NCBI RefSeq assembly: GCF_000020985.1
Contig: NC_011296.1
Span: 62,001-126,000, forward strand
Length of the DNA stretch: 64,000 bases
Reading direction: 5' to 3'
Source: Thermodesulfovibrio yellowstonii DSM 11347
GTDB lineage: Bacteria > Nitrospirota > Thermodesulfovibrionia > Thermodesulfovibrionales > Thermodesulfovibrionaceae
In this document: positions 1 through 64,000 of the stretch, piece after piece
Numbering within the stretch: the first letter of the stretch is position 1
Layout of the letters: each line of letters begins with the position of its first letter
Notes under the pieces: generated by a model
What the model saw: only the letters and a program-made list of their open reading frames with translations
What the model was told of the DNA's origin: nothing
Database searches by the model: none
Made by a program: the position numbers and the translations under genes

Positions 1-4
1 AGGT

Positions 5-267
5 ATAAATGTCCCTTTTAAATGAGGTCTTGTTTTCCAACATAAAGAACCCTTTGAGCCGAAATGGCTCAGAGATCTCTCGCAATCCCTTTTAAATGAG
101 GTCTTGTTTTCCAACAGAAAAAAAATTAGTAGTTCTATCTTAGAATCATTTAAGTCGCAATCCCTTTTAAATGAGGTCTTGTTTTCCAACTGATCTGGAT
201 AGAGAATTGGAGATAAAGGGAATAAAGGAAGTCGCAATCCCTTTTAAATGAGGTCTTGTTTTCCAAC
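5..267 (-). CRISPR. Short CRISPR array, 4 repeats and 3 spacers, read leftward
   Basis: A 37-nt repeat (on the + strand it begins GTCGCAATCC and ends TTTTCCAAC) occurs at 231-267 and 154-190, with one first-base change at 79-115. A fourth copy at about 5-41 is identical only over 12-41; its outer seven bases are different. Spacers are 42-78, 116-153 and 191-230 (37, 38 and 40 nt). On the minus strand the repeat starts GTTGGAAAAC and ends ATTGCGAC, which resembles the ATTGAAAC-type 8-nt 5' handle of type III crRNAs. The leftmost repeat is thus degenerate at its 3' end, as leader-distal terminal repeats usually are. Both points place the leader to the right and transcription leftward. The window edge is at base 1, so further repeats to the left cannot be excluded, but the decayed copy suggests the array ends here. 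Confidence 0.95.
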
Positions 268-456
268 GGTAGCCTTTGTAACTTACTGATTTTTATGGCT
301 TTTTAGTGCCTTTTTCCGTAACCTCTCTCAGAGAGGGCTAAAATGTAAGTGAATACTTTCAAATTTTTACCACTTTTTAAAGTCTAAAACTTGTCAAAGA
401 TCGTTGATACTGTAGCGAAAGCTAATTTAGCCTCTAACCTCTCACGAGATTGTAAT
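268..456 (-). other. Probable CRISPR leader, minus strand
   Basis: This AT-rich stretch adjoins the best-conserved repeat and holds no reading frame of note. It lies between that repeat and a minus-strand promoter-like sequence at 457-486. It contains one compact palindrome at 322-336 (CCTCTC/GAGAGG). A related but imperfect CCTCTAACCTCTC string sits at 432-444. The leader role is inferred from array polarity; no experimental leader motif was recognised. The rest of the gene-free interval, to 668, carries the divergent cas operon promoter candidate. Confidence 0.6.
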
Positions 457-486
457 TTTATACCACAATATATCCCTCTTCGTCAA
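457..486 (-). promoter_or_regulatory. Candidate promoter for the CRISPR array
   Basis: On the minus strand TTGACG (486-481) is followed after 18 bp by TATAAA (462-457), a good match to a sigma-70 promoter. Transcription would start near 450 and run leftward through about 180 nt of leader into the first repeat. This fits the polarity deduced from the repeats. Confidence 0.5.
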
Positions 487-558
487 GAGTAGAGAATAAG
501 TATCTTACATTTTGTTTCGGATTTTTATCTGGCTGAATGTAAAATGCTTTAAAAACTC

Positions 559-587
559 TTGTAATGAAATTAATAATTTATTAAAAT
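559..587 (+). promoter_or_regulatory. Candidate promoter for the type III-A operon
   Basis: TTGTAA (559-564) is separated by 17 bp from TAAAAT (582-587). Transcription would start near 594 and give a leader of about 75 nt before cas10. The surrounding DNA is very AT-rich, so chance matches are common. Confidence 0.35.
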
Positions 588-668
588 TAATGGAAATATT
601 TCTTAAACATTTTTTATGATTCCTGTTTAATTATTAAATTAAGTAAGTAGTATTTAGAGAGGAATTTC

Positions 669-2978
669 ATGATTACAGAACTTGAGGTTGTCGCAAAAGG
701 AGGACTTCTTTACAATATTGGTAGGGTTGCTTTGAGAGCAGAAGGTAATTTTAATGAAGAAAATTTTGTTGAAAAAGGAAGGGAATGGATAGAAAAACAT
801 CTTAAAAACGATGACTCTGCTCTCAAGATTGCGAAGTCTTTACAGGAAAAAGATGAATTGTTTTTCTTATGGAAGGAAGCCCACAGTCTTGCCTGCAAAA
901 ATGAGGATATTAAATATTTTACCCCCAATCCTATTATTTCGCCTTTTTATAAAATAAGAAACCCAAATAATTTAAATGAAACCCTGAATAAAATTCCTTA
1001 TTATCAGCTACAATCTGAAAAACCTCAGATTGCTATATATAATAAACCTATTATAAATCATGAAAATTACAGGAGATTGATAGAGAAATTTAAAAAAGAC
1101 TTACAATCAACAAAGCCACCGTATGGTATTAATCTTTTAACTATGCTTATGGAAAAACATTTAAGTAACATACCTCTGGGAAGTCCTTTTGATGACGTAT
1201 CCATGTTTAGGCATTGTGTTCTTGTTTCCGCTATTTCAGGATGTTTGTATCTGTATCTAAAAGAAAAACGCAGAGATAAAGATTTTTCAGTAGCAAGTAT
1301 TGTAGATTGTCTTTCGTCAGAGAAACCTTTTCTTCTTGTGGGGGGAGATTTATCAGGGATACAGAAGTTTATATATACTATAACTTCAAAGGGAGCTCTG
1401 AGAGCCTTAAAAGGACGCTCTTTTTATATTGAACTTTTAATAGAGCATATAGTTAATGAAATCATTGATAACTTAAACCTTACGAGATGTAATATTGTTT
1501 TTTCTGCCGGAGGTAATTTCTGTATAGTTTCACCAAATACAGATAATGCAGTAAGTGAGTTAGATAAACTAAAGAGCAGGATTGAAACTTTTTTATTTAA
1601 TGAATTTAAAGGAGAACTTCAGCTTCATCTGGAATATATTGCTTTTGGAGAGGAGAGTTTTAAAAATTCAGCCTCTGTTTCTGATGGATTAGGAGAAAAA
1701 CTTGAAAAATCAAAGAAAACAGGGTGGCAAAAGAGGCTTAAAGATATTTTAAAACCTGAGTCTCCTCATGAAAACTGCCTTACTACTCAATGCGATGTGT
1801 GTTTTAGAGAAGACGTTTCGCTTGTTAGTTTACAAAGAGGAGATGAAGCATTGCAGGTGTGTGAACCTTGTTATTTCCAATATAAGCTTGGTGAGGAATT
1901 ACTTGAGATTTCAGAAGGTATTTCACCTGTTATATATAGGCTTAGTGAGCAACCTCAAGGAGATTATGTAAAAATTGAAAAATTCTATTACTGTTTTAGA
2001 CGCAGTAGGGACGAAAAATTAGAAAATTTAGCTGATAAAATTTATCGCATCAATAATTTTAATGCTGAAAACTACAATAAACCCAACAATATCTTTCTGC
2101 CCTTAGGTATTTATAAAAAAAGGGGGTTAAAAGAACTAACAGATGCAGTGAGTGATTTTGGCATAAATAGACTTGCTGTATTGAGAATGGATGTAGATAA
2201 CCTCGGAAAAATTTTTGGTTCAGCTATTGCGGAACAGGAAAGAACTTTTGCAAGAATATCTGAAATATCCAATCGTTTAAATCAATTTTTTAAGTATCAT
2301 CTTAATTATATTGCAGAAGGCAAGGAGATTGACTCTTTGGATATTGCTGAAAGAGGAGTGAAAAATAAAGGTAGAAACCTTATGATTATTTATTCTGGTG
2401 GAGATGATGTTTTTATTTTAGGACATTGGCTTGATGTTATAGAAACAGCCTTTGACATAAGAAGATATTTTGAACTTTTTACAGGAAACCGTTTTCTTAC
2501 AATCTCAGGGGGTATTGCCATAAATCAAGACAGTTATCCTGTCTATCAATATGCAAGAGATGCTGAAGAACTTGAAAGATTGGCAAAGAGAGATAATAAG
2601 AAAGATTCTCTGGCTTTGCTTGATGATAGAAAAGTCGGTTGGAACAGTTTTGATGAGGTGATTGAAAGGATAAGGCTTTTCAAAAAATTCCTTAAAACTG
2701 AATCCAATGGTTTTGTAATAGATGAGCAAAAACTTCCAAAAACATTTTTCTATGGGCTTTTTTCTCTTGCCAAAGTATTTCGCAAAGAAGGTATTTTGGT
2801 GCTTCCTAAGGCTGCCTATTTAATATCAAGGGCAAAATTTAATAATTGTGCTGATGAAGATGTTTTATCCATCAAGGAGGTTATTATGAATTCCAATGAA
2901 AAGGAATGGGAGATAACAGAGTTAGCAACCCTGGTAACTCTTATGCTTATGAGGAAAGGAGGAAGAGACCATGAATGA
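669..2978 (+). CDS. cas10: Cas10/Csm1, type III-A large subunit with degenerate HD domain
   Basis: This is the large subunit of the Csm effector complex; in this family the Palm2 domain makes cyclic oligoadenylate (cOA) when target RNA is bound. Seen here are the first Palm motif GGDLSGIQKF near residue 226, a four-cysteine zinc site (C375, C378, C398, C401) and the catalytic GGDD at residues 577-580. The N-terminal HD nuclease motif is altered: where active proteins have His-Asp in the LLHDIGK motif, this one has Tyr15-Asn16 (GLLYNIGR), so single-stranded DNA cleavage is probably lost. The start is supported by GAGAGGAA eight bases upstream. It is the first gene of the cas operon and overlaps csm2 by 8 bp. 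Length (769 aa) is normal. Confidence 0.95.
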   Translation: MITELEVVAKGGLLYNIGRVALRAEGNFNEENFVEKGREWIEKHLKNDDSALKIAKSLQEKDELFFLWKEAHSLACKNEDIKYFTPNPIISPFYKIRNPNNLNETLNKIPYYQLQSEKPQIAIYNKPIINHENYRRLIEKFKKDLQSTKPPYGINLLTMLMEKHLSNIPLGSPFDDVSMFRHCVLVSAISGCLYLYLKEKRRDKDFSVASIVDCLSSEKPFLLVGGDLSGIQKFIYTITSKGALRALKGRSFYIELLIEHIVNEIIDNLNLTRCNIVFSAGGNFCIVSPNTDNAVSELDKLKSRIETFLFNEFKGELQLHLEYIAFGEESFKNSASVSDGLGEKLEKSKKTGWQKRLKDILKPESPHENCLTTQCDVCFREDVSLVSLQRGDEALQVCEPCYFQYKLGEELLEISEGISPVIYRLSEQPQGDYVKIEKFYYCFRRSRDEKLENLADKIYRINNFNAENYNKPNNIFLPLGIYKKRGLKELTDAVSDFGINRLAVLRMDVDNLGKIFGSAIAEQERTFARISEISNRLNQFFKYHLNYIAEGKEIDSLDIAERGVKNKGRNLMIIYSGGDDVFILGHWLDVIETAFDIRRYFELFTGNRFLTISGGIAINQDSYPVYQYARDAEELERLAKRDNKKDSLALLDDRKVGWNSFDEVIERIRLFKKFLKTESNGFVIDEQKLPKTFFYGLFSLAKVFRKEGILVLPKAAYLISRAKFNNCADEDVLSIKEVIMNSNEKEWEITELATLVTLMLMRKGGRDHE

Positions 2979-3420
2979 TTTCAGAAAACAGCAGGGACAA
3001 CAAAAATATCATGGACAGAACCAGCAGACTCAAATTAACTTGAGGGAACTAAAAAGAGATATTTCAGGATATTCAAAACTTGAAGATTTACCAGCAGAGA
3101 AAGTTATAGATATTTCCGAAAAATTAGGTGCCCATCTCAAGATTATAGGATTAAAAACTTCACAGATACGAAAATTTTTGGATGGAGTAAGAAAACTTGA
3201 TAATCTTTTTGTAAGAGGAAAAAATTTTGATAAGGAACAGGTGATTCTCCTTAAACCAAAACTCGCTTATGCAGCAGGTAGGCAAAAAGAGATTAAACCT
3301 CTTATGGAGATTTTAGGACCTGCCATTGATTCAGGAGCAAAATCTTACAAGAGTTTTAAAAAGTTAATTGCCTTGATTGAGGGCATCATAGCCTATCACA
3401 GATATTATGGAGGTGAGTGA
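2971..3420 (+). CDS. csm2: Csm2, small subunit of type III-A complex
   Basis: A 149-residue protein in the place where csm2 is expected, between cas10 and csm3. The first 25 residues are polar and Gln-rich (probably disordered). The rest is helical, with the family-like segment of a Lys-rich helix, KPKLAYAAGRQ and a C-terminal helix ending AYHRYYGG. Csm2 forms the inner filament contacting the crRNA-target duplex. The start has GGAGG seven bases before it, inside the end of cas10. Its stop overlaps the csm3 start by one base (TGATG), indicating coupled translation. Confidence 0.85.
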   Translation: MNDFRKQQGQQKYHGQNQQTQINLRELKRDISGYSKLEDLPAEKVIDISEKLGAHLKIIGLKTSQIRKFLDGVRKLDNLFVRGKNFDKEQVILLKPKLAYAAGRQKEIKPLMEILGPAIDSGAKSYKSFKKLIALIEGIIAYHRYYGGE

Positions 3421-4205
3421 TGAATAGAAATCTTATAGGTAAAATTCAGATGAAAGGCAAGATAAAATGTCTTACTGGTTTGCATATAGGAGCAGCAAAA
3501 GAAAATATTGAAATTGGAGCAATTGATGCCTCGGTAGTAAGAGATCCTGTAACACGTGAGCCATATATTCCTGGAAGTTCTCTTAAAGGTAAACTCAGGG
3601 CATTGCTTGAGAAATCTCTATCCATTAAGCTGGGCATTATAGGAACTGAAAATAGAATAAACATCGGAACAAAAACAAATCCAGTTTATATTCATGTATG
3701 CACAGATGCTGATAAAGCTTATAAATGTCCTATATGCAGAATATTTGGCTCTACAGGGCAAGGGGGTGGTAAAAACTATCCTTCAAGGCTTATTGTAAGG
3801 GATGCTTATTTAACAACCGAGAGCGTAGAAGAACTTTCTCAGATTGATACAGGACTACAGTTTACAGAGTGGAAGTTTGAGAATGCCATAGATCGTGTTA
3901 CGTCTGCTGCTAATCCCCGTCAGCTTGAAAGAGTGCCAAGAGGAGCTGAGTTTGAATTTGAGTTCATTTATAATGTTGAAGATAAAGAAACAGTTTTAGA
4001 GGATTTAGAAAGTATAACGCTTGCAATTGAACTTCTTAAACTTGACTCCTTAGGAGGACATGGTTCAAGAGGATATGGAAAGATTCAGATAAACTTTGAA
4101 GACATAAAATGTTTCTCTTTAGAGTATTTAAAATCTGGGCAGGGAGAGGTAAAAAGCATTACAGACTTAAGTAAAAAAGAAGAGTTGCTTTCTGTTTTTA
4201 AATAA
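3420..4205 (+). CDS. csm3: Csm3, backbone RAMP subunit and target-RNA nuclease
   Basis: A RAMP (Cas7-family) protein of 261 residues that forms the backbone and cuts target RNA at 6-nt intervals. The hallmark block AIDASVVRDP, followed by a PGSSLKGKLRALL-type helix, is present. Asp36 aligns by motif with the catalytic Asp33 of the Streptococcus thermophilus protein, so RNA cleavage should be intact. Cysteines in CTDADKAYKCPIC (near residues 97-108) could bind zinc. The C-terminal glycine-rich loop is LGGHGSRGYGK. I chose ATG at 3420 over an in-frame GTG at 3417 because GGAGG at 3409-3413 is ideally spaced for it. Confidence 0.93.
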   Translation: MNRNLIGKIQMKGKIKCLTGLHIGAAKENIEIGAIDASVVRDPVTREPYIPGSSLKGKLRALLEKSLSIKLGIIGTENRINIGTKTNPVYIHVCTDADKAYKCPICRIFGSTGQGGGKNYPSRLIVRDAYLTTESVEELSQIDTGLQFTEWKFENAIDRVTSAANPRQLERVPRGAEFEFEFIYNVEDKETVLEDLESITLAIELLKLDSLGGHGSRGYGKIQINFEDIKCFSLEYLKSGQGEVKSITDLSKKEELLSVFK

Positions 4206-4217
4206 AGAGGCAGATAA

Positions 4218-5201
4218 ATGGTGATATATTCATATAAACTTCATTTTAAAACACCTGTCCATTTTGGAGAGACGGGAATATATCTGGAAAATGTAGAAGA
4301 AAGATTTAGCTCTGACTCACTATTTTCTGCTTTAATAAACACAGTATCAAACTATTATGGAGAGAAAGAATCTGAAAAATGGATTGATAAATTTGAAAAT
4401 AATCCGCCTTTTCTATTAAGTTCCCTTTTTATATACAACTCGGACAAATATTTCCTGCCAAAGCCTCTTGATGACTCTTTTATATCAAGAGAAATAAGAA
4501 AGAAAATAGGAAAGGAACTTAAAAAAATTAGATGGCTTGAAGCTAAGGATTTTCTCCTTTGGCAGAAAAGGCAGATAACAAAGGTAGAGGATATTGAAAA
4601 AATAAAAATAAATTCAGAGCGTTACAGTGATGCTTTTAAAAGAGAGATACGCCCCAGAGTTACAATTGATAGAATAACTTCTCAAAGCAGTATTTATTTT
4701 TGTGGTAGCATAAAGTTTCAAAGAGAGGCTGGACTTTATGGAATGGTGGCTTTCAGAGATACAGATTTTATTGAAAGATTCAGAATTGTTATGAAACTTC
4801 TTGGACAGACAGGAATTGGAGGAGAAAGAACATATGGTTACGGAATGTTTGAGCTTAAAGATTTTAAACCAATTGATGGAGTGTTGAAAAAGTTAATGGA
4901 GTCTGATACTGAAGGCTTTACTTTACTGTCCCTTTATACTCCTTCAAACACTGAGATAGATGATTTAGTCCAAAAAATAGTTGCTTATGAGATAAAAATA
5001 AAAAAGGGATGGATAACATCTGGCAGGACTGCTTTACCACTTAAAAGAAAATCTCTTGGATTTATTAAAGAAGGAAGTGTATTCAGTAAGCCATTGAGAG
5101 GTTGTTTAGTGGATGTTACACCAGAAAATGCTCCTCCAGATATACTGAAACATAAAGTTTACCGCTATGGTTATGCCTTTACAGTTCCCTTAAAGGAGTA
5201 A
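4218..5201 (+). CDS. csm4: Csm4, crRNA 5'-end cap subunit
   Basis: A Cas5-like RAMP protein of 327 residues that holds the crRNA 5' handle and contacts Cas10. It begins with the usual VHFGETGIYLE-type segment (residues 12-23) and carries the Csm4-type glycine loop GQTGIGGERTYGYG near residues 195-208. The C-terminus (TSGRTALPLKRKSLGFIKEGS) also matches Csm4. It lies 12 bp after csm3 and 4 bp before csm5. No anomaly seen. Confidence 0.9.
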   Translation: MVIYSYKLHFKTPVHFGETGIYLENVEERFSSDSLFSALINTVSNYYGEKESEKWIDKFENNPPFLLSSLFIYNSDKYFLPKPLDDSFISREIRKKIGKELKKIRWLEAKDFLLWQKRQITKVEDIEKIKINSERYSDAFKREIRPRVTIDRITSQSSIYFCGSIKFQREAGLYGMVAFRDTDFIERFRIVMKLLGQTGIGGERTYGYGMFELKDFKPIDGVLKKLMESDTEGFTLLSLYTPSNTEIDDLVQKIVAYEIKIKKGWITSGRTALPLKRKSLGFIKEGSVFSKPLRGCLVDVTPENAPPDILKHKVYRYGYAFTVPLKE

Positions 5202-5205
5202 AACT

Positions 5206-6357
5206 ATGGCTTTATTTGAAAAGGCAGAGGTTAAAATTGTTACAAAATCTCCTGTCCATATTGGTGGAGTAGAGCAGAAAAAAACAAGGTTTGAGTTTAT
5301 AATACATGGCAATTATCTCTATCCCATTTCAGAAGATCGCCTTGCTGAGTTTCTAAGCAAAGAAAATCTCATATTTGATTACTGTGCACAGTTAGAAAAT
5401 AAAGCTAATCTCTTTAATCTGGCAGATTTTTTAAGAAGTAAAGCTTTTATTCTCAATGAAAGTTTACTGCTCAAACTTTCCTCAGGTAAAAGAATTTACC
5501 TTAATCATAATGCTTCACTTATACAGGATTACAGACCTTATATCAGGGACGGCTTTGGCATGCCATATATTCCAGGCACATCTATAAAGGGAGTAATAAG
5601 AACAGCAATTTTATATAATCTGCTTAAGGAGTTAAAAGAAAGTTCCTATGAGGATTTTGAAGTCAATTTTGAAAGAAGAATCGTAGAAGATATTGAACAA
5701 AAAAAGAATAAGAGAGATTTTTCTGCTTGGCTAAATAAAGAATACTTTGAGGGTTTTAAACTTCTTGGAAAAGAGAAAAGTCCATATACAGACTGGCTTA
5801 AAATGCTTAAAATTTCTGATGCCTATCCAGATGGAGAAATACAGACTTCTATTATTCCCATAAATATACTTAAAAGAGAAGAAAACTGGAAATATAAAGA
5901 AGAATACTCTGGAAAGAAAACAACTATATGGACTGAATGTATTCCTGAAAATGTAACTTTTAGATTTGAAGTTTTATGGGAAAGAAGCTTTCTTTCTGAG
6001 TTTAAAAAGCAACATTACAGATTTAAAATGCCAGAAAATTTAAACGCTACTTTTGAGTGCATAAACAGATGGGCACAGGATTTAATTAATTTTGAAAAGG
6101 AATTTTTAGCTACAAATGCAATGAAAAAATGGTATGAAAACAATGTATGTAACTTCAGAATTGGTTTTGGTTCTGGTATGATTAGCACAACAATTCTGAT
6201 GCTTCTAAGTGAGTCTTTAAGAAAGAAAATCAGGAACTATGCTGGATTAGACAGAGGAGAAACTATAGCGCCAAAATCAAGAAGAGTATTTCAGAGAGAT
6301 TCCCTGTTAACTCCTCTTGGCTGGTGTCTGATTACTGTAGATGGGACAAGACATTAG
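5206..6357 (+). CDS. csm5: Csm5, crRNA 3'-end RAMP subunit
   Basis: A 383-residue RAMP protein that caps the filament near the crRNA 3' end and takes part in crRNA maturation. It has an N-terminal SPVHIGG-type strand, an IPGTSIKGVIRTAIL helix near residue 122 and a C-terminal glycine-rich turn (RIGFGSGM). It is preceded by GGAG. It is the last core csm gene; accessory cOA genes follow at once. Confidence 0.9.
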   Translation: MALFEKAEVKIVTKSPVHIGGVEQKKTRFEFIIHGNYLYPISEDRLAEFLSKENLIFDYCAQLENKANLFNLADFLRSKAFILNESLLLKLSSGKRIYLNHNASLIQDYRPYIRDGFGMPYIPGTSIKGVIRTAILYNLLKELKESSYEDFEVNFERRIVEDIEQKKNKRDFSAWLNKEYFEGFKLLGKEKSPYTDWLKMLKISDAYPDGEIQTSIIPINILKREENWKYKEEYSGKKTTIWTECIPENVTFRFEVLWERSFLSEFKKQHYRFKMPENLNATFECINRWAQDLINFEKEFLATNAMKKWYENNVCNFRIGFGSGMISTTILMLLSESLRKKIRNYAGLDRGETIAPKSRRVFQRDSLLTPLGWCLITVDGTRH

Positions 6358-6360
6358 AAA

Positions 6361-7107
6361 ATGACATCACATTTTAAACCCACAAAGAAAAATATTTTAG
6401 CTTTCATGGGAATATTCATTTTAGTCTTTTCTATTTTGCTTTTTTTGTCAGAATGCTTCCATGATGTAATATATGGATTCAGCGAAAAAATTCACAGTCT
6501 AACAATATTAGTTGAATACTTAAAGACTTCCATTGAGTTAACATTTATATTTATTGCAGTAAAAAACTGGAAGCCTATTTATAGATGGATTTCAGGGAAA
6601 AGAGAGTTCAGAGGCACAGGAGATGAATTTACTTTTCCAAAGGATAAAGTAAAAGCCATAATAATACCTGTAAGTAGAACAGAACAGCCTGAGTGGATAA
6701 TCAGACATCTTGAGCCTAAATATGTAGCTTTTCTCTATACAGGAGAAAGGAAAAATCATGTAATTGAGCTCATAAATCTTTTTTCTAAGAAGATTCACTT
6801 TGCTCATACTTTAAAAGAGATTGAACAGGGAAAAGATATGCTGTCAGACCCTGATAATCCAAATGAGGCTAAGGAAATAGTAAAAAAATTTATAGAAGGG
6901 TTTATTGCACAGGGAATTAAAGAAGAAAACATTTTTGTTGATACAACAGGTGGTAAAGTGCCTATGTCAATTGGAGCATTTCAGGCAGCAGAAGAAATGG
7001 GTGTGTCATCAATATACATTGTTGGGAAAGGAAATAATGGTAATATTAAAGAACCCACTCTAAGAGAACAGGGTTATCCTATTTTTTTAAGTAGAAAGAA
7101 TGAATAA
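6361..7107 (+). CDS. Membrane CARF protein, Cam1-like cOA effector
   Basis: A 248-residue protein with a hydrophobic helix at about 12-31 and a second at about 47-66. These are followed from about residue 95 by a Rossmann-like CARF domain. The CARF signature is DTTGGKVPMSIGA at residues 194-206, followed by a helix and the strand SSIYIVG. By family knowledge, CARF domains bind cyclic oligoadenylate, and the one-helix membrane CARF protein Cam1 changes the membrane when bound to cA4. Function is inferred from architecture and from its place between csm5 and a second CARF gene. The two apparent helices make it larger than the simplest Cam1 design. Only three bases separate it from csm5 and no clear ribosome site is seen, so translation is probably coupled. 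Confidence 0.75.
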   Translation: MTSHFKPTKKNILAFMGIFILVFSILLFLSECFHDVIYGFSEKIHSLTILVEYLKTSIELTFIFIAVKNWKPIYRWISGKREFRGTGDEFTFPKDKVKAIIIPVSRTEQPEWIIRHLEPKYVAFLYTGERKNHVIELINLFSKKIHFAHTLKEIEQGKDMLSDPDNPNEAKEIVKKFIEGFIAQGIKEENIFVDTTGGKVPMSIGAFQAAEEMGVSSIYIVGKGNNGNIKEPTLREQGYPIFLSRKNE

Positions 7108-7136
7108 ATCTGATAGTTAAAGCAAGGGGGAAAGAA

Positions 7137-8288
7137 ATGAAGCATATACATGTTTGCTTAATTTCTGAACAAACAATTCCTAACATTCTTGGAATATTTT
7201 ATTTTAAGCCTGAGGAAGTTCTTTTTATTACAACTGAGCAGATGCTGAAAAGGGAAAAAACAGAGGCAATAGTAAATACTTTGAAAAGACTTGGACTAAA
7301 TATACCATTTTTTGAAATTGTTGTCAGAGAAGACTCTATATATGACTGTCACAGGAAAATTGCTCAATGGATGGAAAAACATGAAGAGGATAACTTTACA
7401 GTTAATCTTACCTGTGGAACAAAGATAATGTCCATAGCAACCTATGAAATTTTCAAAGACTATGGAAGTAAGATGATTTATATTCCAATCCCTAAAAATG
7501 AATTTTTTGAAGTTTATCCTCTTAAAAAGCTTTCAGAACCCCAACCTCTGCCTTTAAGGCTTGGTGTTATAGAGTATCTTACAGCTTATTCTCTCAGAGT
7601 AATAAATGAAGCAAAGCTGAATAGATACAAGGAAGAATCAGAAAAGAGAAAAGCACTTACAAACTGGATTGTAACAAATTATAACAGCATTGAGGGGCTG
7701 TTAAGTGAGTTTTATAAAGTTCTACAAAAAAGTAGAAATGTAAGTTCCTTTGATTTAACCATAGAGTTTCCTATATCCAATGAGTTGCAAAGAGATTTTC
7801 TCAAGGCAGTAGGCTTTAACATCAGTGGCAGAACTATATCAAAAAGACTTTCTCGTTCTGAAATAAGATATTTAACAGGAGGATGGCTTGAGGAGTATGT
7901 TTTTAACTCTTTAAATTCAATCAAGGGCAGAGGAATTGATGATGTTGTCATGAATGTAGAGATAGAAAATATTCAGGGCAATAAAAATGAGTTTGATGTT
8001 ATGTTTACAAAGGATAATGCTCTTTATTTTGTTGAGTGTAAATCTTTAAGTCCTGAGGATGAGATCACAAAGAGTAGTTTATATAAAATTGGTGCTTTAC
8101 AAAAGGAATTCGGCTTAAGGGTGCAGAGTTTCTTTGTAACAACATCGCCTCATATTATTAAAGATGGACAGATCAGGCAGTCTGTTCGTGCAAGAGCAGA
8201 ACAGTTTAAGACAGAAATAATCAAGCCCGATGAAATTGTAAATTTTGAAACAATAATAAGAAAAAAACTTAAAATTATGGAGGAATAA
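7137..8288 (+). CDS. CARF plus PD-(D/E)XK nuclease, Can2/Card1 family (DUF1887-like)
   Basis: A 383-residue ancillary type III nuclease. The N-terminal half is a CARF domain with the ligand-loop motif NLTCGTKIMS (Thr92-Lys96). The middle resembles a winged-helix segment. The C-terminal half is a restriction-type nuclease with Asp287 in NEFDVMF and Glu300-x-Lys302 in FVECKS, the D...ExK triad. Proteins of this layout (Can2, Card1) are activated by cA4 and cut RNA and/or single-stranded DNA; activity here is inferred. GGGGGAAAG precedes the start. The gene lies between the membrane CARF gene and csx3. Confidence 0.88.
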   Translation: MKHIHVCLISEQTIPNILGIFYFKPEEVLFITTEQMLKREKTEAIVNTLKRLGLNIPFFEIVVREDSIYDCHRKIAQWMEKHEEDNFTVNLTCGTKIMSIATYEIFKDYGSKMIYIPIPKNEFFEVYPLKKLSEPQPLPLRLGVIEYLTAYSLRVINEAKLNRYKEESEKRKALTNWIVTNYNSIEGLLSEFYKVLQKSRNVSSFDLTIEFPISNELQRDFLKAVGFNISGRTISKRLSRSEIRYLTGGWLEEYVFNSLNSIKGRGIDDVVMNVEIENIQGNKNEFDVMFTKDNALYFVECKSLSPEDEITKSSLYKIGALQKEFGLRVQSFFVTTSPHIIKDGQIRQSVRARAEQFKTEIIKPDEIVNFETIIRKKLKIMEE

Positions 8289-8290
8289 GG

Positions 8291-8539
8291 ATGTCTGAGA
8301 TAGTAATTGACATGAGGCAGATTTATGAGGGGGACCAGGCAAAGATAAAGGATATCCCTGATTATATAAAAAAAGCCTTAGAATTAGCAGGTGAGGGAAA
8401 TGAAATAATACTTACAGGACAGGGACCAATCTGGCTTTACTTAAAGATTGCCCATGCTTTGCATGGTAAAGCAGTAAAGCTTATTTATCGCAGTCCTGTA
8501 ACAGGAGATATTGTTATTTTTGACCATTCTCCTTACTGA
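8291..8539 (+). CDS. csx3: Csx3 ring nuclease (Crn3)
   Basis: An 82-residue protein with the Csx3 motif TGQGPIWLYLKIAHALHG (residues 42-59). Csx3/Crn3 degrades cyclic tetra-adenylate and so turns off type III signalling; it works as an oligomer. His58 and Asp73 (in TGDIVI) match by motif the family's catalytic His and Asp. Its presence argues that the signal here is cA4. GGAGGAATAAGG upstream is a strong ribosome site. It lies 2 bp from the Can2-like gene and 2 bp from cas6. Confidence 0.9.
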   Translation: MSEIVIDMRQIYEGDQAKIKDIPDYIKKALELAGEGNEIILTGQGPIWLYLKIAHALHGKAVKLIYRSPVTGDIVIFDHSPY

Positions 8540-8541
8540 AG

Positions 8542-9480
8542 ATGAAAATCCATTATCAGAAGTATATTTTTTACATAAAAGCCATTGAACCCCTGTATTT
8601 GCCTTACTACAAGGGATCAACTTTTAGAGGAGGTTTTGGTAATGCTTTCAGAAAAGTTGCCTGTCCTCTCAGAGTTATAAATTGTGATAAATGCTTACTA
8701 AAACAAAAATGTATTTATGCCTATGTTTTTGAGACACCACCCCCTGAAGGTTCAACTATACTGAATATGAACAAATATGAAAAAATTCCTCATCCCTTTG
8801 TAATTGAGCCTCCTGAATGGAGACAGCAGTATTTCCCTGAGGGACAAACTCTTTCTTTTAATCTCATTCTTATAGGTTCTGCAATTGATTATATTCCATA
8901 CTTTATATATACTTTTGAACAACTCGGGGGAATTGGCATTGGTAAGGGAAGAGGTAAATATATTCTCAGTGAAGTTAAAATTGACGGGATTACAGTTTAT
9001 AAAAAAGGGATACTAAAAAAGAGTATTTCAAAAATTATGGAAATTCCTTCAAAATTTGAGACTACAGATTCAGTAGAAAATTTGACTTTGAAAATAATCA
9101 CGCCTTTGCGAATAAGGTATCAGAGAAAATTTGTAACAGAGCTTGATTTTCATATTTTAGTAAGGAATTTAATAAGAAGAATTAGTTTGCTTGGATATTT
9201 CCACTGCGGAGAACAGTTGCCTGATTTTACTGTTCAAGAAGTTATAAGACATGCAGAAACAATAAATACTGTCAATTCAAATCTTAGATGGCATGACTGG
9301 GAAAGATACTCATCAAGACAGGAAATAAAAATGAAACTTGGAGGAGTGGTTGGTGAGATAGTATATAGGGGTAATATTGCTCCCTTTATTCCATATTTGA
9401 AAGCAGGAGAAATTTTGCATGTAGGCAAAAACACAAGTTTTGGATTGGGTAAGTATGAAATTATTTTAGATGAAGCTTAA
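8542..9480 (+). CDS. cas6: Cas6, pre-crRNA endoribonuclease
   Basis: A 312-residue Cas6 of the PF10040 type. Seen are the N-terminal FRGGFGNAFRK block, a cysteine cluster (CDKCLLKQKC, residues 50-59) usual for this subgroup and followed by the THP/PHPF region, and the C-terminal glycine-rich loop VGKNTSFGLGKYEI. Cas6 cuts within the repeats to leave the 8-nt 5' handle that Csm4 binds. It ends the cas operon; a weak hairpin (9495-9500 with 9508-9513) follows before comEC. No cas1 or cas2 is encoded nearby. Confidence 0.9.
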   Translation: MKIHYQKYIFYIKAIEPLYLPYYKGSTFRGGFGNAFRKVACPLRVINCDKCLLKQKCIYAYVFETPPPEGSTILNMNKYEKIPHPFVIEPPEWRQQYFPEGQTLSFNLILIGSAIDYIPYFIYTFEQLGGIGIGKGRGKYILSEVKIDGITVYKKGILKKSISKIMEIPSKFETTDSVENLTLKIITPLRIRYQRKFVTELDFHILVRNLIRRISLLGYFHCGEQLPDFTVQEVIRHAETINTVNSNLRWHDWERYSSRQEIKMKLGGVVGEIVYRGNIAPFIPYLKAGEILHVGKNTSFGLGKYEIILDEA

Positions 9481-9532
9481 CAAAAAGTTTAACCACCTTT
9501 ATTGAGTAAAGGTCAGATAAGGATTAATTTTT

Positions 9533-11782
9533 ATGCCATATATACTCTCTTCTGTTTTTGGGATTTTATCTGGAGTGATTTTCATTTATTTCCCTATACT
9601 TTCCATTTTTTTGGCTTCATTACCTATAGCAGTCTGCTTATTAAAGAAAAAATACTCTGTAGCTTTTGTATGCCTTATACTTTCCTTAGTTGGAGTTTTC
9701 TATGGGAATCTAAGGGAGGGGAAAAACTTTGATAACAAAGAGACAACCCTAAGTTTTAAAGGATATGTTGTTTCAACTAAAGATAATACTCATCTTGTTA
9801 AAACCATTGAAGGGAAAAGATTAAGAGTATACTCCAGAGAAAAACTTGAAGAAAATAGGCTTTACACAGTTGAATGTAAAAGTGTAAATGAACATAAAAA
9901 TCCCTATGTTTTTAGCAAACAGGACTTTTGTTATGCCACTAAGCTATTTGATGAAGGAAAGCTAAATCAGGGCATATTTGAAAGAGTCCAAAATAATATT
10001 AATAAGAAACTCAAACAAAAACTTAATGAGCCTGCTGCCTCAGTCATGATTGCTATGACAACAGGGCAAAGGAATGAGATTCCAGAGGAAATAAAGGATG
10101 ACTTCCAAAAAACAGGACTTATTCATCTGTTAAGTATTTCTGGAGCTCATTTTAGTCTGCTTTTTACTGTGTTCTTTATAGTTTTTAGAATTCTTACCCG
10201 ATTTATACCCTATAAATGGCTTGTCCTAATGACTCTTTATATTAAGCCTTCTCAGTTAAGCATCATTCTCTGTTTTCCATTTCTTTTATTTTATTATCTC
10301 TTGATTGAACCAAACTATCCTTCAACAAGAGCATTTATAATGGCATTGTTTTTCATGCTTGGCGTTCTTACAGAGAGAAAATCTATATGGATAATCACAG
10401 TATCACTTGCCTGTCTTTTTATTCTTGTAATAGACCCTTCTTCAACAAAAGACCTTTCCTTTCAGCTGAGTTTTCTTGCAACTGTAGCCATAGGCTTTGC
10501 AACAGATATTTATAAAAACTTTAAAAACAAAATTCAAAACAAAGTTTTATCTTACTTATTGCTTAGTTTGCTTATCAGTTTCTCAGCCTCTTTAATTACC
10601 GCGCCTATTGTAATTTATAAGTTTCATTATTTGTCTCTAATCAGTCCTGTTGCTAACCTAACAGCAGGATTTGTTATTGGGATGTTTCTTTTTCCATTAA
10701 ATGTAATATTTGTTTTTATCTATCTTATTACAGGAATTTATCCTCTGCCAGAGATTGTCAATACAATTGCTAATTTTTCCTTTAAATTGATGCATTTACT
10801 TGCTTCCTTTAGCTTCTCTTCTTTATCAATTCCACCTATTCCTTTAGGCTCTGTTATACTCTTTTATTTTGGGATTTTTTTATCAATTTTTGCTTGCTAT
10901 GGGTTAAAGGGATGGTTTAAAAAATTATCTTTTATGGTCTCTTGTTTATTGATTTTTAGTTCAGTTTTAACCAGTTTGGTTTTAGATAATTTACAGAGAA
11001 ACTTTATAAAAATAACCTTTCTTGATGTTGGACAGGCAGAATCTGCTGTTGTTGAAACACCAGAGGCTGTTTTCCTTGTTGATACAGGTAAAACAGGATT
11101 TGAAGCAGTGCAGTATCTTAAAGCTAAAGGATACAGACAGTTGCAGGCTCTTATTATTACTCATGAACAGAAAGACCATGCAGGAGGGTTTTTAAACATC
11201 ATAGAAAAATTTAATGTAAAAGAGATATGGGATAATGGATATATAAAATACAAAATTCCAATGAATGTGAAACATCTTGAAAGAGGCGATATTCTTAAAG
11301 CTGGAAATTGCATTTTTACATTATTACATCCTTACAAGGGATTTTATACTTCTTCCCTTTCAAATGACAGTAATGAGTTAAGCCTTGTTTTTAGTTTAAA
11401 ATGTAAAACTAAAACTTTTTTATTTACCTCTGATACAGGCATAGAAGTATTAAAAAGTATTCCTGCTACGTATCTCAAAGCAGATATATTAAAAATACCC
11501 CATCATGGTAGTAAACGCTCTTTTTATAAAGAATTTTATGAAACAGTTTTACCTCAAATTTGTATAATTTCTGTTGGTAAAAATAATACTTACGGACATC
11601 CACATACAGAGGTCTTGGAATACCTTAAGGATAAATGTAAAATTTACAGAACAGACATTCATGGAGCTATTCAAATAAGAGAAAAAGCCAACGGTGAAAT
11701 TGAAGTAAAAACTTTTGAAGAGACAAAGTTTAAGCCTTACAGGGAATTGGAAAATTTAAAAAAACTCTTTATTTTATGGTAG
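9533..11782 (+). CDS. comEC: ComEC/Rec2 DNA uptake channel with metallo-beta-lactamase domain
   Basis: A 749-residue inner-membrane protein for uptake of single-stranded DNA. It has N-terminal membrane helices and a soluble OB-like segment. The competence domain follows, with LLSISGAHFSLLF (about residue 200) and PSTRAFIMALFF. Many helices lead to a C-terminal metallo-beta-lactamase domain starting FLDVGQAES near residue 497. Metal-binding blocks VDTGK, THEQKDH, SDTG and PHHGS are seen. The usual H-x-D-x-D-H reads H-E-Q-K-D-H, so one Asp ligand is Gln. AAGGAT upstream supports this start. It follows cas6 by 52 bp on the same strand. Confidence 0.92.
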   Translation: MPYILSSVFGILSGVIFIYFPILSIFLASLPIAVCLLKKKYSVAFVCLILSLVGVFYGNLREGKNFDNKETTLSFKGYVVSTKDNTHLVKTIEGKRLRVYSREKLEENRLYTVECKSVNEHKNPYVFSKQDFCYATKLFDEGKLNQGIFERVQNNINKKLKQKLNEPAASVMIAMTTGQRNEIPEEIKDDFQKTGLIHLLSISGAHFSLLFTVFFIVFRILTRFIPYKWLVLMTLYIKPSQLSIILCFPFLLFYYLLIEPNYPSTRAFIMALFFMLGVLTERKSIWIITVSLACLFILVIDPSSTKDLSFQLSFLATVAIGFATDIYKNFKNKIQNKVLSYLLLSLLISFSASLITAPIVIYKFHYLSLISPVANLTAGFVIGMFLFPLNVIFVFIYLITGIYPLPEIVNTIANFSFKLMHLLASFSFSSLSIPPIPLGSVILFYFGIFLSIFACYGLKGWFKKLSFMVSCLLIFSSVLTSLVLDNLQRNFIKITFLDVGQAESAVVETPEAVFLVDTGKTGFEAVQYLKAKGYRQLQALIITHEQKDHAGGFLNIIEKFNVKEIWDNGYIKYKIPMNVKHLERGDILKAGNCIFTLLHPYKGFYTSSLSNDSNELSLVFSLKCKTKTFLFTSDTGIEVLKSIPATYLKADILKIPHHGSKRSFYKEFYETVLPQICIISVGKNNTYGHPHTEVLEYLKDKCKIYRTDIHGAIQIREKANGEIEVKTFEETKFKPYRELENLKKLFILW

Positions 11783-11791
11783 AATTAACCC

Positions 11792-12403
11792 ATGATTGCA
11801 CTTGTTGATTATGGAATGGGAAACATACGCAGTGTTTCAAAGGCAATTGAAGCAGTAGGTGGTGAGGTTTCTATTACTCAAAGCCCTGAAGAAATAAGAA
11901 AGGCAAAGGCTATTGTTTTACCAGGTGTTGGTGCTTTTCGTGACTGTATGAGCAATCTCACAGAACTTGGACTTCTTGAGGCTGTTAGAGAAGAAATTCT
12001 TAAAGGAAAGCCATATCTTGGAATCTGTCTTGGTATGCAAATTTTATTTACAGAGTCTGAGGAATTTGGAATGTGCAAAGGTCTTGATCTAATTAAAGGA
12101 AAAGTGACACGATTCAAACTACCACAGGATTACAAAATTCCTCACATGGGTTGGAATACGGTAATTTTTAAGAAAAAAAGTAAACTTTTGTCAGAGATTT
12201 CTGATAATTCCTATTTCTATTTTGTCCATTCTTACTATGTAGTGCCTGAGGAAAGTAATTTTGTTGGTGGAGTTACAGAATATGGGATAGAATTTACTTC
12301 AATGATTATTTATGAAAATATTTTCGCAACTCAGTTTCATCCTGAAAAATCTCAAAAAATGGGGTTAAAACTTCTCAGTAATTTTATTCAGTTTATCCAA
12401 TGA
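11792..12403 (+). CDS. hisH: HisH, glutaminase subunit of imidazole glycerol phosphate synthase
   Basis: A class I glutamine amidotransferase of 203 residues that feeds ammonia to HisF in histidine synthesis. The nucleophile elbow GICLGMQ has Cys79; the His-Glu pair is in FHPEKS near the C-terminus. The N-terminus [10 protein letters not shown] is typical for HisH. No other his gene is close by. It overlaps selB by 4 bp (ATGA). Confidence 0.95.
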
Positions 12404-14271
12404 AAAAGGTAATATTGGGAACAGCAGGACATATTGACCATGGGAAAAGTTCTGTGGTAAAGGCACTTACTGGTATAGACCCTGACAGATTAAAGGAGGA
12501 AAAAGAAAGAGGCATAACAATAGACCTTGGTTTTGCTAATATTGTTTATCCTGATGTAGTTGTTGGTATTGTTGATGTTCCAGGACATGAGAGATTGATA
12601 AAAAACATGCTTGCCGGTGTAGGCGGAATGGACATGGTAATGCTTGTTGTTGCTGCTGATGAAGGTGTCATGCCTCAGACAAAGGAGCATCTTGCCATAT
12701 GTAACCTTTTAAAAATAAAGTCTGGTATAATAGCTCTTAATAAAGCTGACCTTGTTGATGAAGAAACATTGGAACTTGCTAAGGAAGATGTGAAAGAAGC
12801 TGTAAAAGGAACTTTCCTTGAAAATGCTGAGATTGTTGCTGTGTCTGCAAAAACAGGCTTGAATATTGAGGTATTAAAGGGAAAAATTAGAGAACTTGCT
12901 CTAAAGGTCAGTGAAAAATCAACTGGTGGAATATTTAGAATGCCTATTGATAGAGTTTTTACTCTTAAGGGTTTTGGAACAGTTGTAACAGGAACAGTCC
13001 TTAGCGGTGCAATAACCATTGACTCTCCTGTTGAAATTCTTCCCGCAGGAATTACTTCAAAAGTGAGAGGACTTCAGAGTCATGGCCAGGCTTTAAAAGA
13101 GGTCTATGCAGGACAGAGAGTAGGAATAAATCTTCAGGGAGTATCAAAAGAAGACATTAAAAGAGGAGATATTGTTACGGTCCCTGGAAAACTGAAACCT
13201 TCTTCTTTTATTGAAGTAAAACTGGAACTTTTAAAAGATGTAAAACCTTTAAAACACGGAATACCTGTTCATTTTTACCTTACAACATCTGAAACAGTAG
13301 GTAAACTAAAACTTTTTAACAAAACTGAAGTTTTACCTGATGAAGAAGCATATGCTCATATAAAGTTGCAGGACCCTATAGTTGCAATGGCTGGAGATAG
13401 ATTTATTCTGAGAAGATTTTCTCCCCTTGAAACTCTTGGAGGAGGGATTGTTATTGACCCTGAACCACCAAGAAAAAAGAAGGATATAACACCTGAGCAT
13501 CTTGAAATTCTTTTTAGTGGAGCATTGTATGAGAAATTAGAGGTTAAAATTAAAAGAAGAGCATTTAACGGTATTTCTATTTCTGAACTTGAAGGATGGA
13601 TAAATAGTGATATAATTCAAATTAAAACAGCTGTAGATGAGCTCATAAAAAAAAGAAGAATTATAAATGCGGAAAATCATCTTTTTCATATAGATATTTT
13701 CAACGAGTTTAAATCTTCTCTTTTAAATTTACTTAAAGAATTTCATGCGACCAATCCGTTTAAGGAAGGATTGCCAAAAGAAGAACTAAAGGTAAAACTT
13801 TCTCTTGACAGATTTCCAAAAGTTTTAATGTTATTGCCCTATATTGAAGATGTTTCAATACAAGGTAATACAGTAAAGTTAAAATCAGTAAGTAAAGAAA
13901 AAATTGATCCGCTATTGGAAGAAAAAATAATAAAAGAGCTTCAAAAAGAATTCCAGCCACCTTTTAAAGATGAACTTGCTCAAACTCTTTCAATTTCTGA
14001 GTCAAAATTAACTGACATTTTAAAAATAATTGCTAAACAGGGGAAGATAGTCAGAATCAATGATTCCTTATATCTTACGATTGAGAATTATAACAAAATG
14101 ATTAATTTGCTTAAAGATTTCTTTTCAAAAAAGAATGAAATGACAGTTTCTGAATTCAGAACACTTCTTAATACAACAAGAAAATATGCTATAGCATATC
14201 TTGAGCATCTTGATTCCCAGAAAATAACTCTTCGTGTAGGAGAAATTAGAAAAATGGTCAAACGAGGATAA
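12400..14271 (+). CDS. selB: SelB, selenocysteine-specific elongation factor
   Basis: A translational GTPase of 623 residues that brings Sec-tRNA to UGA codons marked by a SECIS hairpin. The G1 motif GHIDHGKSS is at residues 10-18, with EKERGITID (switch), [13 protein letters not shown] (G3) and NKADLVD (G4). EF-Tu-like domains 2 and 3 follow, then a C-terminal half with winged-helix repeats as in SelB. The cell therefore should make selenoproteins, but selA, selD and tRNA-Sec are not in this window. Confidence 0.95.
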
Positions 14272-14272
14272 A

Positions 14273-15703
14273 ATGAATAGGAAAAAACTCAGTTTAATTA
14301 TTTTAATTTTTGCTATTGGATGTCTAACAGGAGCAATAATCTTTTATTTGATAACTGCACCAAGACAGTCTATTCCTATTTATAGAGATATTACAGAACC
14401 TGTCAAAAGCTTTGCTGAAATTGTAAAAGCGGTTTCTCCTTCAGTTGTAAATATCTCCACAACCAGAACTGTACAGACTCCTCCGACACTTGAAGATCTT
14501 TTTGAGTTTCTACCACCTTTTGGTAATTCTCATAGCAAGAAATGGAAAGAAATGAGCATGGGTTCTGGAGTGATTGTTTCAAATGATGGATACCTGCTAA
14601 CTAACTATCATGTTGTTGAGCAAGCAGAAGACATAAAAGTAACTCTTTATGATAGAAGAACATTTAAGGCTACAATAATAGGTGCTGATCCCAAAACAGA
14701 TTTAGCTGTAATTAAAATAAATGCAAAAGATTTACCTGTTGCACCATGGGGCGATTCTGATAAGCTTCAAGTTGGAGACTTTGTTCTTGCTATAGGTAAT
14801 CCTTATGGATTAACTCATACTGTAACAATGGGGATAATAAGTGCAACTGGTAGAGCTGATGTGGGAATTGCTGACTATGAGGATTTTATTCAGACAGATG
14901 CAGCAATTAATCCAGGAAACTCAGGTGGACCTCTGGTAAACATAAAGGGAGAAATCATAGGAATAAATACAGCAATATTTTCAAGAACAGGAGGATATCA
15001 GGGAATTGGCTTTGCTGTTCCAAGCAACATGGCACGAGTTATAAAGGATAGTTTAATAAAGGAAGGGAAGGTTATAAGAGGATGGATAGGAATAATGGTT
15101 CAGGATTTAACAGCTGAACTGGCTGAAAAATTTGGACTAAAAGAACCTTACGGAGTTATTGTTACAGATGTGACCAAACAATCACCAGCTTACAGAGCTG
15201 GACTTCGTAGGGGTGATATTATTATTGAATATGATGGGAAACAGATAACAGAAAGTGCTATTTTAAAAAATCTTGTAGCTCAAAGTAAGGTCGGTTCAAT
15301 TGTAAATTTGAAAATTTTCAGAGAAGGACAAAATTATACAACTTCAGTTACAATTGCTCAACTTCCTTCTGAACAGTTTCAAGAAACTAAAATTTTCAAA
15401 AAAACAACAGGAAAATTTGAAAATCCATTCAAAGGAATTTCAGTAATTGACCTTGAATCATCAATGGCAAAACAGATTGGAGCAGACCCTGAAGACAGAG
15501 GAGTGGTTGTTTATAAGATTGAACCAGGTTCACCTGCGGAGACAGCAGGACTTAGGAAAGGAGACCTGATAATGGAAATTGAAAGGCAAAAAATACTATC
15601 CGCTTCTGATTTTCAAAGAGCTATACAGAAAATTTCAAAGCCTGATGTTCTGGTTTTGATAAACAGAGGCGGTAAAAAATTTTATATGATTTTAGGCTCA
15701 TGA
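14273..15703 (+). CDS. DegP/HtrA-family periplasmic serine protease
   Basis: A 476-residue protein with an N-terminal membrane anchor or uncleaved signal (about residues 6-28), a trypsin-like domain and two PDZ domains. The catalytic triad is visible: His in LLTNYHVV, Asp in KTDLAVI and Ser in NPGNSGGPLV. It should degrade or refold misfolded envelope proteins. It starts one base after the selB stop and overlaps the next gene by 4 bp. DegP, DegQ or DegS naming is not possible from sequence alone. Confidence 0.92.
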   Translation: MNRKKLSLIILIFAIGCLTGAIIFYLITAPRQSIPIYRDITEPVKSFAEIVKAVSPSVVNISTTRTVQTPPTLEDLFEFLPPFGNSHSKKWKEMSMGSGVIVSNDGYLLTNYHVVEQAEDIKVTLYDRRTFKATIIGADPKTDLAVIKINAKDLPVAPWGDSDKLQVGDFVLAIGNPYGLTHTVTMGIISATGRADVGIADYEDFIQTDAAINPGNSGGPLVNIKGEIIGINTAIFSRTGGYQGIGFAVPSNMARVIKDSLIKEGKVIRGWIGIMVQDLTAELAEKFGLKEPYGVIVTDVTKQSPAYRAGLRRGDIIIEYDGKQITESAILKNLVAQSKVGSIVNLKIFREGQNYTTSVTIAQLPSEQFQETKIFKKTTGKFENPFKGISVIDLESSMAKQIGADPEDRGVVVYKIEPGSPAETAGLRKGDLIMEIERQKILSASDFQRAIQKISKPDVLVLINRGGKKFYMILGS

Positions 15704-16704
15704 GTTTTTTAATTTTTCTTTTTGCTATAACTCTGTTTGCTATTGTTTCGGTTAATTTACAGGCTCAAGGGTTTATCCTGCATCCCTTCGTGACAGGTTT
15801 AATTATTTTAGCAGGTAGTATTTTTTTAACTATTTTTATCTACTTAAAACTGAAAAAAATGACTAGTTCACAAATTTTATTTTGCTTTTTAGGACTTTTT
15901 TTAGGAATTTTCACAGGGATTCTTCTAAGTTTGCCTTTATTAATCTTATCCTCAAACCTTAATTCTGTCGCTTTCAGTTTTATAACAGCTTTTGGATATG
16001 CTGGTGCGATTTTTGGTTTTAAAAAGGCTGAAACAATCAAACTTGCTGATATTTTATGGATAATTAAAAAAGAAGCTATATGGGAAGAACCAAAAATTCT
16101 TGATACCAATGTTCTTATAGATGGTAGAATTGCAGACCTTATAGAACTCGGCTTTGTAAAGGGGACAATATTAATTCCAAGATTTGTTTTAAGAGAAATT
16201 CAATATATTGCAGATTCTCCAGACCCCCTAAGAAGAGCAAAAGGCAGAAGAGCTCTGGATATTCTACAGAGGATTAAAAGAGCAGAAAAAATAAGATTTG
16301 AGATTGTTGAAAAAGATATTCCAGAAATAAAAGAAGTTGATACAAAACTTATTGAACTTTCAAGAATTTTGAAAGGAACACTAATTACAAATGACCAGAA
16401 TCTTATAAAAATTGCTCAATTAAGGGGAGTGCCTGTTTTAAATCTAAATGAGCTTGCTCAGGCAATGAGACCTCCTGTGCTTCCAGGTGAAGTTTTAAGG
16501 CTTTTCATAGTTAAAGAAGGCAAAGAACCTGATCAAGGAGTTGCTTACTTGGATGATGGAACAATGGTAGTTGTTGAAGAAGGAAGGTCAAGCATTGGTA
16601 GAACCATTGATGTTGTAATTCACAGTGTTTTACAGACAGGGACAGGAAGAATGATATTTGGAAAGCCGAAAACTGACGATCCTTTTGGTGAAAAAGAACA
16701 ATAG
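15700..16704 (+). CDS. Membrane PIN-TRAM domain protein (YacL-like)
   Basis: A 334-residue protein with about four N-terminal membrane helices (to residue ~115). A PIN nuclease-like domain begins [11 protein letters not shown] near residue 129; later acidic residues include NDQNLIK. A C-terminal TRAM RNA-binding domain follows ([13 protein letters not shown] and [15 protein letters not shown]). The layout matches the YacL family, whose substrate is not well defined. It overlaps the protease gene by 4 bp and is followed by ispDF after one base. Confidence 0.88.
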
Positions 16705-16705
16705 A

Positions 16706-17869
16706 ATGAAACGCAGTGTTATAGTAGTTGCAGCTGGTGCAGGAAAAAGGTTCGGTTCTCCAGATAAAGTACTTGTTGAAATCAATAATAAACCTCTTTT
16801 TATGTTCCCTCTTCAAACCTTTGAAAATACGCAATTTATTGATGATATATGGATTGTAACACGAAAAGAAGCGATTGAAAGAATAAAAGAAATCATTCAG
16901 AGCTTTAAAATTCAAAAGGTAAAAGGAATTATAGAAGGAGGAACTGAGAGACAGGATTCTGTTTATAATGCTTTAAAAGTATTACATAAAGATACTGATG
17001 TTGTATTGATTCATGATGCGGCAAGACCTTTAATTAGCAAAGAACTAATAGAAAGAATTATTGACGCTATGAATCCTGAGATTGATGGTGTAATCCCTGT
17101 AGTTGAATTAACTGATACGATTAAATGGATTAAACAGAAAAATATTATTGGTGGTACTCTTAATAGAAACATTTTGAGAGCAGTTCAAACACCTCAGGCA
17201 TTCTGGTTTAAGAGACTTTTTCAAGCATATGAAAAGGCATATGAAGAAGGAATTTATGGAACAGATGATGCTTTTTTAGTAGAAAGATATGGTGGTAAAG
17301 TGATTGCTGTAAAAGGTGATGAAAAAAATATTAAAATAACAATAAAACAAGATTTAGAAAAAATGAAGTCATTTTTACAATATGATGAAATGAGTTCCTT
17401 AAGGATAGGGATAGGATATGATAGCCACAGACTTGTTTTTGGCAAGAAACTTATCATTGGTGGAGTTGAAATTCCTTATGAAAAAGGACTTGAAGGATAT
17501 TCTGATGCAGATGTTCTTATACATGCAATAATTGACGCTATATTAGGTTCTGCAGGACTTGATGATATAGGTAGGCATTTCCCTGATACAGATTCTCAAT
17601 ATAAAGATATTTCAAGCTTTATTTTACTTAAAAGAACCCTTGAACTTGTAAAAAAGCAAAAAATTAAACCTGTATGGGTTGACTGCACGATTTTTGCTGA
17701 AAAGCCTAAGCTGTCTCCTTATATTTCAGCTATGAAAGAAAATTTGCACAAAATTGGGCTAAATGTAAATATTAAAGCAAAAACTAATGAAGGAATGGGT
17801 TTTATTGGAAGAGGTGAGGGGATTGCTGCTCAAGCAATATGCCTGAGCAGCATTACATTAGACCCTTAA
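16706..17869 (+). CDS. ispDF: IspD-IspF bifunctional enzyme of the MEP isoprenoid pathway
   Basis: A 387-residue fusion. Residues 1 to about 225 are IspD (cytidylyltransferase: [29 protein letters not shown]). Residues from about 232 are IspF (cyclodiphosphate synthase: [29 protein letters not shown]). The two activities are the third and fifth steps of the MEP route; the intervening kinase IspE is not here. I start at ATG 16706, just after the previous stop, because 16 residues further upstream would overlap that gene and add nothing IspD-like. The 3' end overlaps the convergent FMN enzyme by 12 bp. Confidence 0.94.
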
Positions 17870-18874
17870 GATATTTTGAGGTACATTTTTTACAGATGCA
17901 ACTCCTGTAAGAAGCATTGCCTGTTTTAGTTCATTTTTTATATTTTCAAAATAAAGTTTAAGTCCTTCTTTCCCTCCACCAAAAACAGCGACCACAACAG
18001 GTCTTCCTATAAGCACAGCATCTGCCCCAAGTGCCAAAAGTTTGAGCACATCAACTCCTGAGCGGACTCCGCCATCTGCAATGATTGTTATTTTGCCTTT
18101 AAGTTTTTCTGTAATTTCAGGCAAAACTTCTGCAACCCCTGGTGTATGGTCAAGAATTCTTCCACCATGATTTGAGACAACAATGGCTGCTACTCCCATA
18201 TTGTATGCTATTTCTGCTTCTCTTAGTGTCATTATTCCCTTTAAAATAAAAGGAAGTTTTGTTGCTTTAACAAGCTCTTCAATCTCTTTCGGAGATTTCG
18301 GACTTACTGGTTGTCCCTTAAGTGCCATTGTAATAAGTCCAGCTCCATCAATATCAACTCCCACGGCAATAGCTCCTGCCTCTTCAGCAATACGAATTCT
18401 TTTAATTATTTCGTCCTGAGTTCTTGGTTTAATTATCGGAATTCCTTTTCCATTATTTTGTTTGATTGCATTAATTCCACTTCCATACATTAATGGGTCT
18501 GCTCCGTCACCTATCCATCCAAGAGTGCCTGCCATAAGAGAGCCTGCAATTACTTCCTGTGTATAAACATCCTCAGTAACAGCTCCTCCCATGTTATATG
18601 TTGTACCAGTTATTGGTGCTGCCATAACAGGAAGGGAAAGCATTTGCCCGAAGATTTCAACTGATGTATTAGGTTCTTTTACATCATGAATAGTGGAAAG
18701 GTTGAGTTTAATCTTATTTAAAGCCTCAATATTAGCCTTAAAAGAAGAGCCTGTGCCAACACCTCCCATTCCTGGAACTTCTCCTGCACAGACAATCCCA
18801 TTACATACAGGGCATACACGACAATATGGTTTAAGCTTTTCTTTAGCTGCTTTCTTTACTTCTTGCCAGTTCAT
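17858..18874 (-). CDS. FMN-dependent alpha-hydroxy-acid dehydrogenase family protein
   Basis: A 338-residue TIM-barrel flavoenzyme related to lactate and glycolate oxidases. Conserved blocks include PVMAAPITG, the catalytic SNHGGRILD with its His, [10 protein letters not shown] and [10 protein letters not shown]. Unusually, the N-terminus has a cysteine cluster [15 protein letters not shown] (residues 18-32), which could bind a metal or Fe-S centre. The substrate cannot be told from sequence. TTAGGAGGGAAG precedes the start. Confidence 0.8.
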
Positions 18875-18923
18875 CTTCCCTCCTAATAAAATTTTTATTT
18901 AATATGATATTATAAAACATAAA

Positions 18924-18996
18924 GGGCGGTTAGCTCAGCTGGGAGAGCGCCAGAATCGCACTCTGGAGGCCAGGGGTTCAAATCCCCTACCGTCCA
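18924..18996 (+). tRNA. tRNA-Ala (anticodon CGC)
   Basis: A complete 73-nt cloverleaf. The acceptor stem GGGCGGT pairs with ACCGTCC and contains the G3:U70 pair that marks alanine tRNAs. The anticodon loop ATCGCAC gives CGC, reading GCG. The T arm is GGGG-TTCAAAT-CCCC. CCA is not encoded. Confidence 0.95.
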
Positions 18997-19343
18997 TTAG
19001 ATTTTTCAAGGGGTTACATAGGGATACACTCCTAAAAGATACTGACTGTGCCAGTTTTTGTACCCTTTGATTTGTTAAGTGAGGGAGGAATTTATTTAGA
19101 CAGGCACAGCTTTTATTTTGTGTTCTGGTAAAAAAAAGATGAGAATGTCCCAGAGTTATTTTAATGTTCTTATGCCTTTAAAATATTCATAACAAGGAAA
19201 TTTGCAAAGGCGTATTTCAAGCCATGAAATCTGAGAGAAGTCAGAATCAAGATGAAAATTATGTAAATAGATTGTGCTATAATTTGAATCAAAAAATAAC
19301 TATAAATTCGCTTTGAATGAATTGATTTTTAAGAAGAATTTAA
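18997..19343. other. Intergenic stretch between two tRNAs, possible decayed element
   Basis: 347 bases with no credible gene. It has an inverted pair CTGTGCC (19046-19052) and GGCACAG (19103-19109) about 50 bp apart, which looks like the ends of a small or decayed insertion. There is no transposase frame, no clear target duplication and no copy of either tRNA 3' end, so an element is not proven. Confidence 0.25.
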
Positions 19344-19425
19344 TGCCGAAGGCGGGACTCGAACCCGCACGGGTTTCCCCACACGCCCCTCAAACGTGCG
19401 TGTCTACCAGTTCCACCACTTCGGC
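19344..19425 (-). tRNA. tRNA-Leu (anticodon GAG)
   Basis: A complete 82-nt class II tRNA on the minus strand. The acceptor GCCGAAG pairs with CTTCGGC, with discriminator A. The anticodon stem CACGT/GCGTG encloses TTGAGGG, giving GAG, which reads CTC and CTT. The long variable arm TGGGGAAACCCGT is typical of leucine tRNAs. CCA is not encoded. Confidence 0.95.
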
Positions 19426-19433
19426 TAATTATA

Positions 19434-19463
19434 ATAATACCAAGAACTGTAAGTTTGTTTCAA
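19434..19463 (-). promoter_or_regulatory. Promoter of tRNA-Leu
   Basis: On the minus strand TTGAAA (19463-19458) and TATTAT (19439-19434) are 18 bp apart. The -10 box ends eight bases before the mature tRNA, as expected for a tRNA promoter. The rest of the interval to 19656 holds nothing else I can name. Confidence 0.6.
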
Positions 19464-19656
19464 CCTTTTTACCTATCCTTAAATTTATCTTGCAATCTAA
19501 GATGACTTTTGTTCATGAGAGATTTTTGTTTTTTTAGATTTATCCCAAAGAAAAATATGAAATTATTAAAAAATCATGATAACATATGATATGTATAGAA
19601 AAAATCTTGAATTGAAGTTAATTGACTAAACTCTTTCAAATATATTAGAAAAAACT

Positions 19657-20595
19657 ATGATGAATCGCTATTATTCATTTGGAGAATATTTAAAAGAAAT
19701 ATTCGGGAAAAAAGTCTATAAAGTAAACGTAGACGCAGGCTTTACATGTCCAAACAGGGATGGAACACTTGGAACAACTGGCTGTATTTACTGTAACAAC
19801 GATTCCTTTAGGCCATCAAGTTGCGCACCTTCAAAGCCGCTTATTGACCAAATTAAAAATGGAATAGGATATTTAAAAGCAAGATATAAAGCAAAAGCAT
19901 TTCTTGTTTATTTTCAACCTTATACAAATACTTATGCACCTATAGACCATCTTGAAAAACTTTATAAAGAAGCTCTTTCTCATCCAGAAGTAGTTGGACT
20001 TGCAATTGGAACACGTCCGGACTGTGTTGATGATGAAAAACTTGAGTTACTTCAAATGCTATCAAAAACTCATATGATAATTGTTGAATATGGAATGCAG
20101 TCAATTTATGAAAAATCTCTTGCGTATATTATGCGAGGGCATGATTATTCTACATTTCTTAAAGCTGTTTATAATACTCATGAAAGAGGTATTTTAGTCG
20201 GAGCACATATAATTGTTGGAATTCCCACAGAAACAAGAGAAGAATCGCTTGCCATGGCAGATGAAATAAATCTTCATCCAATAAAATTTCTAAAAATTCA
20301 TCAACTTCAAGTTGTTAAGGATACTCTTCTGGCATATATCTATGAGAGAGATCCCTTTCCTGTTTTTGAGTATGAAAACTATCTTGATTTTATAGTTGAT
20401 TTTATTGAAAGACTTCGTCAGGATATTGTTATACAGAGACTTTTTGCAACTTCACCAGAAGATATTTTAATTGCTCCTAAGTGGAATAAGACCAAACAAG
20501 AAATTTTAAATGATATAAATAGAAGATTTGAGGAGAGAAATGCTCGCCAAGGTTCAAAGTGCTCATTTGATAGGAATAGAGCCATATGCTGTTGA
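19657..20595 (+). CDS. TIGR01212-family radical SAM protein (YhcC-like)
   Basis: A 312-residue radical SAM enzyme. Cysteines in TCPNRDGTLGTTGCIYCNN (residues ~31-49) give the family's extended C-x-C-x2-C iron-sulfur site. The family block DQIKNGIGYLKARYKAKAF follows. Its reaction is not established. No clear ribosome site is seen and a second ATG lies directly after the first. Its last 56 bases overlap the comM start. Confidence 0.85.
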   Translation: MMNRYYSFGEYLKEIFGKKVYKVNVDAGFTCPNRDGTLGTTGCIYCNNDSFRPSSCAPSKPLIDQIKNGIGYLKARYKAKAFLVYFQPYTNTYAPIDHLEKLYKEALSHPEVVGLAIGTRPDCVDDEKLELLQMLSKTHMIIVEYGMQSIYEKSLAYIMRGHDYSTFLKAVYNTHERGILVGAHIIVGIPTETREESLAMADEINLHPIKFLKIHQLQVVKDTLLAYIYERDPFPVFEYENYLDFIVDFIERLRQDIVIQRLFATSPEDILIAPKWNKTKQEILNDINRRFEERNARQGSKCSFDRNRAICC

Positions 20596-22066
20596 TGTAG
20601 AAGTGGACATAGCACAGAGAGGACTTCCCCATTTCAACATTGTTGGTCTTCCTGATACAGCAGTCAAAGAATCTCGTGATAGAATCAAAGCTGCTTTTAA
20701 AAATACAGGATTTCCTTTTCCTATAAAACAGATTACAGTTAACTTAGCACCGGCAGACCTTAAAAAAGAAGGTTCATCTTTTGACCTTCCAATAGCCATA
20801 GGAATACTTTCTGCGGAAGGACACATTCCAAAGGATATTTTAAAGGACTTTTTAATTGTGGGAGAACTCTCTTTAGAAGGCAAAGTAAAGCCTATTAAGG
20901 GGAGTTTATGTATAGCTTCAAAAATGAAAAATGGCGCTATTAGAAAGATAATAATTCCTCCTGAGAATGCACAAGAAGCCTCAGTTGTAGAGGAAGTTGA
21001 GGTTTATCCTGTAAAAGATTTGGCAGAAACTGTCAATTTTTTAAGGGGTGAAAAACTTATTAAACCATTTAAATCAGAAGTTGCTTATTTAGAAGAGGTT
21101 GAACTTTATGAAGATCTTTCAGATGTTAAAGGGCAATTTCAGGCAAAAAGAGCACTTGAAATTGCGGCAGCAGGAGGACATAATATTTTGATGATAGGCC
21201 CACCAGGAAGTGGGAAAAGCATGCTTGCAAGAAGACTTCCAGGAATACTTCCACCAATGACCATTAATGAGGCAGTTGAGACAACAAAAATTCACAGTGT
21301 AGCTGGATTATTACCTGATGGAAAAGGTATTGTCAATTCACGTCCTTTCAGAGCACCCCATCATTCATCCAGTGACGTTGCTTTGATTGGCGGTGGGCAA
21401 ATTCCAAAACCTGGCGAGGTTTCTCTTGCCCACAATGGAGTGCTTTTTCTTGATGAACTTCCAGAGTTTAAGAGGAATGTTTTAGAAGTACTTAGGCAAC
21501 CTCTTGAAGATGGCTTTGTGACAGTTGCACGTAGCTACGCTACTGTTCAGTTTCCTTCAAGATTTTTATTGGTGGGATCTATGAATTCATGTCCTTGTGG
21601 TAACTACGGAGATAAATTTAAACCATGCACTTGCACTCCTCAAATGATAATTCGTTATCGTTCAAGGGTTTCAGGTCCTCTTCTTGATAGAATTGATATT
21701 CACATTGAAGTTCCAAGAGTAAACTATCAAGAACTGAAAGATGATACCCCTTCAGAAACTTCAAAAACTGTCAGAGAAAGAGTAATCAGAGCAAGACAGA
21801 TTCAACTTAAAAGATTTACAAACGAAGGAATATATTGTAATGCGCATATGAAAGCAAAGCATTTAAAGAAATTTTGCCGACTTGATGAAGACTGTCATAA
21901 ACTTCTTCAGTCTGCTATGGAAAAACTTGGGCTAAGTGCAAGAGCTCATTCAAAGATAATCAAAGTTGCAAGGACAATAGCTGATCTTGAAGGTTTAGAA
22001 CATATAAAATCTCAACATATAGCAGAGGCAATACACTACCGCAGCCTTGAAAGGCAGAGTTTTTAA
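20540..22066 (+). CDS. comM: ComM/YifB-family Mg-chelatase-like AAA+ ATPase
   Basis: A 508-residue protein with an N-terminal ribosomal-S5-like domain (FNIVGLPDTAVKESRDR, LAPADLKKEG), a Walker A GPPGSGKSM near residue 222, Walker B VLFLDELPEF and a C-terminal MgChl helical domain. ComM is a helicase aiding branch migration during natural transformation. With comEC in the same window this supports competence. I use ATG 20540 because GAGGAGAG directly precedes it; a TTG 12 bases earlier is poorer. It overlaps the radical SAM gene by 56 bp. Confidence 0.92.
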   Translation: MLAKVQSAHLIGIEPYAVDVEVDIAQRGLPHFNIVGLPDTAVKESRDRIKAAFKNTGFPFPIKQITVNLAPADLKKEGSSFDLPIAIGILSAEGHIPKDILKDFLIVGELSLEGKVKPIKGSLCIASKMKNGAIRKIIIPPENAQEASVVEEVEVYPVKDLAETVNFLRGEKLIKPFKSEVAYLEEVELYEDLSDVKGQFQAKRALEIAAAGGHNILMIGPPGSGKSMLARRLPGILPPMTINEAVETTKIHSVAGLLPDGKGIVNSRPFRAPHHSSSDVALIGGGQIPKPGEVSLAHNGVLFLDELPEFKRNVLEVLRQPLEDGFVTVARSYATVQFPSRFLLVGSMNSCPCGNYGDKFKPCTCTPQMIIRYRSRVSGPLLDRIDIHIEVPRVNYQELKDDTPSETSKTVRERVIRARQIQLKRFTNEGIYCNAHMKAKHLKKFCRLDEDCHKLLQSAMEKLGLSARAHSKIIKVARTIADLEGLEHIKSQHIAEAIHYRSLERQSF

Positions 22067-22708
22067 ATGCTTGAACTGCTTTTTATTGGAGTATCCTCTT
22101 TCATAATAGCTCTATCTGGAGCAATGATGCCAGGTCCTCTTTTTGCAGTAACGGTTTCAGAGACACCACGCAGAGGTATACTCACAGGACCTATTTTGGT
22201 AACTGGACATGGTGTGCTTGAGTTAGTTCTTTTATTTTTAATTATCTCCGGTGTAGGGAATTTTTTACAGATGAAAGAGACATTTATTGCTGTTGCTTTT
22301 ATAGGAGCTGTGTTTCTTTTTTTTACAGGATTATCAATGTTTCGTTCCATACCAAAACTTAGTTTAAACAACAACATAAACATGCAGACAAAGGGATCCC
22401 TCTTTTTATCAGGTATTTTACTGAGCCTTGCCAATCCATACTGGTCATTCTGGTGGGCAACAATAGGAATTGGCTATCTTGTTCAGGCAATGGAAATCGG
22501 AGCTTTTGGTATAGCTATATTTTTTTTAGGGCATATAATGGGAGACCTTGCTTGGTATTCAAGTGTATCCTTTGGCATTTATAAAGGGAAAAAATTTTTA
22601 AGTGACAGCCTCTACAAAAAAATGGTTTTTATTTGTTCTCTTATCCTTATAGGTTTTTCATTTTATTTCGTCTATACAGGGATTAGAAAGCTAAAAGATT
22701 TTTTGTAA
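22067..22708 (+). CDS. LysE/RhtB-family exporter
   Basis: A 213-residue membrane protein with about six helices and the LysE-family N-terminal motif GAMMPGPLFAVTVSE. A central segment LANPYWSFWWATIG matches the second half of the family signature. Exports amino acids or similar solutes; the substrate is unknown. It starts immediately after the comM stop. Confidence 0.85.
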   Translation: MLELLFIGVSSFIIALSGAMMPGPLFAVTVSETPRRGILTGPILVTGHGVLELVLLFLIISGVGNFLQMKETFIAVAFIGAVFLFFTGLSMFRSIPKLSLNNNINMQTKGSLFLSGILLSLANPYWSFWWATIGIGYLVQAMEIGAFGIAIFFLGHIMGDLAWYSSVSFGIYKGKKFLSDSLYKKMVFICSLILIGFSFYFVYTGIRKLKDFL

Positions 22709-22759
22709 TACCATATTTCGTTAGATTTTAAGGCGTTTGTGGTTCAAGGAGGAATTGAA

Positions 22760-24670
22760 ATGGTAAGATATGACATAACTTTTTTTAGTGATTTTGATAT
22801 TTATCTTTTTAAAGAAGGAAATCACTTCAATGCTTACGAAAAGCTCGGTTCTCATATCATAGAGGTTGATGGGAAAAAAGGAACTTACTTTGCTGTATGG
22901 GCTCCTAATGCAGAAAGAGTCTATGTCATAGGTGATTTCAATGGATGGGAACTTTCGCATCCTCTTTCAGTAAGATGGGATAACTCTGGTATATGGGAAG
23001 GTTTTATTCCAGAAATTGATAAAGGAACAAAATATAAATATTACATAATATCAAAATATGGTTATCACTTGGAAAAAGGAGACCCCTATGCTTTCTTCTG
23101 GGAAATACCTCCTGCCACTGCCTCAATTGTTTGGGATTTAGAATATAAATGGAATGATGAAGAATGGATGAAAAACAGGGTTAAAAGAAATGGGCTTAAC
23201 TGTCCAATATCAATTTATGAGGTTCATCTTGGTTCATGGAGAAGAGTTCCTGAACAGGGAAATAGGTTTTTAACATACAGAGAGCTTGCTGAATGGTTAC
23301 CAAAATATGTAAAAGATATGGGATTTACACATGTTGAATTTTTACCAGTTATGGAGCATCCTTTTTATGGTTCATGGGGATATCAAACAATCGGATATTT
23401 TGCACCAACTTCAAGATATGGCACTCCTCAGGATTTTATGTATCTGATTGATAAGCTTCATCAAAATGAAATAGGAGTAATTCTGGATTGGGTTCCTTCA
23501 CATTTTCCTGATGATGGGCACGGACTTAGTTTTTTTGACGGAACATATCTTTATGAACATCAGGATCCGAAAAAAGGATATCATCCTCACTGGCATAGTT
23601 ATATTTTCAATCACGGAAGAAATGAGATTAGAAATTTTCTTATAAGTTCTGCTGTCTTCTGGCTGGATAAATATCATATTGATGGATTAAGAGTTGATGC
23701 TGTTGCTTCAATGCTTTATCTTGACTACGGAAGAGCAGAAGGAGAATGGATTCCAAATAAATACGGAGGTAAGGAGAATTTAGAAGCAATAGAATTTATA
23801 AAAAGACTTAATGAAACAGTGTATGAAAAATATCCTGATACACAAACTATTGCTGAAGAGTCTACTGCATGGCCTCTTGTTACGCATCCTACATATATTG
23901 GCGGACTTGGATTTGGTATGAAGTGGAATATGGGCTGGATGCATGATACACTTTATTATTTCTCAAAAGATCCTATATACAGAAAATATCATCATGGAGA
24001 GCTTACTTTTAGTATCTGGTATGCCTTTTCTGAAAACTTTGTGCTACCACTTTCCCATGATGAGGTTGTTTATGGAAAAAGTTCTCTTTTGAATAAAATG
24101 CCAGGAGATCAATGGCAAAAGTTTGCAAATCTGAGACTTCTTTTTGGTTATATGTATGCTCATCCCGGGAAAAAACTTCTTTTCATGGGAGGAGAGTTCG
24201 GGCAATGGGATGAATGGTATCATGAGGGAAGTTTACACTGGCATCTTCTTGATTATCCAGAACATCAGGGCATTCAAAAATTGGTAAGGGATTTAAATAA
24301 TCTTTATAAAACTGAGCCAGCTCTTCATGAACTTGATTTTTCACCAGCAGGTTTTGAATGGATTGATTGTAGTGATGCAGACCAGAGTGTTGTAAGCTTT
24401 CTAAGAAAAGCAAAAGATCCGAAAAATGTTATTATAGTTGTGTGTAATTTTACTCCTGTTCCGAGATTTAATTACAGAATTGGAGTTCCCTTTAAAGGTT
24501 ACTGGAGAGAGATTTTAAATAGTGATTCCTGGATTTATGGAGGAACTAATCATGGAAACACTGGAGGAGTTGAGGCAGACCAGATACCTTGTCATGGAAG
24601 ACCTTATTCTTTGTGTCTGACCCTTCCTCCATTGGGAATTCTGTTTCTTAAATGTCAGGGCATAGTGTAA
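22760..24670 (+). CDS. glgB: GlgB, 1,4-alpha-glucan branching enzyme
   Basis: A GH13 enzyme of 636 residues that adds alpha-1,6 branches to glycogen. It has an N-terminal CBM48-like domain ([20 protein letters not shown]). The catalytic barrel has [10 protein letters not shown] (nucleophile Asp), a Glu in IAEESTAWP and [10 protein letters not shown]. The start is ATG 22760, since AAGGAGG lies just upstream; the frame is open 21 bases further but that would bury the ribosome site. No other glycogen gene is adjacent. Confidence 0.95.
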
Positions 24671-24706
24671 TCAAGAAACTTTTAATTCCCTTTAGGTTTC
24701 CTCCTT

Positions 24707-24804
24707 TGGACATTCCGAGTGTCCTCAATGGGTAAGAGGAATCTCTCTTTGATGCAATAGAAAAAAGGAGGAGATTCCTCGGCTGCTTCCGCAGCCTCGG
24801 AATG
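24707..24804. repeat. Nested palindromic intergenic repeat
   Basis: Between glgB and the methyltransferase, several complementary arms nest within 100 bases. ATTCCGAG (24712-24719) pairs with CTCGGAAT (24796-24803). GAGGAATCTC (24736-24745) pairs with GAGATTCCTC (24771-24780). GGACA (24708-24712) pairs with TGTCC (24720-24724). GGCTGC (24781-24786) pairs with GCAGCC (24791-24796). Such modules, with the string TCGGCTGCTTCCGCAGCC, resemble dispersed REP-like repeats in many genomes. It could fold as a cruciform or act as a terminator after glgB. Only one copy is in this window. Confidence 0.7.
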
Positions 24805-24828
24805 GCAAAAAGAAGTAAGAGGTGATAT

Positions 24829-25641
24829 ATGAAAATAGATAGAGATTATATTCACGGATATACTGACAAAGAAACTATTCGTCTTGAAAATCAGGCTAAT
24901 TGTTTGAATGATCTTCTTCACTATGATTCTGTTTTTCCAGAGAATTCGCTAATTCTTGAAGCTGGATGTGGCGTAGGTGCACAAACTAAGATTGTTGCTT
25001 CAAAAAATCCGAATTCAAAATTCATATCCATTGATATTTCTGAAGATTCATTAAATAAAGCAAGAGCATTAATTCAATCACTTAATATTGATAATGTTGA
25101 GTTTCAAGTCGGAGATATTTTTGATTTACAATTTCCAGATGAGTATTTTGATCACATTTTTATTTGTTTTGTTTTAGAACATCTTGCAACTCCCATTGAG
25201 GCTTTAAAGTCATTAAAAAGAGTATTAAAAAAGGGCGGAAGCATTACTATAATTGAAGGAGATCATGGTTCTGCCTATTTTTATCCTTATAGTCATTACG
25301 CGCAGTTAGCAATAAATGCTCAGATAACATTACAACTAAACATTGGAGGTAATGCTTTAATTGGGAGACAACTTTATCCTCTTTTGACAGAATCTGGTTA
25401 CAAAAATTGTAAAGTGTCTCCAAGAATGGTTTATGTTGATTCAAGTAAACCAAAATTTGTTGAAGGCTTCATAAAAAACACTTTTATAGCTATGATTGAA
25501 GGAATCGGAGAAAAAGCTATAAATAGCTTAATTATTGATGAAGATTCTTTTGATAAAGGAGTTCAAGATTTATATAGAACAACCCAAGCAGATGGAACAT
25601 TTTGCTATACGTTTTTTAAAGGCACTGGATATAATATTTGA
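24829..25641 (+). CDS. SAM-dependent class I methyltransferase
   Basis: A 270-residue protein with the SAM-binding motif LEAGCGVG (residues 43-50), acidic IDIS at the end of strand 2 and the motif-III-like LKSLKRVLKKGG. It belongs to the Methyltransf_11/UbiE-like group; the substrate is unknown. AGAGGTGAT precedes the start. It stands alone after a palindromic repeat. Confidence 0.8.
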   Translation: MKIDRDYIHGYTDKETIRLENQANCLNDLLHYDSVFPENSLILEAGCGVGAQTKIVASKNPNSKFISIDISEDSLNKARALIQSLNIDNVEFQVGDIFDLQFPDEYFDHIFICFVLEHLATPIEALKSLKRVLKKGGSITIIEGDHGSAYFYPYSHYAQLAINAQITLQLNIGGNALIGRQLYPLLTESGYKNCKVSPRMVYVDSSKPKFVEGFIKNTFIAMIEGIGEKAINSLIIDEDSFDKGVQDLYRTTQADGTFCYTFFKGTGYNI

Positions 25642-25660
25642 CACTACTGAGAAATTTTGA

Positions 25661-25810
25661 TTTGAGTCTGTTTGGGTTATAATAGAATATAAAACAAAAC
25701 TACCACGTAGAGATTTTGGGGATTATTCTGAGATAGAACAAAAAGCGGAAGCACTTTCAAGTGAAGATTCTAAGGAAATGGATTCAATGAAAAATAAAAA
25801 AGATATTTAA
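25661..25810 (+). pseudogene. Possible 3' remnant of a gene (49 codons, no start)
   Basis: From 25661 to the TAA at 25808 one frame is open for 49 codons and reads like protein (LPRRDFGDYSEIEQKAEAL, then a Lys-rich end). It has no ATG until close to its end. It may be the decayed tail of a gene replaced by the upstream methyltransferase. I recognise no family, and chance is possible in so short a frame. Confidence 0.3.
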
Positions 25811-25812
25811 TC

Positions 25813-27015
25813 ATGGAAATTCATCTTATTTTCCTTTATCTTGCCATCTTGCTCTTTTTTGCAAGGCTAACAGGAGACATTTTTGCTAAATTTGGAATTC
25901 CTTCAGTAATTGGTGAAATATTTGTAGGAATCATGCTTGGGCAGAGTGTTTTAGGTATTATTCCTCTAAGTGACGTAATGAAGCTTCTTGCTGAACTTGG
26001 GATAATACTTCTTCTTTTTCATATAGGACTTGAAGCAGACCTTAAACAACTAAAAGAAGTGGGTTTCTCTGCCGCTACTGTGGCGATAACAGGGGCACTT
26101 GCTCCTATGGTTATTGGTTTTCTTGTATCTTACTATGTTTTTAATTTTCCCACTATCACTTCTTTGTTTATTGGTGGAACTCTCACTGCCACAAGCATTG
26201 GCATTACTGTAAGGGTTCTTGAAGATCTGGACAAGATGAAAGAACGTTTTGCTCAAGTTGTGCTTGGTGCAGCAGTGCTTGATGATATATTTGGAGTTGT
26301 GGTGCTTGCTGCATTATATGAATTTTCAAAAACTCAGGAAATAAATGTAAATGCAACCATTCTTTTGGTGTTTTATATCGGAACATTCTTTCTCTTTGCA
26401 CCAATTATCGGCAAGATTTTTGCCTATTTTGTAAGCAGTCTTGCAAAAAGACTTAATACTCTTGATTTTGTTCCACCTGTGGTTGTGGCAATAATTCTGC
26501 TTTTTGCTTTTGCTGCCCATGAGATAGGCTTGCCTGAGATACTTGGTGCTTTCACTGCAGGAATTGCCTTTTCAAGAAGATTTACCATTCCCTTTGCAGC
26601 AGCCTTTCAAGCAGATAAAGCAATAATTCATAAGATTGAAGAGTCTTTGAAGCCACTTATCTGGCTTTTTACTCCTATATTTTTTGTCTACGTGGGACTA
26701 CAACTTAATCTAAAGGCAATAGATTTCACTTCAGGACATTTCTGGCTCTTAAGTGCTGTTTTGTTCATAGTTGCCCTTATAACCAAGTTAGTTGCAGGAT
26801 TATTTGTAAAAGGAACGATGAGAGAAAAATTAAGTGTAGGCTTTTCCATGCTTCCAAGAGGTGAAGTAGGGCTCATCTTTGCAGAATTTGGAAGATTAAG
26901 CGGCATTTATGATCATACCCTTTATGCTGTTATTATTTTTGTAGTTGCTCTTACAACTTTACTCGCTCCGATTGTGCTTAAAAGTTTATGGAAAACAGAA
27001 CAAACTACAACTTAA
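25813..27015 (+). CDS. Kef/CPA2-family cation:proton antiporter
   Basis: A 400-residue membrane protein with about 12 helices. Typical blocks are [16 protein letters not shown] near residue 28, [30 protein letters not shown] with the acidic pair of the transport site, and [10 protein letters not shown]. It lacks the C-terminal TrkA-N regulatory domain of Kef proteins. Likely exchanges Na+ or K+ for H+. It overlaps the convergent trpB2 by 11 bp. Confidence 0.9.
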
Positions 27016-28357
27016 TCTCTGGCAATTGAGATAGAGATTCTTTTATTTTTTCATCAGGATATTCAAAATCAGTAAGCTTACCAGATAAATATGCTTCATA
27101 AGAGGGCAGGTCAAGAAAGCCTATGCCACTTAAATTAAAGAGTATTACTTTTCTTTTGCCCTCTTCTTTTGCTTTCAGAGCTTCATCTATTGCAACTTTT
27201 ATGGCATGAGCACTTTCAGGTGCAGGAATTATTCCTTCGCTTCTTGCAAAAAGTATAGCAGATTCAAAAACAGCAGTTTGTCCTACTGCTACTGCTTCAA
27301 TTAATCCATCATGGCAGAGTTGACTCACAAGAGGTGAGTCTCCATGATATCTCAATCCTCCTGCATGAATTCCCGGAGGTACAAAGTCATGCCCAAGTGT
27401 ATACATCATAAGAAAAGGCGTAAGTCCAGCTGTGTCACCATAGTCATATCTGAACTCTCCCTTTGTAAGTGTTGGACAGCTTGAGGGTTCAACTGCTATA
27501 ACTCTTACTTCCTTTCCATGAATTTTATCATAAAGAAATGGGAAACTGACTCCGCCAAGATTGCTTCCTCCTCCACAGCAACCGATTACAATATCAGGAT
27601 AATCTCCTGCAATTTCAAGTTGTTTTTTGCATTCAAGCCCAATAATTGTCTGATGAAGTAAAACATGATTTAGCACCGAACCAAGTGCGTAATTTGTATC
27701 TTTATGGGTTGCTGCATCTTCAACCGCCTCAGATATTGCTATACCAAGTGTTCCAGGGTGGTCTGGATTTTCTCTGAGAATTCTTCTACCTGATTCAGTT
27801 TTATCAGAAGGAGATGGATAAACCTTTCCTCCCCATGTTTCCATCATTATTCTTCTGTAAGGCTTCTGGTCATAACTAACTCTTACCATATAAACTGTTA
27901 TCTCTATGCCCATCAATGCTCCTGCCAAGGAAAGTGCTGAACCCCATTGTCCTGCACCTGTTTCTGTAGCAATTCTTTTTATTCCTTCAATCTTGTTGTA
28001 ATAAGCCTGAGGTATAGAGGTATTTGTTTTATGGCTTCCTGCAGGACCAAGTCCTTCATGTTTGAAATAAATCTTTGCAGGAGTCTGAAGAGCTTTTTCA
28101 AGTCCAATAGCTCTGTAAAGAGGTGTTGGTCTAAAGCTTGCGTAAATATTTAAAACTTCTTCAGGAATGTTTATCCATCTTTGAGTGCTTATTTCTTGTT
28201 CAATAAGAGATATGGGAAATATTACTTTTAAATCATCTGCAGATATAGGCTTTTTAGTTTGAGGATTAAGGGGTGGTGGCGGTAACTTAGGCATATCAGC
28301 CTGTATATTATACCATTGCATTGGTAAATCTTTTTCTGAAAGTAAAATTCTTCTCAT
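27005..28357 (-). CDS. trpB2: TrpB2-type tryptophan synthase beta subunit
   Basis: A 450-residue PLP enzyme. The PLP lysine is Lys110 in [11 protein letters not shown]; the phosphate-binding [11 protein letters not shown] is near residue 258. The long N-terminal extension ([19 protein letters not shown]) is the mark of the TrpB2 subgroup, which acts on indole and serine and often lacks a TrpA partner. No trpA is nearby. CAGGAGGGCAGA precedes the start. Confidence 0.93.
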
Positions 28358-28462
28358 TCTGCCCTCCTGTTAAGATTAATTTTTAATTATGAAAGCAATC
28401 CCCAAATTTTTGCAACACTTACAGTTTGACATTTATTTATCAAAGTTTGTAGTATTTACAAT

Positions 28463-28879
28463 ATGCTAAAAATTGCAGTAATTGATGGACAGGGTGGAGG
28501 AATTGGTAGTTACATTATTAAATCTCTCAGAGAAGCATTTGGAGATAAAATAGAAATTTTGGCACTTGGAACAAATGCTGCAGCCACAGCAAATATGATG
28601 AAATGTAAGGCAAATAAAGGAGCTTCTGGAGAAAATGCAATTATCTGGAATGTTAAGAAAGTTGATCTCATACTGGGGCCATTAAGTATTCTTGTGTCAA
28701 ATGGAATGATGGGAGAGTTGACTTCAAAAATGGCTGAGGCAATAGGAAGCAGTCCAGCAAGAAAAATTCTGTTACCAATTAATCAGGAAGGGATTGATAT
28801 TATAGGTTTTATTAAAGAGCCTCTTCCACATCTTGTGGAAAAATTAATCCTTCATATAAAGGAGGAATTCAATGTGTGA
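28463..28879 (+). CDS. DUF3842 family protein
   Basis: A 138-residue protein whose N-terminus IAVIDGQGGGIGSYII suggests a nucleotide-binding Rossmann start. A second conserved block is ALGTNAAATANMMKCKANKGASGENAI. I recognise it as DUF3842, with no known function. It overlaps the cooT-like gene by 8 bp, so the two are probably co-translated and may work together. Confidence 0.75.
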   Translation: MLKIAVIDGQGGGIGSYIIKSLREAFGDKIEILALGTNAAATANMMKCKANKGASGENAIIWNVKKVDLILGPLSILVSNGMMGELTSKMAEAIGSSPARKILLPINQEGIDIIGFIKEPLPHLVEKLILHIKEEFNV

Positions 28880-29063
28880 AGCAAATGCATATGTAATTAA
28901 AAATGGTGAGGAGGAGATTTATTTAGAATCTGTGGATATATTAAAACCTGAAGGAAACCAAATATATCTTAGAAACATATTTGGAGAACAGAAGGTTTTT
29001 AAAGGTAAAATTAAAGAAATGTCACTGCTAAATCATAAAATTATTCTTGAAGAAGATCGGTAG
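28872..29063 (+). CDS. CooT-family small nickel-binding protein
   Basis: A 63-residue protein starting Met-Cys-Glu, with the conserved Cys2 used by CooT for nickel. The rest is a small beta-rich fold (EEIYLESVDILKPEG, then FGEQKVFKGKIKEM). CooT takes part in nickel insertion into CO dehydrogenase in some bacteria; no coo or cdh genes are near. The ribosome site GGAGG is inside the DUF3842 gene. Confidence 0.8.
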   Translation: MCEANAYVIKNGEEEIYLESVDILKPEGNQIYLRNIFGEQKVFKGKIKEMSLLNHKIILEEDR

Positions 29064-29084
29064 TATATAAAATTCAACATAATC

Positions 29085-29867
29085 ATGCTCATTCGTTTTA
29101 TTGAGTTCCAGAAGTTTGATCCATATTTAAATATGGCAATTGACGAATCTATTAGTTTTTTTGTGCGACAGAGTAGAGTTTTACCAACTTTCAGGCTATA
29201 TGGATGGAATAAAAAAGCGATAACTATCGGAGAGTTTCAGAAAATTGAAGAAATCAATCAGGATTTTTGCCTTAATCATGAAATTCCAATTGTAAGAAGA
29301 CCAACAGGAGGCAAAGGTATTCTGCACTATGATGACTTCACATACAGTTTTTGTTGTAAAAAAGAAGGAAAGTTTCGTGGTAATCTTTTTAAAACTTATG
29401 AAATTATAAGTCGTATATTTTTAAAGGCATTTAGTTTAGTAGGAATCTCTGCTGAAATAAGAAAAGAAAAGAAAAGCTATAACAAAAGTTCTCTCTGTTT
29501 TGCTCGCTCATCATTTGGAGAAATTTCTTTTCAAAATATAAAAATTATCGGCTCTGCCCAGAAAAGATGGGTTGATGGTTTTTTACAGCAGGGGACAATT
29601 CCTGTGACAGTAGATAGAGATTTATTAAGAAGAGTTTTTTTATGTAACCCTGATGAAGCTGATAGAGTTTTTGGTATAAAAGAATTATTTAAGGATTTTG
29701 ATATTGAAATTTTTCAGGAACAGATTAAGAAAGCTCTGAAGGAGGAGGGTTTTGAGATTGTTGTTGAGCCTCTTCAAGAGGAAGAGTTTGTTCTGGCTCA
29801 GTCCTTGCAACAGAAGCATCAAGTCTTATGTAGTAGGATAGAAATGCAGCAAATACAACCATACTGA
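29085..29867 (+). CDS. Lipoate/octanoate protein transferase, LipM-like
   Basis: A 260-residue member of the biotin/lipoate A/B ligase family. Seen are RLYGWNKKAITIGEFQ, the RRPTGGKGILH loop, and SLCFARSSFGEI followed by KIIGSAQKR and LQQGTIPV. The Cys-Phe preceding GSAQKR matches the catalytic cysteine region of LipM octanoyltransferases more than that of LplA ligases. It probably loads octanoyl or lipoyl groups onto GcvH or E2. The last 143 bases overlap, in antisense, the 3' end of the next gene. Confidence 0.8.
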   Translation: MLIRFIEFQKFDPYLNMAIDESISFFVRQSRVLPTFRLYGWNKKAITIGEFQKIEEINQDFCLNHEIPIVRRPTGGKGILHYDDFTYSFCCKKEGKFRGNLFKTYEIISRIFLKAFSLVGISAEIRKEKKSYNKSSLCFARSSFGEISFQNIKIIGSAQKRWVDGFLQQGTIPVTVDRDLLRRVFLCNPDEADRVFGIKELFKDFDIEIFQEQIKKALKEEGFEIVVEPLQEEEFVLAQSLQQKHQVLCSRIEMQQIQPY

Positions 29868-30711
29868 TATAAACATGGGCAAATTGAGTAATAAATTGAT
29901 AGGCTGCTACCAGTATAGTTCCTATATGAGGAATTATTGCCAGCAGAGAACCAAATGAGAGAATTAACCCACCTGTTAAGATATATATTACAAATAACAG
30001 TGCTGCTCTTCCAATAGATTGAGGATACAAAATTATTAATTTTCTGGTTTCTCTTATTGTTTCTCCTACAGTTAAATTTTTTATAAAAATTCCGAAAAAT
30101 CCAAATAGTGTATATGTTATCCATAGAATAAATGCGATAATACCTGTAAGAAGTATGCTTAAATAAATAAATACATTGAAAAATACTGATAAGGTATGGC
30201 TATAGTGGTTCAAAAAATTTACTATTTTAGAGCTTATTTCACTTATAAATCCAAAAATAAACGTTAAGCAAATGAAAATAAGAACTGAAAACAGTGCAAA
30301 AAAACCAGTTTTCCAGAAGAATCTTTTGCCATATTTATGGAAACTCTTTAAATTAAAAACCTTTCCTTCCTGTAAATATTGACACATTACACCTATTGTG
30401 CCTGAAAAGATATATATCCAAAGACTGACGATGAGAATAACATAAATAACAAGACTGATAATGAAAATAATAGCAAATATTAAAAACTTTTTCATGATAT
30501 TTATAGACGACAATAATATTTCAATAAAACTGCCTTTTAGTATATCTGTCAGGTCAATTCCAAATATTACAAAAAGGATTCCAAGTGGAATGCTCAGGAT
30601 AAAAAATAGTCCAAAAAAACTAATGAATAAAAATGAAAAATGTATAAATAATAACTGATAGTTTTTATGAACTGTTTTTAAACCATCATTTATGCACGTA
30701 AAAAAGTTCAA
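29725..30711 (-). CDS. Multi-pass membrane protein of unknown function
   Basis: A 328-residue protein with about six long hydrophobic helices and a polar, Gln/Pro/Glu-rich tail from about residue 300. No enzymatic motif is seen. It begins with TTG in a TTGA overlap with the lpxI stop, so translation is probably coupled. It is the last gene of the envelope run. Its 3' end overlaps the opposite lipM-like gene by 143 bp; the overlapping part encodes the final helix and tail. Confidence 0.75.
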   Translation of the reverse strand: MNFFTCINDGLKTVHKNYQLLFIHFSFLFISFFGLFFILSIPLGILFVIFGIDLTDILKGSFIEILLSSINIMKKFLIFAIIFIISLVIYVILIVSLWIYIFSGTIGVMCQYLQEGKVFNLKSFHKYGKRFFWKTGFFALFSVLIFICLTFIFGFISEISSKIVNFLNHYSHTLSVFFNVFIYLSILLTGIIAFILWITYTLFGFFGIFIKNLTVGETIRETRKLIILYPQSIGRAALLFVIYILTGGLILSFGSLLAIIPHIGTILVAAYQFITQFAHVYISMVVFAAFLSYYIRLDASVARTEPEQTLPLEEAQQQSQNPPPSELS

Positions 30712-31517
30712 GGTTGTTTGACACCTACTACAATTATATTAATTTCATTAGCTTTTTCAATAAGTTTATCTCGTTCTATTAAAAAAGTTTTGCCTGCTTC
30801 AAGTGCTAAAATTTTAGCATTGGCTTTTCCCATAATTACTATTGTATCTACTCCAGCAGCAGGAGGGTCAAGCCTTAAATCCTGCTGAGGTTTGCTGACT
30901 TTTACTACAATGGAGTTTTTTACAAATCTTCCAGCTCTTAAAATTGTTTCATCTGTTCCTTCTATTGCTTCCACAGCAATTACTGACCTTTCTTTTACCA
31001 CCACTGTCTGTCCTATATCAAGTTCTCCGATTTTTTTTGCAATTTTAAAACCATATTCAATATCTTTCCATTCCTCTTTTGTAGGTTTTTTTCTTGTAAG
31101 AACTCCTTCAGGAGTTATAAGTTCAGGACAAAATTCAGATATTTCTGCTATTTTTATTCCCTCTGTTAATAATTCTTTTTCAACAAGTTTAAGAAGTTCA
31201 TTGTCTCCTCTAATTTTAGCTGAAAAAAGCATCTTTAATGCTCTCATGTCAGGCTTGATTGTTTTTCTTTCAAAAATAAGTTTTTTAGGTACCTTGCCTG
31301 TTAAAATCACCTCTTTAACATTATTATTTTTTAAAAAATCTATAATCTGTCCTGCTTTGCCAATATTTATTGATTCAAATACATCGCTATGATTTGATAG
31401 TGCATCATCGGCAAGTCCTTCTAATGCAACAGTTATGACTTTATAACCTCTTTTTTTGAGTTCATTTGTAACTATAAGAGGGAGACAACCTCCTCCTGCA
31501 ATTACTCCTATCTGCAT
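30708..31517 (-). CDS. lpxI: LpxI, UDP-2,3-diacylglucosamine pyrophosphatase
   Basis: A 269-residue protein of the DUF1009/LpxI family, which hydrolyses UDP-2,3-diacylglucosamine in lipid A synthesis in bacteria lacking LpxH. Typical blocks are the N-terminal GVIAGGGCLPLIV, LTGKVPKKLIF, VVVKERSVIAVEAIEGTD and the C-terminal PAAGVDTIVIMGKAN. It overlaps lpxA by 10 bp. lpxB, the next pathway gene, is not in this window. Confidence 0.93.
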   Translation of the reverse strand: MQIGVIAGGGCLPLIVTNELKKRGYKVITVALEGLADDALSNHSDVFESINIGKAGQIIDFLKNNNVKEVILTGKVPKKLIFERKTIKPDMRALKMLFSAKIRGDNELLKLVEKELLTEGIKIAEISEFCPELITPEGVLTRKKPTKEEWKDIEYGFKIAKKIGELDIGQTVVVKERSVIAVEAIEGTDETILRAGRFVKNSIVVKVSKPQQDLRLDPPAAGVDTIVIMGKANAKILALEAGKTFLIERDKLIEKANEINIIVVGVKQP

Positions 31518-32284
31518 ATTCCTCTTTTATTTGCTTCTATGAATTCTAATAGGTGTATAATTTCAGGAATCTGAGGAAGTTCTTTTTTGACTTTATCAAT
31601 TGCTTCTTTTAACTGAAGTTTATCTCTGAATAAAATTTTATAAGCTTTTTTTAATATATTAATAGTTTCATCACTAAATCCTCTTCTTTTAAGTCCTACA
31701 GAGTTTAATCCATAAAGCTTGGCTCTTGGTCCAGAAGCCATGGTAAATGGAGGCACATCCTGTCCAACTCCACTAAAACCTCCTATCATAGCATAAGCAC
31801 CTATTCTTGTAAACTGATGGATAGCTACTAATCCACCAATAAATGCAAAATCTTCAACCTGAACATGACCTGCCAGAGTTGCAAGATTTGCCATAATCAC
31901 AGAGTTTCCTATTTTACAGTCATGTGCAATATGCACATAAGCCATTATAAAGTTACTATCTCCAATTACTGTCCAGCCATCTCCTGCAACTGATGCTCTA
32001 TGAATTGTTACATATTCTCTGATTGTGTTGTTATTACCAATTTTAACTCCTGTTGGTTCTCCTTTATATTTAATATCTTGTGGGGGAAATCCAATTGTTG
32101 TAAATGGGAATATAGTGCAGTTCTGTCCTATTTCTGTTATACCTTCAATCTGCACATGATTTATGAGGCGTGTGCCTCTGCCTATCTTAACATTGTCTCC
32201 AATTATGCAGTAAGGGCCTATAACTACTTCTTTATCTATTTCTGCTTTTGGGCTAATAATTGCAGTTTTATGTATCTCATTCAT
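31508..32284 (-). CDS. lpxA: LpxA, UDP-GlcNAc acyltransferase
   Basis: A 258-residue left-handed beta-helix enzyme that starts lipid A synthesis by O-acylating UDP-GlcNAc. Hexapeptide repeats run from about residue 7 to 180; the catalytic His lies in YVHIAHDCKIG. The C-terminal helical domain begins GLNSVGLKRRGFS. It lies 12 bp after fabZ. Confidence 0.95.
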   Translation of the reverse strand: MNEIHKTAIISPKAEIDKEVVIGPYCIIGDNVKIGRGTRLINHVQIEGITEIGQNCTIFPFTTIGFPPQDIKYKGEPTGVKIGNNNTIREYVTIHRASVAGDGWTVIGDSNFIMAYVHIAHDCKIGNSVIMANLATLAGHVQVEDFAFIGGLVAIHQFTRIGAYAMIGGFSGVGQDVPPFTMASGPRAKLYGLNSVGLKRRGFSDETINILKKAYKILFRDKLQLKEAIDKVKKELPQIPEIIHLLEFIEANKRGICR

Positions 32285-32296
32285 TAACTTTTTACC

Positions 32297-32719
32297 TCAC
32301 TTTGTAACCATTGCTGTGAATTCTGCCTCTGTTGCCACTTTTTCATCAATTTTTGCAATACCTGCAAACTTCCAGACTCCTCCTCTTCTGTGAATCACAC
32401 TGACTTCAAAAATGATTCGGTCACCTGGTATAATTGGTTTACGAAATTTAACTTTTTCAATGCTTAAAAAGAGAACCCCTGTCCCTTCCATGCCTGATTT
32501 AAATGCAAGAACACCTGCTACCTGAGCCATTGCCTCTACTATTAGTACTCCAGGCATAACAGGATTTCCTGGAAAGTGTCCTTGAAAAAACGGTTCATTC
32601 ATAGTAACGTTTTTTACTCCTACTGCTTTTTCATTGGGGATAAGTTCTAAAACTCTGTCTACTAAGAGGAATGGATATCTGTGAGGAAGAATATCCATTA
32701 TTTCTTTGATATCAATCAT
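32297..32719 (-). CDS. fabZ: FabZ, 3-hydroxyacyl-ACP dehydratase
   Basis: A 140-residue hot-dog-fold enzyme with the active-site His in LPHRYPFLLVDRV and Glu in PGVLIVEAMAQ, both intact. It dehydrates 3-hydroxyacyl-ACP in fatty acid synthesis and competes with LpxA/LpxD for substrate. ATG at 32719 is preferred to GTG at 32725 because GGAGG ends five bases before it. Confidence 0.95.
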   Translation of the reverse strand: MIDIKEIMDILPHRYPFLLVDRVLELIPNEKAVGVKNVTMNEPFFQGHFPGNPVMPGVLIVEAMAQVAGVLAFKSGMEGTGVLFLSIEKVKFRKPIIPGDRIIFEVSVIHRRGGVWKFAGIAKIDEKVATEAEFTAMVTK

Positions 32720-32736
32720 TGACACCTCCTATCAAT

Positions 32737-33765
32737 TTATTCAATAGTTTTTTGTTTTTCAAGTTGTTTAATTCTTTCTTCAAGTTCTCTTATCTTTTTA
32801 TAAAGTTCTGGAAGTTTCTGAAAAATTGCATTTGTTCTAAGCCATTCCCTATGAGGCATGATAGGTGAGCCAGAAAATACACCTTTTTGAACTTTTCCAG
32901 GCATAACTCCTGATTGAGCTGTGATTATTGTTCCTGCTTCAATTTCTACATGATCCGAAATACCAACCTGTCCTGCAAGTATACATCCATCTCCTACTTG
33001 AGAACTTCCTGCAATTCCAACCTGAGCTACGATTATCACATTTTGACCAATTTTTACATTATGAGCAATCTGAACAAGATTATCAATCTTTGTTCCTTTT
33101 CCAATAAAAGTATTTCCAGTTGTAGCCCTATCTATGGTTACACAAGCTCCTATTTCAACATCATCCTCAATAATTACACCTCCCACCTGGGGAATCTTAT
33201 GATGCTTACCTTCGTGAAAAATGTATCCAAAACCGTCAGAACCAATCTGAGTTCCTGCATGAATTATTACTCTATTGCCGATTTTAACTCTTTCTCTTAC
33301 TGTTACATTGGGATAAATCACACAGTCAGAACCTATTAATGTTTCTTTGCCAATAAATGTGAAAGGGTAAATTATAGTATTGTCTCCTATTGTTACATTC
33401 TCATCAATATAAACAAAAGGATAGACTGTTACATTTTTACCTATCTGAGCAGTAGAAGCGACAATTGATTTTTCGCTTATTCCTTTACATGGCTGTGGTT
33501 TTACATAAAACATTTCAAGAAGTTTTGCAAAAACAAATTGAGGATTTTCAGTAATAAGCTGAGGTTTGTTCAGATTTGGAATTTTTTCTTTTACAATAAA
33601 TGCAGAAGCTTTACTATTTTTGGCAAGCTCAGCATATTTTGAACTTGCTATATATGTAATATCGCCTTCTTGAGCATCTTCAAAGCCTTTTATCCCTGAT
33701 ATTTCAATTTCAGAATCTCCCTCAATTTTTGCATTAAAAAAATGTGCTATTTCAGAAAGCTTCAT
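32737..33765 (-). CDS. lpxD: LpxD, UDP-3-O-acylglucosamine N-acyltransferase
   Basis: A 342-residue trimeric acyltransferase with an N-terminal uridine-binding domain, hexapeptide repeats from about 105 to 290 and a C-terminal Lys/Glu-rich helix. The catalytic His is in [10 protein letters not shown]. It performs the third step of lipid A synthesis. It overlaps the skp gene by 4 bp. Confidence 0.95.
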
Positions 33766-34298
33766 TTCTTTCCTTTTTGTTGCGAAGTTTTTTGATTAAA
33801 AAGTGAAATGATTTTATCTGTAATATCTACTTCAGGAGTTGCAAAAAGAATAATCTGCTCAGCTTTCTCAAATATTAGATTATAACCTTCTTTCTGAGCA
33901 AAATCATTTATTAATTGTCTTATTTCTTTAAGCATGCTTTGAGTAATTTCATTTTGTTTTTTCTGAAGTTCTACTTGATAATCTGCTGCAGTTCTTTGAA
34001 AATCTCTTCCTAAACGTTCAATCTCTTCTTCCTTTGCTTTTCTTGCATCCTCACTTAAAACAGAGCGTTTTTTTTCAAGTTCTTCTTTTAAACTCTGAAT
34101 TTTTTTCTGTTTTTCTTCAAGAGTTTTTTGCCTTGACTCAAGCATACTCTGCAGTTCATTTACAGATTTCTTTCCTTCTTCTGATTCATTCAGAACTCTG
34201 TAAAGATCAACTACTCCAATTTTTAAGTCTGCATGGGCAAGTGAAACAAAGGATAGTGCAAAAACCATAATAAATACTACAAATAGAATTCTTTTCAT
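33762..34298 (-). CDS. skp: Skp/OmpH periplasmic chaperone
   Basis: A 178-residue protein with a signal peptide (cleavage likely after SLAHA, about residue 23) and a long Lys/Glu/Gln-rich coiled coil from about residue 38 to 125, flanked by the small beta core ([29 protein letters not shown]). Skp carries unfolded outer membrane proteins to BamA, encoded just upstream. AGGAGGAA precedes the start. Confidence 0.9.
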
Positions 34299-34312
34299 TT
34301 CCTCCTCCTAAT

Positions 34313-36559
34313 TTAGAAAAATGAACCAAATCCAAATTCAATCTTGGATTTGGACTCTCCTTCCTTTTTATTGAGATTTATTCCATAGTCTATTTTGACA
34401 GGTCCGAGCGGTGAAAACCATCTAAAACCGAATCCAGATGTATATTTTATATCAGAACCAAATTTTTCTGCCTCATTATATCCCTTACCCATATCAACAA
34501 ATATAAGTCCTTTAAGCTTCATTTCAGCCACTATAGGAAAAAGATATTCAATATTGAATATCATTGCTCTTTTTGCTCCAATTGGTTCATTTTTGCTGTC
34601 TTTTGGTCCTGCCTCTCCATATCCCACACCTCTTATTGTATCAAGACCACCAATATAAAACCTTTCATAGAGCGGATATTTCTTGCCAAAAAGAGTATCA
34701 GACATTCCGAGTCTTCCTCTTAAATGTAAGGTTGATTCCTCAAATATTGGTATATACCAGCCAAGGTCAAGCAAGCTTTTCCAGAAACCCGTGTCTCCTC
34801 CCAGTCCTGCAGTAGTTAAGCTCAAAGAATACCTTCTTCCTTTGCTTGGGTCAATATAACTATCTCGGGTATCATTTATAATCTGAAACGTGACAGCACT
34901 TGTAAGAAGATTACCCTGCATATCTTTTATTACTGCATCAGCATCTTCATCAACATCTGTAACATTTGATTTTTCAATATCATAGGTGATTGAAGCAGAC
35001 CAGTCCTCTCCATATCTTTTGCCAAATGTGAGAGAAAGCCCTGTTGCATCTCTTGTATAGTTAACGTACTCTCTTTTCTGCCTATAAAGATTTATTCCGA
35101 AAAGAAGAGGTTTATCCAAAAACCATGGGTCTCTAAAAGCAAGAGTATAGTAAGAACTTCTTCCTCCAAGCTCTCCTCTAAGAGTTAAAGAGTAACCCTT
35201 ACCAAAAAGATTGTTTTGGGTTACATCAACCATACCTATAAGGTTATCAATTGAGCTATATCCACCACCTATTGTCAAAAATCCTGTTGCTTTTTCTTTT
35301 ACATTCACATCAAGGTCAACAGTTTTTTTATCAGGATCAGGTTTCTGATTTATATCAACTGTCTCAAAGTACTGAAGGTCTTCAAGTCTTTTTTTGCTTT
35401 TTTGTATTTTTGATGCAGAATACTCATCACCTTCATCAACTCTGACTTCTCTTCTTATTACTTTGTCAATTGTTTTAACGTTTCCTGAAATATTTACTCT
35501 TCCAATAGTAAACTTATCACCTGGCTTAACATTATATGTCACATCAACTGTTAATTTTTCTTCATTTGGAATAACATCAGGAGAAACACTTACAAGAGCA
35601 TATCCCTTGTCTGAATAAAACGAAGTTATTGCTTCAACATCTTTACGCATTTTTGCTTTACTGAATATTTCTCCTGCTTTTAGCTTTATGAGTTCCTTAA
35701 GCTCTGTTCCTTCTTTATTGTCTCTGTATCCTGTGATATTTACTGAAGAGATTTTAAATTGAGGTCCTTCAGAAATCGGAATCATTATTGTCATCCATTT
35801 TTTATCTTGGGAAAACTCTATTTTAGGTTCTCCAACTGAGATTTTAAGGTATCCATTGTCGTAGTATAGGTCCTTTATTTTTTCAAGATCCTGTAACATT
35901 TCGTACTTTTTATAAAAGCCACTTCCTGTAATAAATGAATAAAACTTTCTTTCAGATGTTGCCATTACTTTTTTAATTTTTCTTGACGAGATTGCTTTAT
36001 TTCCTTCAAACTTTATCTCTTTTATTTTGACTTTGTTACCTTCATCTATTACATATGTAAGCTCAACTTCTTCCTCTGTTTTTTTCTTTAATACAGGAAC
36101 AATCTTTGCGAAATAATAACCCTCAGATTCATAAAATGCTTTAAGTCTGAGAGCATTGTCATTTATAAGAGTTACATCTGCTATAGCACCTGCGGTAATT
36201 GTAACAACCTCTTTCAATTTATCTTCATCGTACTCTTTATTTCCTTCAAAGCTTACCTTTATAATTGTTGGTTTTTCTTTAACAGAATATATTACTTTTA
36301 CTCCACCCTCAAAGGGTTCAATATCAACTTTGACATCTTCAAAATAGCCCATTTTATAAATTGATTTTATATCTTCAGAGATTTTTTCTTGAGAAATAAC
36401 CTCTCCAAGTTTAAGAGAAATCTTATTTTTTACCGCAGCTTCTTCAATTCTTTTAAGTCCTTTTATATCAATGGCTGTAACTACAGGAAGTTCCTGTGCA
36501 AAAGATTGCAATGAAAATAAAAAAATGAAAAAAAATATAAGCACTGCTGGTCTTTTCAT
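34313..36559 (-). CDS. bamA: BamA, outer membrane protein assembly factor
   Basis: A 748-residue Omp85 protein with a signal peptide ending near SFA-Q, five POTRA domains (about 25-410) and a 16-strand barrel. The conserved barrel region GGLDTIRGVGYGEAG corresponds to the family's RGF-type motif, and the protein ends in Phe as outer membrane barrels do. It folds and inserts outer membrane proteins. Its place with skp and lpxD is a standard arrangement in diderm bacteria. Confidence 0.95.
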   Translation of the reverse strand: MKRPAVLIFFFIFLFSLQSFAQELPVVTAIDIKGLKRIEEAAVKNKISLKLGEVISQEKISEDIKSIYKMGYFEDVKVDIEPFEGGVKVIYSVKEKPTIIKVSFEGNKEYDEDKLKEVVTITAGAIADVTLINDNALRLKAFYESEGYYFAKIVPVLKKKTEEEVELTYVIDEGNKVKIKEIKFEGNKAISSRKIKKVMATSERKFYSFITGSGFYKKYEMLQDLEKIKDLYYDNGYLKISVGEPKIEFSQDKKWMTIMIPISEGPQFKISSVNITGYRDNKEGTELKELIKLKAGEIFSKAKMRKDVEAITSFYSDKGYALVSVSPDVIPNEEKLTVDVTYNVKPGDKFTIGRVNISGNVKTIDKVIRREVRVDEGDEYSASKIQKSKKRLEDLQYFETVDINQKPDPDKKTVDLDVNVKEKATGFLTIGGGYSSIDNLIGMVDVTQNNLFGKGYSLTLRGELGGRSSYYTLAFRDPWFLDKPLLFGINLYRQKREYVNYTRDATGLSLTFGKRYGEDWSASITYDIEKSNVTDVDEDADAVIKDMQGNLLTSAVTFQIINDTRDSYIDPSKGRRYSLSLTTAGLGGDTGFWKSLLDLGWYIPIFEESTLHLRGRLGMSDTLFGKKYPLYERFYIGGLDTIRGVGYGEAGPKDSKNEPIGAKRAMIFNIEYLFPIVAEMKLKGLIFVDMGKGYNEAEKFGSDIKYTSGFGFRWFSPLGPVKIDYGINLNKKEGESKSKIEFGFGSFF

Positions 36560-36592
36560 GAAAACCTCTTTGTCAAAAAGTTTTTAAGTATA

Positions 36593-37972
36593 TCATAATA
36601 TTTTAAAAAATTGAAACACTTCAAAAAGCTTCTGATGAACAATAGATTTAATCTCTTCAAGGTCATCTTCTGTTTCAGCTTCAAATCTTAAAACTAAGGC
36701 AGGCTGAGTATTAGACGCTCTTATTAATGCCCAGCCTTTTTTGAAATTTATTCTTACTCCATCTATAAAATTACATTCAAATTTCTGGAAATAATCCTTA
36801 ATTTTTTCTACAATCATAAACTTTTTTTCATCTATACAATCAATTCTTATTTCTGGAGTGCTTTGCATTGTTTTTACTCCACATAGAAGTTTTTTTATGC
36901 CATATGGTTTACCAGCTTTTTTTACTATTTCTACTAATCTTAATGATGCATATATTGCGTCATCAAATCCAAAATACTTATCACTGAAAAATATATGCCC
37001 GCTCATCTCGCCTGCAAGGAGTGCTCCTTCTTCCTTCATTTTTTTCTTTATAAGAGAATGTCCTGTTTTCCACATAACTGGAATGCCACCTGCTTTAGCA
37101 ATTTCTTCATACATTACTTTTGAGCATTTTACTTCGCCAATTATTTTTGCTCCTTTATTTTCTTCTAAAATATCTTTGGCAAATATAATCATTAACCTAT
37201 CTCCCCATACAACATCACCTGATTCATCAATAACTCCTATACGGTCTGCATCACCATCAAATCCTATACCAAGATGGGCTTTTTTATTTATAACAGTTTG
37301 TATTAAATCTTCCATGTTTTCAAGAACCACAGGATCAGGATGATGATTTGGAAATCTGCCATCAGGCTCACTATAGAGTTCATATACTTCAGCGCCAAGT
37401 TTTTTTAGAATCACAGGAGCAACCAATCCAGCTGTGCCATTTCCTGAGTCAACAACAACTTTTATCCCCTCAAAAGAAGTAAAACCGCTTAACATGTAAT
37501 TAATATAATCATCTGTTATGTTGTATTTTTCAATTTTTCCTGTTTTATTAAAATTAATAAAATCCTTTTTTTCTATAATTTTTTTTAATCTTCTGATTTT
37601 TTCACCATAAATGGTCTCTTTGCCTATACTGAGTTTAAATCCGTTAAATTCAGGTGGGTTGTGGCTTCCAGTTATCATTATTCCTGCATCCACAGGAAGT
37701 GTAAAAAGCGAAAAATACTGAAGTGGAGTAGGACATAACCCTATATCAATAACATCTACGCCGCATTCTGTAATTCCTTTGAGTAATTCTTTTTTGAGAG
37801 TTTCAGACGAAAATCTTGCATCCATTCCAACTGAGATTTTTCGGGGCATTCTTTTTAGTTCTTTGAATACCAGTGAAACAAAGGCTTTTCCAATTAGATA
37901 AGAAATTTCCTCTGTAAGGTCTTCTCCATAAATGCCTCTTATGTCATATTCTCTAAATATCCTGTCTTCCAT
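36593..37972 (-). CDS. manB: Phosphomannomutase/phosphoglucomutase (ManB/AlgC type)
   Basis: A 459-residue alpha-D-phosphohexomutase. The phosphoserine loop ITGSHNPPEFNG, the metal loop GFDGDADRIG and the sugar-binding GEMSGH are intact. It interconverts mannose or glucose 6-phosphate and 1-phosphate, supplying ManC. I choose ATG 37972 because GAGG lies six bases upstream and homologues start MEDRIFREYDIRG; ATG 12 bases earlier is less supported. It overlaps manC by 20 bp. Confidence 0.9.
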   Translation of the reverse strand: MEDRIFREYDIRGIYGEDLTEEISYLIGKAFVSLVFKELKRMPRKISVGMDARFSSETLKKELLKGITECGVDVIDIGLCPTPLQYFSLFTLPVDAGIMITGSHNPPEFNGFKLSIGKETIYGEKIRRLKKIIEKKDFINFNKTGKIEKYNITDDYINYMLSGFTSFEGIKVVVDSGNGTAGLVAPVILKKLGAEVYELYSEPDGRFPNHHPDPVVLENMEDLIQTVINKKAHLGIGFDGDADRIGVIDESGDVVWGDRLMIIFAKDILEENKGAKIIGEVKCSKVMYEEIAKAGGIPVMWKTGHSLIKKKMKEEGALLAGEMSGHIFFSDKYFGFDDAIYASLRLVEIVKKAGKPYGIKKLLCGVKTMQSTPEIRIDCIDEKKFMIVEKIKDYFQKFECNFIDGVRINFKKGWALIRASNTQPALVLRFEAETEDDLEEIKSIVHQKLFEVFQFFKIL

Positions 37973-39374
37973 AAACATCCTCAACTCTTTTTATATCATC
38001 TTCTTCCACATACTCTCCTACCTGAACTTCAATTATTTCAAGAGGAATTTTCCCTGGGTTTTCAAGCCTATGAAGCGTGCTTTTGGGAACATATACTGAT
38101 TCATTTTCATGAACAAACTGTTCTCTGTCGCCAATTTTTACTTTTGCAGTTCCCTTTACAACAACCCAGTGTTCAGAACGATGATGATGCATTTGAAGAG
38201 ATAGTGTTTCTCCTGGTTTTACTGATATTCTCTTTATTTTATATCTTAACCCTTTCTCAAGTAGAGTATAGCTTCCCCACGGCCTGTAAACTGTTACATG
38301 CTCTTCAACCTGTGGAAGCGCTTTTTCAGAAAGAATTTTTACGATATCTTTGACTTTCTGGCATTCTCCTTTTTTTGCAATTAGCAAAGCATCTTCTGTT
38401 TCAACAACTACCATATCCTGAATACCTAAGGTAGTAATAAATCTTTTGTTACCTATAATAAGGCTTCCATTTGTCTCTATATTTACGCAATCACCTACTA
38501 TTGCATTACCAGTTGGGTCTTTATCTAAAACATCATATAAACTTTCCCATGAACCTATATCAGACCAGAATATATCAAGTGGAAGGAGCATTCCTTTTTC
38601 AGTTTTTTCCATAATTGCATAATCAATAGAGATGTCTGACAGATTTTGAAACTCTTTCAAAGCTTCATCATATGATTTTTCAAATAATTCTCCCAATTGG
38701 GGTGTATACTTCTTAAAATCCTCAATTATTGTATTAACTTTAAATGTAAACATTCCTGAATTCCAGTAGTAGTTTCCTTCTTTAATATATCTTTTTGCAT
38801 TATCAAAATCGGGTTTTTCCACAAATTTTTCAACCTTATAGAAATTTCCGAATTCTGCAGGCTGACTTTTTACTTTTATGTATCCATAGCCTGTTTCAGG
38901 ACGAGTTGGTTTTATGCCGAATGTTACAATAGTTTCTTTTTTAGCACATTCTTCCGAAGCTTTAATGAATTCAATAAATTTTTCATCTGGTTTAATTAAG
39001 TGGTCCGAGGGACAAACAAAGAATATCTCATCTTGAGAGATTCCTTTTTCTATTGCATATCTTATTGCAAGAGCAATTGCAGGTGCTGTATTTTTTGACA
39101 CAGGTTCAATTACAATCTCAATTTTTGGCTTATTTGTTAGTTTATTTGCTAACTCTTCTAATTGATTAATAACATAAAACTTATGTTTCTCATTTGTTAC
39201 AATGAAAATATCTGCATCTGGATAGCAACATATTCTTTTTATAGTCTTCTGAAAGAAACTTTCATGTTCATCATGTTTTGAAATTGAAAACTTTAGAAAC
39301 TGTTTTGGAAAGTTTTTCCTTGACATAGGCCATAGCCTTGTTCCAGAGCCTCCTGCGAGAACTATAAATTTCAT
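37953..39374 (-). CDS. manC: Mannose-1-phosphate guanylyltransferase/mannose-6-phosphate isomerase
   Basis: A 473-residue two-domain enzyme. The nucleotidyltransferase part starts VLAGGSGTRLWPMSRKNFPKQF and has FVEKPD. The C-terminal cupin isomerase part has PWGSYTLLEKG and MHHHRSEHWVVVKGTA. It makes GDP-mannose for surface polysaccharide. AAGGAGCAAAG precedes the start. Confidence 0.94.
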   Translation of the reverse strand: MKFIVLAGGSGTRLWPMSRKNFPKQFLKFSISKHDEHESFFQKTIKRICCYPDADIFIVTNEKHKFYVINQLEELANKLTNKPKIEIVIEPVSKNTAPAIALAIRYAIEKGISQDEIFFVCPSDHLIKPDEKFIEFIKASEECAKKETIVTFGIKPTRPETGYGYIKVKSQPAEFGNFYKVEKFVEKPDFDNAKRYIKEGNYYWNSGMFTFKVNTIIEDFKKYTPQLGELFEKSYDEALKEFQNLSDISIDYAIMEKTEKGMLLPLDIFWSDIGSWESLYDVLDKDPTGNAIVGDCVNIETNGSLIIGNKRFITTLGIQDMVVVETEDALLIAKKGECQKVKDIVKILSEKALPQVEEHVTVYRPWGSYTLLEKGLRYKIKRISVKPGETLSLQMHHHRSEHWVVVKGTAKVKIGDREQFVHENESVYVPKSTLHRLENPGKIPLEIIEVQVGEYVEEDDIKRVEDVYGRQDI

Positions 39375-39383
39375 CTTTGCTCC

Positions 39384-40034
39384 TTAAATATATCCATAGT
39401 CCCTTAGTTTCCCAAGAAGTCGCTCTTCTTTAACATTAACTGACTGATTTACAAATTTTTCTACATATTTAGCAATTATATCAGATTCAAGGTTAACTTT
39501 GTCTCCAACTTTTTTAAGTCCTATTGTTGTCATATTAGCAGTATGAGGTATAACTACAACTGTAAATGAGTCTGATAAAATATCCACAATTGTAAGACTT
39601 ATGCCATCTACAGTAATTGAACCTTTTTTAATGCAATATCTAAGAATTTCTTCTGGAGCTTCAATCTCTATTTTTAAATCATTACCTATTTTTTCAATTT
39701 TTCTTATTTTACCAATTCCCTCAACATGTCCGCTTACAAGATGTCCTCCAAGTCTTGTATTAAGAGTTAGTGCAGGCTCTAAATTAACATATTCGTCTTT
39801 TTTAAGTTCTCCAAGTGTGGTTTTTTGTAGTGTTTCATGTGATACATCAAAAGAAATTATATTTTTTGATGTATCCATCTCACAAATTGTAAGGCAGACT
39901 CCGTTTACAGATATGCTGTCACCTATATTTGAATTATCTATCAGTTTTTTTGAAAATACCTTCAGCCTTGCTCCCTGAGCAAGTTTTCGAACTTCATGAA
40001 TTTTTCCAAGTTCAACAATAATTCCAGTAAACAT
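39384..40034 (-). CDS. ribE: Riboflavin synthase, alpha subunit
   Basis: A 216-residue protein made of two tandem lumazine-binding domains (1-~97 and ~98-195). The N-terminal MFTGIIVELGKI and the NGVCLTI and VDGISLTIV motifs, one per domain, are present. It dismutates two lumazines to riboflavin. The other rib genes are absent here. It abuts lepB (one-base overlap). Confidence 0.94.
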   Translation of the reverse strand: MFTGIIVELGKIHEVRKLAQGARLKVFSKKLIDNSNIGDSISVNGVCLTICEMDTSKNIISFDVSHETLQKTTLGELKKDEYVNLEPALTLNTRLGGHLVSGHVEGIGKIRKIEKIGNDLKIEIEAPEEILRYCIKKGSITVDGISLTIVDILSDSFTVVVIPHTANMTTIGLKKVGDKVNLESDIIAKYVEKFVNQSVNVKEERLLGKLRDYGYI

Positions 40035-40639
40035 TACTTTATAAGTTTACCAATCCTTTGAAGTCTTGGTTTATGATTATCATTGTCCCATGACCAGTAT
40101 ATAATAAATGCTTTGCCTTTTACATCTTTTAAATCAACAAAACCCCAAAAACGGCTATCATAGCTCTGATCCCTGTTGTCTCCCATTACAAAAAGTTTAT
40201 GAGGAGGGACCTTAATTGGTCCAAAATTATCCCTCGGATCAAGCTCTCTTGGATGAATATATGAATCCGTATGTCTTGCATAGGGCTCTTTAAGTTCAAT
40301 TCCATTAACGAAGACTTTTTTATTTTTTATCTCCACAGTGTCTCCTTCAACTCCTATTACTCTTTTTATAAAATCTCTACTCGGGTCTTCAGGATACTTG
40401 AACACTATTATATCTCCTCTCTTAGGAGTTTCAAAAACTAAAATTTTTTCATCTGATAGCGGCGGATTGACTCCATATATGAATTTATTTACAAGAAGAT
40501 GATCCCCTATCAACAGCGTTGGAATCATTGACCCAGAAGGTATTTTAAAGGCTTGAACAATGTACGCTCTTATAAATAAAGCAATTAATATGGCAATTCC
40601 GATACTTTTTACATATTCAAGAATTTTTTTACCTGTCAT
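40034..40639 (-). CDS. lepB: Signal peptidase I
   Basis: A 201-residue protein with one N-terminal membrane helix, the nucleophile Ser in PSGSMIPTL and the general-base Lys in RDFIKRVIG; the GDNRDQSYDSR box is intact. It cleaves signal peptides, including those predicted for several proteins in this window. ATG 40639 has AAGGAG six bases upstream; the TTG 18 bases earlier overlaps lepA and is less likely. Confidence 0.93.
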   Translation of the reverse strand: MTGKKILEYVKSIGIAILIALFIRAYIVQAFKIPSGSMIPTLLIGDHLLVNKFIYGVNPPLSDEKILVFETPKRGDIIVFKYPEDPSRDFIKRVIGVEGDTVEIKNKKVFVNGIELKEPYARHTDSYIHPRELDPRDNFGPIKVPPHKLFVMGDNRDQSYDSRFWGFVDLKDVKGKAFIIYWSWDNDNHKPRLQRIGKLIK

Positions 40640-40649
40640 TTTTTTCTCC

Positions 40650-42431
40650 TTATTCAACTTTTAGAACTGAAAGAAATGCTTCTTGTGGTATTTCAACTCG
40701 TCCAATTTGTTTCATTCTTTTTTTCCCTTCCTTCTGTTTTTCAAGAAGTTTTTTCTTTCTTGTCACGTCACCTCCATAACATTTTGCAAGAACATTTTTC
40801 TTAAGCGGTGCTATGCTCTCTCTTGCTATAATTTTGCCACCAATTGCAGCCTGAATTACAACTTCAAAAAGCTGTCTTGGAATTACAGTTCTCAGTTTTT
40901 GGGCTATTGCACGACCTTTATAATAAGCCTTATCTTTATGGACAATAATTGATAAGGCATCTACTTGTTCTCCATTAATAAGAATATCAAGCCTTACAAG
41001 TTCGGAAGGTCTATATCCAATAAATTCATAATCCATTGATGCATAACCTTTGGAAAGAGATTTAAGCTTATCATAAAAATCCCATAAAATTTCATTCAGT
41101 GGCATTTCATAAATAAGAAGAATTCTGTCCTTTGTTATATAGGAAAATTCTTTTTGAATTCCTCTTTTTTCTTGACAGAGTTTTAAAATCTCTCCTACAA
41201 ATTGTTCTGGTACGATTATGGAGACTTTCATAAAAGGCTCTTCAATTTTTTCATATATTTTAGGCATTTTACTTGGATTGTCAATAAGATATTCTCCCTT
41301 TTTATCAACAATTTTATATCTTACAGTGGGTGCTGTACTTATAAGAGAAAGATTAAACTCTCTTTCAAGGCGTTCTTTTATGATTTCCATATGTAGTAAG
41401 CCCAAAAAACCGCATCTAAATCCAAATCCAAGTGCTGCTGATGTTTCGGGTTCAAAGAAAAAAGAAGAATCATTTAATCTGAGTTTTTCAAGAGCAGTTT
41501 TTAACTCTTCATATTGATGAGTTTCAGTTGGATAAAGTCCGCAAAATACCATTGGTTTAACTTCTCTGAAACCTGCAAGGGGGGTTTTTGCAGGATTTTC
41601 TGCAAGGGTAATTGTATCTCCTATTTTTGTGTCAGCAATGTTTTTAATTCCAGCTATAATAAATCCTACTTCACCTGCTTCAAGTTTTTCTATATCCTTA
41701 GGAAAAGGAGTGAGAATGCCAAGTCTCTGAACTTCATATTCTTTCCCTGTTGCAAATAGTTTTATTCTCATTCCTGGTTTTATTATTCCATCAAAAACCC
41801 TGACAAGAACAATAACACCTAAGTAGTTATCAAACCAGGAGTCAAATATCATTGCACGGAGTGGTGATTGAAGATCACCCTTTGGTGGAGGGATTCTTTT
41901 TACAACTGCTTCAAGAATTTCTTTGGTCCCTGTTCCTTCTTTTGCAGAAGCCAAGATTGCTTCAGAAGAACTAATACCTAAAATATCTTCTATTTGCTTT
42001 TTTACCTTGTCAGGATCAGCTTGGGGAAGGTCTATTTTGTTTATCACTGGAATTATTTCATGATTATGTTCAATTGCAAGATAAGCATTTGCAACAGTTT
42101 GAGCCTCTACTCCCTGCGTTGCATCAACTACAAGAAGGCTTCCTTCACAGCATGCCAAAGAACGAGATACTTCATAGGAAAAATCTACATGCCCAGGAGT
42201 ATCAATAAGATTCAGGATATATGTTTGTCCATCCTCACTTTTATAGTTAAGTCTCACTGCATGAGCTTTGATTGTAATGCCCCTTTCCCTTTCAAGATCC
42301 ATTGAATCAAGAATCTGTCCCATCTTGCCACCGAGATTAACAGCACCTGTAAACTCAAGGAGCCTGTCTGCAAGGGTAGATTTTCCATGATCTATATGAG
42401 CAATTATTGAGAAATTTCTGATTTTTTTCAT
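40650..42431 (-). CDS. lepA: LepA/EF4 ribosome back-translocase
   Basis: A 593-residue GTPase with G1 [22 protein letters not shown] and NKIDLPQ, EF-G-like domains and the LepA-specific C-terminal domain ([18 protein letters not shown]). It acts on stalled ribosomes. It lies next to lepB, as in many bacteria. Confidence 0.96.
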
Positions 42432-42437
42432 AGAAAC

Positions 42438-43391
42438 TTAGTTTTTTGGCTCTTTTAATTTTCTATCAGGAAACTGCTTCAGATTTTCATTTATTAAAAT
42501 TGCGACAGCACCCAGAACTCCACCTTTATCTACCAGAGAAGATTGAGTTATGCTAACTGATTCCGCAATTCCTATCATTGCTCTTTTTTTGGCTTCCTGA
42601 ATGGCTGTTTCAAGATAGATATTTATTGCTTTAGAAAGTCCACCCGTTAAAATAATTTTTTCAGGTCCGAAAATATTTATTAAATTTGCTATTCCTGCAC
42701 CAAGAGCCTTACCTGCTTCCTTAAGAACACTTCTACACAAATGATCGCCTTCCATTGCTGCTTTATATATATCTTCTGAAGTTGCTCTATATATATTGCC
42801 TTCATAAAGTTTTTTAATATAACTTTCCTCACCATTTTCAACTCGTTCTATAAGATTATCTTTTATAGCCCGAGCTGAAGCATATACTTCAAGGCATCCT
42901 GTGTTACCACAATTACAGAATTTTCCCTGATAATTAATGCTCATGTGTCCAACCTCCAATGGAAACTGGGCTATTTCTCCATCAAACCAGAACCCACCAC
43001 CGATTCCTGTTCCAAGAGTAAGAAGAATAAAACTAAATGAGCCCTTACCTTGTCCAAATAAGGCTTCCGCAACTGTTGCAACAGTTGCATCATTTTCTAT
43101 TTTTACATTCATGTTATATCTATTTTCTAATTCCTTTTTTAAAGGGAATTTATTTAAAAAAGGTATGTTAGCGGCTTTAATTACGTTACCTTCCTTATCC
43201 ACTAAACCAGCAATGCCGACTCCTATTCCTTTAATTTTAAATTCATTACAAATGCTGTCTATTTCTTCAATAATTTTTTCCATAGGATTGTTGCCTGTTG
43301 GGAATTTGCATATTTTGATGGTTTCCCAGTCTGTTGAAATTATACCGATTTTAATATAAGTGCCACCTATGTCTATTCCAATGTAATACAT
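42438..43391 (-). CDS. ROK-family sugar kinase
   Basis: A 317-residue ASKHA kinase. ATP-binding GIDIGGTYIKIG is at the N-terminus; LGTGIGGGF and the ROK zinc motif with CNCGNTGCLE follow. Most likely a glucokinase; substrate is inferred from family only. It is the first gene of the long minus-strand run. Confidence 0.88.
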   Translation of the reverse strand: MYYIGIDIGGTYIKIGIISTDWETIKICKFPTGNNPMEKIIEEIDSICNEFKIKGIGVGIAGLVDKEGNVIKAANIPFLNKFPLKKELENRYNMNVKIENDATVATVAEALFGQGKGSFSFILLTLGTGIGGGFWFDGEIAQFPLEVGHMSINYQGKFCNCGNTGCLEVYASARAIKDNLIERVENGEESYIKKLYEGNIYRATSEDIYKAAMEGDHLCRSVLKEAGKALGAGIANLINIFGPEKIILTGGLSKAINIYLETAIQEAKKRAMIGIAESVSITQSSLVDKGGVLGAVAILINENLKQFPDRKLKEPKN

Positions 43392-43396
43392 AAAAA

Positions 43397-43415
43397 AATA
43401 TTATATCATAATATT
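43397..43415. promoter_or_regulatory. AT palindrome between divergent ROK and fabG genes
   Basis: AATATTAT (43397-43404) and ATAATATT (43408-43415) form a perfect inverted repeat with a three-base centre just upstream of the ROK gene. It overlaps a minus-strand TATAAT, so it could be an operator. AT-only palindromes also arise by chance. Confidence 0.25.
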
Positions 43416-43485
43416 TAAGTTCCTATCCTTTTAAATTCCAAATTTATTTATAACTATGGGGTGGAATTTTTAGATAGATTTTTTT

Positions 43486-43491
43486 TATAAT
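43486..43491 (+). promoter_or_regulatory. Candidate -10 box of the fabG-acpP-fabF operon
   Basis: TATAAT 34 bases before fabG. A -35 box 17-18 bp upstream is poor (TGGAAT), so this is only a candidate. Confidence 0.3.
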
Positions 43492-43524
43492 TTGATTTTC
43501 AGATAATATTCAAGGAGGTTTTTT

Positions 43525-44262
43525 ATGAAAGGACAAACAGCTGTAATAACTGGCTCTTCAAGAGGAATTGGAAGAACCGCAGCTGAAGAACTTGCTAAGA
43601 AAGGTGTGCAAATTGTAATTGTTGATATAAATGGGGGTAATGCTGAAAAAGTTGCTGAAGAGATTAAATCACAGTATGGTGTTGAAACCTTAGGAATTAA
43701 AGCTGATATCTCTAACTCAGAAGATGTAAAAAGGCTATTTGAGGAAGCAGTAAAAAAATTTTCTAAAATTGAAATTCTTGTAAACAATGCGGGTATAACA
43801 AGGGATAATCTTCTTATAAGAATGAAAGATGAAGAATGGGATGCTGTTTTAAATATAAATCTTAAAGGAGCATTTCTTTGTTCAAGAGAAGCTATTAAGA
43901 TTATGTCAAAAAATAAATATGGAAGAATTATAAATATTGCTTCTGTTGTAGCTTTTATCGGAAATCCCGGTCAAGTTAATTATTCAGCATCAAAGGCAGG
44001 CTTGGTGGCTCTAACCAAGACATTAGCAAAAGAGTATGCTTCAAGAGGAATAACTGTTAACGCAGTTGCTCCAGGTTTTATCCAAACAGCTATGACAGAA
44101 CAACTACCAGAAAAGGTTAAAGAGGAAATGTTGAGAATGATTCCTTTATCAAGATTTGGGACAACTCAGGACGTTGCAAATGCTATAACATTTCTGGCTT
44201 TGCCAGAATCTGGATATATAACCGGGCAGGTTATTCATGTAAATGGCGGAATGTACATGTAA
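43525..44262 (+). CDS. fabG: FabG, 3-oxoacyl-ACP reductase
   Basis: A 245-residue short-chain dehydrogenase. Cofactor loop GSSRGIGR, NNAG, active-site Ser with YSASKAG (Tyr, Lys) and the C-terminal GQVIHVNGGMYM are all present. It reduces 3-oxoacyl-ACP in fatty acid elongation. AAGGAGG precedes the start. First gene of fabG-acpP-fabF. Confidence 0.95.
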   Translation: MKGQTAVITGSSRGIGRTAAEELAKKGVQIVIVDINGGNAEKVAEEIKSQYGVETLGIKADISNSEDVKRLFEEAVKKFSKIEILVNNAGITRDNLLIRMKDEEWDAVLNINLKGAFLCSREAIKIMSKNKYGRIINIASVVAFIGNPGQVNYSASKAGLVALTKTLAKEYASRGITVNAVAPGFIQTAMTEQLPEKVKEEMLRMIPLSRFGTTQDVANAITFLALPESGYITGQVIHVNGGMYM

Positions 44263-44285
44263 AAAAGAAAAAAAGGAGGTAAATA

Positions 44286-44522
44286 ATGGTAGAGGAAAAA
44301 GTAAAAGAAATCATAGCAAAGCAGCTTGGTGTTGAAGTATCACAGGTGACACCAGAGGCGTCTTTTGTTGAAGACCTTGGAGCAGACTCTCTTGATACTG
44401 TTGAGCTTGTTATGGCTTTTGAGGAAGCTTTTGGAATTGAGATTCCTGATGAAGATGCGGAAAAGATTGGTAAAGTAAAAGACGCTATAGAGTATATAAA
44501 AAACAAAATAAATCAGGCATAG
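44286..44522 (+). CDS. acpP: Acyl carrier protein
   Basis: A 78-residue acidic protein with the phosphopantetheine Ser in [13 protein letters not shown]. It carries acyl chains for FabG, FabF, FabZ, LpxA and LpxD, all in this window. AAAGGAGG precedes the start. Confidence 0.97.
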
Positions 44523-44528
44523 TTATTT

Positions 44529-45776
44529 ATGAGCAAAAGAAGAGTTGTTGTGACCGGGTTGGGAATGATTTCCCCTCTCGGTCTTGATGTTCAATCCTCT
44601 TGGCAGGCAATTATTCAAGGCAAATCAGGAGTTGGTTACATTACTCATTTTGATGCTAAGGACTATCCTGTAAGAATAGCCGCTGAAGTTAAAGGATTTG
44701 ATCCGACAAAATATATTGAACTAAAAGAAGTAAAAAAAATGGACAGATTTATTCATTTTGCAATTGCTGCTACTGAGATGGCAATTGCAGATTCGGAGTT
44801 AGAAATCACTCCTGAAAACTCAGAAAGGATAGGAATTGTTATTGGCTCTGGAATGGGTGGACTCCCAGCAATTGAGTATTATCATCAGATATTACTTGAA
44901 AAAGGCTGGAAAAGAGTGAGCCCCTTCTTCATTCCTATGGTTATCATTAATCTTGCAGCAGGACAGATATCAATAAGATATGGAATAAAAGGTCCTAATC
45001 TTGCTGTAACAACTGCCTGTGCTACAGGAAACCATTCAATTGGCGAAGCTTTCAGAATGATTCAGTATGGTGACGCAGATGTAATGATTGCAGGTGGTGC
45101 AGAAGCTGTGATTACACCAATGGCTGTTGCAGGATTTGCAATAATGAGGGCTTTGTCAACAAGAAATGAGGAACCAGAAAAAGCAAGCAGACCTTTTGAT
45201 GCTGATAGAGACGGATTTGTAATGGGAGAAGGTTCTGGAATCCTTATTCTTGAGGAGCTTGAACATGCCTTAAAAAGAGGTGCTAAAATTTATGCAGAAC
45301 TTGTGGGATATGGGATGACTTCAGATGCTTATCATATTACAGCTCCTGCTCCTGAAGGTGAAGGAGGTGCAAGATGCATGAAAATGGCATTGAATGATGC
45401 AGGAATATCTCCAGAAGAGATAGATTACATAAATGCTCATGGAACAGCTACAAAACAAGGAGATGAACTTGAGACGCAGGCTATAAAAACAATATTTGGT
45501 GAACATGCCTATAAACTTTGTGTAAGTTCTACAAAATCAATGACAGGACATCTACTTGGTGCTGCTGGAGGTGTTGAGGCTATATTTACAATATTGAGTA
45601 TATATGAAGATATTGTGCCTCCTACCATTAATCTTGATAATCCTGATCCAGAATGTGATCTTGACTATGTTCCTTATAATGCAAAGAAAAAAGAAATTAA
45701 ATACGCTATGACAAACTCATTTGGTTTTGGCGGAACTAATGCCTCTCTCATCTTTAAGAAATTTACAGATAATTAA
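44529..45776 (+). CDS. fabF: FabF, 3-oxoacyl-ACP synthase II
   Basis: A 415-residue condensing enzyme with Cys in [11 protein letters not shown], His in [11 protein letters not shown] and His in [11 protein letters not shown]: the full Cys-His-His triad. It elongates acyl-ACP. It lies 6 bp after acpP. Confidence 0.96.
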
Positions 45777-46106
45777 ATTAATGTTCTAATAAAGCCTTTC
45801 TTCAGTGTTTGTCTTATTCTTTCTGCGGAAACATTTTTGTTTAATGCTTCTTTCATCATTCTCATAAATAGAGATAATAAAAAATAAACTACCAGATGAT
45901 TTATTATACTTTTCTCTGTATAATATTTTGACAATTTTTGTTTCTCTAAGGAACTGAAGAATTTTGAAAAAGCTGATATTAAAGGTTATTCTGAAGAAAC
46001 TGTAAAAAAGTGTTTACAATCATCTAAAATTTTCATTGATTTTTTCAAAGTTTCTTTTTCAAAATAGTTCCATGCTTTTGAAATTTTTCTGAGGAGGAGG
46101 TGAAGA
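45777..46106. pseudogene. Gene-poor stretch with two decayed coding fragments
   Basis: Two short stretches read like protein. On the + strand 45924-46067 is open without a start and contains YSEETVKKCLQSSKIFI, reminiscent of HEPN-domain tails. On the minus strand, from about 45868 leftward to a stop overlapping the fabF end, a 30-codon frame reads MRMMKEALNKNVSAERIRQ and ends in TLI. Neither is a complete gene. They suggest remains of a deleted gene or toxin-like pair; the family guess is weak. A TATAAT at 45919-45924 and the ribosome site of the next gene complete the interval. Confidence 0.35.
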
Positions 46107-46559
46107 TTGAACAGAAAGCTATTTATTCTAAGTATTTTGTGCCTTTGTTTTAGTTTCAGCGCATTAGATATCAGTGCACAGCTCCCGTTAAGTGTGACAC
46201 CACCAAAAGTTAATGAAAAAATTCAAAAACAAAAACAGCAAACATTGCAGCCACCAAAGGTTAATGAGAATATCCAGAAACAACAACCACTACCTACAGT
46301 AAAGAGTAGAGAATTCCGAAACATTGACTTTATCGCCATTCCTTATGTCCAAAGCAGAGAGTTTCCTAACATTGATTTTGAAGTAATCAAGCTTACAAAG
46401 AGTAGAGAGTTTGCTAATATTGATTTTACTGCTACGCCCCTAATGAAAAGCAGGGAGTTTTCTAACATTGACTTTGAAGCAATTAAGGTTACAAAGAGCA
46501 GAGAATTTACCAATATTGATTTTATTGGCGTAAAAATTCTTGACTCACAGAAAAAATAG
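46107..46559 (+). CDS. Secreted protein with five SREFxNIDF repeats
   Basis: A 150-residue protein of no family I recognise. It has a signal peptide (cleavage likely after DISA, residue ~24) and two copies of a PPKVNE-x-IQKQ segment (about 31-57). From Ser67 to Asp146 there are five repeats of exactly 16 residues, each beginning SREF-x-NIDF. The last seven residues alternate between an A type (IAIPYVQ, TATPLMK) and a B type (EVIKLTK, EAIKVTK). The DNA repeats cover 46305-46544 with a 48-bp period. The start is TTG, fixed by GGAGGAGG at 46092-46100. It heads a group of three small exported proteins. Confidence 0.8.
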   Translation: MNRKLFILSILCLCFSFSALDISAQLPLSVTPPKVNEKIQKQKQQTLQPPKVNENIQKQQPLPTVKSREFRNIDFIAIPYVQSREFPNIDFEVIKLTKSREFANIDFTATPLMKSREFSNIDFEAIKVTKSREFTNIDFIGVKILDSQKK

Positions 46560-46591
46560 TAAATTGTAAAAAAAGCTTAAGAGGAGGAAAA

Positions 46592-47008
46592 ATGAAAGTA
46601 AATTTTAACAACGCTTTAGTAATCTCTTTAGTAATAACAGTTTTATTATCCTCAGCAAGTTTTGCCTTAGCCCATGACCCTTCAACTACAAATTATCCTC
46701 AACTTAGTCACATTCATGTTAAAGGAAAAATAACCGCCCCTGATGGTTCTGTTATTCGCCTTCCTGAAGGAGCAATGGTAAAAGCTATGTCAAGTGAAGC
46801 ATTTCGTTTTATACCAAGTGAGTGTCACGCGAATCAAAGCCCTGTTACTTCACCTATAAATCCAAATACAGGTGAGTATGAGTTGATATTTTATTTCAAG
46901 GCTGATTCCGAGAAATGTAGGGACGAATTTCAAAGAAGACCCTTAGATACATCAAAAATACAAATTATTAACGCTCCTGGATATGAATTTAAAAGAAAAA
47001 CAAATTAG
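46592..47008 (+). CDS. Small secreted protein of unknown function
   Basis: A 138-residue protein with a clear signal peptide (cleavage near SFALA-H, residue ~27). The mature part begins with a His-containing segment and a beta-sandwich-like stretch (HIHVKGKITAPDGSVIRLPEG), plus two cysteines (in SECHAN and SEKCRD) that could form a disulfide. GAGGAGG precedes the start. It lies between two other exported proteins in one apparent operon. Confidence 0.75.
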   Translation: MKVNFNNALVISLVITVLLSSASFALAHDPSTTNYPQLSHIHVKGKITAPDGSVIRLPEGAMVKAMSSEAFRFIPSECHANQSPVTSPINPNTGEYELIFYFKADSEKCRDEFQRRPLDTSKIQIINAPGYEFKRKTN

Positions 47009-47017
47009 GAGAATAAA

Positions 47018-47587
47018 ATGAAAAAATTATTTACTTATCTCAGCATTTTAAGTTTAATTTTATTTGTCTTCTCTTTAGCCTATGCAGAAACTCCGCCTCA
47101 ACCAAAAGACCAGCTTAAATCTCCTGTAGACAAAGATAAACTAAAACAGATTAAACCAATTCCTCCACCAAAATGTCCTGACCCAGCAGTTCAGAGAATT
47201 GATTTTACCGTTGTTTCAAAAACGAGTCAGTTCTCAGGAAAAGTTAGAATAACAGGTGTGGTAAAAAATATGGGAGTTGAGCCATACATTTCAGGACCAA
47301 ATCAGCAGGCTGTTTATCTCTATGAAATTCCTATGGGTGGAAAAGCTAACCTTGTAGCTACAAAAAAATTCCAGAATTTAAATCCCGGGCAGGAAATAAC
47401 AGTTAGCTATGAACGTAACTGGAATGCCTCCTCACCTTCTGAGGGCGAATTTCCACCATCTTACAGGGTAGTTATTGCCTATGACCCTGATATAAGAATG
47501 GATAGCAATCCTAAAAACGATGACTGCAACATGAATAACAATCAAAAAGAAAGAAGCGGGACAGAGATAAACGCCTTATTTAGATAG
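47018..47587 (+). CDS. Secreted protein with CARDB-like beta domain
   Basis: A 189-residue protein with a signal peptide ending near AYA-E (residue 23), a Pro/Lys-rich linker and a domain from about 50 to 175. Segments VRITGVVKNMG, NLNPGQEITVSYERNW and YRVVIAYDPD resemble CARDB-type adhesion domains, in which such strands end with an asparagine-rich closing motif. Two cysteines may pair. Function is unknown; it ends the three-gene group. Confidence 0.7.
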   Translation: MKKLFTYLSILSLILFVFSLAYAETPPQPKDQLKSPVDKDKLKQIKPIPPPKCPDPAVQRIDFTVVSKTSQFSGKVRITGVVKNMGVEPYISGPNQQAVYLYEIPMGGKANLVATKKFQNLNPGQEITVSYERNWNASSPSEGEFPPSYRVVIAYDPDIRMDSNPKNDDCNMNNNQKERSGTEINALFR

Positions 47588-47595
47588 GAAAACTT

Positions 47596-47634
47596 GCCTG
47601 CAGGAAATGGTGCTAAGAAAATGAGCCTGCAGGC
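47596..47634 (+). terminator. Stem-loop after the secreted-protein operon
   Basis: GCCTGCAGG (47596-47604) pairs perfectly with CCTGCAGGC (47626-47634) around a 21-base loop. A T-rich but broken tail (ATTAATTTTCT) follows, so it is a weak intrinsic terminator or mRNA-stabilising hairpin. Confidence 0.4.
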
Positions 47635-47693
47635 ATTAATTTTCTAAAACTGCATTTTCCCTATTAGTTTGACTATTATTTTTTTCTTCAAAC

Positions 47694-47936
47694 CTATCCG
47701 CCTGCGATAGGAGGGAAAAGACTTATTTCATCACCATCTTTTATTTGAATAGAAAGGTTGGTAAGAATAACTCCATTAAGAACAACTATGAAGGGTTTTT
47801 TATTTAGGCTTAAAAAATCAATTAATTCATAAATAGTTAGAGGTTTCTCAGTTTCCACAATAAGGTCTTTTTCTTCATTTCTGGGGAAGTCTTTTTCTGA
47901 TTTTATACCACCAAAAAGTTTAACAACTACTTTCAT
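47694..47936 (-). CDS. MoaD/ThiS-like small protein ending in Gly-Gly
   Basis: An 80-residue ubiquitin-fold protein ending DEISLFPPIAGG, the Gly-Gly tail needed for thiocarboxylate formation. It follows the tungsten oxidoreductase, so it may serve pterin-cofactor synthesis for it, as MoaD-like partners of such enzymes are thought to do. I start at ATG 47936 (MKVVVKLFGG); an upstream in-frame start at 47969 would lie inside a strong hairpin. Confidence 0.85.
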   Translation of the reverse strand: MKVVVKLFGGIKSEKDFPRNEEKDLIVETEKPLTIYELIDFLSLNKKPFIVVLNGVILTNLSIQIKDGDEISLFPPIAGG

Positions 47937-47940
47937 TTTT

Positions 47941-47988
47941 AAAATTTGCTCAGGGATGGCAGTCACCAACCCTGAGCAGTAGAAATTT
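47941..47988 (-). promoter_or_regulatory. Intercistronic hairpin between AOR and MoaD-like genes
   Basis: GCTCAGGG (47948-47955) pairs perfectly with CCCTGAGC (47970-47977) around a 14-base loop. Outer arms AAAATTT (47941-47947) and AAATTTT (47982-47988... beginning at 47982) extend it across a small bulge. It sits exactly between the oxidoreductase stop and the small protein's start, so it may adjust expression or processing of the second gene. Confidence 0.5.
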
Positions 47989-49718
47989 TACCAGTTAAAT
48001 AGTTGGTCAAGCTCTTCATCTTTTACCTGAAATACTGTATTGTGTGGTGGAAGAGGCTCTTTATAGAAAAATCTTGGAAGTCTGTCATGCTCTTTTGTAA
48101 ATCCTGCACGAAGATTGAAATCTCTTTCAAATTTGAGAACCTTTTTCCCGTATTCAACTACATCTTTATCAGTCATATTCCAACCATAAAAGGCATTGAG
48201 CATATCAAGCAAAGCCTGATTAGTTTCTGGCTGGTCAAGTAGTGCAAAAGCTATAAAAAGACACATGCCTGTTGAATCTACAAAAGCTGTTGCAATCTGA
48301 AGATTACGTGAGAGCTCAACTTGTCCTTCAGGCTTAAGAGGATCAACAAATCCACCTGTTTTTAAAACATTAAGCGCAATTGAATATCCTGCAGTGTGAT
48401 CTGCGCCCATAGGGCTTGTTGCATATGTGACTCCGATTCCCTGAACTGCTCTTGGATCATAAGCTGGAAGTGCTTGCCCTTTCACAACAGGCACTCTTTC
48501 AACTCCGAAAGCTTTGCCAGTGAATGCTGCTCCATTTCCTATAATTCTTCCAAGATGTGTTCCTTTACCCACCTCATGTAGGAGATTTATTGCAGCATCA
48601 GCATCTCCCCACTTAAGCAATCCAGCTTCCATTGCAACTGCAATTGTTGCGCCCATCTCAATGGTGTCAACTCCATAGTTGTCACATAGAAAATCCATCA
48701 TAGCTATTTTATCTATGTCATCAACCCCGCAGTTTCCACCCAATGCCCATACTGTTTCGTATTCAGGTTGTTTAGTGAGATAATGTCCATCTTTGTCATG
48801 ATAAATTCCTGAACAACGTATAACACATCCCCTGTGGCATCCATGTGTAGGGTTTCCACCTCTTTGTTTTTCAAGCTCTGCTTCCACTTCACCACTGATT
48901 TTTCTTGCTCCAGCAAAACGTCCTTCTTTGAAGTTATAGGTAGGATATGCTCCAACTTCATTTATTATGTTTGTTAATACATTTGTTCCATAAGCAGGAA
49001 GTCCTTGTCCTGTTACAGGATGTTTCTGAAGTCCTGCAACAAATTTTTTATTTGCTTCTTTAAATGCTTCTACATTTTTTGGCTGTCTTGGTGTTGTTTC
49101 AGTATCATCAAGAACAATAACTTTTACTCCTTTTGAACCCATCACCGCACCAACCCCGCCTCTTCCTGCATGTCTTGTTGGTCTAAGTTCCATATCAGTC
49201 AATGCAACAGATGCACCTGACATTTTCATTTCACCTGCAGGACCAATACTTACACAGGCAATTTTTTCTCCGAACTCTTTTTTCATTTTTTCAATAAGAT
49301 CATAGTTTGGAAGCATTTTAAGAGAATTGTCTTTTTCAACCTTAACACCATTTTTGTTAATATAAATTTTATATGTATCATCTCCCTTAGGCTTTCCTTC
49401 AAGGACAATTGCTGCAATTCCGAGTCTTCCAAGAACCTGTCCTGCCTGTCCTCCTGAATTTGCTTCTTTAATCCCTCCTGTAAGAGGACTTTTGCATCCT
49501 ACAGAAGTTCTTCCAGACATTGCTGCAGCGCTTCCACCAAGAAGTCCGCAGGCTATTACAAGTTTATTGTCAGCACTCAATGGATGACAAAGGGGGTCAA
49601 CTTCTTTTGATATTATTGCTGAAGTAAGTGCTCTTCCACCAAGTCCTTCATATTGACCTAAATCCTCAAATTTTACTTCAGGTGCATCTTCACTCATGTT
49701 AATTCTTAAAATTTTCAT
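47988..49718 (-). CDS. Aldehyde ferredoxin oxidoreductase family, tungsten-type
   Basis: A 576-residue AOR-family protein. The N-terminal pterin-binding domain has RTSVGCKSPLTGGIKEAN and the block GRGGVGAVMGSKGVK. An Fe-S cysteine set CHRGCVIRC is near residues 295-303, with a later Cys in DSTGMCLF. AOR enzymes oxidise aldehydes to acids with ferredoxin using a tungsten bis-pterin cofactor; the actual substrate is unknown. AGGAGGTG precedes the start. It is flanked by a radical SAM protein and a MoaD-like protein on the same strand. Confidence 0.93.
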   Translation of the reverse strand: MKILRINMSEDAPEVKFEDLGQYEGLGGRALTSAIISKEVDPLCHPLSADNKLVIACGLLGGSAAAMSGRTSVGCKSPLTGGIKEANSGGQAGQVLGRLGIAAIVLEGKPKGDDTYKIYINKNGVKVEKDNSLKMLPNYDLIEKMKKEFGEKIACVSIGPAGEMKMSGASVALTDMELRPTRHAGRGGVGAVMGSKGVKVIVLDDTETTPRQPKNVEAFKEANKKFVAGLQKHPVTGQGLPAYGTNVLTNIINEVGAYPTYNFKEGRFAGARKISGEVEAELEKQRGGNPTHGCHRGCVIRCSGIYHDKDGHYLTKQPEYETVWALGGNCGVDDIDKIAMMDFLCDNYGVDTIEMGATIAVAMEAGLLKWGDADAAINLLHEVGKGTHLGRIIGNGAAFTGKAFGVERVPVVKGQALPAYDPRAVQGIGVTYATSPMGADHTAGYSIALNVLKTGGFVDPLKPEGQVELSRNLQIATAFVDSTGMCLFIAFALLDQPETNQALLDMLNAFYGWNMTDKDVVEYGKKVLKFERDFNLRAGFTKEHDRLPRFFYKEPLPPHNTVFQVKDEELDQLFNW

Positions 49719-49758
49719 AAAGCACCTCCTTTGATTGGACTAATAATTATTTAGTCAA

Positions 49759-53443
<3,685 letters not shown>

Positions 53444-53478
53444 TATATTGCCTCCTTTGTTTTATGTCTGAATACAGC

Positions 53479-54501
53479 CTAAGCTGTCATTTTTATAAGT
53501 TCTTCTGCAATCTGGACAGCATTCAATGCTGCACCTTTACGAAGATTGTCTGAAACAACCCACATATTTATTCCATTTTCAATGGATTCATCTTCACGGA
53601 TTCTACCTACAAAAACTTCATCTTTACCCGAAGCATAAATTGGAAGCGGATATTCATTCTTTTCAGGATTATCTATAACCACAATCCCTGGCGATTTGCT
53701 TAATAATTCTCTTACTTCCTGTGCAGTAATTTTCTTTTCAGTCTCAATATTCACACTTTCAGAATGGCCTCTGAATACAGGCACTCTTACTGTAGTGGCA
53801 GTTACTCTTATTGAAGGGTCACCCATTATCTTTTTTGTTTCATTTACCATTTTCATCTCTTCTTTTGTATAGCCGTTTTCAAGAAATTTGTCTATATGTG
53901 GTAAGACATTAAAAGCAATCTGATGGGGATAAACTTTTATCTCAATATCTTTGAAATTAAGTAAAGCCACTGTTTGCTGGAGAAGCTCATCCATTGCTTT
54001 TTTACCTGTTCCTGAGACTGCCTGAAAGGTTGTAACAACCACTCTTTTTATTTTTGCCACATCATGAATTGGCTTAAGCGCCACTACCATCTGAATAGTA
54101 GAACAGTTAGGATTGGCAATAATTCCCTTATGCCATTTTAGGTCATGAGGATTAACCTCAGGGACTACAAGGGGAACTTCTGGATCCATTCTCCACTGAC
54201 TTGAGTTATCAACAACAACGCAACCAGACTTTGCTGCCACAGGCGCCCATATCTTAGACCTTTCTGCACCAGCGGAAAAAAGTGCTATATCTATGCCATT
54301 AAAACAGTCTTCTTTGAGGGTTTCAACTGGAATGTCTTGCCCTTTAAATTTTAGCAGTACGCCTTCGCTTCTTTCTGAAGCAAAAAGCCTGAGTGTTTCC
54401 ACAGGAAAATCCCTTTCTTCTAAGACAGCAATCATTTCATTTCCCACTGCTCCTGTTGCACCAACTACAGCTACAACATATTTTTCTTTCTTTTTAAGCA
54501 T
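53479..54501 (-). CDS. asd: Aspartate-semialdehyde dehydrogenase
   Basis: A 340-residue NADP-dependent enzyme. GATGAVGNEM binds NADP; the catalytic Cys is in NPNCSTIQ (about residue 133), with the catalytic His in RVPVFRGHSESV. It commits aspartate to lysine, threonine and methionine, linking it to metK. It lies 2 bp after leuB. Confidence 0.95.
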   Translation of the reverse strand: MLKKKEKYVVAVVGATGAVGNEMIAVLEERDFPVETLRLFASERSEGVLLKFKGQDIPVETLKEDCFNGIDIALFSAGAERSKIWAPVAAKSGCVVVDNSSQWRMDPEVPLVVPEVNPHDLKWHKGIIANPNCSTIQMVVALKPIHDVAKIKRVVVTTFQAVSGTGKKAMDELLQQTVALLNFKDIEIKVYPHQIAFNVLPHIDKFLENGYTKEEMKMVNETKKIMGDPSIRVTATTVRVPVFRGHSESVNIETEKKITAQEVRELLSKSPGIVVIDNPEKNEYPLPIYASGKDEVFVGRIREDESIENGINMWVVSDNLRKGAALNAVQIAEELIKMTA

Positions 54502-54503
54502 CT

Positions 54504-55622
54504 TTATCCCTCCAGAGGTAAATCTGTCACATATTTTGCTACCAAATCACCTACTTCTGTAGTTGTATATCCCATTTTTCCTGCAGCAAGGCTTTTTAGA
54601 TGTTTTCCTGTTACTTCTATTACAGCTCTTTCAATAAGTTTACCAGCTGTTTCCTCTCCGAGATTTTCAAGCATCATTCCGGCTGCACATATTGCTGCGA
54701 GGGGATTTATGACATTTTTACCTGTGTATTTTGGAGCAGAGCCTCCAATTGGTTCAAACATTGATACCCCTTGAGGATTTATATTTCCACCGGCAGCTAT
54801 TCCCATTCCACCCTGAATCATTGCACCCAAGTCAGTAATTATATCTCCAAACATGTTATCTGTTACAATAACATCAAACCATTCAGGATTTTTTACAAAC
54901 CACATTGTAGTTGCATCCACATGGGCATAATCAGTTGTAATATCAGGATAATCTTTTGCAACCTCGTAAAATGTTCTTTCCCAAAGGTCAAAGGCAAAGG
55001 TGAGAACATTTGTTTTTCCACATAAAGTAAGTTTTTTTCTTTTATTTCGTTTTTTGCAGTATTCAAAGGCGTATCTAATGCATCTTTCAACACCTTTACG
55101 GGTGTTAATTGAAACCTGTATTGCCACTTCATCAGGAGTTCCTTTTTTAAGAAATCCTCCTGAGCCTGTATATAAGCCTTCTGTGTTTTCCCTTACAACA
55201 ACAAAGTCTATGTCTTCAGGACCTTTATTTTTAAGGGGACAGTCAACTCCAGGATAAAGCTTCACTGGGCGAAGATTAACATACTGGTCAAGTTCAAAAC
55301 GAAGTCTAAGAAGTATGCCTTTTTCAAGTATTCCAGGTTTTACATCAGGGTGTCCAATAGCACCAAGATATATAGCATCAAACTTTTTAAGTTCTTCAAT
55401 TGCACTGTCTGGAAGAGTTTCTCCTGTGCGAAGATATCTTTCTCCTCCAAAGTCAAAATAGGTGTAATCAAGTTTAAAGCCTATTCTGTTGCTTACTGCA
55501 TTTAGAACTTTAACTCCCTCGCGGATAACCTCAGGACCTGTGCCATCTCCTGGAATTACAGCGATTTTGTAAGTTTTGCTCTGTGAACTGGCTTTTTTTG
55601 TTTTGCAAACTCTTTTATTCAT
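54504..55622 (-). CDS. leuB: 3-isopropylmalate dehydrogenase
   Basis: A 372-residue beta-decarboxylating dehydrogenase. [27 protein letters not shown], the metal-binding [14 protein letters not shown] and [14 protein letters not shown] are present. Pairing with leuD favours leucine synthesis, although family members acting on isocitrate or homoisocitrate look similar. Start ATG 55622 overlaps the leuD stop (ATGA) and has GGAGG seven bases before it; an ATG 36 bases upstream lies within leuD and is rejected. Confidence 0.9.
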
Positions 55623-56125
55623 TTTATGTCCTCCATGCTTAATCTCTTTTTTGTCCATTCAACAAGCCCGCCTGCTTTTATCAGTTCTTGCATAAAGGGT
55701 GGAATCGGCTTTGTGTTGTATTTTTTACCTTTAGTCAGGTTTATAATCTGCCCTGAGTTCATGTCTATTTCTACTTCATCACCCTCATTGGTTTCATCAA
55801 TTAGTTCTGGAACTTCAAAAATCGGTAACCCTATGTTGAAAGCATTTCGGAAGAATATTCTTGCATAGCTTTTTGCTATAACTGCCCGTATTCCAGACGC
55901 TTTAATTGCAATTGGTGCATGTTCTCTGGATGAACCACATCCAAAGTTTCTTCCTGCAATTATTATATCTCCAGGTTTTACTTTTGAAGGGAAACTGCTA
56001 TCTGCATCTTCCATAACATGCTTTGCGAGTTCCTTGGGGTCAGAAGTATTGAGATATCTGGCAGGAATTATAGCATCTGTGTCAATATTGTCACCAAATT
56101 TCCAAACTTTTCCCTTGATTTTCAT
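55619..56125 (-). CDS. leuD: 3-isopropylmalate dehydratase small subunit
   Basis: A 168-residue aconitase-family small subunit with GDNIDTDAIIPARYL and GRNFGCGSSREHAP. It needs the large subunit LeuC, which is not adjacent. ATG 56125 is preceded by AAGGAGAAG; a TTG immediately before it is ignored. First gene of the leuD-leuB-asd-metK-ahcY run. Confidence 0.94.
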   Translation of the reverse strand: MKIKGKVWKFGDNIDTDAIIPARYLNTSDPKELAKHVMEDADSSFPSKVKPGDIIIAGRNFGCGSSREHAPIAIKASGIRAVIAKSYARIFFRNAFNIGLPIFEVPELIDETNEGDEVEIDMNSGQIINLTKGKKYNTKPIPPFMQELIKAGGLVEWTKKRLSMEDIK

Positions 56126-56154
56126 CAAACTTCTCCTTATTAAAATAATTTATA

Positions 56155-56184
56155 ATTTTACTGCATAAATGGAAAGGTAATCAA
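56155..56184 (-). promoter_or_regulatory. Candidate promoter of the leuD operon
   Basis: On the minus strand TTGATT (56184-56179) and TAAAAT (56160-56155) are 18 bp apart, about 30 bases before leuD. No leader peptide or T-box was recognised in the interval. Confidence 0.4.
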
Positions 56185-56314
56185 CTACTATTTTTTCTGA
56201 AATTGGCAATAGGGCTATGTTCAGAAGTTTTTGCTTTAAGAAAAGAAAGAAATTTTTTGCTTACTAAGGTAGATTTAGAATTACAATTGTATTTTTATCT
56301 TTAAAATTCATCTC

Positions 56315-56356
56315 TTGACATTGTTTTTTTTTATGGTGTATGTTAGTAGTTACTAC
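56315..56356 (+). promoter_or_regulatory. Promoter and possible TetR operator of the export operon
   Basis: TTGACA (56315-56320) is followed after 18 bp by TATGTT (56339-56344). Overlapping the expected start is the inverted repeat GTAG-TTA-CTAC (56346-56356). Its position would suit autorepression by the TetR protein encoded just after it. The transcript leader would be only about 7 nt. Confidence 0.5.
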
Positions 56357-56357
56357 C

Positions 56358-56936
56358 ATGACTGATACGAAAGAAAAAATCCTTAAATCAGCACTCAAGC
56401 TTTTTTCACAAAAAGGCTATCTGGGCACAACTACAAAAGAGATAGCAAAGGAAGCACAGGTAGCTGAGGTAACTCTTTTCAGATATTTTACTTCAAAGGA
56501 AAATCTTTTCATTGATGTTCTTAAAAGTCAATCATTTTTGCCAACTCTTAAAGATCTCATCCCGAAATTAAAAAAAAAGGATTATAAAGACTCTCTAAAA
56601 ACTATCGCTAAATACTATTTTGATTTGCTGAAAAAAAAGAGGGATTTAATATGTATAATGCATACAGAAATTTTTCAATATCCTGCTGAGATAAGAGCAA
56701 TCCACAGTAAAATGATTCATGAAGTTTATCTTGTTTTTGCTTCATATCTTGAAGAACTTAAAAAAGATGGGGTCTTAAAAAAAGATTTAGATTCTAATTA
56801 CGCTTCTTTAGCATATTTTGGAATGCTTTTTAATCTCTTCATAAAGAAAGAACTCCTCAGAAGAAAGATAGATTTCAAGAAAGCTTTACAGACTTATATT
56901 GAGATATTTTATGAGGGAACCAGGAGGATTGAATGA
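56358..56936 (+). CDS. TetR-family transcriptional regulator
   Basis: A 192-residue regulator with a TetR helix-turn-helix at about 5-50 (SALKLFSQKGYLGTTTKEIAKEA, EVTLFRYFTSKENLF) and a helical ligand domain. It should control the following export genes and itself. I use ATG 56358 since the earlier ATG at 56340 falls inside the -10 region. No ribosome site is seen, so the mRNA may be near leaderless. It overlaps the next gene by 4 bp. Confidence 0.9.
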   Translation: MTDTKEKILKSALKLFSQKGYLGTTTKEIAKEAQVAEVTLFRYFTSKENLFIDVLKSQSFLPTLKDLIPKLKKKDYKDSLKTIAKYYFDLLKKKRDLICIMHTEIFQYPAEIRAIHSKMIHEVYLVFASYLEELKKDGVLKKDLDSNYASLAYFGMLFNLFIKKELLRRKIDFKKALQTYIEIFYEGTRRIE

Positions 56937-58249
56937 AAATTAAGATATTATTTGTTTTATTGCTTTTTATTTTTACTGAGCAAGCAATTGCCCAGGAAAA
57001 TTTAACAATTTCAGATGTTTTTTCGCTTGCTTTAAAAAAGGCTGAGAAAGTTAGAATTGCTGAGGAAAATATAGTAATATCAAAAGAAGGTCAATATAAA
57101 GCATTGGCAGGACTTCTTCCAACTATCACTGCCTCTGGTAAATATACTGACTACACCAAAGAAAAACTTGTAAATACATCTATTGTTCAGCCTGACAGAA
57201 GTATGCTCTGGGGACTGACCATTGAGGAAAAACTTTCTCTTGGTGGTAGAGAATTTACAAACTATGCAATATCAAGGGATACTCTTACAAAAACAGAGTT
57301 TGATGTTGCCTCATTTAAAGAGCAATATTTGATAAGAGTTGCTCAAGACCTTTATGGTTATCTAAAAGCAAAAAGAGCTGTAGAGATCGCTGAAAGTAAT
57401 GTTCAAAGATTAAAGAAACATAGAGATGCAGCAAAAATAAGGCTTAAAGTCGGAGAGGTCACAAAAACAGACCTTTTAAGGGCAGAAGCTGAGCTAAGTG
57501 GTGCAGAAGCTGATTTAATATCTGCAAAAAATTCTTTGAAAGTTGCGAAGGTTATTTTAGCAAGAGATGCAGGAATTGAGGGAGATTTTGAAATATTAGA
57601 AACAAAATTAAATGATCCCTATTTTAGCCTTACTGTTGACCATGTTAAGGCTCTTGCAAAGGAACTAAGACCAGAGATTAAGGTTGCTCTGCTTTCAAAA
57701 GAAATAGCGAGGAAAAATGTAAACTACGCAATTGGTTCTTATTTCCCTACTCTGACCATGTCAGCAAACTATCAGAAGCTTGATCAAAATCCTTCAAACC
57801 AGTTAACAAATAAAGAATCAACATATGCTATTGCATCAATTAACTTTCCGATTTTTGAAGGTGGACTAAGAAGGGCAGAAGTCGGTGAAGCCAAAGCAAA
57901 GCTCAGACAAGCTGAACTTCAATATGAGGATACAGTTAAAGAAGTATTTATTGATGTAGAATCTGCGTATCATAACTATATAACTTTCAGAGACACAATC
58001 AAATCTCTTGAAGATGAAGTAGCCTATGCAAGAGATAATTTTAATTCTGTAATGAAACAGTATCAATACGGACTTGCTAACAGTATTGATGTTACAGATG
58101 CCAATACATTTCTTGTAACTGCTGAAAGGAAGCTTATGGAAGCTCAATACAACTATCAACTTGCAATACTCAGACTCAGGCAGGCAACAGGGACATTGCT
58201 TAAGGCATTTACAGGCAATGAAATTGTTGCTCAAGGAGCGAACAGGTGA
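56933..58249 (+). CDS. TolC-family outer membrane efflux protein (first copy)
   Basis: A 438-residue protein with a signal peptide (cleavage near AIAQ, residue ~21) and two OEP repeats with long helical hairpins. It should form an outer membrane channel. It overlaps both neighbours (TetR gene by 4 bp, adaptor by 4 bp). A second TolC-like gene lies two genes on. Confidence 0.9.
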   Translation: MKIKILFVLLLFIFTEQAIAQENLTISDVFSLALKKAEKVRIAEENIVISKEGQYKALAGLLPTITASGKYTDYTKEKLVNTSIVQPDRSMLWGLTIEEKLSLGGREFTNYAISRDTLTKTEFDVASFKEQYLIRVAQDLYGYLKAKRAVEIAESNVQRLKKHRDAAKIRLKVGEVTKTDLLRAEAELSGAEADLISAKNSLKVAKVILARDAGIEGDFEILETKLNDPYFSLTVDHVKALAKELRPEIKVALLSKEIARKNVNYAIGSYFPTLTMSANYQKLDQNPSNQLTNKESTYAIASINFPIFEGGLRRAEVGEAKAKLRQAELQYEDTVKEVFIDVESAYHNYITFRDTIKSLEDEVAYARDNFNSVMKQYQYGLANSIDVTDANTFLVTAERKLMEAQYNYQLAILRLRQATGTLLKAFTGNEIVAQGANR

Positions 58250-59340
58250 GTCTTAAAAGCATAGGTGAAAGATTTAAAAACTCAAAGAAAATTAAGATTG
58301 CCATATTAATTGTTGTCGCAGTAGGAGCTTTAATCTTTATGTCTAAGGAGATTTATTATTACATTGTTTATGAAAGAACAGATGATGCTTACATTGAAGG
58401 AACAATAGTTCCTATATCTCCGCAAGTTTCAGGAAAAGTATCTAAAGTTTATGTTGATTATAACCAGAGAGTAAAAAAGGGTGAACCGCTTGTTGAGATA
58501 GAAACAGATGATTATCTTGCAGATGTAAAAGCAAAGAGAGAAAATGTAAATACATTGTATAATCAGCTTCAAGAAATATCATCATCATTAAATGAAGCAA
58601 TGGCAAAGCTTAAAACCGCAGAAGCTAATCTTCAAGCTGCTCATGCTCAGAGAGTGCTTGCTGAAAAAGAGTATCAAAGGATAAAAGGGCTTTATGAAGA
58701 AGACCTTGTTTCAAAAAGCAGATTTGACTCTGCAGAAGCATCTCTTAAGGTAGCAATAGCCCAAGAAAGAGCTGCAGAAAGCCAAATAAAAGAAGTTAAA
58801 TCAACGATAAATACCTTTACAGTGAAACTCAAAACTCAGCAACATCTGATAGGAAAAGCACAGGAAGAACTCAAGATTTCTGAGATAAATTTAAAAAGAA
58901 CTTTGATTTTTTCTCCAAGAGATGGAAGAATTGCCAAAAAATCAGTTGAGGTTGGACAGTATGTTCGCCCTGGGCAGCTTATTATGGCTGTTGTGGATGA
59001 ACAGGATATATGGGTAGGTGCTAATTTTAAGGAAACTCAGATAGAAAAAATGCGAGTTGGACAACCTGTCAGAATTAAGGTTGATGCCTATCCCGGCAAA
59101 ATTTTCAAAGGTCATGTTGCAAGTTTTCAACCAGGGACAGGTGCTGTTTTCAGTCTCTTCCCGCCTGAAAATGCAACAGGAAATTTTGTTAAAGTTGTTC
59201 AGCGTATTCCTGTAAGAATAATAGTTGATTCTCCCTTTGAGCCTGATTATCCTCTCTGGCCAGGGATGTCTGTCATCCCCTATGTTGATGTAACAGTAAA
59301 TACAGGAGCAAAGTTAAAGGATGTTATAGGCAAACAATGA
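58246..59340 (+). CDS. HlyD/EmrA-type membrane fusion protein
   Basis: A 364-residue periplasmic adaptor with one N-terminal helix (about 18-40), a lipoyl-like half motif (VPISPQVSGKVSKVYVDYNQRVKKG), a coiled-coil hairpin (about 95-200) and a beta-barrel domain (VGANFKETQIEKM). The type usually pairs with an EmrB major facilitator pump, which is absent here. It starts with GTG in a 4-bp overlap. Confidence 0.9.
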   Translation: MSLKSIGERFKNSKKIKIAILIVVAVGALIFMSKEIYYYIVYERTDDAYIEGTIVPISPQVSGKVSKVYVDYNQRVKKGEPLVEIETDDYLADVKAKRENVNTLYNQLQEISSSLNEAMAKLKTAEANLQAAHAQRVLAEKEYQRIKGLYEEDLVSKSRFDSAEASLKVAIAQERAAESQIKEVKSTINTFTVKLKTQQHLIGKAQEELKISEINLKRTLIFSPRDGRIAKKSVEVGQYVRPGQLIMAVVDEQDIWVGANFKETQIEKMRVGQPVRIKVDAYPGKIFKGHVASFQPGTGAVFSLFPPENATGNFVKVVQRIPVRIIVDSPFEPDYPLWPGMSVIPYVDVTVNTGAKLKDVIGKQ

Positions 59341-60596
59341 AAAAAAGAATTGCTTTAATTTTCCTGATAATTTTTTCCTTTTTGAATCCTTTATATGCTC
59401 AGGAACTTAAAACATTGTCTCTTCAGGAATGCATTGACATAGCACTGAAGAAAAATCCAGATATCCTTGCTTCAAAGTCTACTGTTGAGAAAAGCTTTTT
59501 CAAAATCGGAGAGGCTCGTTCTGGTTATTTTCCTGAAATAGATTTGTCTTTAGGATATCAGAGAACATACCAGGAAAGTAAAACTGGCGAGGAATACTCA
59601 AAACAGTATTCAGGACAAATCAATCTTACACAGACTCTTTTTGATTTTGGAAAGACATCAAAACAGGTGCAGGTCCAAGAAGAACTTTACAAATCAACAC
59701 AGTGGCAGGATAAAGACACGCTTTTACAAACAATTTACAATGTTAAAGAAGCATATTTCAGTGCTCTGAAAGCAAAGAAGCAAAAAGAAACCGCTCTGGA
59801 GGTTATTAGACAATCTAAGAGACATCTTGACCTTGCAAAAGGATTTTATGAAGTTGGGCTTAAACCAAAAATTGAGGTAACTAAGGCAGAGGTTGAGCTA
59901 AGCAATGCAACCCTCAATTTAATAACTGCTGAAAAACAACTTTCTCAGGCTCTTTTGAATTTAAAAGTGGCAATGGGAGCGGTTGATATGCAAGATTTTG
60001 ATATAAGGCAAGAAGAATATGCTGTAAGAAAACTTGATGAAAAAGAGTTATTAGACATTGCTATTGAAAGAAATCCTCAACTTCAAGCAATAAAATTTAA
60101 TAAACAGGCATCAATCTCTACTGAAGAACTGGTAAAAAAAGAGTATATGCCTAAATTTACAGGTTCAGCAAGCTATGGATATCTTAATGAAGATTTTCCT
60201 CTTGATAAGAAGTGGACACTGTTTTTGCAAATGAGCCTTCCTCTGTTTAGTGGATGGTCTACAACATATAAACTTAAACAGGCAAAGGCAGATACAACAT
60301 ATTATTCTTACAAGGAAGACTCTATTAGGCAACAGATAACATCTCAGATAAAAAATCTTTTTGTCCAGCTTAAAGAAGCTTCTCAAAAAATAGAAACACT
60401 CAAAATAGCTTTAAAACAGGCGAAGGAAAATCTTGACCTTGCAATGGGAAGATATGAAGTCGGAATAGGAAGTTCAATAGAGGTTGTAGATGCTATAGTT
60501 CTTTATGAACAAACAAATACTCAGTATTGGCAGGCAATTTATGACTATAATGTAACTTATGCACAAATACAGAAAACAGTAGGATGGGCAGAATGA
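59337..60596 (+). CDS. TolC-family outer membrane efflux protein (second copy)
   Basis: A 419-residue protein with a signal peptide (cleavage near LYAQ, residue ~22) and two OEP repeats, with only weak likeness to the first copy (QECIDIALKKNPDILA, GKTSKQVQVQEELY). It overlaps the first adaptor by 4 bp and the second by 4 bp. Confidence 0.9.
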   Translation: MKKRIALIFLIIFSFLNPLYAQELKTLSLQECIDIALKKNPDILASKSTVEKSFFKIGEARSGYFPEIDLSLGYQRTYQESKTGEEYSKQYSGQINLTQTLFDFGKTSKQVQVQEELYKSTQWQDKDTLLQTIYNVKEAYFSALKAKKQKETALEVIRQSKRHLDLAKGFYEVGLKPKIEVTKAEVELSNATLNLITAEKQLSQALLNLKVAMGAVDMQDFDIRQEEYAVRKLDEKELLDIAIERNPQLQAIKFNKQASISTEELVKKEYMPKFTGSASYGYLNEDFPLDKKWTLFLQMSLPLFSGWSTTYKLKQAKADTTYYSYKEDSIRQQITSQIKNLFVQLKEASQKIETLKIALKQAKENLDLAMGRYEVGIGSSIEVVDAIVLYEQTNTQYWQAIYDYNVTYAQIQKTVGWAE

Positions 60597-61753
60597 AAAA
60601 TAGGAAAAAAATAGTATTAATTTCAGGAGCACTATTAGTTACTGTTGTGCTACTTTTAATAATTATTTTTTCGGGCTCAAAGAAAATGGAGTTTAAAACT
60701 GTTAAAGTTCAAAGAGGAGATATTATTCAGACAGTTACTGCCACAGGAAATGTAAATCCTGTGACAACAATTCTTGTTGGAACCAGAGTTTCTGGAACAA
60801 TTGTAGCTTTGTATGCGGACTATAACTCTTTGGTTAAAAAGGGACAGCTTATTGCTCAGATTGACCCAACTCCTTTTGAAAATGAACTTAAACAGTCTGA
60901 GGCAGACCTTTACAATGCAAAGTCAAACCTTTTCAAATCTGAAGTTAGTTTAAAAGATGCTGAAAGGACATTGAAAAGAAAACAGGAACTTTTCAACCGA
61001 GACTTTATTGCTCGTAGCGAACTTGATGATGCAGAGACAGCATACAATACTGCTAAGGCTCAATACGAGATAGCTATTGCGCAGTTAAAAAAAGCAGAAG
61101 CAGGACTTAGACAAGCAAAAACAAATCTTGGATACACGAGAATAGTGTCTCCTGTTAATGGTGTTGTTATCGCAAAAAATGTTGAAGTTGGACAGACTGT
61201 AGCAGCGAGTTTTCAAACTCCGACACTGTTTACAATAGCTCCTGACCTTACAAAAATGCAGGTTGACACAAATGTGGATGAAGCAGATATCTCCAAAATC
61301 AAAAATGGAATGGAGGCAACTTTTACAGTTGATGCCTATTCTGATAGGAAGTTTAAAGGAGTTGTGGCTCAGATAAGACTTTCTCCAACAGTTACTCAAA
61401 ATGTAGTAACCTATGATGTTGTAATAGCAGTTGATAACACTCATTTACTTCTCAAACCAGGTATGACTGCAAATGTTACTTTTGTTGCACAGGAAAAGAA
61501 AAATGTTATCAAGATTCCAAATGCTGCTTTGAGATTCAGGATGCCCAATGCTGTACCTTCAAAAGAACAGGGAGTATGGATTTTAAGAGGAGGAAAACCT
61601 GTTAGAGTCAAGGTAAAAACAGGAGTAAGTGATGGTGAATGGATTGAGGTAGTTGAAGGAGATATAAAAGAAGGTGAAGATGTTATTGTTGAGATTCAGA
61701 CTGGCAAAAAAACATCTGGCTCATCTACCAGTCATCCTCCACCAAGATTTTAA
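60593..61753 (+). CDS. MacA-type membrane fusion protein
   Basis: A 386-residue adaptor with an N-terminal helix, a biotinyl-lipoyl segment ([16 protein letters not shown]), a coiled-coil hairpin (about 95-165) and C-terminal beta domains ([22 protein letters not shown]). It should link the following ABC transporter to an outer membrane channel. ATG 60593 lies in an ATGA overlap; ATG 60584 is a possible alternative. Confidence 0.88.
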
Positions 61754-61755
61754 AA

Positions 61756-62439
61756 ATGTTGATTATAAAACTTGAAAATGTAACAAAAATCTACAAGATT
61801 GGCGAACAGGAATTAGTGGTGCTTAATGGGGTTTCTGTTAGTATTGAAAAGGGAGAATTTGTCTGTATCATGGGTCCTTCAGGTTCAGGAAAATCAACAT
61901 TTATGAATATTGTTGGATGTCTTGATACTCCAACAACAGGAAAATACTATCTTGAAGGCATAGATGTTTCAACAATGGATATAGATGAGCTTGCTGAGAT
62001 AAGAAATAAAAAAATAGGGTTTGTTTTTCAACAATTTAATCTTCTTTCAAGAGCTACTGCTGTTGAGAATGTTGAACTTCCTCTTATTTATGCAGGAATT
62101 CCTTTACGACAGAGAAAAGAAAAAGCTCTTGAGACTCTTTCATGGGTTGGACTTAAAGAGAGAGCAAATCATTATCCAAGACAATTAAGTGGTGGGCAAC
62201 AACAAAAAGTAGCAATTGCCCGTGCTTTGGTTAATGGACCATCAATAATACTTGCTGATGAACCAACTGGAAATCTTGATTCTAAGGCAAGTATGGAAAT
62301 AATGGAAATTTTTAAAAAACTTAATGAACAACAGGGATTAACAACAATTATTGTTACCCATGAACCAGATATAGCAGCTTTTGGTAAAAGACAGATAAGA
62401 TTTCTTGATGGTAAAATTATAAGCGATACAACATCATGA
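61756..62439 (+). CDS. MacB-type ABC transporter ATPase subunit
   Basis: A 227-residue ATPase with Walker [11 protein letters not shown]-loop VFQQFNLL, signature [15 protein letters not shown], Walker [12 protein letters not shown] and His switch VTHEP. It belongs to the MacB/LolD group. It overlaps the permease by 4 bp. Confidence 0.94.
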
Positions 62440-63665
62440 TAGAGATTACATCCATAATTAATATTGCCTTGAGATCACTTATAGCTAATGCCATGAGGTC
62501 TTTTCTTGCTACACTTGGAATTATTATAGGAGTTGGTGCTGTAGTAACAATGGTTGCAATCGGAACAGGTGCAAGTGAAAAAATTTCTGCTCAGATATCA
62601 AGTATGGGAAGCAATTTAATTCTTATTCTTCCGGGAGCTACCACACAGGGTGGTATAAGAATGGGAGCAGGAACACAACAAACTCTTAAAATTGTAGATG
62701 CCGAGGCAATCTCAAAGGAGTGTTCTCAAGTTTCCGCAGTAGCTCCTGTAATATCAGGCACAGCACAGGTTGTTTTTGGGAATCAGAACTGGTCAACTGC
62801 TGTGCTTGGAACAACTCCTGATATGGCTATTGTTCGTGAGTGGGAAATTGTATCAGGAAGATTTTTAACAGAGCAGGATGTAAGAAGTGGAACAAAGGTT
62901 GCTGTAATTGGACAGACTGTTAGTGAAAAGCTTTTCGGAGACCTTGATCCTACCGGAAAATTGATAAGAATAAAGAAAATACCTTTTGAGGTTGTGGGCG
63001 TTCTTGGCAAAAAAGGACAGTCTCCTACAGGACAGGATCAGGATGATATAATATATGTTCCTATTACAACAGCTCAGAGAACACTTTTTGGCAATGTTTT
63101 GCCTGGTAGAGTAAGATTAATTTATGCTAAGGCTGTATCTCTTGAGGCAATTCCTTTGGCAACAGAGCAAATACGAACGCTTCTAAGACAGAGACATAGA
63201 ATTGGACAGGGACAGGAAGATGATTTTACAGTCATGGACTTAACACAGATGTTAAAAACTGCTGAAGAGTCCACAAAAACCATGTCCGTCCTTCTTGGTG
63301 CAATTGCTTCTGTTTCTTTAATAGTAGGTGGAATAGGTATTATGAATATAATGCTTGTTTCGGTTACAGAAAGAACAAGAGAAATTGGAATAAGAATGGC
63401 AGTTGGAGCAAAACCAAAGGATATCAGAATGCAATTTCTTATAGAATCAGTTTTTTTAACCATGATAGGTGGAGTTGTCGGACTTCTTTTTGGAATTGGT
63501 GCTTCGTTAGTTGTATCTTCTATAATGCAATGGCCCGTAAGTATTTCATTGTTTTCAGCTTTGATAGCCTTTAGTTTTTCAGCTTTTGTAGGGATTTTTT
63601 TTGGTTTTTATCCTGCATATAAAGCATCTTCGCTTAATCCAATTGATGCATTAAGGTATGAATAA
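62436..63665 (+). CDS. MacB-type ABC transporter permease
   Basis: A 409-residue permease with one N-terminal helix ([18 protein letters not shown]), a large periplasmic MacB domain and three C-terminal helices of the FtsX fold ([30 protein letters not shown]). In MacB of proteobacteria the ATPase is fused to this part; here they are separate. Likely exports a peptide, lipid or antibiotic; the substrate is unknown. Confidence 0.93.
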
Positions 63666-63667
63666 TC

Positions 63668-63676
63668 TGGTATAAT
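63668..63676 (+). promoter_or_regulatory. Extended -10 promoter of tRNA-Ser
   Basis: TGGTATAAT is a perfect extended -10 box (TGnTATAAT) ending nine bases before the tRNA. No good -35 is needed or seen. Confidence 0.65.
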
Positions 63677-63685
63677 AAAAAAATT

Positions 63686-63772
63686 GGAGGGGTGGCCGAG
63701 TGGTTTAAGGCGGCGGTCTTGAAAACCGCTGTAGGGGTAACTCTACCGGGGGTTCGAATCCCTCCCCCTCCG
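63686..63772 (+). tRNA. tRNA-Ser (anticodon TGA)
   Basis: A complete 87-nt class II tRNA. The acceptor GGAGGGG pairs perfectly with CCCCTCC, with discriminator G. The anticodon stem GCGGT/ACCGC encloses CTTGAAA, giving TGA, which reads TCA. A long variable arm follows. CCA is not encoded. Confidence 0.96.
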
Positions 63773-63843
63773 TTTAAAAATAATTTGCCATAAATCTTCT
63801 GAAGCAGTAAATCTCCAATTGTTGTGGAAAAGGATATTTTCTA

Positions 63844-64000
63844 TCAGGGGTTTGGTTCAATTCCGTAAAATTTAATTTTTTCCCACAAAGCCTTTCGGCT
63901 TATGCCAAGTTTTTTTGCAGCTTCTGTTTTTTTCCATCCGCATTCCTGAAGAGCTTTTATTATCAGATTTTTTTCAAAGTTTTCAATGCATTCTTTAAGT
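63844..64000 (-). CDS. 3' end of a Fis-type response regulator gene (partial)
   Basis: The last 51 codons of a minus-strand gene whose start lies beyond the window. The segment reads as a Fis-type helix-turn-helix (ALQECGWKKTEAAKKLGISR, then KALWEKIKFYGI) and stops at 63844. This is the usual C-terminal domain of NtrC-type sigma-54 activators; the other domains are out of view. Confidence 0.8.
   Translation of the reverse strand, partial: LKECIENFEKNLIIKALQECGWKKTEAAKKLGISRKALWEKIKFYGIEPNP

What the first reader, a model, noticed from the sequence alone, without database searches (positions are those of the whole stretch)
24707..24804. Four nested complementary arm pairs in one 100-bp gap
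ATTCCGAG/CTCGGAAT encloses GAGGAATCTC/GAGATTCCTC, GGACA/TGTCC and GGCTGC/GCAGCC. Such order looks like a composite REP-like mobile repeat that might be moved by a RAYT-type transposase, and could act as terminator or RNA structure.
Basis: seen in the sequence. Interest (0 to 1): 0.5.

Follow-up and report, generated by a model that had tools for sequence, protein, structure and literature searches.

The report
Widespread REP-like hairpin repeat pair
The structure is one worn copy of a short hairpin DNA repeat that is scattered through this bacterium and through many unrelated bacteria, can sit even inside working genes, and spreads by a means still unknown because no partner transposase was found.

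Summary
The complementary arms are real, but GGACA/TGTCC brackets the left outer arm instead of lying inside it. The 98 bp are two hairpin modules facing each other: tag TGTC, 5-bp stem, GA/GA junction, variable inner hairpin, tail CTC. The window copy has lost both tags. The genome (2,003,803 bp, the published size of Thermodesulfovibrio yellowstonii DSM 11347) holds 96 strict modules; the reversed control gives 0. The outer stem covaries: 62 of 74 distinct modules fully paired, shuffled maximum 33. Fifteen genus relatives carry 0-125. A fixed 25-base form occurs in contigs labelled with many phyla. Orthologous hypF genes show in-frame modules present in some species and absent in others, so the repeat disperses. 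The RAYT reading fails: no Y1 transposase in the host, and 69 Y1 loci in module-bearing genomes are not enriched for modules (3 seen, about 1.7-2.6 expected). The closest kind is the CGTC-tagged REPs, which also lack a known transposase, but the tail differs. 17 modules sit in MITE-like elements with inverted ends. All four copies of one IS110 element sit in modules, and its leader carries matching bridge-RNA-like guides. A new variant of a known kind; the mobiliser is unknown.

The parts
24708..24745 (+). Left hairpin module: decayed tag GGAC (24708-24711), outer stem ATTCC/GGAAT (24712-24716 / 24738-24742), GA (24717-24718) and GA (24736-24737), inner GTGTCC-TCAAT-GGGTAA (24719-24735, worn form of the GCACCC-TCAAT-GGGTGC seen elsewhere in the genome), tail CTC (24743-24745).
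   Evidence: Sequence; arm positions; anatomy of the family and the GCACCC-TCAAT-GGGTGC form.
24746..24770 (.). Spacer between the two modules of the dimer.
   Evidence: Sequence. The 14 tag-outside dimers of strict modules have spacers of 14-27 nt.
24771..24807 (-). Right hairpin module, read on the - strand: decayed tag TGCC (24807-24804), stem ATTCC/GGAAT, GA and GA, inner GGCTGC-GGAA-GCAGCC, tail CTC (24773-24771).
   Evidence: Found as a module at genome 86774-86803; near-identical module in the 92% copy at genome 1982260-1982289.
24712..24803 (.). Outer inverted repeat ATTCCGAG/CTCGGAAT: the first stems of the two facing modules, able to pair with each other as one long branched hairpin.
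22739..24670 (+). Upstream gene: alpha-amylase-family protein, GlgB-like; its stop codon lies 37 bp before the left module. Context only.
   Evidence: ORF; PF02806, PF02922, PF00128 over their cut-offs, PF22019 (GlgB_N) below its cut-off.
24829..25641 (+). Downstream gene: class I methyltransferase; starts 21 bp after the right module. Context only.
   Evidence: ORF; PF13847 and PF08241.

Best explanation
The element is a tag-outside (head-to-head) dimer of a dispersed, non-autonomous hairpin repeat of the REP kind. The unit is TGTC tag, 5-bp outer stem beginning with A, GA/GA junction, freely varying inner hairpin, closing stem, tail CTC. Shown: copy number, conserved hairpin by covariation, sharp unit ends, dimer arrangement, presence/absence at orthologous sites, in-frame copies inside genes, no linkage to Y1 transposases. 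Inferred: the unit moves as a folded single-stranded DNA hairpin recognised by its tag and stem base, by an enzyme acting in trans that is not encoded next to it and is not a Y1/RAYT protein. The window copy has lost both tags and is probably an immobile remnant, lying at a place where gene order differs from the relatives.
For: 96 strict modules in the own genome, reversed pattern 0. Outer stem fully paired in 84 of 96 with at least eight different stem sequences, in 62 of 74 distinct modules, shuffled mean 23.7, maximum 33 in 2000. GA/GA junction in 87 of 119 units found without asking for it. In the 79 modules outside inverted-end pairs, conservation fades beyond about CTGTC and CTCC. Neighbours under 120 bp apart: 14 tag-outside, 6 tag-inside, 1 tandem. 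Genus counts 0 to 125 per genome, 12 of 16 genomes with at least one, control 0. hypF site 2 carries a module in G000, G005, G010, G011 and none in G001, G002, G003, G006, G012, G014, G015; site 1 carries modules in G000, G005, G006, G004 and none in G001, G014, G015, G012 (13 orthologues). Module strand is indifferent to gene strand, 27 against 28. Absence of Y1 from genomes with 96, 125, 96, 26, 163, 21 and 26 modules (G000, G002, G004, G019, G020, G033, G062).
Against: No enzyme was identified and no movement was observed; exact insertion boundaries and any target duplication could not be read from hypF because the empty linkers vary in length and sequence. 17 of 96 modules lie inside inverted-end elements and may have been carried by them. 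The single-stranded DNA form is not distinguished from an RNA form by covariation. Other palindromic repeats with similar folding energy would behave alike. In one genome (G024) two of four Y1 loci do have modules nearby. The window copy itself matches no strict module.
Confidence: 0.6

Rival explanations
1. The modules spread mainly as cargo of other mobile DNA: MITE-like elements with ends GAGRCTGTTCAA, plus recombination between copies. Solo modules such as the window's are what remains after the carrier's ends decayed.
For: 17 end pairs of 123-276 bp (two enlarged to about 1.48 kb by an IS110 insert) enclose modules; the ends pattern has 65 matches against 8 for the control. Short direct repeats of 7-8 bp flank several, e.g. 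AAAAATA, AAAAGTA, TATAAAA, TGAAAAT. The 92% copy of the window element lies in a worn version of such an element (my reading).
Against: 79 of 96 strict modules lie outside such pairs and conservation ends at the module. The ends were not found beside the window copy (strict pattern; one search lists none in the window). No transposase with these ends was found; ORFs near single ends were only looked at by eye. hypF modules carry no such ends (sequence read).
Confidence: 0.2
2. The element is moved by a RAYT/Y1 transposase, now lost from this genome.
For: REP-like form; Y1 genes in 36 of 50 module-bearing genomes; in G024, 2 of 4 Y1 loci have module dimers within the fetched flanks, one about 45 bp after a Y1 stop codon.
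Against: No Y1 gene in the own genome or in 14 of 16 genus genomes. Module-rich genomes without Y1. 3 of 69 Y1 loci with a module against about 1.7-2.6 expected (densities from strict counts while the scan was looser, so the expectation is if anything low). Tag is not GTAG.
Confidence: 0.07
3. The element mainly works as an RNA structure after glgB: a terminator or 3'-end stabiliser kept for gene expression.
For: It lies 37 bp after the glgB-like stop codon between two genes on one strand and folds well as RNA.
Against: No terminator-like site on the + strand. No strand preference in unidirectional gaps (27/28), few copies in convergent gaps (8 of 96, crude gene caller, background sample of only 9 gaps). 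None of the glgB loci fetched from relatives shows a module after glgB; downstream sequence could be read in 10 of 11.
Confidence: 0.1
4. The modules are landing sites kept and moved by an RNA-guided IS110 element.
For: All four copies of one IS110 element in the genome sit at GTCAT/TTCCGA of a module. Its 248-nt leader holds TGTCAT and TCGGAAT in the order and on opposite sides of one predicted internal loop (centroid fold); 6 of 20000 shuffles give such a pair.
Against: This IS110 is absent from the other genus genomes except a 57% identical fragment in G004, although G002 has 125 modules. Of 19 IS110-domain loci in 9 of 21 other genomes, one (L357) has modules on both sides, none shown to be a split module. 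It explains use of modules as targets, not their origin.
Confidence: 0.03

Closest known systems
CGTC-tagged REP superfamily (Di Nocera et al. 2013, PMC3733652; abstract, passages and sections 6 and 15 seen)
   Same: Unpaired tag at one end (CGTC, often TGTC), stem starting with A-T, tag-outside dimers prevail, copies inside genes, no linked transposase.
   Different: Tail CTC instead of the CCA consensus; short outer stem with a GA/GA junction and an inner hairpin of very variable length; outer stem sequences not limited to AT (27 of 96 begin AC, counted); occurs in Nitrospirota and contigs of many other phyla. The published consensus sequences are in a figure that is not held, so a letter-by-letter comparison was not possible.
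GTAG REPs and RAYT transposases (PMC3733652 passages; PMC3686654, PMC6006769, PMC8266576 seen only as search listings)
   Same: Short palindromic dispersed units in dimers.
   Different: No GTAG tag and no Y1/RAYT gene linked.
Rickettsia palindromic elements RPE-4/RPE-6 (as cited in PMC3733652)
   Same: In-frame units inside protein-coding genes.
   Different: Sequence not compared here.
IS621/IS110 insertion into REPs (PMC1525189 and PMC11208160, passages seen)
   Same: An IS110-family element inserts at one fixed point of a palindromic repeat; guide-like leader RNA.
   Different: Target here is the tag and stem base of the TGTC module; guide reading is by sequence and fold only, untested.
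RepRanger catalogue (PMC12306157, one passage and first part of the discussion seen)
   Same: Counts 873 REPs and 527 RITs in T. yellowstonii DSM 11347.
   Different: A count by a palindrome finder; in what I saw no family of this anatomy is described.

Membership tests
GTAG REP / RAYT system | GTAG tag at one end | tested here: not met
   Tag is T/C-GTC: base before GTC is T in 95 of 119 units; GTAG is not part of the unit.
GTAG REP / RAYT system | RAYT (Y1) gene in the genome or flanked by units | tested here: not met
   PF01797 0 in own genome, control rings in 5 of 14 named genomes; 3 of 69 Y1 loci with modules, about 1.7-2.6 expected.
CGTC REP superfamily | Tag CGTC, TGTC or CCTC | tested here: met
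   Met for the family (T 95 and C 4 of 119 in the own genome; T 74 and C 13 of 95 GA/GA units in 80 loci of other genomes). Not met by the window copy (GGAC and TGCC).
CGTC REP superfamily | Stem starts with complementary A-T in positions 1 and 2 almost invariably | tested here: inconclusive
   69 of 96 strict modules begin AT, 27 begin AC (counted).
CGTC REP superfamily | Stem 8-9 bp, loop 4-5 | tested here: inconclusive
   5-bp outer stem, GA/GA, then inner hairpins of variable length; whether the paper counts through the GA/GA is not clear from the text.
CGTC REP superfamily | Tail mostly fitting CCA | tested here: not met
CGTC REP superfamily | Tag-outside dimers predominate | tested here: met
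   14 tag-outside, 6 tag-inside, 1 tandem under 120 bp apart, 95 strict modules.
CGTC REP superfamily | No linked transposase | tested here: met
   Y1 tests above; in 80 loci no transposase recurs beside modules (three recurrent ORF groups, named by my reading only).
MITE | Terminal inverted repeats and target duplication | tested here: not met
   Not met by the window copy. 17 other places have such ends, several with 7-8 bp direct repeats.
Intrinsic terminator of the upstream gene | GC-rich hairpin followed by a T run on the gene's strand | tested here: not met
   No + strand site; one weak - strand site.

The most novel reading that the evidence does not exclude
The unit is one pan-bacterial superfamily of mobile DNA hairpins whose identity lies in structure (TGTC/CGTC tag, short covarying stem, GA/GA junction, free inner hairpin) and which is copied by a still undescribed, widely distributed enzyme that is never encoded beside it, possibly a housekeeping replication or repair activity acting on single-stranded hairpins. 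That would be the missing mobiliser of the CGTC-type REPs. IS110 elements then parasitise it through RNA guides.
Probability: 0.25. Interest if true: 0.75.

Novelty: new variant of a known kind. Interest (0 to 1): 0.45.

Why it matters
CGTC-type REPs were described in 2013 as lacking a transposase. Here a close relative is traced in a small, complete genome with no Y1 enzyme, in a genus where copy number runs from 0 to 125, with filled and empty sites in one gene (hypF). That makes the question of how such repeats move testable by comparing a few genomes or strains. The IS110 element offers a natural, readable example of guides that match a repeat.

Tried and rejected
RAYT mobilisation: rejected. 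Rfam families: three tRNAs in the window and nothing at the element (gathering threshold). Terminator. Orthologous empty site at the window locus: not available, because none of the glgB loci of relatives has the methyltransferase gene or a module after glgB. A recurrent neighbour gene in 80 loci of other genomes: 1896 ORFs compared, three groups in four or more loci, none that I recognise as a transposase. General IS110 association: not found. Replichore bias: left half + 24, - 16; right half + 27, - 29, assuming an origin near coordinate 1 that I did not test.

Paper searches by sequence string: 20 of 50 hits listed; 30 of 30 listed; 25 of 86 listed; by organism. None of the listed titles is about such a repeat. 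As lists were partial and figures are not held, I do not claim that the family is unpublished.

Error made and mended: one search read loci of minus-strand hits as reverse complements; searches use the right orientation. One search was printed under no assumption on strand.

Full report
What is in the sequence. GGACA/TGTCC is not inside the outer pair; it brackets the left outer arm, so it is an alternative to it. The other pairs are compatible. Both strands fold better than shuffles, as RNA and as DNA. The element lies 37 bp after a GlgB-like gene and 21 bp before a methyltransferase gene on the same strand.

It is a repeat. The window is bases 62001-126000 of a 2,003,803-bp genome. That is the published size of Thermodesulfovibrio yellowstonii DSM 11347 (paper read whole); the identity rests on size alone. 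The 116-bp query has 59 matches there at E<=10, one of them 92% identical at 1982255-1982352.

The unit. Looking over the copies the 98 bp resolve into two modules facing each other. A strict pattern, GTCAYYCYGA, 4-26 bases, GARGRRTCTC, has 96 matches in the genome and 0 for the reversed control (one match overlaps another). None of the 96 lies in the window: the window modules have tags GGAC and TGCC instead of TGTC, and the left inner stem is worn. The outer stem is fully paired in 84 of 96. Among 74 distinct modules it is 62, against a mean of 23.7 and a maximum of 33 when the 3' halves are shuffled 2000 times. Stems include ATTCC, ACCCT, ATTCT, ACCCC, ATCCC and ACTCT with their complements. 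The GA/GA next to the stem was not imposed and is seen in 87 of 119 units. The inner hairpins differ freely. Conservation fades just outside CTGTC and CTCC in the 79 modules outside inverted-end pairs. The commonest neighbour arrangement has the tags outside (14, against 6 and 1).

Distribution. Of 16 genus genomes 12 have a strict module, from 1 to 125 per genome; the control is 0 in all 16. By my arithmetic about 0.1 would be expected by chance at even base composition. Record titles include Nitrospirota, Chloroflexota, Acidobacteriota, Bacteroidota, Omnitrophota, Planctomycetes, Bacillota, Verrucomicrobiota, Nitrospinota, Gemmatimonadetes, Armatimonadetes, Patescibacteria and others, and one Nanoarchaeota record. 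Most are metagenome bins, so single hits may be misbinned. In 50 of these genomes the strict pattern occurs in 39, up to 360 times, control 0; the isolate Silvibacterium bohemicum (G055) has 49.

Dispersal. My simple gene caller puts 11 of 96 modules in ORFs; three of these are in one doubtful short ORF and two are near the start of their ORF. Six lie in genes that profiles name: hypF (two), the CODH/ACS alpha/beta subunit, nuoC, a CobN-like chelatase and a heptosyltransferase (the CobN-like ORF is cut by the end of its locus). Thirteen hypF orthologues were aligned. At the second site G000, G005, G010 and G011 carry a module and G001, G002, G003, G006, G012, G014 and G015 do not; G008 is unclear, and the G004 gene is split at this point. 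At the first site G000, G005, G006 and G004 carry modules, G010 and G011 worn ones, G001, G014, G015 and G012 none; G002, G003 and G008 are unclear. The empty linkers vary, so exact borders cannot be read. At the window locus no relative helps: none of the glgB loci fetched has the methyltransferase or a module after glgB.

No Y1 partner. PF01797 is absent from the own genome and from 14 of 16 in the genus. In G012 and G015 it stands beside TnpB-like ORFs without modules (TnpB by my reading). Among the 50 module-bearing genomes 36 have Y1 genes, but G019, G020, G033 and G062, with 26, 163, 21 and 26 modules, have none. I looked at 69 distinct Y1 loci: three hold a tagged module (L274, L288, and L285/L326, which are one place), against 1.65 or 2.59 expected from density, depending on whether dimers count once. 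Two of the three are in G024, where a dimer starts about 45 bp after a Y1 stop codon; this is the only hint for the RAYT reading.

Other mobile DNA using the modules. Seventeen modules lie in elements with ends GAGRCTGTTCAA, 123-276 bp long, several between 7-8 bp direct repeats. One IS110 element (PF01548, PF02371) has four copies in the genome. All four are split into a module at GTCAT/TTCCGA; two of them lie in a repeated 51-kb segment, so at least three insertions are independent. In its leader, TGTCAT and TCGGAAT stand on the two sides of one internal loop in the centroid fold. This is the arrangement described for the target loop of bridge RNAs (PMC11208160, passages): one guide like the top strand of the left target, one complementary to the right target. 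6 of 20000 shuffles hold such a pair. A donor-like pair, GGAACAT and ACGAT, follows. Nineteen other IS110-domain loci in 9 of 21 genomes show no such pattern, so this is a trait of this element and not of the repeat.

Reading. The best explanation is a non-autonomous hairpin repeat like the CGTC REPs of Di Nocera et al. (PMC3733652), moved in trans by an unknown enzyme. It works like them. I do not file it as a member of their four families, because the tail differs and the stem could not be compared letter by letter. An RNA role after glgB is not supported by what I tested but is not excluded.

Noticed in passing
L016 246-1510 (genome 1598112 onward); also genome 1546909, 326067 and 814850 (-): IS110-family element, four copies, each inserted at the same point of a TGTC module; its 248-nt leader holds candidate bridge-RNA target guides TGTCAT / TCGGAAT and donor guides GGAACAT / ACGAT.
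   Followed up: partly
genome G000:C1:1496940-1599568: Module, IS110 and MITE-like copies recur at a spacing of 51,203 bp, which suggests a 51-kb tandem duplication bounded by these repeats, perhaps by recombination between them. The full segments were not compared.
   Followed up: partly
genome G000, 17 end pairs, e.g. 1523411-1523634: MITE-like family with ends GAGRCTGTTCAA/TTGAACAGYCTC and 7-8 bp flanking direct repeats; no transposase with these ends was found.
   Followed up: partly
L327 (hypF, genome 799123-801615): The linkers of hypF are repeated landing places for modules in different species, always with the frame kept open.
   Followed up: partly
L274 (G024:C24): A Y1 protein of about 212 aa with a module dimer just after its stop codon and another dimer about 1.3 kb upstream; worth a look as a possible linked pair.
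   Followed up: partly
L357 (G045:C344): An IS110-domain gene with modules at about 350 bp before and 1.1 kb after the matched domain; borders of the element not determined.
   Followed up: no

Follow-up and report, generated by a model that had tools for sequence, protein, structure and literature searches.

Tandem SREFxNIDF units at the C-terminus of exported-looking proteins in Nitrospirota

Introduction

What might a small, apparently exported protein do with five tandem copies of a 16-residue unit that belongs to no described family? The question is raised by an ORF of the thermophilic sulfate reducer Thermodesulfovibrio yellowstonii DSM 11347, found in a 64,000-nucleotide stretch of contig NC_011296.1 (the window). 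A sequence-only reading had proposed a secreted protein with exact SREFxNIDF repeats and strictly alternating tails, under selection for a regular surface fold or fibre or for polymer binding. Here the array is compared across the phylum together with its gene neighbourhood, and the possible roles of the motif are weighed.

The repeat gene and its array

The features of the locus are given in Table 1. The hydrophobic leader of the repeat protein ends in ISA-Q and is likely a signal peptide, so the protein looks exported, as had been proposed. It is followed by a linker whose PPKVNE(K/N)IQKQ repeat differs in number among orthologs. The five units start at residues 67, 83, 99, 115, and 131, a spacing of exactly 16. 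The exact tandem SREFxNIDF units were confirmed, with S, R, E, F, N, I, D, and F identical in all five. In 20,000 shuffles of this protein, by comparison, the number of identical columns never exceeded one, against eight in the real array. Unit 5 is of a C-terminal type, IGVKILD, common to most orthologs.

Table 1. Features of the repeat locus, in window coordinates
Feature	Position	Strand	Basis
Shine-Dalgarno-like aggaggagg	46092..46100	+	6 bases 5' of the TTG start; read in the sequence
Repeat-protein gene, 150 aa, TTG start	46107..46559	+	ORF and orthologs in relatives
Likely Sec signal peptide MNRKLFILSILCLCFSFSALDISA	46107..46178	+	sequence pattern only; helix 3-15 in AlphaFold model
Pro/Gln-rich linker, PPKVNE(K/N)IQKQ twice	46179..46304	+	sequence
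Unit 1 SREFRNIDFIAIPYVQ	46305..46352	+	unit alignment
Unit 2 SREFPNIDFEVIKLTK	46353..46400	+	unit alignment
Unit 3 SREFANIDFTATPLMK	46401..46448	+	unit alignment
Unit 4 SREFSNIDFEAIKVTK	46449..46496	+	unit alignment
Unit 5 SREFTNIDFIGVKILD, then SQKK and stop	46497..46544	+	unit alignment
Next gene, 138-aa secreted beta-rich protein, no known family	46592..47008	+	comparison with relatives; model
Third gene, 189-aa secreted protein, CARDB-like pattern	47018..47587	+	sequence pattern

Tandem Repeats Finder reports periods of 48 and 96 bp at 46351-46524, the latter with an 87% match. The unit tails read, in order, IAIPYV, EVIKLT, TATPLM, EAIKVT, and IGVKIL. The alternation is therefore seen in the window, but it is the trace of an inherited two-unit (96-bp) duplication, common only to the window genome and its sister species G003, and does not recur in independent arrays. 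The arrays of G013, G014, G007, and G043 lack it, and as these other arrays are uniform a structural need for alternating tails was rejected. The strict 16-residue period is likewise exact in the window, but it is 18 in G043, and the G004 array tolerates one spacing of 23, with 7 residues inserted between two units.

Gaps of 32 and 9 bases separate the repeat gene from the 138-aa gene and this from the 189-aa gene; both neighbours carry leaders, and the third gene is probably co-transcribed with the repeat gene. On the 5' side, a 330-base gap (45777-46106) separates fabF from the repeat gene, with no RNA element found there in Rfam. Promoters and terminators at the locus occur as often as in shuffles, with no excess. 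Further downstream, 47694-51033 (-) encodes in a row a ThiS/MoaD-like protein, an aldehyde ferredoxin oxidoreductase-like protein, and a radical SAM/SPASM protein, the last a putative metalloenzyme maturase (TIGR04311, above cut-off).

Relatives carrying the motif

A search of 60 relatives recovered orthologs in six other genomes of the genus. Several other members with nearly complete genomes have none, so the distribution is patchy. A profile of the array, run against 396 genomes of the phylum, led to two genomes of other families of the order, G038 and G043. The G038 match (E 1.5e-22) is not independent because its row was part of the profile, having first been seen at E 2.3e-4 in the search of relatives; the G043 match (E 2.9e-4) is independent. 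Convincing arrays were confined to nine of the 396 genomes, with 43 units in one order and three families, and the other weak matches examined were unrelated or out-of-frame ORFs. A pattern match in G087 was rejected as chance, as its frame has stops. Viral contigs and plasmids yielded no relative of the repeat protein, and the sole relative in a genome contig collection belongs to a Thermodesulfovibrio MAG.

The array is always C-terminal, with the protein ending 11–18 residues after the last R, and it follows three different N-terminal parts. Thermodesulfovibrio proteins carry the Pro/Gln linker. In the 428-aa protein of G038, an IPT-like domain and a lengthy Pro-rich region precede the end RHMREVSGFNFTGNMVTRSREVPNVDFAGSPVSYSREILKTDFIGSP. 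The 282-aa protein of G043 is a CARDB protein (PF07705, 2.3e-6 over its N-terminal part) with six 18-residue units GYREATGVDFTAISPTGT and the end ADFTAVPL. As the array is the sole part shared by proteins with these unrelated N-terminal parts, it is the conserved functional element. Unit number, which the sequence-only reading had proposed to compare between strains, differs among genomes: G008 has two, the window five, and G013 and G043 six, giving a range of 2–6. In G007 (L088:6734-7200) the sequence DIEFIEVRIFDLQK comes after the last unit but in a different frame, which indicates a frameshift near the end of the gene or an assembly error.

Across the 43 units the consensus is (K/R)-S-R-E-(F)-x-(N/G)-(I/V)-(D/N)-F-x-(A/G). 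R-E is kept in all 43; counting R as 0, position 6 is D or N, position 7 is F, L, or Y, and position 9 is A, G, or V. Side chains of this kind, an invariant R and E with D or N in every unit of a secreted protein, could mean direct binding of a small ligand, metal, or polysaccharide by each unit, with avidity provided by the array. Polymer binding was indeed among the first suggestions for this protein. However, no binding repeat was matched in Pfam, NCBIfam, or the PDB and the operon gives no pointer to a substrate, leaving direct ligand binding improbable.

Selection and unit turnover

In the window, the eight core residues have a pS of 0.96 and a pN of 0.00, and the tails 0.69 and 0.58. The G043 core is similar (pS 1.04, pN 0.04). 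With synonymous sites saturated in the core and the protein core unchanged, selection holds the core; the proposed selection is thus clear at this level. In G043 and G014 selection holds the rest of the unit outside the core as well, with a pS of 0.68 and a pN of 0.02 in G043, and 0.71 and 0.08 in G014. Units are nearly identical in DNA within G013 (0.93) and G007 (0.98), arrays that were homogenised recently. Together, these patterns indicate that units are re-amplified within species while purifying selection keeps the core, as judged from the unit alignments.

Structure prediction and family searches

AlphaFold, given seven sequences, returned a pLDDT of about 32 over the repeats and no fold from this shallow alignment, with faint four-residue strands at FxxI. 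The low pLDDT suits disorder of the repeat region, though it may only reflect the use of seven similar sequences. Within the units, [IV]-x-F-x-[AG] has the pattern of a beta-strand. A regular fold or fibre, as first proposed, is not established, given the pLDDT of about 32, the two units in G008, and the 7-residue insertion in G004. The 138-aa protein encoded next was modelled with a pLDDT of 79 as strands and short helices, and its fold has no PDB match better than E 0.1.

A Pfam scan of the repeat protein to E 10 gave only DUF4770 and DUF1797, both below cut-off. NCBIfam and PDB sequences gave no match, and PHROGs only weak, unnamed ones. The claim that no such family is known thus holds in these libraries. 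The 189-aa third protein has no Pfam match above cut-off, and neither the repeat, the small protein, nor the barrel described below matched above cut-offs in the libraries searched. A limited search of open papers found no literature on these genes, the motif, or the operon. Secreted arrays of short motifs are a known kind of protein; this motif and operon match no described family in the libraries searched.

Two more specific identities were rejected. The unit could have mimicked the first strand of CARDB (RIDFTVVSKTSQF), but the unit profile scores near chance on the CARDB neighbours. When CARDB domains were tested, the array had no match and only the N-terminal part of the G043 protein did. 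The unit was also considered as the precursor of a radical-SAM cyclophane peptide (triceptide), but F-x-N is replaced by A-T-G in G043 and by V-P-N or I-L-K in G038. No radical SAM gene is evident beside the repeat in G003, G008, G013, G038, or G043, and the one 3 kb away in the window was dismissed as a triceptide maturase, being a putative metalloenzyme maturase beside an aldehyde ferredoxin oxidoreductase.

Gene neighbourhood

In G003, G008, and G013 the genes run in the order Ig-like protein, outer-membrane barrel (641–661 aa, with F at its C-terminus), subtilase (PF00082, 1.3e-34), repeat protein, 138-aa-type protein, and CARDB-like protein. The G043 operon lies across two contigs, the break falling within the subtilase gene, and encodes an ECF-sigma-type protein, anti-sigma factor, barrel, subtilase, repeat protein, 172-aa protein, more CARDB proteins, and a beta-helix protein; the test for the ECF sigma domain as such used the G033 gene. 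G038 has the repeat protein, a 152-aa protein, the barrel, and an Ig protein without a protease. The barrel and subtilase were looked for in the window genome (G000) and one sister, G014, and neither was found.

Of 176 genomes of the order, 16 have the barrel (three as weak matches); so does G428 of another family of the class, in which no repeat was found. The barrel co-occurs with the motif, being present in 7 of the 9 motif genomes and in 6 of the other 167 (Fisher P 6e-8, without correction for kinship). This barrel family (L084:1683-3608 and relatives, 641–680 aa) carries an N-terminal Ig/CopC-like domain, is patchy in the order, and has no described family and no relative with a solved structure.

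The gene for a small secreted protein lies 3' of the repeat gene and is adjacent to it in all nine genomes. This adjacency holds in G000 and G014 without barrel or subtilase, and in G004 and G007 with those on other contigs. Homology of the small protein is good in eight genomes and weak in G043 (hhalign E 0.03). Its distances correlate with those of the units at r 0.80, hardly above the 0.71 of the CARDB protein, so specific co-evolution with the units is not indicated. In G000, G014, and G007 the repeat cassette lies at sites other than the operon near kdsA in G003, G008, and G013, and it seems to have moved, given these differing places.

In such operons the anti-sigma factors combine zf-HC2 with a Fervidolysin_NPro-like (subtilase-prodomain-like) domain. 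In two of them (L112:6597-7229, L114:2474-3103) this domain is C-terminal and the same operons encode a subtilase, suggesting a possible link between the protease and sigma control. The array might be a polyprotein that the subtilase cuts into repeated signal peptides, possibly read through the anti-sigma factor. The subtilase gene lies directly 5' of the repeat gene in G003, G008, G013, and G043, K or R flanks most units in the genus, and the Fervidolysin_NPro-like domain is also found, weakly, in the operon subtilase. Against such processing, the flanking K/R is not kept in G043, conservation falls on the core instead of an evident cut site, and the counterpart beside the array in G038 has no protease domain. 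Loss of the subtilase from the window genome, and its absence from G014, make a polyprotein a rather remote explanation.

A docking array or a fibre subunit

As the motif is kept at the end of otherwise different secreted proteins in nine bacteria, the motif itself probably serves for docking or fibre building within a cell-surface system not yet described. The best explanation, given a probability of roughly 40%, is that an exported protein carries short beta-strand docking motifs in a multivalent array. The protein would be exported and present a flexible C-terminal array of 2–6 short linear motifs, each of which would probably dock by adding a beta-strand to a beta-sheet exoprotein, Ig-like or other, from the operon. 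First among the candidate partners would be the small beta-rich protein encoded directly downstream. The array would thereby serve at the cell surface as a multivalent tether or scaffold, much like tandem beta-zipper repeats, whose mechanism is described in PMC4412574. The strand-like motif, flexible number, tolerated insertion, and Ig-like neighbours fit such an array, and the varying spacing (16 or 18, once 23) suits it as well.

The closest analogues are the fibronectin-binding proteins FnBPA and SfbI (PMC4412574), which are likewise exported and present disordered-looking tandem short motifs with a beta-strand pattern in more than one copy. Unlike these, the repeat protein has no sequence relation to them, much shorter units, no host or fibronectin, a Gram-negative-type cell, and a partner that is only a candidate. 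The products of adjacent genes and the G043 protein's N-terminal part belong with the CARDB and Ig-like secreted proteins (PF07705), but the array itself is not a CARDB domain.

The main rival, although less likely, is a fibre subunit, in which the units would stack as an extracellular beta-solenoid or functional amyloid, exported by the barrel and processed by the subtilase as in Fap or curli. What keeps it a rival is the make-up of the complete operons in G003, G008, G013, and G043, where a barrel and a protease accompany the repeat protein and small exported proteins, as in the Fap ground plan (PMC3684753, PMC12822426). Variable unit number also has a parallel in curli, whose repeat number varies widely (PMC12822426). 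Counter to docking, whole units including spacers are constant within G014 and G043, as in-register stacking would demand, and the 16-residue spacing is fixed in two families, even between the degenerate units of G038; this suits regular stacking equally. However, the repeat gene persists in the window genome and in G014, where barrel and subtilase are missing, the array of G008 is limited to two units, and the AlphaFold model contains no solenoid. Asn and Gln abound in such amyloids (PMC12822426), whereas each 16-residue unit has about one N and almost no Q, and no curlin or Fap match was found in Pfam or NCBIfam. The repeat protein resembles FapC and CsgA (PMC3684753, PMC12822426) in its repeats within a small exported protein, its complete operons with barrel and protease, and its variable unit number, but differs in its 16–18-residue units poor in Q/N, a serine instead of a cysteine protease, and an array kept without the barrel.

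Significance

More broadly, and speculatively, the operon could represent a surface-assembly system of Nitrospirota that has not been described before. It would build an extracellular scaffold or fibre with SREFxNIDF units as the assembly element, and would bring its own barrel and subtilase, joined in some genomes by a sigma/anti-sigma pair. The natural series of two, five, and six units, together with genomes with and without the barrel and subtilase, makes the question directly testable. If the motif is an assembly or docking element, it would offer a short, heat-tolerant peptide tag and a well-defined way into the question of how the cell surface is built in thermophilic sulfate reducers and their relatives.
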